The notes under the pieces were generated by a model that ran no database searches, was not told where the DNA came from, and was given only the letters and a program-made list of their open reading frames with translations. This document shows positions 1 through 21,049 of a DNA stretch of 21,049 nt, piece by piece. Made by a program: the position numbers and the translations under genes. Origin of the DNA: a virus. The stretch spans positions 1 through 21,049 of IMG/VR virus record IMGVR_UViG_3300029448_000536. One strand, given 5' to 3'. The stretch's first letter is position 1. Each line of letters starts with the position of its first letter.

Positions 1-331
1 TAGTAGCATCGTATACATATACGGCACCGGTATTACTTCCAGTTATTTCGTCATTAATTGCTCCAACTACTATTTGATTAGAAGTAGCTGCTATAGAATA
101 TCCAAATTGATCATCAGCACCTAAACCGGATGGTGTTAGTTTTGTAGGAGTGGCTGAATAATTGGTTGCATCGTAGATATAGGCTGCACCGGCAGAGCTA
201 TTTACTCCACGTGCTCCTACTGCCAGGTAAGAAGGTTCACTAGAACCTCCACCTCCACCATTACCACCACCGGATAAAGGTCCTACTCTTAAATTACTTA
301 TTATAGTATTACTTCTAAAATTAATTGCCAT
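1..331 (-). CDS. FG-GAP-like beta-propeller tail protein (3' end outside window)
   Basis: An open frame starts at the ATG on 329-331 and runs off the left edge, giving the first 110 residues. The N-terminus (MAINFRSNTIISNLRVGPL) is followed by a Gly-rich linker of about ten residues, then two successive blade-like units. Each ends in an A-x-Y-[IV]-Y-D-A-T strand (AAYIYDAT, AVYVYDAT), and between them lies GADDQFGYSIA followed by an IVVGA strand. The pattern 'D-x-F-G-x-[SA]-[IV]-A ... [IV]-x-[VI]-G-A ... G-[AS]-[VA]-Y-[VI]-[YF]' is typical of FG-GAP/integrin-alpha-type propeller repeats. As the last gene after a run of fibre genes, it is probably a surface-exposed adhesion protein of the tail; that role is inferred. 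No Shine-Dalgarno sequence is visible; the bases before ATG are AT-rich. Confidence 0.75.
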   Translation of the reverse strand, partial: MAINFRSNTIISNLRVGPLSGGGNGGGGGSSEPSYLAVGARGVNSSAGAAYIYDATNYSATPTKLTPSGLGADDQFGYSIAATSNQIVVGAINDEITGSNTGAVYVYDAT

Positions 332-389
332 TGTATTAGTATTTATTAGTAAAAGGTAAAGATAACGTAGATAAAACCTAGATTTTCAG

Positions 390-400
390 ATATAAATATT
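390..400 (-). promoter_or_regulatory. ATATTTATAT box upstream of FG-GAP-like gene
   Basis: In the gene direction this reads AATATTTATAT, about 59 nt before the ATG at 331. It is one of nine near-identical boxes in the intergenic gaps of the window. A promoter or other regulatory role is inferred only from recurrence and position. Confidence 0.4.
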
Positions 401-425
401 TACAAATTACTAAAAAAGTAATCTC

Positions 426-433
426 TATTTATA
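426..433 (-). promoter_or_regulatory. T4-late-promoter-like TATAAATA box
   Basis: The minus strand reads TATAAATA, identical to the core of the T4 late promoter, followed by GAGATT. It lies 94 nt before the ATG at 331 and just downstream of a possible terminator. AT-rich DNA makes chance occurrence quite possible. Confidence 0.35.
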
Positions 434-474
434 AAAAAAAGGGCCCTATGGTAATTCTTAACATAAAAAATTAC
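433..474 (-). terminator. Possible weak terminator after the 419-residue fibre gene
   Basis: In the gene direction, arms GTAATT (474-469) and AATTAC (456-451) can pair around a 12-nt loop. They are followed by the palindrome AGGGCCCT and a run of eight T (440-433). The GC part does not sit in a proper stem, so this is less convincing than the terminators at 2073-2137 and 12646-12682. Confidence 0.35.
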
Positions 475-508
475 TTTATAGCTATCGTATAACTATCTAC
501 AAAGAACG

Positions 509-1768
509 TTATAAACTTCTTATGAAAGTTTTAACCGTCCATCCGTTAGAATCGGTGGTGGTAACAAGGGATAAATTACCGGATGAAATATTAGTAGAGA
601 AGGAGAAGGCGGATGTATTACCTATATCGGTAGTAGAAGTATCTATATATCTTGTTTCGTTTTCATCTAGTACGGTCATTAGAGAACCGGCCCGTAAATT
701 ACTACCGGACTGTATATAGTAGTCATAGAATCTAGCATTAAAAGAACTAGACGGTACTTGATTAATTACTGTAGAACCGGAATGAACCGTTATAGATAAG
801 GTATCTAAACTTACGTCATTAATACTGGCAGTACCGGAGATATTAACGTCTCCGTTAACTACGACTTGATTAAAGCTGCCGGTATCGGCAGAAAGACTGC
901 CGGAGTTTAGATTTAAGTCTTCATCAGTTAAAGCTGCAGCTATCTGGGCAGAAGAAGATACTAATGAATTAGCTAGTACGTCTTCGGCAACTTCCATTCT
1001 TATTGCTAAAGAACTAGAAGTAGCACTAAAAGAACTACTAACATCAGATAAAGAACCACTCAAGTCTTGGACTGAGCTACTTACATTTGATATAGCAGAA
1101 CTATTAGTGACTACCTGAGTTGCCAGTGAGCTTGACGTTTCTAGTAAAGAACTACTTACGTTGGTTAAAGTAGTCTGTATATTGGATACTGTAGAGGCTA
1201 AAGAACTAGAAGTTGCAACTAGAGAACTACTAACTGCAGATAAATTAGATTGTATATTTGAGACAGAGGAGGCAAGAGAACTTGATGTTTGAGCTAAAGA
1301 GCTGCTTACATCTGATATTGTACTCTGTACTGTGTTTAAAGAGGTAGCTAAGGAACTACTAACGTTATTGAGGTTGTTTTCTAGATTGTTTATTTCTGAA
1401 GAGAGAGAACTGGATAGAGCTCCTAATTCACTTGAGATATCTCCAATACTGGAGGTTTGAAAAGTTATTAACCCAGACCCAGAATTATATGCAAGAACAA
1501 GATCACTTGAACCTGCCGGGATATTAGGAGCTACCAATGCTCCAGAACCGCTTACCTCTAATAGCTTATCTCCATTCTCACTATTAACTTGAAAGACTGT
1601 ACTAGAATCTATACTTCCCCCGGAAGCAGTAAAATCACCCACAAAAACTTTTGAAGCCGAAACATTGCCAGTAATGTTGGCATTTACAGCCGACATTCCT
1701 GTCGAAATATTTAAACTACTCAGGCTAGCGTTAGATCCACTAACAATAACCTTCTTCCAATTTGGCAT
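509..1768 (-). CDS. Tail fibre protein with Ser-rich coiled-coil repeats
   Basis: 419 residues. The N-terminus MPNWKKVIVSGSNASL matches the start of the 333-residue fibre gene (MAQWKKLIVSG), suggesting a common attachment tip. Residues from about 120 to 260 form a long Ser-rich coiled-coil with hydrophobic residues in heptad spacing, including three copies of V-S-S-S-L-x-x-T-S-S-S-L-A at an exact 25-residue (75-bp) period. The C-terminal third (from about residue 290) returns to short Gly/Ser/Thr beta segments such as GDVNISGTASINDVSL and ends in a compact beta domain. This is the usual layout of a trimeric phage fibre (tip, shaft, distal domain); trimerisation and receptor binding are inferred. 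It is preceded by a 405-bp gene-free stretch and has no clear Shine-Dalgarno sequence. Confidence 0.75.
   Translation of the reverse strand: MPNWKKVIVSGSNASLSSLNISTGMSAVNANITGNVSASKVFVGDFTASGGSIDSSTVFQVNSENGDKLLEVSGSGALVAPNIPAGSSDLVLAYNSGSGLITFQTSSIGDISSELGALSSSLSSEINNLENNLNNVSSSLATSLNTVQSTISDVSSSLAQTSSSLASSVSNIQSNLSAVSSSLVATSSSLASTVSNIQTTLTNVSSSLLETSSSLATQVVTNSSAISNVSSSVQDLSGSLSDVSSSFSATSSSLAIRMEVAEDVLANSLVSSSAQIAAALTDEDLNLNSGSLSADTGSFNQVVVNGDVNISGTASINDVSLDTLSITVHSGSTVINQVPSSSFNARFYDYYIQSGSNLRAGSLMTVLDENETRYIDTSTTDIGNTSAFSFSTNISSGNLSLVTTTDSNGWTVKTFIRSL
1120..1345 (-). repeat. Three 75-bp in-frame repeats in fibre coiled-coil
   Basis: The V-S-S-S-L segment recurs with its conserved DNA starting at 1149, 1224 and 1299, exactly 75 bp apart. 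The encoded unit is about 25 residues, ending T-S-S-S-L-A. Further V-S-S-S copies at about 1030 and 1353 are out of this period. Expansion or contraction in 75-bp steps would keep the frame and change shaft length. Confidence 0.65.
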
Positions 1769-1849
1769 AACTCACTATGTTATATTACGGTTGGTAACAG
1801 GAGATCAAACCTGCCCACTTCCCTTTAGGGCCTATAATACTGTATTAAT

Positions 1850-1860
1850 ATATAAATATA
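1850..1860 (-). promoter_or_regulatory. ATATTTATAT box upstream of 419-residue fibre gene
   Basis: The gene strand reads TATATTTATAT inside a longer alternating AT tract, about 82 nt before the ATG at 1768 and downstream of the terminator at 2073-2137. That placement fits a fresh promoter for the next unit; function is inferred. Confidence 0.4.
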
Positions 1861-2072
1861 TATACTTTTTTACATAACTCCAACTCTTAATAATAAAAAA
1901 ATGAAAAAATCTAAACTAAAGGAAGGTATCCGATCACTCAGTAAAGTATAACCAATAATTTGAAAATATGCAACTCATTTGTATCACTATAAGAACTAAA
2001 GTCTTTCTCACTATCTTAAATATACAAAAAATAATTATTAAGTACAACCTTTATTTTAATTATTTTTTTTAT

Positions 2073-2137
2073 AAAAAGAACCAGTAAGCCCAGCCCCTAG
2101 TGAGCAAAGGCCAGGCTACTGATTGATCGTTCTTTTT
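2073..2137 (-). terminator. Strong (possibly bidirectional) hairpin terminator after 333-residue fibre gene
   Basis: Outer arms AAAAAGAAC (gene strand, 2137-2129) and GTTCTTTTT (2081-2073) pair perfectly over 9 bp. Inside, CAGTA/TACTG and GCC/GGC extend the stem, with more GC pairing toward the loop. The hairpin is flanked by an A-run on one side and T-runs (including T8 at 2063-2070 on the plus strand) on the other. It starts about 36 nt after the stop codon at 2174. Confidence 0.75.
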
Positions 2138-2173
2138 AATAATCCCCATAACGAAGTTTACTACATTATGTCC

Positions 2174-3175
2174 TTAGACGTAAATGTAAATATCTTCGCT
2201 TTCTACTCTTATGTTACCGACTAGGTTAACTTCTGCTGTAGCAGCATCTGTTTCAGTACCCTCATATGCACCTACAATATGGTAAGCAGCAGTCTGAAGA
2301 CCTGTAGCGTTTTGAGCTACTCCACTAGCTATTGCTAGTCTACCTTCGTTACCAGCACCATGATCTTTGTCCCAGAATAATAAGTTACCAGAGTTGACTA
2401 CACCTTCAGATCCACCAAAGATGATACCTGAATCTCCAGTAGTTGTGCTTCCGTCAGAACCGGAGTTAAGAAGGATAAAAGGATCCTGTACTACTAGGTT
2501 AGTTGTGTTAACATAAGTTAAATCTCCTGTTACTGCAAGGTTACCACCTACTGATAGGTCGCCAGTCACAGAACCGGTTGCAGCAGTTAGACCTTTTGTA
2601 ATTGTAACATCATCAGGAAGACCTACTGTTACTGTACCGCCTTCGCCAACTTTGGTGAAATCAGTTGCAACTGTTACTTCGTTTGCTGTACCGGCAAAAG
2701 TTACTGCTGTATCACCTTGAGCAGATTGTCCAGAACCTGAACCAAATACTACAGAAAGGGCAGTGCCGCTACCACCGGCTAAACCAGTACCAACGATTGA
2801 ACTTGAAATATTACTTTCATCTACTGAATTAGCAGTAAGTGCTGCTGTTGATCCAGTAAAGGATAAATCACCAGATACTGCTCCGAATATAGATCCAGAG
2901 TCTACAGATAATGGCGTACCATCACCGCCTAAAAGTCCACCACCAGCAATTGAGCTAGAGATTTCTCTTGCAGTTACTACAGCTGCGGATATATCCGATA
3001 CACCGCTACTATCAATCGTTACATCACCAGTAATACCGCCAAAGATACCACCAGCTATATTTGTAAGTGCGGAACCATCGCCCTTGAAGGCTGATGCTGT
3101 TACCGCATTGTCAACATTTACGTTATTTAGTTCGGCTAAAGCGCCCGAAACTATCAGCTTTTTCCATTGTGCCAT
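2174..3175 (-). CDS. Tail fibre protein (TGS beta-repeat type)
   Basis: 333 residues. The N-terminus MAQWKKLIVSGALAELNNV is the same type as in the 419-residue gene. Residues up to about 130 are Gly/Ser-rich repeats built round I-S-S-S-I-x-G-x-G-L-x-G-G (two copies). The stretch TVGLPDDVTITKGLTAATG, then GDLSVGGNLAVTGDLTYVNT and NLVVQDPFILLNSG, is the pattern common in cyanophage and marine T4-like fibres, where short beta strands stack into a fibre and a V-x-D-x-[FN]-I-x-L element leads into the distal part. The C-terminal 100 residues (from about GDSGIIFGG) form a separate small domain. It is likely an attachment or accessory fibre; the receptor is unknown. A strong terminator follows it. 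Confidence 0.8.
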   Translation of the reverse strand: MAQWKKLIVSGALAELNNVNVDNAVTASAFKGDGSALTNIAGGIFGGITGDVTIDSSGVSDISAAVVTAREISSSIAGGGLLGGDGTPLSVDSGSIFGAVSGDLSFTGSTAALTANSVDESNISSSIVGTGLAGGSGTALSVVFGSGSGQSAQGDTAVTFAGTANEVTVATDFTKVGEGGTVTVGLPDDVTITKGLTAATGSVTGDLSVGGNLAVTGDLTYVNTTNLVVQDPFILLNSGSDGSTTTGDSGIIFGGSEGVVNSGNLLFWDKDHGAGNEGRLAIASGVAQNATGLQTAAYHIVGAYEGTETDAATAEVNLVGNIRVESEDIYIYV

Positions 3176-3259
3176 TTTTACATTACCTAAATTTACTTTG
3201 TTATGTTATAGATTATTAAAAGAAAACCATATATACATACATTTATATATATGCTTCCA

Positions 3260-3270
3260 ATATAAATATC
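3260..3270 (-). promoter_or_regulatory. ATATTTATAT box overlapping the stop of the 463-residue gene
   Basis: The gene strand reads GATATTTATAT, overlapping the TGA stop codon at 3269-3271 and 84 nt before the ATG at 3175. The rest of the 93-nt gap is AT-rich and includes TATATATAAATG (3240-3251). Function is inferred. Confidence 0.35.
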
Positions 3271-4660
3271 ACATGCCGACAAAAAAGTCGCCACTACTTG
3301 AAAAAAATATTCCGCCTGTTGTAATTGTAGGGGTACTAGCGAAATCTGATAGTGTAAAAACTCCTTCTTCATTAACTTTTACTCTTTCACTGCCATTTAC
3401 ACTAACTTGAAAGGTGTCGTCTATACCGTTTAGATCGACAAAGAAAGAACCTGTAATTTTTATATCATTAACCGTATTGAAAAAAGAACCAGTTTGAGTA
3501 AATAACGTTTGGGCATTAATAAGTTCGTAAAAATCTTCACCATTAATGAATAGACTCCCAGACAGTGCTGTAGAACCGGAAATACCGATGTTTTCACTAG
3601 TATTATAAAATGAACCGGTCTGCCTAAAAATACTTTTTTCTCTAACTATACTAAATATGTCGTCTCCTGCAATAGTTAACCCGTTAGCAACGTCTACATC
3701 TCCACCTATTTTTAAATTACCACTTCCGGTTATATCACCGGTAACTAATAAATCTCCGGTATTAGTAGTATTCCCGGCTATAGAAACATTACCAACATTA
3801 GATAGTAGTCCGGTATTGCTAATATTACCGTTACTAGTAGTATTTCCATTAATTGTCAAATTTCCTGTTATAGCTGTTGAACCGGATATACCTATATTCT
3901 CATGTGTATTGTAGAATGAACCTGTCTCTCTAAATACTCCTTGTTCTCTTACTACTTGATAAAAGTCTTCGCCATTCATTTGAATGGAACCAGAAAATTT
4001 AGCTGATCCGGAGACTATTAAGTTACTAACAGTAAGATCCCCATCTAACGCTAGTGCTCTATCTAAAGTTTTACCTGTATACTGATACGCTGAGATGTAT
4101 ATTTTTTCATTAGAGCTTGGTTTATTTGCGTCAAATTCAAGTACTCCAGTCTTGTAATCAAACTGGTAATCGTTTACCGATACTACTGTATTAGCTGCTA
4201 AACTATTAGGGCTAGAAGAAGTGGATTTGAAAACCTTAACATTAAACCCAGGTATGGTATCTTCAGCATTTTGGTTAGAAAGTAACGGAATTGTATATTT
4301 AGGAGATATAAAATTAGTCTGTTGATCTTCGTGTACAAGCTGTGGAGTTACACCTCCGGACGGTCCTCCTGGGTCTAGAAAAAACCATACGTCTCTATCA
4401 ACATTGGATTTGGTCATTTCGTGTCTATACCAGAATTTAAGTACTTCTGTACCCTGTTCTATTATAGTTGCTCCATTTTGTGAACTACCGCTAAACGGTA
4501 AGGAGGCAGAGGGAATAAAAATATCTTGAGTATATACATCTAGAGATCCTATATCAAAAATAGTTGTATAAGCTTCCTGTGAGTTAGTTACGTCCCCGCT
4601 TGTATATCGTCTACCTAGTAGGAATCTTAGAGATTTTTTAGTTACGTCAATTAGTCCCAT
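3269..4660 (-). CDS. Tail fibre/adhesin with three internal repeats
   Basis: 463 residues. It begins MGLID like the adjacent 918-residue gene. Residues 1-200 form a beta-rich head with Y-D-Y-type strands (NDYQFDYKTGVLEF), then TGS/beta repeats (DGDLTVSNLIVSGSAKFSGS). A unit of about 40 residues follows in three copies, starting near residues 229, 331 and 373. Each has the pattern [NA]-G-[ED]-D-[FI]-[FY]-x-[VIL] followed by F-x-[EQ]-T-G-S-F-[YF]-N-T and G-[IS]-[ST]-G-S. Between copies 1 and 2 lies a run of N-x-T/N-T-G strands typical of parallel beta-helices. The start is 2 nt after the 918-residue gene's stop, so the two are probably translated from one message. Role as part of the host-recognition apparatus is inferred. 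Confidence 0.75.
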   Translation of the reverse strand: MGLIDVTKKSLRFLLGRRYTSGDVTNSQEAYTTIFDIGSLDVYTQDIFIPSASLPFSGSSQNGATIIEQGTEVLKFWYRHEMTKSNVDRDVWFFLDPGGPSGGVTPQLVHEDQQTNFISPKYTIPLLSNQNAEDTIPGFNVKVFKSTSSSPNSLAANTVVSVNDYQFDYKTGVLEFDANKPSSNEKIYISAYQYTGKTLDRALALDGDLTVSNLIVSGSAKFSGSIQMNGEDFYQVVREQGVFRETGSFYNTHENIGISGSTAITGNLTINGNTTSNGNISNTGLLSNVGNVSIAGNTTNTGDLLVTGDITGSGNLKIGGDVDVANGLTIAGDDIFSIVREKSIFRQTGSFYNTSENIGISGSTALSGSLFINGEDFYELINAQTLFTQTGSFFNTVNDIKITGSFFVDLNGIDDTFQVSVNGSERVKVNEEGVFTLSDFASTPTITTGGIFFSSSGDFFVGM

Positions 4661-4662
4661 AG

Positions 4663-7419
4663 CTATACAGTTATTGAAATTGAAGTTACCGGAGTTGGAT
4701 CTCCCTTGTACCTTAAAATAACGTAGAATTCGTTATCATACGTATCTAAGTACATACCATCAACGTTTCTTAAAGGCATTGTATAATTTGTTCCGCTTTT
4801 AGTACCACCAATATTTCCGTAAAGATCTATGCCATCGGAGAAAGGATTCTTAAAATAATCTTGCGATTCATTTAGTGCGAGTATGTTGGATATTAAATTT
4901 GAAGGATCATATATTCTAGCTCTTGATAAAGAAACATTAGTTCCACTACCGTTACCAGAACTTTTAAAAAGTATTGCTGCAGCTACTCCATTTGTACTAG
5001 ATTGCCACTCAATAAGGGTCTTCCCAACGTCTATAGCTACTGAGAGTTTATTACCAGAAGTTCTAAATCTTCTTATATAGTACTTATAAGTTCCACTACC
5101 AAAACTAGAAGGAAACCAATATCCGTAATTACCGCCCGGGTCAACTAGATATCCGGGTTTTACCTGTAGGTCATAATCTCCTAATACTGCATCTCCGTTA
5201 TCGTTAGTAGCATAGGTGTCCGATACAAATGCATCTCCGGTAAAAGTAGTAACGTTATTATTTAGCTGTATTCTAAAATCTTCACCAGTAAACTGTTCGG
5301 ATGTACCAGTTAAACTACCTCCGTCGTACCCTTGAGCTCTAGAATATACAATTAGGCTACCGCTATCGGCAGACTTACCTATTAACGAGCTATCGAACAG
5401 ACTTAGGTTAGAAGTAGTTTGAGTTTGAGAAGAGTTTTTCCAATTTCTGCCTTCCGCTTTAAAAGATAAGTTATAGTTAGAAGACTCTTGAGTTGATCTG
5501 TTCTGGGTTGTAGTATTTACGTTACCGGTAAAACTAAAACTAAAAGAAGACGAACAGTAAACTATATCATCAATATGCGGTAAATCTCCAACTGATCTCT
5601 GTGTAGACTTGTCCGCGGATAGTACTCCTCTTATATTAGCATCGTTTGTCTGTACTCCGTTACTGTTTACAGATACAGTCGTATTAGTCAGTGTAGTAGA
5701 GCCTACATTATTCCATTCATTTGTAGGATTAGAAGTAGTCAGTACCGTAGAAGCATATCCATATGCCGGATCGAAGCAATTTGCCACTTCTACCGAATAG
5801 TCAAATGCATAAGAAAGAGACTGTAGGTAGGGAGCTCCGCTAAGAGATCTAGAAGTAGAAGCAAAAGAAGTTCTATTTAAGTTTACATTAGATATTGCAG
5901 CAGTCGGAGTGCCTGAAGTGATATCAGATGGGATGTCTCCGGTGTACAGATAGAATCGAGTACTACTGTCGGCAGCGCTTTTAAAAGTAAAGTCTACTTG
6001 AGATCCAGATTTCAATCCTACCTTTATATCATATGTCTTATAATATCCACTTGCTGATATATTAGCTCCGTCTGTTTGATTACCTGTATATTTTCTACCG
6101 TTAATAGGACCGGAAACGTTGTTAAAGTCCCCGTCCTGAAATGACGACGGTATTACAGCTGGTTGACTAGATAGTATTTCGCTTAAGATTAAACCATTAG
6201 AGCTACCAAAAGTTGATCTGGTGTAATCTACGGATGCTGTAGTATTAAAGGTAGCGTCGGATTCGGGGTCTTGATCGTTATAGTTATCACTAAAGGATTG
6301 AGAAGCAAAAATACGTACTGTAAACGGTACCGGTTGCCCTGAGTTTAAAGGACCAAGACCGAAATAATCTCCATTAGAACTTGCATTAGTACTACCGCCG
6401 GCATTTGCTGTAACGGTAAATGTATTTGTACTAAAATTGTTTTCCCGTTGAATAGTACTACTTATTCTAGAAGCGTAAGAACCGTGAAAAGGATTAGTAC
6501 CTGTATCGTTTCCGTAGGTACCTCTGTCTGAAGTTTGTAACCACCCCTTGGCTAGTAGGTAGTTTTGAACTTGTCTATAAGATTCAGTTGCCGTACTACT
6601 TATGTAAGATGAACCTGTCCAGTTAATAGATAGCTTTGCATTTTCGTAACTAGAACCTAACACACCATTAAATAAACTACTTTTACTTGTAGTATTGCCG
6701 AGGTTATGAGTAGTTGAAACGTTATTCCAATACTTAGTGTTAGGAGTTGTATCAGCTACGTCTAATGAAGAACTTAGTACTCCGGCTATAAATCTACCTA
6801 TTTCTGAAATATGAGTACTATGGTTAAATCTTTGAAAGTAAGATCCTTCAAGTCCGGTTACCCAGGGAAATATAGTTGGATACCCTACAGTAGTATTGTT
6901 AGATGTAATAGCAGTAGAACCGGTATCAGATGCAACAAAAAATGCAGAACCTGAAACTGCTAAGGAATTACTAACAAATAACGAACCAGTATATGAATGA
7001 GTATCTGTTAAATCATCTCCAAATATAGTAGAACCGGATGAAAAGGATTGAGTTATAATACTAACAGAAGAAGATACAATAAACCTCTGGGCTACTACAT
7101 CTCCGTCAACTGTTAAATTTCCGTAAATATCCTGATTACCCTGAAATACGTTAGAACCTGTAGTTGCTATCTTAGGTCCTATAAATACTTGGGCGATTTT
7201 ATCAGCCGATTGAGTTACATGAAGTCCGGTTGAACTGTCAAAGACTGTTTCACCCTGTACACCGGTTAACTGTACTCCATCTAAACCAGACCCAGAGACT
7301 CTAGTACCGGAAGCATCATTTCCGTTAACAAATAGCGAACCGGTGATACTTAAAGAACCTGTTAAGTAGCCGTCGTCCTTTAATTGAGGACTAATCTGTT
7401 TCCAATCTATTAAACCCAT
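4663..7419 (-). CDS. Large tail fibre/adhesin, 918 residues
   Basis: Residues 1-165 are phage-fibre-like: MGLIDWKQISPQL, then TGSLSITGSLFVNGN and several NLTVDGDV/SGSAFFVASD-type strands. The remaining 750 residues are Ser/Thr/Asn/Gly-rich and predicted mostly beta, with few charged residues and almost no Cys (one Cys-containing strand near 545, another near 625). Two related segments centred on W231 (YWNNVSTTHN) and W569 (EWNNVGSTTLT), each followed by N-T-T and later G-V-L, suggest a duplicated domain. The C-terminus (about 790-918) has many aromatic residues (YGYWFPSSFG, YKYYIRRFR, EFYVILRYKGDP) and may be the receptor-facing domain. I recognise no enzyme motif. It follows the gp15-like gene by 24 nt; no Shine-Dalgarno sequence is visible. 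Confidence 0.7.
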   Translation of the reverse strand: MGLIDWKQISPQLKDDGYLTGSLSITGSLFVNGNDASGTRVSGSGLDGVQLTGVQGETVFDSSTGLHVTQSADKIAQVFIGPKIATTGSNVFQGNQDIYGNLTVDGDVVAQRFIVSSSVSIITQSFSSGSTIFGDDLTDTHSYTGSLFVSNSLAVSGSAFFVASDTGSTAITSNNTTVGYPTIFPWVTGLEGSYFQRFNHSTHISEIGRFIAGVLSSSLDVADTTPNTKYWNNVSTTHNLGNTTSKSSLFNGVLGSSYENAKLSINWTGSSYISSTATESYRQVQNYLLAKGWLQTSDRGTYGNDTGTNPFHGSYASRISSTIQRENNFSTNTFTVTANAGGSTNASSNGDYFGLGPLNSGQPVPFTVRIFASQSFSDNYNDQDPESDATFNTTASVDYTRSTFGSSNGLILSEILSSQPAVIPSSFQDGDFNNVSGPINGRKYTGNQTDGANISASGYYKTYDIKVGLKSGSQVDFTFKSAADSSTRFYLYTGDIPSDITSGTPTAAISNVNLNRTSFASTSRSLSGAPYLQSLSYAFDYSVEVANCFDPAYGYASTVLTTSNPTNEWNNVGSTTLTNTTVSVNSNGVQTNDANIRGVLSADKSTQRSVGDLPHIDDIVYCSSSFSFSFTGNVNTTTQNRSTQESSNYNLSFKAEGRNWKNSSQTQTTSNLSLFDSSLIGKSADSGSLIVYSRAQGYDGGSLTGTSEQFTGEDFRIQLNNNVTTFTGDAFVSDTYATNDNGDAVLGDYDLQVKPGYLVDPGGNYGYWFPSSFGSGTYKYYIRRFRTSGNKLSVAIDVGKTLIEWQSSTNGVAAAILFKSSGNGSGTNVSLSRARIYDPSNLISNILALNESQDYFKNPFSDGIDLYGNIGGTKSGTNYTMPLRNVDGMYLDTYDNEFYVILRYKGDPTPVTSISITV

Positions 7420-7443
7420 TTAAGTAACTAATTTAAACTATTT

Positions 7444-8658
7444 TTATATAAACTTACCTATTAATAGTACCTTATCATCACTGTCTAAGTCATATCCTAG
7501 ACCGGTAATTGTAACTTGAATATTACTTCCAACTTCTGATACTGTTCTATCATCAAAAGCTAAAATTACACCGTTAACGTAAACTTGAAAATCGTATTGA
7601 TTTAGTGTAAATCCGGCAGGAGGATTTGCAAACTGTCTTCCATTATATACAGCTGTAGTACCGGACTGTGAATCAGCTAGTACTACGTTACTAAGCTGTA
7701 CATAAGCAATCTGTTCGGCAGTCATGCCAATATCGGCGCTCTGTTGGGCACCGGTTAAACTGGTGTCAAAAAATCTAAAGCTGGCTTCTCTTTCTGGTGT
7801 TTCGGCTTTTTTATTTAATGTAGCCATATCTGTTTCAGTTTCTAATTTAAAATTAACCCTTGCTGTTGAATAAAATTTATTTTGTCCATTTAATTGAGAA
7901 TTAATAGTATCCGGTACTATGTGCCCTAGCATATTAATGGTAAATTCAGTTTTTACTTTCCTATCTTGACCTTGATTTAACTCGGTGGCCGTAGTATAAT
8001 TATCTATCATAGCACGAAAACTAAATTTTTCAGGATTACCCCAATAGGCATCAGAAGCAAAGTTTATAGATTCAACTATTTTATTCATTTGTTCTATATA
8101 ATCTGTAAAGACTATACATGAATAAGACAGGTTTACGTAGTCAGGAATAATGACCCCATAGTATTCATCAACCGGATCTCTATTATTAACTATGTTAAAT
8201 CTATCGTAAACGTTCTTTTTAGAGAACTTTTTCTTAAATATGCCATAATTAATAGGATTATTAGCATCGAGTTTATTACCTAGACTTCTATTTTTTTCTA
8301 TTGAATCTCTCTTATACATAATAAGAGGAGCCTGTATTTTACCGTTTTTATCTCTATAAAATCCATCTTTCTGTACTGCTGCCCATCTTTCCGGAGATCC
8401 GTATATAATAGGAACATTCTTAGTAGTTCCGTTTTGAAATACTGAAGGTCTTATAATATTGTTAAAATAGTAGACGATAGTCTCATCTATATCTCTAAGA
8501 CCAATACTAAACTTCTTAACGTCATCTTTCTTAACGGATCTCTGTTCACCGCGATTAATCTTACTATCGAAGCTAGTTATGCCGTCTACCGTATAAGACT
8601 CTCTTGTATTATCTGATAATTCTTTTTGAGACTTTGGTATAGGTTTTCTAACCGACAT
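7444..8658 (-). CDS. 15: gp15-like tail sheath stabiliser/tail completion protein
   Basis: 404 residues. The central part matches the layout of T4 gp15: IDETIVYYFNNIIRP, then VPIIYGSPERW, an R-K-rich middle, IPDYVNLSYSCIVFTDYIEQ, MNKIVESI, and DRKVKTEFTINMLGHIVP. In T4, gp15 forms a hexamer on the last tail-tube and sheath rings and joins the tail to the head neck. This protein is about 130 residues longer than T4 gp15 (272). The extra length is mainly a C-terminal beta-rich domain from about residue 310 (EQIAYVQLSNVVLADSQSG onward, ending DDKVLLIGKFI). Its ATG overlaps the stop of the 93-residue gene (TAATG), so translation is probably coupled. The gp13/gp14 context supports the call; the assignment rests on motif pattern, not alignment. 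Confidence 0.72.
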   Translation of the reverse strand: MSVRKPIPKSQKELSDNTRESYTVDGITSFDSKINRGEQRSVKKDDVKKFSIGLRDIDETIVYYFNNIIRPSVFQNGTTKNVPIIYGSPERWAAVQKDGFYRDKNGKIQAPLIMYKRDSIEKNRSLGNKLDANNPINYGIFKKKFSKKNVYDRFNIVNNRDPVDEYYGVIIPDYVNLSYSCIVFTDYIEQMNKIVESINFASDAYWGNPEKFSFRAMIDNYTTATELNQGQDRKVKTEFTINMLGHIVPDTINSQLNGQNKFYSTARVNFKLETETDMATLNKKAETPEREASFRFFDTSLTGAQQSADIGMTAEQIAYVQLSNVVLADSQSGTTAVYNGRQFANPPAGFTLNQYDFQVYVNGVILAFDDRTVSEVGSNIQVTITGLGYDLDSDDKVLLIGKFI

Positions 8659-8939
8659 TACTCTCTTCCCTTATAGTTACGAGTAATGTGAGAACGTAAA
8701 CCTTTGTTAAATTTTTTTAGAGCTTGTAAATAATCAAAAAGCTTGGTGTCGTCTGGGTACTGCCTAGTAGCTTTTTCAAAGTCTTTTTCAAACTCGATCA
8801 TATTAGTACGAAGATCTTTCAATGGAGTATATTCTACCTTAGAAAAGAAGGTACGGGTTTCAGGATCGTATCCGGTAGGTACAATTTTACCTCTATTTCT
8901 TCTATCTACTTCGGTATATAATTTATCTATTTTGCTCAT
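8658..8939 (-). CDS. Small structural-operon protein of unknown function, 93 residues
   Basis: Not recognised. It is a charged, mostly helical protein with a Lys/Arg-rich C-terminus (ITRNYKGRE) and a central PETRTFFSKVEYTPLKDLR segment. Residues 65-72 (TKLFDYLQ) are identical to the last eight residues of the 77-residue head-block protein at 17415-17648. The start overlaps the upstream gp14-like gene by 4 nt (ATGA) and the stop overlaps the gp15-like ATG, so it belongs to the neck block. A purine-rich AGAGG lies about 5 nt before its ATG. A connector or assembly role is possible but unproven. Confidence 0.75.
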   Translation of the reverse strand: MSKIDKLYTEVDRRNRGKIVPTGYDPETRTFFSKVEYTPLKDLRTNMIEFEKDFEKATRQYPDDTKLFDYLQALKKFNKGLRSHITRNYKGRE

Positions 8940-9421
8940 ACTACCTCTGTAACTCCTACTTTATCACCTCTTGTTAAATGACAGTCGACTATTATCGAAA
9001 CGCTTTTACCAAAGTCTGATCCGTAGTCCGTTAGGTTGTAACTATCGTCTTTACCTAAAAATAGTTGATTCTCACGAACTACGTCTACTTCGTAATAATC
9101 TTCATGCCATAATACTATATCTCCTACTTCAGGAACTACGCTTACATCTACTAGATCTTCTCTTAAAAATGCAAAGGAGGCTTCCCTGCCTAAATCAGGA
9201 CCAAATTCATCAATATCTATAACTTGATCGCCTCTAGTTATAAGACAATTAAGTTTGGATGGAGTATAGAAAATTTTACTTAAGGATTCACCGTAAATAT
9301 TTACTTCTGTATCTTGTAAGGATAACTTATAATATAATACATCTTGTTCTACTATATCTTTAAGTAGTTCCCTATTAATCTTTGTTAGAAGGTTGAAGTC
9401 TCTATTACTACCAAATAGCAT
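8936..9421 (-). CDS. 14: gp14-like neck protein
   Basis: 161 residues, against 256 in T4 gp14. The N-terminal part has E-Q-D-V-L-Y-Y-K followed by VNIYGESLSKIFYTP, corresponding to the T4 gp14 segment with a 'C-Y-Y ... FGEDL' pattern. Next come FREDL, then VPEVGDIVLWHEDYYEVD, matching the gp14 'EGD-L-I-Y ... L-F-E-I' region, and a final beta segment (SIIVDCHLTRGDKVGV). In T4, gp13 and gp14 form the head-neck ring closing the portal after packaging. It is placed between gp13-like and gp15-like genes, as in T4 apart from inserted small genes. It overlaps the upstream stop by 1 nt. The shorter length fits marine T4-like relatives. Assignment is by motif pattern and synteny. Confidence 0.68.
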   Translation of the reverse strand: MLFGSNRDFNLLTKINRELLKDIVEQDVLYYKLSLQDTEVNIYGESLSKIFYTPSKLNCLITRGDQVIDIDEFGPDLGREASFAFLREDLVDVSVVPEVGDIVLWHEDYYEVDVVRENQLFLGKDDSYNLTDYGSDFGKSVSIIVDCHLTRGDKVGVTEVV

Positions 9422-9723
9422 TATGCCCTCTCTACTGTCTTGGTAGCTATCTCAAAACGTTTAATAATTGATGATTTCATACTTTCTTGACGGACGAACT
9501 TAAAAGCTGATTGAGGATCAGATTTAGTACGTACTTTAACGTCGTACATAGAAACATTACGACCTTCTTCGTTACCGGCAGTATTAACAATAGTAACTCC
9601 TTTAACTGCTCTAATTACGTCAGCAACATCCATTACTGAACCTTCGTCACTGTAAGTAACTCTTACGAGTCCTTTAAAGATCTTATTGTCTTCTTCTAAT
9701 AATAAATCTACTAAACTAATCAT
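9421..9723 (-). CDS. Small protein of unknown function in neck block, 100 residues
   Basis: Not confidently recognised. After a short acidic N-terminus (MISLVDLLLEEDN), the sequence alternates strand and helix: GLVRVTYSDEGS, then VADVIRAVKGVTIVNTAGN, VSMYDVKVRTKSD, and QSAFKFVRQESMKSS. This beta-alpha-beta-beta-alpha order, with 'ADVIR-x-x-x-G-V-T', resembles an ACT/ferredoxin-like small domain, which is an inference from pattern only. It sits between gp13-like and gp14-like genes with 1-nt stop/start overlaps on both sides, so its expression is tied to neck assembly. It could be a virion component or an assembly factor. Confidence 0.75.
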   Translation of the reverse strand: MISLVDLLLEEDNKIFKGLVRVTYSDEGSVMDVADVIRAVKGVTIVNTAGNEEGRNVSMYDVKVRTKSDPQSAFKFVRQESMKSSIIKRFEIATKTVERA

Positions 9724-10865
9724 TATCCTACATAAATTTTCATAGGTACATCTGAGAGAGTGTCTTTTAGGAATCTGCTTTCATTACTCTTTCTCTCGAG
9801 TTGTGCCTGTCTTGATGTTTGATCTAACATTTCTCTTAAATTAGTTATAAGAGAATCTTTTTCTGTTCTTGCATCTGCTAGTAAGTCAGCCTGATTTAAA
9901 GTAGCTTCAGAGCCTGGAACAGGTACTGTTTGGTACTTACCTCTAATATATCCAAGAAGCTCTCTTGATAGAGCTAAAGTATAGCGATAAATCCATTGAC
10001 GTCCAACACTGTTAACGTCTGTATAGGATATATTCTCGTAAGGAACTTCAGAAACATTAGTTATTGTAGAAGCTCCATCAAGCATACTAGCAGCTCTTTT
10101 ATCATCTACCTTAAAGTATTCAAAAAACATACTACCGGCAAGGGTGGGTACAGGGAATACTTTAAGTCTATTATTGACTATTTCAAAGCTATAAGCTGAT
10201 CTTCTAAGTTGATCATTAAATTCTATTGCTTGTACCTTTAAAGCATCGTAGGAGGCAGGCATAAGTAGGAAGTTAACTCCAGGTGAATAAGACCCGAAGT
10301 CAAAAGCATCCATTAATGACTGTATACCTGTTCCTGTACCCGCATAAGGATCAAAATAACGTAGAATGGCAGGTGGGGCTTCATAAAATACTTTTCTCAC
10401 TTCTATACCACCGGTAATACCTTGTGAAGTAGCCCAGGCATCTAAGTCATACTCTTGTATATTTTCTACTAAATCAATAGATCCAGTATACTTAGTAACA
10501 TTTCCCCCAACTTCAGCTTCAGTACCGTAATTCTTACTAATATTAATTATTCTATCCAAGGTTGGATTAATAATCTTATTATTAGCCTCTACTGAGCTGT
10601 CTGATCCTTCTAAGGAAATGTAGTTCTCTCTTATCTTATACTGATATACTTCATTTCCGTATGTGGTTACGGCTTCTTCAAAGCAAGCAAAGAAAGAACC
10701 AGATGCTAATTCAACATCCATCAATGGAAAACCTAATCGTGTAGCACAGAAGCTTGCTACTTTAACAGCATCTGTTTGAAATTCCTGATCAGTATCGTAA
10801 AAGCCGAAAGGAGTGTTGCCTGAACTGAAAGTTGCAGATCCATTCCAAATTGGTATATTAGCCAT
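9723..10865 (-). CDS. 13: gp13-like neck protein
   Basis: 380 residues (T4 gp13 is 309). Two regions match gp13 well: near residues 36-75, LGFPLMDVELASGSFFACFE followed by EAVTTYGNEV, corresponding to 'LGAPIINVEL...IYDCI..ALELYGEY'; and near 290-350, RQWIYRYTLALSRELLGYIR, then VPVPGSEATLNQADLLADAR and EKDSLITNLREML, corresponding to the T4 stretch 'W-V-K-D-Y-A-T-A-L-A-K-E-L ... G-G-V-T ... EAR-x-EKEALREEL'. gp13 binds the portal together with gp14 to retain packaged DNA and give the tail its docking site. The extra length is mostly a C-terminal helical tail (LDQTSRQAQLERK onward). It opens the neck block after a 42-nt gap with an AT-rich box; no Shine-Dalgarno sequence is visible. Confidence 0.82.
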   Translation of the reverse strand: MANIPIWNGSATFSSGNTPFGFYDTDQEFQTDAVKVASFCATRLGFPLMDVELASGSFFACFEEAVTTYGNEVYQYKIRENYISLEGSDSSVEANNKIINPTLDRIINISKNYGTEAEVGGNVTKYTGSIDLVENIQEYDLDAWATSQGITGGIEVRKVFYEAPPAILRYFDPYAGTGTGIQSLMDAFDFGSYSPGVNFLLMPASYDALKVQAIEFNDQLRRSAYSFEIVNNRLKVFPVPTLAGSMFFEYFKVDDKRAASMLDGASTITNVSEVPYENISYTDVNSVGRQWIYRYTLALSRELLGYIRGKYQTVPVPGSEATLNQADLLADARTEKDSLITNLREMLDQTSRQAQLERKSNESRFLKDTLSDVPMKIYVG

Positions 10866-10881
10866 CTATATATGCTTTTCT

Positions 10882-10890
10882 TATAAATAG
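10882..10890 (-). promoter_or_regulatory. CTATTTATA box upstream of gp13-like gene
   Basis: The gene strand reads CTATTTATA, ending 16 nt before the ATG at 10865, in a gap of only 42 nt. It is the same element as at 20439 and 18522, so the neck block may have its own promoter. Function is inferred. Confidence 0.45.
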
Positions 10891-10907
10891 CAGGGTTTAC
10901 CTACTTC

Positions 10908-11447
10908 CTACGTAAGAGAAGTCCAGCTATTGCCGTTCCAAAAATACGGCTTTAAATTTACTCCAGATCCTGAAGCAGCAATAGAACCAGAAGGAGCTGA
11001 GGTTGGTAAGGACGATAGTGGTTCTAAGGTAAGTATATTAGAAAGTTGTATATTTGATCCACTTATATTTCCCGTAAAATTACTAGATCCAGAAACTTCT
11101 ATAGACCCGGTTACCGTCATGTCGTTTTGTATAACTGTAGAACCGGATAACAATACTGAGCCGGTTATAACTGTACTTCCATCTACTGTTAAAGAGCTTT
11201 CTAAGGTAGTAGAGGAGCCTGAAACTACTAACGAGCCTGATATTGTTTGAGAACCGATAAAGGAGTTAGAGCCGGTAATAGCGTAAGAACCGGTTGACGA
11301 AGTTAATGTAGTAACTTCAGACTGTATTGATGAAGTAAATTGGTATAATGAACCAGTATCTGCATTTAGTCCTGGTGTACCTTGTTGACCTTTAAGACCA
11401 ACGGAAGAGATTACTACTTTGTTTGCTAATGTAGAGACTGTAGACAT
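10908..11447 (-). CDS. Short TGS-repeat fibre-like protein
   Basis: 179 residues. The N-terminus is STVSTLANKVVISS followed by a short collagen-like run (GLKGQQGTPGLNADTG). The body is made of 10-12-residue beta-strand units rich in G-S-x-[TV]-[IV] (TVDGSTVITGS, VLLSGSTVIQND, MTVTGSIEVSGSS, NFTGNISGSNIQLS). It ends in a small distal domain with APSGSIAASGSGVNLKPYFW and NGNSWTSL, an ending common in phage fibre and adhesin proteins. It is preceded by AAGGAG ten nt before the ATG, the clearest Shine-Dalgarno sequence in the window, located in the end of the upstream gene. It may be a neck whisker, collar fibre or small tail fibre; its position between phoH and gp13 does not decide this. Confidence 0.7.
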   Translation of the reverse strand: MSTVSTLANKVVISSVGLKGQQGTPGLNADTGSLYQFTSSIQSEVTTLTSSTGSYAITGSNSFIGSQTISGSLVVSGSSTTLESSLTVDGSTVITGSVLLSGSTVIQNDMTVTGSIEVSGSSNFTGNISGSNIQLSNILTLEPLSSLPTSAPSGSIAASGSGVNLKPYFWNGNSWTSLT

Positions 11448-11449
11448 TC

Positions 11450-11851
11450 TTAATACGCTCCTTGAGTTATTTCTTTAGATAATTTTACTTTTCCTTGTAA
11501 AAGTCTTACTACTGTTACTGTACTGCCGCTTCCGCTTGCTATTTCTAAATCGTAAACTGCTGAGTTGAAGTCTAATAAGGAAGAAGTTACAGCAGCAATA
11601 TTTACCCCTATAGTACCGGAAACAGGAGGATTGGTTCCATTAGAACCGCTCATATTTAATCCAGTACCAGAAGCGTCTAAACTACTACTTAGAGTAAGAT
11701 GTACGGTAGAGCCGCCAACTTTATCTCTTATCTGCATACGAGCACTGTATCCGGTTAAATCATGTGGATCTCCGTTACCGTCTTGAAAAGCTACTTCAAA
11801 CTTATTAGTAACTCCTTGCTCTATCGTAAAATTATAAGTACCAGCTGCCAT
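11450..11851 (-). CDS. Small beta-sandwich phage structural protein (BppU-N-terminus-like)
   Basis: 133 residues. The sequence has the pattern of a small virion domain found in many tailed phages: a start with N-F-T-I-E-Q-G-V-T-N-K-F, then D-L-T-G-Y-S-A-R-M-Q-I-R-D, a central L-x-L-x-S-S segment, SGTIGVNIAAVTSSLLDFNS, AVYDLEIASGSGS and VVRLLQGKVKLSKEIT. It should fold as an all-beta sandwich. In other phages, proteins of this type precede fibre genes and are thought to adapt fibres to the virion. Here it precedes the TGS fibre-like gene by 2 nt and supplies that gene's Shine-Dalgarno sequence, so the two are probably made together as a pair. Its exact location on the virion is not known. Confidence 0.65.
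   Translation of the reverse strand: MAAGTYNFTIEQGVTNKFEVAFQDGNGDPHDLTGYSARMQIRDKVGGSTVHLTLSSSLDASGTGLNMSGSNGTNPPVSGTIGVNIAAVTSSLLDFNSAVYDLEIASGSGSTVTVVRLLQGKVKLSKEITQGAY
11458..11463 (-). promoter_or_regulatory. Shine-Dalgarno AAGGAG for the 179-residue gene
   Basis: The gene strand reads AAGGAG, ten nt before the ATG at 11447, inside the last codons (Gln-Gly-Ala) of the upstream gene. It is the best anti-16S match near any start in the window. Confidence 0.55.
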
Positions 11852-11867
11852 ACAAAATATAGTTTAT

Positions 11868-11877
11868 ATATAAATAT
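11868..11877 (-). promoter_or_regulatory. ATATTTATAT box upstream of 133-residue gene
   Basis: The gene strand reads CATATTTATATATAAAC in the 35-nt gap after phoH, about 17 nt before the ATG at 11851. It matches the recurrent intergenic box; a promoter role is inferred. Confidence 0.45.
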
Positions 11878-11886
11878 GGTCTATTA

Positions 11887-12573
11887 TCACTCCCTATAAA
11901 GCTCATACACACTTAGTATAGGAGATACTATTTTATGTCTATGATTTTCCAGTAAGGTAAAGGTCTTAAATCCTTCAACACTTTCTTCTAACCTATTGAG
12001 GAAAGAAAATCCTGAGGTTCTAGGATTCTTTAGGTCGATTTGAGCTATATCACCACATATTACCATCTTACTATCTCTACCTAGACGACCAATTACTGCC
12101 TGCATTTGGGTATGAGTAACGTTTTGTGCTTCGTCTACTATAACGAACGAGTTTACAAATGTACGTCCTCGTATAAAAGCAAATGGTACTATTTCTATTG
12201 TCCCTTTCTCTACCTCTTTATCTACCTTATCCTTATTATATAACATGTGTAGATTGTGGTAAATAGGAGCTAACCAAGGATCCATCTTCTCACGTATATC
12301 TCCCGGTAAGAAGCCGATATCTTCTTTAGATACCGTAGGACGAGTAATAACTATCTTTTCTACTTCCCGGCTGAATAACATGTCAAGACCGGTTTGTGCG
12401 GCTAAAAGTGTTTTACCGGAACCGGCACCGCCTTTTAAAACTGTAATTGGATTGTGAATTATAACTGATTTTGCTTTCTTTTGTTCTTCGTTAAGCTGTA
12501 TATTAAACTTTATAGGGTTTTTAGGTTTTCTTTTATTTAAATATACCTTATCGGTATGTGGAAGAGAACTCAT
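11887..12573 (-). CDS. phoH: PhoH-like P-loop ATPase
   Basis: 228 residues, the size of a stand-alone PhoH domain. Walker A is G-G-A-G-S-G-K-T at residues 48-55. Walker B is FVIVDEAQN at 143-151. Between them are ITRPTVSKEDIGFLPGDIRE and the conserved F-I-R-G-R-T-F element. Downstream are MQAVIGRLGRDSKMVICGD and ENHRH. PhoH proteins bind and hydrolyse ATP and are often predicted to act on RNA; phage PhoH is very common in marine T4-like genomes but its substrate and role are not settled. The N-terminal 35 residues are Lys/Asn-rich. Here it stands between capsid and neck genes, right after the gp23 terminator and with its own upstream AT-rich box, so it may be separately transcribed. No Shine-Dalgarno sequence is visible. 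Confidence 0.92.
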   Translation of the reverse strand: MSSLPHTDKVYLNKRKPKNPIKFNIQLNEEQKKAKSVIIHNPITVLKGGAGSGKTLLAAQTGLDMLFSREVEKIVITRPTVSKEDIGFLPGDIREKMDPWLAPIYHNLHMLYNKDKVDKEVEKGTIEIVPFAFIRGRTFVNSFVIVDEAQNVTHTQMQAVIGRLGRDSKMVICGDIAQIDLKNPRTSGFSFLNRLEESVEGFKTFTLLENHRHKIVSPILSVYELYRE

Positions 12574-12603
12574 ACTATAACATTTATAAGTTAATGTTTA
12601 CTA

Positions 12604-12613
12604 GTATAAATAT
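12604..12613 (-). promoter_or_regulatory. ATATTTATA box upstream of phoH
   Basis: The gene strand reads CATATTTATACTAG, about 31 nt before the phoH ATG at 12573 and just downstream of the gp23 terminator. This is where a new promoter would be needed if termination is efficient. Function is inferred. Confidence 0.5.
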
Positions 12614-12645
12614 GAGATATAATTTACCTATAATCAAATAAAACT

Positions 12646-12682
12646 AAAAAAAAAAGGCCCACCATAAAAATGGCAGGCCCTT
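12646..12682 (-). terminator. Rho-independent terminator after gp23
   Basis: On the gene strand, arms AAGGGCCTGCCAT (12682-12670) and ATGGTGGGCCTTT (12665-12653) form a 13-bp stem with a few G-U pairs and a TTTT loop. The run of T at 12655-12646 follows directly. It lies 19 nt after the gp23 stop codon and is the clearest terminator in the window. A terminator behind the major capsid gene is also found in T4. Confidence 0.88.
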
Positions 12683-12701
12683 AAAAGTTAGACTAAATGA
12701 C

Positions 12702-14264
12702 TTATACAGTCTCTAGGTCAGATACGAAGATCTTACCGTAGAATTCTGGACGGATCATTTTCTTAGCATAACGAGTCATTAGACCTTTACGTGGTGTGAA
12801 GGTTTCTGGATCGTATACTAATGGAGTCATCATTAGAGGTACATATGGAGCATATACTGCACCTGTTTCTAGGAACTGTGAACCACGGTAACCTAAAAGA
12901 ACGATGTTCTCAGTCATATATGGGTTTTTGTAAACTTGGAAACGGCTGTTTAGAGAACCAACTCTCTGTACACCCATTGCAAAGTCCATCTTGTCGCCGT
13001 CAGTAGAAGCAGCATATCCAGGAATAGATTCTAGGATAGTAGCAACTGTAGGAGAAACTACTGCGAAGTTTGCACCACCGCGTAGAGTTTTCTGATGGAT
13101 TTTGTTAGATACTTTTTGCATTTTAGTACCTAAAGTTTGGAACCACTGACCCTGTGTATTGTAGAAGTCAGAAGAAGCACTAGACCAAGCTGTACCAGTC
13201 CAAAGTTTGTTGTTTTCAGCTGACCATCTTTCAGTAGTAGCAGCATCTTGAATAAGCATATCTAGAATCTCTAGATCGATTTCCATTGAGATGTACTCAG
13301 AAAGCATAGAAGTTAATTCTGCTTCAGCATCTACACTATGGTAAGCGTTAAGATCCTGGGCGAATTCTGGAGTCCACTGAGCTTTTAGTTTTCTAGTTTT
13401 AGCAACGATAGCTTCAGAAGCTAGTTCTACGTTTACTTCAGGAATCTTTAATGTTCCAGTAGTATCTTCGAAGTCACCACGGCTGTTGTCAGCTGGTTGG
13501 TTGTGGTATACAATTGAACCAGTTAAAGAAGTATCGACAGTAGTTGCTGATTTTGCAATTACAAAAGTAACATCATTACCAGATACAGAAGTTAACTCTG
13601 GGTTAGTTACATCAATAGATGCAGATAGGATTCTGAAAGCACGAACGCCTTTAGAGTCAAATCCAGATGGCATAGTTTTAGTAATTAAGTAGAAATCAGC
13701 AGGATCTTTGTCAGCGTCATAAGCTAGAGAAGCAGATGTAGCAGCTGAAGCAGCTTCTTGTACTGCTACAGAAGCAGAATTGATTGAGTAACCGAAACGT
13801 CCGGCGCCATAAAGACCACCAGAAGGATCTACGTCAGCAGCCATTTGGCTGTTTGCTGTAGATACGTTTCCGTACATGTTGTCACCGCTTGAGAATCCAC
13901 CTGTAGATGAACCGTATTTGAAGTCTAAGTAAAATACTAGACCTGAAGGGAGGTTCATTGGTTGTACAGAAACGAAGTCTTTAGCTGCGATTTGAGCAAA
14001 TACTTTACGTACTAATGGTAAAGCAACGCCTGCCCATTGTTCGCCAGCACCAGCAGAGAAAGATCCACCTGTACCTGTATTTGATTGCTCGGCTACGATT
14101 TGTGTTGCTTGGTTTTCCAAGATAGTAGCCATCATAGTTTTTTCAGTTCCTTCTAGACCTTCTAGAAGTCCTGATTGTGTCCATTTGTCGGCTAATTTAG
14201 CTGCATCTTCTTGTAGTACTTTGAAGTTGCTGCTTGAGCCTTCCAATAAGTTGTTTAATTCCAT
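12702..14264 (-). CDS. 23: Major capsid protein (gp23)
   Basis: 520 residues, almost the same as T4 gp23 (521). The N-terminal propeptide includes ATILENQ (residues 46-52), which parallels T4 'AKIFENQ'. Then come LPLVRKVFAQIAAKDFVSVQ and PMNLPSGLVFYLDFKYGSS, the gp23 hallmark 'VQPM-N-x-P-[ST]-G'. The second hallmark is EVNVELASEAIVAKTRKLKA, QWTPEFAQDLNAYHSVDAEA, followed by ELTSMLSEYISMEIDLEIL. The C-terminus (RKGLMTRYAKKMIRPEFYGK) also fits. It forms the hexamers of the head, with the propeptide removed by gp21. A possible [IL]-x-E cleavage site is I48-L49-E50; the real site may be later. It lies 16 nt after gp22, so the scaffold and shell are probably on one message, and a strong terminator follows. 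No Shine-Dalgarno sequence is visible. Confidence 0.95.
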   Translation of the reverse strand: MELNNLLEGSSSNFKVLQEDAAKLADKWTQSGLLEGLEGTEKTMMATILENQATQIVAEQSNTGTGGSFSAGAGEQWAGVALPLVRKVFAQIAAKDFVSVQPMNLPSGLVFYLDFKYGSSTGGFSSGDNMYGNVSTANSQMAADVDPSGGLYGAGRFGYSINSASVAVQEAASAATSASLAYDADKDPADFYLITKTMPSGFDSKGVRAFRILSASIDVTNPELTSVSGNDVTFVIAKSATTVDTSLTGSIVYHNQPADNSRGDFEDTTGTLKIPEVNVELASEAIVAKTRKLKAQWTPEFAQDLNAYHSVDAEAELTSMLSEYISMEIDLEILDMLIQDAATTERWSAENNKLWTGTAWSSASSDFYNTQGQWFQTLGTKMQKVSNKIHQKTLRGGANFAVVSPTVATILESIPGYAASTDGDKMDFAMGVQRVGSLNSRFQVYKNPYMTENIVLLGYRGSQFLETGAVYAPYVPLMMTPLVYDPETFTPRKGLMTRYAKKMIRPEFYGKIFVSDLETV

Positions 14265-14280
14265 TGTATTAATGATAAAA

Positions 14281-15393
14281 TTATTTAATGATTCCAGCTA
14301 ATCTTTGCATTCTACGAACTTGCTCGCTTACTTCAGAGATTACCTCTCCTTTAGTAGAGTTGCCAGCTGCTTTAGAAGCAAATGATTTATGCTCTTTAAT
14401 GTTAGATTTTTCAGATTTAACTGAGGTTATATTCTCTGCTACTGTTTCGTATACAAGTTTTACTTCTTTAACTGTTTCTGCTTTATCAAAAGTAGCAATA
14501 ATGTTTACTTTTTGTGATTCAGATAAGTTATTAGCTTTGAATATTTTGTTTACGTAAAGTAGTTTTGAATTAAGAAGATTTACTTCTGAAAGTTCGTTGC
14601 GAAGAGTTTCAATAGTAGATAAAGCTTCGTTAAGTTCAGTAGATTCCTCTACTTCTTCACTTACTTCTTCTTCCATTTCATCTTCGTGCTTACCTTCTTC
14701 CATTTTTTCTTCGTCGTCATGTTTCATTTCTTCAACAGACTCTTCAGAAACTTCTTCTTCTAGATCTTCATCTAGGTCTTCAGAAAGTGATTCGAGTTCA
14801 GCAAGAAGTTCGTCAAGGTTGATTTCTTCATCGTCGGCTGCGACCATGTCTTCCATCCCACCTTCTTCGTCTTCCATACCAGGCTCTTCACCATGTCCCA
14901 TTTCTTGGGCTATGATATCACGGATTAAAGCTTTAAGATCGTCGATTTTCATATCTTCAACCTCTTCTGCTTCTTCCTCACCTTCTTCGGCTTCAGCTTC
15001 GTCTTCAGATTCTTCTGATTCATCCTCAGCTGGTTCATCTTCTTCAGCAACTGGTGCTTCTTCTACTGCTAATTCTTCGTCCATATCGTCGTCATGTTTT
15101 GCTTCGTCCATGTCTTTGTCATGCTTAGCTTCATCCATGTCGTCGTCATGTTTAGCTTCGTCCATCTCGTCTTTATCGTAAGAACCTTCTTCAACGGATT
15201 CTTCTTCAACTACTTCTTCTTCAACAGTTTCTTCCATTTCCTCAGCTTCCATTTCCTGGAGCTTGGCTGCAAGCATGTCTTTTAAGTGTGGGGTTAAAGA
15301 TTCTTCCATGACGTCCTTAGCATTTGAGATGGCAGCTTCACGAACAGCTTTAGCTTCAGCAATAGCTTGCTTAAATATGTCTTGACTTGCCAT
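14281..15393 (-). CDS. 22: Prohead core scaffolding protein (gp22-like)
   Basis: 370 residues against 269 in T4 gp22. Three parts are visible. An N-terminal helix (residues 1-45, DIFKQAIAEAKAVREAAISN, then LTPHLKDMLAAKLQE) is typical of gp22-like scaffolds in marine relatives. A very acidic middle (about 46-250) holds three tandem 9-residue units AKH-D-[DK]-D-MDE. A C-terminal coiled-coil (NELSEVNLLNSKLLYVNKIF, KANNLSESQKVNIIATFDKA) ends in basic RRMQRLAGIIK. Scaffolds of this type fill the prohead and are degraded by gp21 before packaging. Residues 152-164 (DLKALIRDIIAQE) resemble the N-terminus of the 77-residue core-block protein. The length is increased by the acidic repeats. It lies directly upstream of gp23 and behind a terminator-like hairpin with a TATAAATA box. 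Confidence 0.88.
   Translation of the reverse strand: MASQDIFKQAIAEAKAVREAAISNAKDVMEESLTPHLKDMLAAKLQEMEAEEMEETVEEEVVEEESVEEGSYDKDEMDEAKHDDDMDEAKHDKDMDEAKHDDDMDEELAVEEAPVAEEDEPAEDESEESEDEAEAEEGEEEAEEVEDMKIDDLKALIRDIIAQEMGHGEEPGMEDEEGGMEDMVAADDEEINLDELLAELESLSEDLDEDLEEEVSEESVEEMKHDDEEKMEEGKHEDEMEEEVSEEVEESTELNEALSTIETLRNELSEVNLLNSKLLYVNKIFKANNLSESQKVNIIATFDKAETVKEVKLVYETVAENITSVKSEKSNIKEHKSFASKAAGNSTKGEVISEVSEQVRRMQRLAGIIK
15076..15156 (-). repeat. Three 27-bp tandem repeats in gp22 (AKHDxDMDE)
   Basis: Copies occupy 15076-15102, 15103-15129 and 15130-15156, with a decayed fourth copy to about 15180. Each encodes nine acidic residues (A-K-H-D-[DK]-D-M-D-E). Related but non-tandem KHDDEE and KHEDEMEE segments occur further on in the same protein. 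Confidence 0.85.
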
Positions 15394-15443
15394 AATGTTT
15401 ATTGGGTAATTCTACGTTTATTAGAAACGTAATAGATAGGTTT

Positions 15444-15478
15444 AAAAAAAAATATTTATACTGTATGGGAGACAGTAT
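15444..15478 (-). terminator. Terminator-like hairpin between gp21 and gp22
   Basis: On the gene strand, ATACTGT (15478-15472) pairs with ACAGTAT (15464-15458) around the 7-nt loop CTCCCAT. After five further bases (AAATA) comes a run of nine T (15452-15444). The spacer is longer than usual, though weak AAT/ATT pairing can shorten it. It could limit read-through from the head-core block into gp22, or be an RNA-processing hairpin. Confidence 0.6.
15453..15460 (-). promoter_or_regulatory. TATAAATA box (T4-late-promoter-like) upstream of gp22/gp23
   Basis: The gene strand reads ACAGTATAAATATT; TATAAATA equals the T4 late promoter core. It lies 59 nt before the gp22 ATG, overlapping the descending side of the hairpin at 15444-15478. 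It is a candidate start for the scaffold-capsid transcript, which needs high expression. Confidence 0.42.
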
Positions 15479-15484
15479 ATTCCT

Positions 15485-15494
15485 ATATAAATAT
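15485..15494 (-). promoter_or_regulatory. ATATTTATAT box after gp21
   Basis: The gene strand reads TATATATTTATATAGG, about 21 nt after the gp21 stop and 91 nt before the gp22 ATG. Unlike most copies of this box, a terminator-like hairpin stands between it and the next gene. Confidence 0.4.
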
Positions 15495-15514
15495 ATAACC
15501 TTTAAGAAAAACGA

Positions 15515-16126
15515 TTAATCTATACTACACTCGCAAGTAGTTGCACAAAGTACTTCTCTAATGGTAGAATGTACTTTAGCATATCTGTCTTTTTTCATAA
15601 TAGCAGATTCATTTAAACCGCCTGGGGCCATAAAAGCTCCATGTGTAGATGGGTTAGAAACAAAGTCCCAACAAACTAGTTCAAAATCATCTTGAACCAT
15701 TAAATGGCCTTCATTTGTCTGCTGTACCGAACCTGTGCCCCTGGATGAAATACCTATTGTATGTCCGTCCATTATAATATTCTTAACTATGTTTCCTGAA
15801 GGGGTGTTAAGTAGCTGTACTGTGCCCATTACATCATTTCCTTTCCACCACACTTCTTTTACTATGTGAGAGGCATTTCTTAAAGATACTATGGGGGAAT
15901 CTGGATGGTCTAATTCTCCGTAAGCATTACCTACTTCGATAAAGTTTTGAGCGTATTTCTTAAGTTCTCTTTCTAGAATAGCTCTTTTATATACTCTACC
16001 ATTTTGATTCTCGGCTTCAGCTCTTTGTAGAATACCTTTTACTTCAAAGATACCAGGTTTGGTCTTACTTTCGGTAAGTGTGGTAATAGGTTGAAAAGGT
16101 ATTACGTCTATAATTAAATTTGACAT
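15515..16126 (-). CDS. 21: Prohead maturation protease (gp21-like)
   Basis: 203 residues, close to T4 gp21 (212). The family motifs are clear: N-G-R-x-Y near 42-46, GELDHPDSP with the catalytic His at 74, and IGISSRGTGSV with the catalytic Ser at 127 or 128, followed by DDFELVCWDFV, which carries the acidic third member. This is the herpes-assemblin-like serine protease fold. It is activated inside the prohead, cutting scaffold, core proteins and the gp23 propeptide, classically after [LI]-x-E. Its ATG overlaps the stop of the 430-residue gene by 1 nt. The C-terminus is unusual, with three Cys in LCATTCECSID. No other Cys cluster is present (one Cys at 152). Confidence 0.93.
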   Translation of the reverse strand: MSNLIIDVIPFQPITTLTESKTKPGIFEVKGILQRAEAENQNGRVYKRAILERELKKYAQNFIEVGNAYGELDHPDSPIVSLRNASHIVKEVWWKGNDVMGTVQLLNTPSGNIVKNIIMDGHTIGISSRGTGSVQQTNEGHLMVQDDFELVCWDFVSNPSTHGAFMAPGGLNESAIMKKDRYAKVHSTIREVLCATTCECSID

Positions 16127-17418
16127 TAGACTACCTTACCGTCTAGAGTAAATGCTTTCTGTTCAGTTTCTTTTTCGTCTAATCGTCCGTAGTCCCCACT
16201 TTTCATTTTTGCAGCAAAGGAGGGGCTTGTCTGTTTGCCTTGTTTACCGGCAAAAGGATTTACATAAAAGTCAAACGAAATATAAAGGTTACCGTCTCTT
16301 ATGTCTATGTTAACGTTCTTTAAGGTATTAATAAAGTACCTTCTTAGTCCATCTGTAAAGAATCTTTTAGGGTTACCGATAGTTTTGTCGCGTAATTCTT
16401 CGGCATCCATATCTCCGGGCACTACCGTAATCTCGGCTTGTGCTAGTTCGGCGTCTTCTTGATGGGAAAGTTTAACGTCAATTTTCTGTACAGTAGGATC
16501 CACTTTTTTAATTTCGTCAGCAACTTCAGGTTCGTAGCTAGAAAGGTCTACAGTGCCTTTTATATTTTCGTTAACTTTTATTTTATCTTCTGTTAGTACT
16601 TTAACGATAAGCTTTTTAAAAGACTCTTTTAATCCAAACCTAATATCTTCTGAGGTGTCATCTGTCTCCATGACTGCGTCTTGTTCGTCAAAGAAGGTAA
16701 GCTCATTAGAAACGTATTTAATAAGATCGTTCTTAGCATGCTCGATCATACCAGGTTCGGTCATAGGACCGGCTTTCCAATCATCCCAGGCTTTCTGTAT
16801 TAGTTTAACACCTTTATCTAAATCAGGGCCCATTATCTCAACGTAACCGCCGTTTATATAGTCGTCTTCTTTTACTACTTTACCGCCTTTACTTTTGGCA
16901 CGTCGGGCTTCATCGATACTTTCTCTAAGTTCTGCTTTCTTTAAACCATTGTCTTTATCTACGGCATTCTTTTCTTCTGCAGGAACCATTACGTCTTTTC
17001 TTTTCTTAGGTACTCTAGTAGATTCTCCACCTAAAAGGCTTAGGTAGTAGTTTCTATTTTTTTCTAGATTTTTTATAGCTTTATCTTTAGCCTTTAAATA
17101 ATCTTCTTCAGTAAAGTCTCTATGAACTGTATTAAAACCTTTTTTCTCTAATTCGTAATCAACTCCTCTTTCAATATCTTCAATAGAAAATTTATCAGCA
17201 GGTACTACTCCATTATCATACTCAGGCATTTTTTCTTCCTTATACTTATCTAAAGCCTCAAAAATCATTCCCTTATTTTTCAGAATAGCAACGGTATCGT
17301 TATATCCGTTGTACTGTGTTATAATGTTTGGGTGTGCAAGGCGGGCATCTCTAACGAATTGCTTCTTACTATACTCACCTTGTAGTACTGCGTTGTATTT
17401 TTCTGTAAGTGTTCTCAT
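16126..17418 (-). CDS. Probable prohead core protein of unknown function, 430 residues
   Basis: No family recognised with confidence. The N-terminus (MRTLTEKYNAVLQGEYSKKQ, FVRDARLAHPNIITQYNGYN, DTVAILKNKGMIFEA) looks like a conserved, folded module. A Lys/Glu-rich helical middle follows (about 60-260). At 265-278 is ESFKKLIVKVLTED, similar to helix motifs in gp22 and the 77-residue protein. The C-terminal 150 residues form a mixed alpha/beta domain (IKKVDPTVQKIDVKLSHQED, AELRDKTIGNPKRFFTDGLR, VNIDIRDGNLYISFDFYVNP). It overlaps neighbours by 4 nt and 1 nt between portal and protease, the place occupied by core genes 67 and 68 in T4. That position and the charge suggest an internal core protein processed by gp21; this is inference. 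Confidence 0.8.
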   Translation of the reverse strand: MRTLTEKYNAVLQGEYSKKQFVRDARLAHPNIITQYNGYNDTVAILKNKGMIFEALDKYKEEKMPEYDNGVVPADKFSIEDIERGVDYELEKKGFNTVHRDFTEEDYLKAKDKAIKNLEKNRNYYLSLLGGESTRVPKKRKDVMVPAEEKNAVDKDNGLKKAELRESIDEARRAKSKGGKVVKEDDYINGGYVEIMGPDLDKGVKLIQKAWDDWKAGPMTEPGMIEHAKNDLIKYVSNELTFFDEQDAVMETDDTSEDIRFGLKESFKKLIVKVLTEDKIKVNENIKGTVDLSSYEPEVADEIKKVDPTVQKIDVKLSHQEDAELAQAEITVVPGDMDAEELRDKTIGNPKRFFTDGLRRYFINTLKNVNIDIRDGNLYISFDFYVNPFAGKQGKQTSPSFAAKMKSGDYGRLDEKETEQKAFTLDGKVV

Positions 17419-17648
17419 TGTAAGTAGTCGAATAATTTAGTGTGTGATGGACGTTTAGGTCTTTCAGCCTTTTTATATCCTATCTTTTTTAAAAATTTAG
17501 TTGCTCGATTATCTTTTTTATTTTTTGAGAAGGCATAAGGAGTAGCGTATTGAGCACCAGTACCAGGTGTAAATGTTGCTCCGGTACCTGTAGTAGAGAT
17601 TTCATCAAGTACTTCTCGTACTAAGGACCTTAACTCACTTTTTCTCAT
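17415..17648 (-). CDS. Small probable core protein with capsid-targeting-like N-terminus, 77 residues
   Basis: Not assigned to a named family. It starts with an amphipathic helix, MRKSELRSLVREVLDE, ending in L-D-E, which fits the [LI]-x-E cut sites of gp21 proteases. A Gly/Thr/Pro linker follows (TGTGATFTPGTGAQYATPYA), then a strongly basic C-terminal half (KNKKDNRATKFLKKIGYKKA). The last eight residues are TKLFDYLQ, also present in the 93-residue neck-block protein. It overlaps both neighbours by 4 nt (ATGA), and AGAGG precedes its ATG. Size, charge and position correspond to T4 genes 67/68 (small core proteins), but sequence identity to them is not evident. Confidence 0.75.
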   Translation of the reverse strand: MRKSELRSLVREVLDEISTTGTGATFTPGTGAQYATPYAFSKNKKDNRATKFLKKIGYKKAERPKRPSHTKLFDYLQ

Positions 17649-18499
17649 GCCTCTTTAATTTCTTTAATTAGCTCGTAATATTGCATTAGTATTGCTAAAG
17701 TTTCAGTATCTACTTTTTGTTTATTAGATACGGGCGTAATATTTTCTACTACTTCATTCAGCTTTATTCTTATAATATCGTCTTGGACTTCTTTAGTTAA
17801 TTCTGTTAACTGTAATTTAACGTTCTCTAAAGCTGAATTTACATATTCTCTCAACTTGGTAGTTGAGTCTACTGATGTAATAAATTCTTTCAATATTTTT
17901 TTCTGTTCAGGTAATAAGGTTGCATATTTTTTATTAAACTTCTCTAAAAGAATTTTATAAGTTAATAACTTGAGATCTTTCTCGTAGTTACTATATTCTT
18001 CAATTAGAGATTGTCTTACATCACCTTTATCTTGTACCTCTTCCGTCAAATGTTCTAAAATAGTAGTTTTATTATCTACAAATATCTGAGGGTCTACTAA
18101 TTCATAGTTGTTTTGAGCTTCTAATAGACAGTATAGAGCCGCTAGTGCTTTATAGTCTCTAACCTTAGCAGAGAAAAAATGCTCTATCTTATAGCTTTCT
18201 TTAATATCAGATATTAAGTTGTACTTTTGATTTTTAATAGAAGCTTGATCTAACTTACGAGATATCTCTGTAATAGTGGAGAGAACAGTTTCTGCTTTAT
18301 CTCTACCTATTCCTTTATTCTTTGTTATATACTCGTATAGTTTATATTCTTTAGCCAAGAAGCTTTTACCGGAATAGTACTTCTTTAGTATTTTAATCGC
18401 GGGAGAAGGTCTATTTTCTAGTGTATCTGCGGCTATTTGTTTAATAAGTAGCTCGTAGATAAGTCCGGTATTTCTAAATTTAGAATGCTTAATTTTCAT
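17645..18499 (-). CDS. Helical protein of unknown function downstream of portal, 284 residues
   Basis: Not recognised. It is Lys/Glu/Leu-rich and predicted almost entirely helical, without Cys apart from one in ALYCLLEAQ (near 128). The conserved-looking start is MKIKHSKFRNTGLIYELLIK. The middle (KVRDYKALAALYCLLEAQNN) and C-terminal helix pairs (VNSALENVKLQLTELTKEVQ, DDIIRIKLNEVVENI) suggest a coiled-coil bundle. It sits immediately after the portal and is joined by a 4-nt overlap to the 77-residue gene, so it is probably a portal-associated or prohead-core assembly protein; this comes only from context. An ATATTTATAT box lies 23 nt before its ATG. There is no Shine-Dalgarno sequence. Confidence 0.78.
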   Translation of the reverse strand: MKIKHSKFRNTGLIYELLIKQIAADTLENRPSPAIKILKKYYSGKSFLAKEYKLYEYITKNKGIGRDKAETVLSTITEISRKLDQASIKNQKYNLISDIKESYKIEHFFSAKVRDYKALAALYCLLEAQNNYELVDPQIFVDNKTTILEHLTEEVQDKGDVRQSLIEEYSNYEKDLKLLTYKILLEKFNKKYATLLPEQKKILKEFITSVDSTTKLREYVNSALENVKLQLTELTKEVQDDIIRIKLNEVVENITPVSNKQKVDTETLAILMQYYELIKEIKEA

Positions 18500-18521
18500 A
18501 AATATAGTATTTTGGCATTAT

Positions 18522-18531
18522 ATATAAATAT
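18522..18531 (-). promoter_or_regulatory. ATATTTATAT box after portal
   Basis: The gene strand reads CTATATTTATATATAATG, directly after the portal stop codon and about 23 nt before the ATG at 18499. This is one of the best copies of the recurrent box; a promoter or processing role is inferred. Confidence 0.5.
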
Positions 18532-18533
18532 AG

Positions 18534-20417
18534 TTAATTATCCAATTCCTTTATATTACTCTCATCGAGTAAGCTATCAGGACTTTCAGTAACTTTTTCA
18601 AAGATCATTTTCTTTTTACCAAAGCTATCCAAAGTACTGGACATTTGTGCCAAAACAGATTTAGTCTTAAGATTATCTATTTCTGATTCTTCATTAACAT
18701 TATTATTATCGCTTGGATACCCACCTTTCATATCGTTTCGACCAAGTCTATCTCGGCCACCCAGTGGATCCTCCTGTGTACCGACAAATGAGGCTCTTTC
18801 TTTTGGTCTACCAACAGGTTCTGATTCGTCGTAACCTAAGGGGACTTTTGGAGCATCTGCCGCTCGACGGCCATACATTGAAGCTAAATCGTGAGGGGTA
18901 CCGTAGGAAACACCTGAATCTACAGGGTCATTACCTTCGTTCTCTATTTGTGACAACCTAAACTTTCTTTTTGCATCTTCTCTAACAAGGTCTCTCATTT
19001 CATTGTACTTATCTTCAGAGAGATTGAATATATGCTCGTAAACATAGTCGGTAGGGAAAATTTCTGAGTCAACCATATTTTGGGCTAGTTGCATTTTTTC
19101 AGATAATAATGCTACTTTCTCTTGTTCAAATATAATAGACGGATTAGTTAACTTAATATCAAAATTAGTTAACGATTCACCGGTAAACCCTTGAGCATAT
19201 AGATGTACTAGAGCTATTTTAGTAAGCTCGGACTCCATAATTCTCTGTATTCTCTCAACTGTACGTGCAAATCTAATATCTTCTGCAGCTAAAGTAGCCT
19301 TTCCTTGAAGGTCACCTTCGTATCCAAAATAGGCTTTTGGTACCTTTAAAGCTGCAAACATCTTATCTCGTAAGTATTCTACATCTTGAGTACCATCGTA
19401 GTCAAGTCCTTTAGTAGTTTCAATACGGGTTGCAGAATCTCCATTCCTAACCGGTAAGTAAAAGTCTTCCATCATATTCTGAATGTTAAACTTTAGGTTG
19501 TACTGTCCGGTAGTTTTATCTACGTATGGAGTCTTCTTAATATTGTCTATAGTCTTCTGCATAAACTGATCTACCTCGTTTGGCGGAATACCACCAACAT
19601 TAACGTAGAACATTCTCTTTTCAGGTGCTCTCATTATACGGTGTATTAACATCGCATCTTCCATAAGAGTTAGCTGCTTAAAGATCTTTCTTGCAGGCTC
19701 TATATAAGAACGACCGTAGGGTAGGTAATTGGTGTCGGATATTAAACGGAAGTGAGCTACTTCATAATTCTCTAACTGTACAACCTTTTTGTTAGACTTA
19801 GGAATATAATTAGGATCGGTGGATGATGCTAAACCATCAGGATCAATGTGAAATTGTACTTTACTGGGGTTTTCAGGATCTAAACCTTCGTGCCGTACCA
19901 TATGGTAAACTGTGTAAGGAAGGGCATTAAATACACCAAATTCTTCACTAATTTCTAATTTAAGAAAGAAATCACCGTATTTACACATATTACGAGTCCA
20001 AGACCACAAGTTAAACTCTATATTAAGAACATCGTAAAATAGGTTATAAAGTACTTTCTGTAATCTCTCGTCGGATGATTTAATTGAAAGTACTTCCCCG
20101 TGTTCATCCCTTAAAGTAGCCTCATCGGATATAATATCTAAAGTTGAAGCTATAAGAGGATCTGTATCCATAGCCTCGTAATCTGAGTATAGCTGTATTC
20201 TTAACGTTTGATAGTTAAGATTTGGATTAAAGATATTCTTATTATTATAAATGTAGAGTCTACTAAATCTATCTAATAAAGAGTTAGTCTCGTACTTACC
20301 AGTAGTCTGTATTTGATTTATATCAGCTACTTTTAACTGGTTTCCTCCTACATTTCTTACTACTACGTCTGTAGAAAATAATTTAGAAAGGCGTGAAAAT
20401 AATGATCGATCTGCCAT
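18534..20417 (-). CDS. 20: Portal vertex protein (gp20)
   Basis: 627 residues against 524 in T4. The portal core shows gp20 features: ADTD-type helix YSDYEAMDTDPLIASTLDI, SWTRNMCKYGDFFLKLEISE, SYIEPARKIFKQLTLMEDAM, LIHRIMRAPEKRMFYVNVGG, DYDGTQDVEYLRDKMFAALK, VPKAYFGYEGDLQGKATLAA and EDIRFARTVERIQRIMESEL. It forms the dodecameric ring through which gp17 packages DNA and to which the neck attaches. The C-terminal 130 residues (from about 495) go beyond the usual portal and are Gly/Pro/Asp-rich, disordered-looking (PHDLASMYGRR, RPKERASFVGTQEDPLGGRD), ending in an acidic helix (SPDSLLDESNIKELDN). The gene follows the terminase by 32 nt, with an AT-rich box in the gap. Confidence 0.95.
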   Translation of the reverse strand: MADRSLFSRLSKLFSTDVVVRNVGGNQLKVADINQIQTTGKYETNSLLDRFSRLYIYNNKNIFNPNLNYQTLRIQLYSDYEAMDTDPLIASTLDIISDEATLRDEHGEVLSIKSSDERLQKVLYNLFYDVLNIEFNLWSWTRNMCKYGDFFLKLEISEEFGVFNALPYTVYHMVRHEGLDPENPSKVQFHIDPDGLASSTDPNYIPKSNKKVVQLENYEVAHFRLISDTNYLPYGRSYIEPARKIFKQLTLMEDAMLIHRIMRAPEKRMFYVNVGGIPPNEVDQFMQKTIDNIKKTPYVDKTTGQYNLKFNIQNMMEDFYLPVRNGDSATRIETTKGLDYDGTQDVEYLRDKMFAALKVPKAYFGYEGDLQGKATLAAEDIRFARTVERIQRIMESELTKIALVHLYAQGFTGESLTNFDIKLTNPSIIFEQEKVALLSEKMQLAQNMVDSEIFPTDYVYEHIFNLSEDKYNEMRDLVREDAKRKFRLSQIENEGNDPVDSGVSYGTPHDLASMYGRRAADAPKVPLGYDESEPVGRPKERASFVGTQEDPLGGRDRLGRNDMKGGYPSDNNNVNEESEIDNLKTKSVLAQMSSTLDSFGKKKMIFEKVTESPDSLLDESNIKELDN

Positions 20418-20438
20418 AGGAAAGGCGTTGGTTTATTA

Positions 20439-20447
20439 TATAAATAG
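20439..20447 (-). promoter_or_regulatory. CTATTTATA box between terminase and portal
   Basis: The gene strand reads CACTATTTATATAATAAACC, two nt after the terminase stop and about 21 nt before the portal ATG. It matches the box at 10882 most closely. Function is inferred. Confidence 0.48.
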
Positions 20448-20449
20448 TG

Positions 20450-21049
20450 TTACTTAAGTATCCAGGATATGTCCTCATCTCCATTAGGAGTCTCCATATT
20501 ATACGGATTATTCTTCATTTTATCAACTGTTGTTATTACAGCAGGGTTACGTTGGTTAAGGTTCGTAAATGAGGATAACTGTGCTCTAACTAGGTCCATA
20601 CCTTGTTGCCTTAATCTTAGAGCAGTATCTCGTACATATAAACCAATAGCAAAAGACATTACTACGTCATCATTATATCCGCTTTGAGCTTGAGCCTTAC
20701 CGTTCTTCCAGATGAATACCCTCATTTCATTTACAAGCCTTTTAGACTTAATCGTTACTGATCTTTCTCTAACGTACTCCATCATCTTGGCTATTATTAA
20801 AGGACGGGTTTTTGATGAAGTAGTAAAGCCGGGTACTAGCTTATCTGTATCCCATTTATTCATATATGACTCTACAGTTTCAGTTTGACTTCTAGAAGAG
20901 TAGAATAGATTACGATATTCACGTTCTAACACCTGCTCTATGGTAGCCCATCCGATATTAGCATTTTCTATTACGAGTAGGGCATCGTTGTACTCTGAAG
21001 CTGCTCCAACAAGGACATTACCGAAGTCCTTAGGGGAAAGTTTACCCTT
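20450..21049 (-). CDS. 17: Terminase large subunit, C-terminal nuclease part (5' end outside window)
   Basis: The frame is open to the right edge, giving the last 199 residues; the start lies outside the window. The sequence matches the end of T4 gp17: LLVIENANIGWATIEQVLER, EYRNLFYSSR, SKTRPLIIAKMMEYVRERSV, IKSKRLVNEMRVFIWKNGKA, and GYNDDVVMSFAIGLY. The N-D-D carries the last conserved acidic residue of the RNase-H-like endonuclease. This domain cuts the concatemer while the N-terminal ATPase (not in the window) drives DNA into the head through the portal. The final 40 residues (LSSFTNLNQRNPAVITTV to DEDISWILK) would include the portal-proximal tail. The portal follows directly, whereas in T4 the sheath and tube genes (18, 19) stand between 17 and 20. 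Confidence 0.95.
   Translation of the reverse strand, partial: KGKLSPKDFGNVLVGAASEYNDALLVIENANIGWATIEQVLEREYRNLFYSSRSQTETVESYMNKWDTDKLVPGFTTSSKTRPLIIAKMMEYVRERSVTIKSKRLVNEMRVFIWKNGKAQAQSGYNDDVVMSFAIGLYVRDTALRLRQQGMDLVRAQLSSFTNLNQRNPAVITTVDKMKNNPYNMETPNGDEDISWILK

Follow-up and report, generated by a model that had tools for sequence, protein, structure and literature searches.

The prohead gene block examined here raises the question of whether a short amphipathic helix shared by three of its proteins could direct proteins to the capsid core and then be removed by the prohead protease, as a preliminary description of the locus had proposed. The block lies in IMG/VR virus record IMGVR_UViG_3300029448_000536, positions 1–21,049 of which make up the window (the whole stretch of DNA that was analysed, 21,049 nucleotides, with 21 predicted proteins). 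Its features are listed in Table 1. The gp21 protease is presumed to be the cutter of the peptides considered below. The N-terminus of gp22 is common to gp22-position proteins on other contigs. No usable family match in Pfam or PHROGs was obtained for gp22, the 77-residue protein or the 430-residue protein, the best PHROG match of the last being weak (0.054). The capsid protein gp23 is itself likely cut after E59, between QIVAE and QSNTG, and divergent gp23 proteins have a QL[IT]xE-type site at the position matching the E59 region.

Table 1. Features of the window bearing on the shared helix, with coordinates and strand.
Feature	Coordinates	Strand	Remarks
Class-1 tag, residues 1–16 (MRKSELRSLVREVLDE) of the 77-residue protein	17601..17648	-	
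77-residue tagged protein (body STTGTGATFTPGTGAQYATPYAF...)	17415..17648	-	Between gp20 and gp21
430-residue protein, mosaic build	16126..17418	-	Follows the 77-residue gene
430-residue protein, internal copy, residues 263–277 (LKESFKKLIVKVLTE)	16588..16632	-	
gp21 prohead protease (peptidase S77)	15515..16126	-	PF03420 1e-33, phrog_207 3e-49
gp21 C-terminal helix YAKVHSTIREVLC, residues 182–194	15545..15583	-	Hydrophobic spacing like the tag
gp22-like scaffold (acidic core protein)	14281..15393	-	Placed between gp21 and gp23
gp22 internal tag-like copy, residues 148–164 (MKIDDLKALIRDIIAQE)	14902..14952	-	
gp22 C-terminal RMQRLAGIIK	14284..14313	-	Wording as in the class-2 N-terminal tag
gp23 major capsid protein	12702..14264	-	PF07068 3.4e-80
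MISLVDLLLEE, N-terminal peptide of the 100-residue protein	9691..9723	-	Possible short-form tag

The three peptides, SELRSLVREVLDE (residues 4–16 of the 77-residue protein), DLKALIRDIIAQE (residues 152–164 of gp22) and SFKKLIVKVLTE (residues 266–277 of the 430-residue protein), lie where they had been described. The pattern proposed for them, [KR]xL[IV]xx[IV][IL]xxE, fits gp22 as written, but the other two have one residue rather than two before the Glu. The 8-residue core [KR]xL[IV]xx[IV][IL] matches exactly three times among the predicted proteins of the window, always within the gp20–gp23 block, whereas composition-preserving shuffles give 0.12 expected matches (0.017 with the following E); since the core was derived from the same three peptides, this count is post hoc on its own. 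As an independent test, we scored the window with a matrix whose training set was 60 tags found on other IMG/VR contigs, a single tag representing each body cluster (defined at blastp 1e-3). By this matrix the N-terminus of the 77-residue protein ranks first, at 28.7 bits, and gp22 from residue 148 ranks second, at 15.9 bits (per-protein shuffle p 0.010). At 9.2 bits (p 0.028), the 430-residue protein's copy is level with a 284-residue protein (9.2 bits) and close to gp20 (8.3 bits), so the case for this copy rests on conservation and not on score.

The motif is conserved among homologues of all three proteins, so that lack of conservation, which the preliminary description named as a refuting condition, does not apply. 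For the 77-residue family, in which the best 80 of 348 confirmed IMG/VR relatives were kept, E16 is invariant in 41/41 aligned members and E12 is found in 90% or more; AlphaFold2 predicts a helix over residues 3–19 of the 77-residue protein, with a mean pLDDT of 83 for residues 1–10. The 430-residue protein has 80 matches in related loci, and its family, with 19% mean column identity over 33 aligned sequences and a conserved N-terminal domain, keeps LKE..K..I...L.E, with no variation at E265 or K268 and conservation of at least 90% at L263, K264, I271, L275 and E277. The AlphaFold2 model of this protein (mean pLDDT 55.7) places the copy within a predicted helix at 255–277 with pLDDT under 50. 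In gp22 the copy is the top-scoring place in all 35 sequences of 180 or more residues (10–19 bits). An LxE ending, the expected cut pattern, is not found in the gp22 copy, which ends IIAQE and, with Ala at P3, leaves that pattern unmatched. The original set of three peptides stands, but two further features were overlooked: the second tag shared with gp22, described below, and the gp21 C-terminal helix of like spacing. The gp21 C-terminal core occurs in 9/10 divergent gp21 proteins (0.13 expected) and in 21/36 of the clade (0.28 expected); the helix of the window's own gp21 scores just 0.6 bits by matrix. LxE is often found near the end of gp21; within the clade, the protein frequently terminates in ILRA, with no E.

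The motif is most widespread at N-termini. In IMG/VR scans the 16-mer MKKSELxxLIxEVIxE heads at least 100 proteins other than the 77-residue protein, in at least 60 body clusters (one of 60, L188, is a 77-family relative passed over by the filter). The N-terminal tag is thus the basic form, and copies within a protein, as seen in gp22 and the 430-residue protein, are exceptional. The tagged proteins include a serine hydrolase (PF06821, 1.3e-22); their bodies have a mean net charge of about zero, which rules out basic, DNA-binding cargo as the rule. Among the 88 matches listed from a scan that did not force E, 59 have E and 4 have D as residue 16. With the matrix, 40/1353 proteins from 17 records proved to have N-terminal tags, the 77 family accounting for 17 of these proteins, and none of the shuffled N-termini did. 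Another tag scan gave 15 matches at 16 bits or above, and 11 when four 77-family members were set aside, compared with 0.6 expected; 16/31 N-terminal matches at 12 bits or above in another scan were 77-family. The N-termini of DNA primase-like proteins also exceed 12 bits, so this cut-off lets in false positives. The N-terminal peptide of the 100-residue protein is a weaker case and only a possible short-form tag; relatives, with homology judged by eye, start MKLLDIIKE, MKLTNIISE and MIKLSQIITE.

A second N-terminal tag, RMQKLAG[IL]IxE, matches the C-terminus of gp22 and heads at least 74 body clusters. This class-2 wording has 27 matches among 1626 proteins, where 0.3 would be expected, and gp22 C-termini make up 24 of the 27. 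Among the matches listed, no more than 20 residues separate it from an ATG in 112/118 IMG/VR proteins. Homologues also exchange the peptides at their N-termini, and the point of exchange usually shows [LIVMF]xE. Such a site lies within three residues of the joint in 11/14 families (2.1 expected), the analysis covering families whose query tag ends hydrophobic-x-Glu and whose joint falls at residues 7–30; a few of the 14 are unclear (L153 has an over-extended start, and L195 and L494 have similar tags).

The genomic setting was examined for association with gp21. A tag lies within 1.5 kb of gp21 in 5/10 gp21-bearing contigs (0.56 expected, p 0.0001), yet only 5/19 strict tags in such contigs are this close, and in the 297-kb contig G026 all five strict tags are more than 100 kb away. 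In divergent T4-like blocks, tagged genes either separate gp20 from gp21 or follow gp23. An S77 peptidase is present in 16/16 long 77-family contigs, in 5/5 class-1 contigs at least 95 kb long and in 7/8 class-2 ones; among other tagged contigs (41–369 kb, many possibly fragments) it was found in 10/24 and not in 14/24, compared with 2/11 random contigs, a small control. The cultured Flavobacterium phage immuto, whose host is Flavobacterium sp. LMO8, has the gene order of the window. Its tagged proteins include immuto26A_188, immuto26A_191 and immuto26A_199, the latter a homologue of the 77-residue protein with N-terminus MKKSQIVKAVQEVLEE, including E16; another tagged family, immuto26A_157, adjoins baseplate genes outside the head block. 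By matrix scan the tag is essentially absent from T4, RM378, P-SSM2 and HTVC008M, no N-terminus among 278 predicted T4 proteins reaching 12 bits. A tblastn search of cultured phages with the 20-residue consensus gave no match, the query being too short to be informative. Scanning named T4-like phages together with random contigs for a DNA pattern gave 0/19 and missed immuto as well, because immuto tags have Ala where the pattern forces other residues; the matrix scan was therefore used instead.

The shuffles and the conservation rule out chance alone as the source of the motif, which is real. Since proteins with nothing else in common begin with the tag across related phages, its probable role is to mark cargo that is loaded into the forming head, after which it would be clipped, as happens to a few T4 proteins. 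We consider it likely, from these sequence comparisons, that the tag is a prohead-core attachment helix and modular propeptide. The N-terminal helix of about 16 residues would join the gp22 core during assembly, and this binding would enclose the attached protein in the prohead; gp21 would then cut after the hydrophobic-x-Glu end (after E16 in the 77-residue protein), freeing mature cargo within the head, from which it may be ejected. The original suggestion, that the motif targets proteins to the core and includes a site for gp21, gains much from conservation, spread over unrelated N-termini, clustering near gp21 and the hydrophobic-x-Glu end, but the cut site does not extend to the gp22 copy. 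Counting against this reading are the tagged family next to baseplate genes, the strict tags distant from gp21, the tagged contigs in which no S77 was found, the weakness of the gp22 copy in divergent gp22 proteins, the low score of the window's gp21 C-terminus and the false positives at 12 bits.

It is unlikely that the window peptides are unrelated amphipathic helices alike by chance, with only the 77-family N-terminal tag a signal. The matrix score of the 430-residue copy, no better than those of the 284-residue protein and gp20 helices, would fit such a view, as would the ending of the gp22 copy and its weakness in 8/9 divergent gp22 proteins; against it, both internal copies are strictly conserved in otherwise diverging families, and the gp22 of contig G031 keeps the copy at 16.3 bits. 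Quite unlikely, too, is that the helix recruits proteins to a target other than the head core, be it a degradation adaptor, a host protein, a phage compartment or the assembly of tail or baseplate; the Glu end would then belong to the helix and would not be a cut site. The family beside baseplate genes, the many tags far from gp21 and the frequency of E throughout such helices speak for this explanation, whereas the concentration of tags beside gp21, the copies in gp22 and gp21-neighbour families, the rarity of D relative to E at residue 16 and the occurrence of [LIVMF]xE where peptides are exchanged speak against it.

A functionless 5' gene segment spread by recombination or gene duplication is very improbable. 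Tandem tagged genes with near-identical starts do occur in G026 (139632, 139859, 140143) and G024, but across the 60 body clusters third-codon-position identity is 0.34 compared with 0.31 for unaligned codons, while residue identity is 0.61, and residue 4 is Ser in 60/60 through six codons. The tag is thus conserved as peptide and not as DNA, which rules out DNA-level copying as the whole cause of its spread and largely refutes this explanation.

Returning to core attachment, gp22 carries both its own helix copy and the second tag at its C-terminus. This gives a concrete hypothesis for cargo binding, in which imitation of scaffold segments would let cargo attach to the core. A broader and tentative proposal, to which we give somewhat less than even chances, is that a large group of T4-like phages, jumbo phages included, loads the head by a two-code mimicry of the scaffold. 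Internal and ejected proteins would be tagged at the N-terminus with a copy of one of two gp22 segments, either the LIRDIIxQE helix or the tail RMQKLAGI, both with a hydrophobic-x-Glu cut site at the end, and the ejected proteome, enzymes included, might be read from N-termini alone. If so, one could predict from sequence what uncultured T4-like phages carry inside the head and deliver first to the host, where anti-defence and takeover proteins are expected. Immuto makes the tag hypothesis directly testable.

Reports on T4 describe a common targeting sequence for only a few of its internal proteins. In T4 the genes for the small core proteins gp67 and gp68 lie between gp20 and gp21. The 77-residue protein fits them in position, without a Pfam or PHROG match. 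In phiKZ and SPN3US, PMC9026906 describes proteolytic maturation of many head proteins, with cleavage following the Glu of S/A-x-E; by this description the site differs from the hydrophobic-x-Glu seen here and belongs to another lineage. For phage P1, PMC9024508 describes N-terminal residues of DarB sufficient to direct a reporter into the head and reports no consensus for Dar proteins; the likeness, by description only, is that of an N-terminal head signal. According to PMC9026906, T4 gp21 is expected to be C-terminally processed, its propeptides being suggested to target it to the prohead. The gp21 studied here similarly ends in a helix with the spacing of the tag, at which cutting is putative, and differs in the frequent clade ending without E. 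The closest comparison is with the capsid targeting sequence (CTS) of T4 IPI–IPIII and Alt. T4 propeptides have 10–19 residues and the CTS is enough to enclose foreign proteins, as stated in PMC9026906 and PMC9958956, and Asp at the cut residue stops processing and not targeting (PMC9026906). Both are short N-terminal peptides on unrelated proteins, with a gp21-type hydrophobic-x-Glu end, in genomes encoding an S77 gp21. The tag differs from the CTS in being a longer fixed 16-mer with a KKSEL start, on far more proteins and also inside gp22, and the T4 scan detected no copy that would indicate sequence kinship. The best reading of these comparisons is that the tag works like the T4 CTS without detectable kinship, as a putative packaging signal that gp21 would cleave.

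The main genes of this 21,049-base virus fragment all lie on the − strand, in an order identical to that of a cultured relative, Flavobacterium phage vB_FspM_immuto_2-6A (immuto). Adaptor and tail-fibre-like genes follow the PhoH-like gene, a label based on where this gene lies and on how its immuto counterpart is annotated. The tail-fibre-like proteins are large, with many repeated SxSL/GSL segments.

The preliminary description had placed similar amphipathic peptides in the 77-residue protein, gp22 and the 430-residue protein; their locations were correct, but in two of them only one residue, not two, precedes the closing Glu. Exactly three places in the window, all within the prohead block, match the core [KR]xL[IV]xx[IV][IL] (0.12 in shuffles); as this pattern was derived from the same three peptides, weight was put on independent tests. 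M1 and E16 never vary across the 41 sequences aligned for the 77-residue family, in which E12 is conserved in at least 90% and insertions fall directly after E16. The alignment of the 430-residue family (33 members, mean column identity 19%) shows E265 and K268 unchanged throughout, with L263, K264, I271, L275 and E277 conserved in at least 90%. The gp22 segment MKIDDLKALIRDIIAQE aligns without gaps to the N-terminal tag, starting at the tag's Met, and is the top-scoring place in all 35 gp22 sequences of at least 180 residues. The proposed LxE cut pattern does not hold for gp22, since its copy ends in A-Q-E. AlphaFold2 run on the family alignment predicted a helix at residues 3–19 of the 77-residue protein (mean pLDDT 83 for residues 1–10), with little confident structure beyond it (mean pLDDT 66.6); the 430-residue model was poor (pLDDT 55.7), its motif lying within a helix at 255–277 of pLDDT below 50. 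Several 430-residue homologues (e.g. L059, L063, L087, L050 and L044) contain inserted DHDGDGDIDxDDYMAAKDKAIKKA stretches, which resemble calcium-binding dockerin or EF-hand loops.

The N-terminal tag is also found on unrelated proteins. The 77-family matrix gave 15 matches of at least 16 bits among 906 proteins of related loci (0.6 expected), four of them family members that had slipped past the filter, and 44 of at least 12 bits among 1353 proteins from 17 records (2.3 expected), of which 31 lay at residues 3–8, 16 of these being of the 77 family. A DNA-pattern scan of IMG/VR for MK[KR]SxL... gave at least 120 stretches and a second version, without the final Glu, was likewise a lower bound; combined, they gave at least 133 distinct tags. 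At least 100 were on proteins of 45 residues or more that the filter had not assigned to the 77 family; the bodies of these 100 formed at least 60 clusters, with 49 singletons among the matches listed; one cluster, that of L188, is a 77-family relative. The tag residues are kept with third codon positions nearly random (0.34 vs 0.31). One body, of locus L159, is a serine hydrolase (PF06821, 1.3e-22) and another has a pterin dehydratase domain (PF01329, 9.9e-19), probably in locus L280 judging from its HHP motif; family matches of the remainder were mostly weak or to families of unknown function. Some tagged proteins are mosaics of short basic modules that have been shuffled (LWANIxAKR, PGILKKRLGKLSCSKVR...YLNYHC, KGGKRLGTHxTRK, CWxGY, RPGRVKKxGASCKG). 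One protein bearing a metallopeptidase-like HEIEH motif combines LWANI and an internal KKSKLKEIILEVLYE copy with a following PGILKKR module, arranged as if releasable by a cut.

The reach of the tag was examined using a matrix trained on 60 tags taken from other proteins and an N-terminal cut-off of 12 bits, which lets in false positives such as DNA primase-like N-termini without the Glu end (named via a similar annotated immuto gene). Forty of 1353 N-termini passed in the clade records (17 of the 77 family; none after shuffling), as did 0 of 278 predicted proteins in T4, 0 of 159 in RM378, 1 of 348 in P-SSM2 and 1 of 194 in HTVC008M (first 140 kb).

A second tag is shared with gp22, whose C-terminus in the window reads RMQ[KR]LAGII; other proteins start with the same words. 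Among 1626 proteins the motif occurred 27 times (0.3 expected), at 24 gp22 C-termini and in three other proteins. The DNA pattern MQ..LAG..IxE, which imposed the final Glu by design, retrieved at least 118 distinct proteins from IMG/VR; among the matches listed, 112 of the 118 had the motif no more than 20 residues from an ATG. The bodies formed at least 74 clusters among 109 compared. Long contigs with this tag carried the S77 protease gp21 in 10 of 20 cases, and in 7 of 8 at 95 kb or more, among the matches listed. Because both tags end in hydrophobic-x-Glu and have a counterpart within gp22, we suggest that cargo would join the core by copying gp22 scaffold segments.

Coordinates and gene orders of the features (L and G handles denote loci and contigs used for comparison)
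Feature	Location	Detail
Window gene order	− strand	terL end, gp20 (PF07230), 284-residue, 77-residue and 430-residue proteins, gp21 (PF03420), gp22-like, gp23 (PF07068), PhoH-like
immuto gene order		immuto26A_197 gp20, _198, _199 (77-residue homologue), _200, _201 protease, _204 gp22 position, _205 gp23
Tail-fibre-like proteins	window 509-7419	
Second-tag sites	window 14284-14313; L089:8321-8785; L339:9524	also IMG/VR loci of the MQ..LAG..IxE scan
Shuffled basic modules	G011:24785; G015:2325; L198; L280; G016:11731; L197	
Protein with HEIEH motif	G016:11731-12708	
immuto26A_157	L091:32526-32945	
Primase-like false positives	L158:2615-3586; L166:323-1294	
Looser-class site	window 9691-9723	

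Genomic placement bears on whether the tag is directed to the head. Tagged contigs of 41–369 kb carried S77 gp21 in 10 of 24 cases, gp23 over the cut-off in 10 and at least one of them in 11 (random control contigs of at least 40 kb, 2 of 11); at 95 kb or more, both were present in 5 of 5. A tag lay within 1.5 kb of gp21 in 5 of 10 gp21-bearing contigs (0.56 expected under rotation, p 0.0001) or, with tags counted singly, in 5 of 19 cases (0.70 expected, p 0.0023), at distance thresholds picked after the places had been seen; the signal fades at larger distances. In the gp21 blocks, tagged genes lie between gp20 and gp21, with three tandem ones after gp23 in contig G024. As a counter-case, the five strict tags of contig G026 are all distant from gp21. 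A family of 130–150 residues with a class-1-like N-terminus (immuto26A_157 and relatives) adjoins baseplate genes, a placement that fits poorly with a tag directed solely to the head.

A predicted cut site lies at the end of the tag. With Glu unforced, among the matches listed, residue 16 was Glu in 59 of 88 and Asp in 4, and residues 13–24 contained [LIVM]xE in 75 and [LIVM]xD in 15. Some homologous bodies also bear differing N-terminal peptides (slash, joint): MTKQIKLKSLLKE/GFAWERKAGKP vs MKKQILNEKFSRMQKLAGLLKE/GYAWERKAGKP, MSLINEIKQILSE/VTKVNFKGHKF vs MKEQLLETVKEVLNE/ATKVNFKGHKF, and MKLAHIILE/SDETQLG vs MKKSQLQEIIREILNE/NPEQMLG. Taking the best pair, [LIVMF]xE fell within three residues of the joint in 11 of 14 families, several without clear exchange (2.1 expected from the remainder of the same proteins). 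When N-termini were grouped more loosely, as brief hydrophobic segments with x-Glu at the end (for example MKLLDIIKE and MADNFNLRQFLTE), 127 of 1626 proteins from G001–G016, immuto and divergent contigs qualified (28.7 expected), a count that takes in class-1 tags. In gp23 of the window and divergent contigs, the N-terminal part has a hydrophobic-x-Glu site, which by analogy may correspond approximately to the point at which T4 gp23 is cut to shed its N-terminal 65 residues (PMC9958956). The gp21 C-terminus is a helix with tag-like spacing (e.g. IIRDILTEIG, IIRDILSETR, LIYEILNEIK); the core was present in 9 of 10 divergent gp21 C-termini (0.13 expected) and in 21 of 36 in the clade (0.28 expected), although related sequences do not count as independent cases and the copy in the window has a low score.

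These data confirm and extend the shared-motif observation, and the tag probably serves as a core-targeting propeptide; tagged proteins would be targeted, cut and ejected. The tag words had no match in the open-access literature searched, and among the titles and abstracts listed there for capsid targeting sequences (CTS) in combination with T4, T4-like or Bacteroidetes terms, none dealt with the tag. PMC3012670, PMC9958956, PMC9024508 and PMC9026906 list gp22, gp21, internal proteins, gp67, gp68 and Alt as T4 core components, describe the T4 CTS, including its use on foreign proteins, and propose gp21 propeptides as targeting signals. Processing of the T4 CTS is governed by residues 8 and 10, Asp at 10 stopping processing while still allowing targeting (PMC9026906). 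Although no sequence kinship between the tag and the T4 CTS is detectable, the tag would work in a similar manner.
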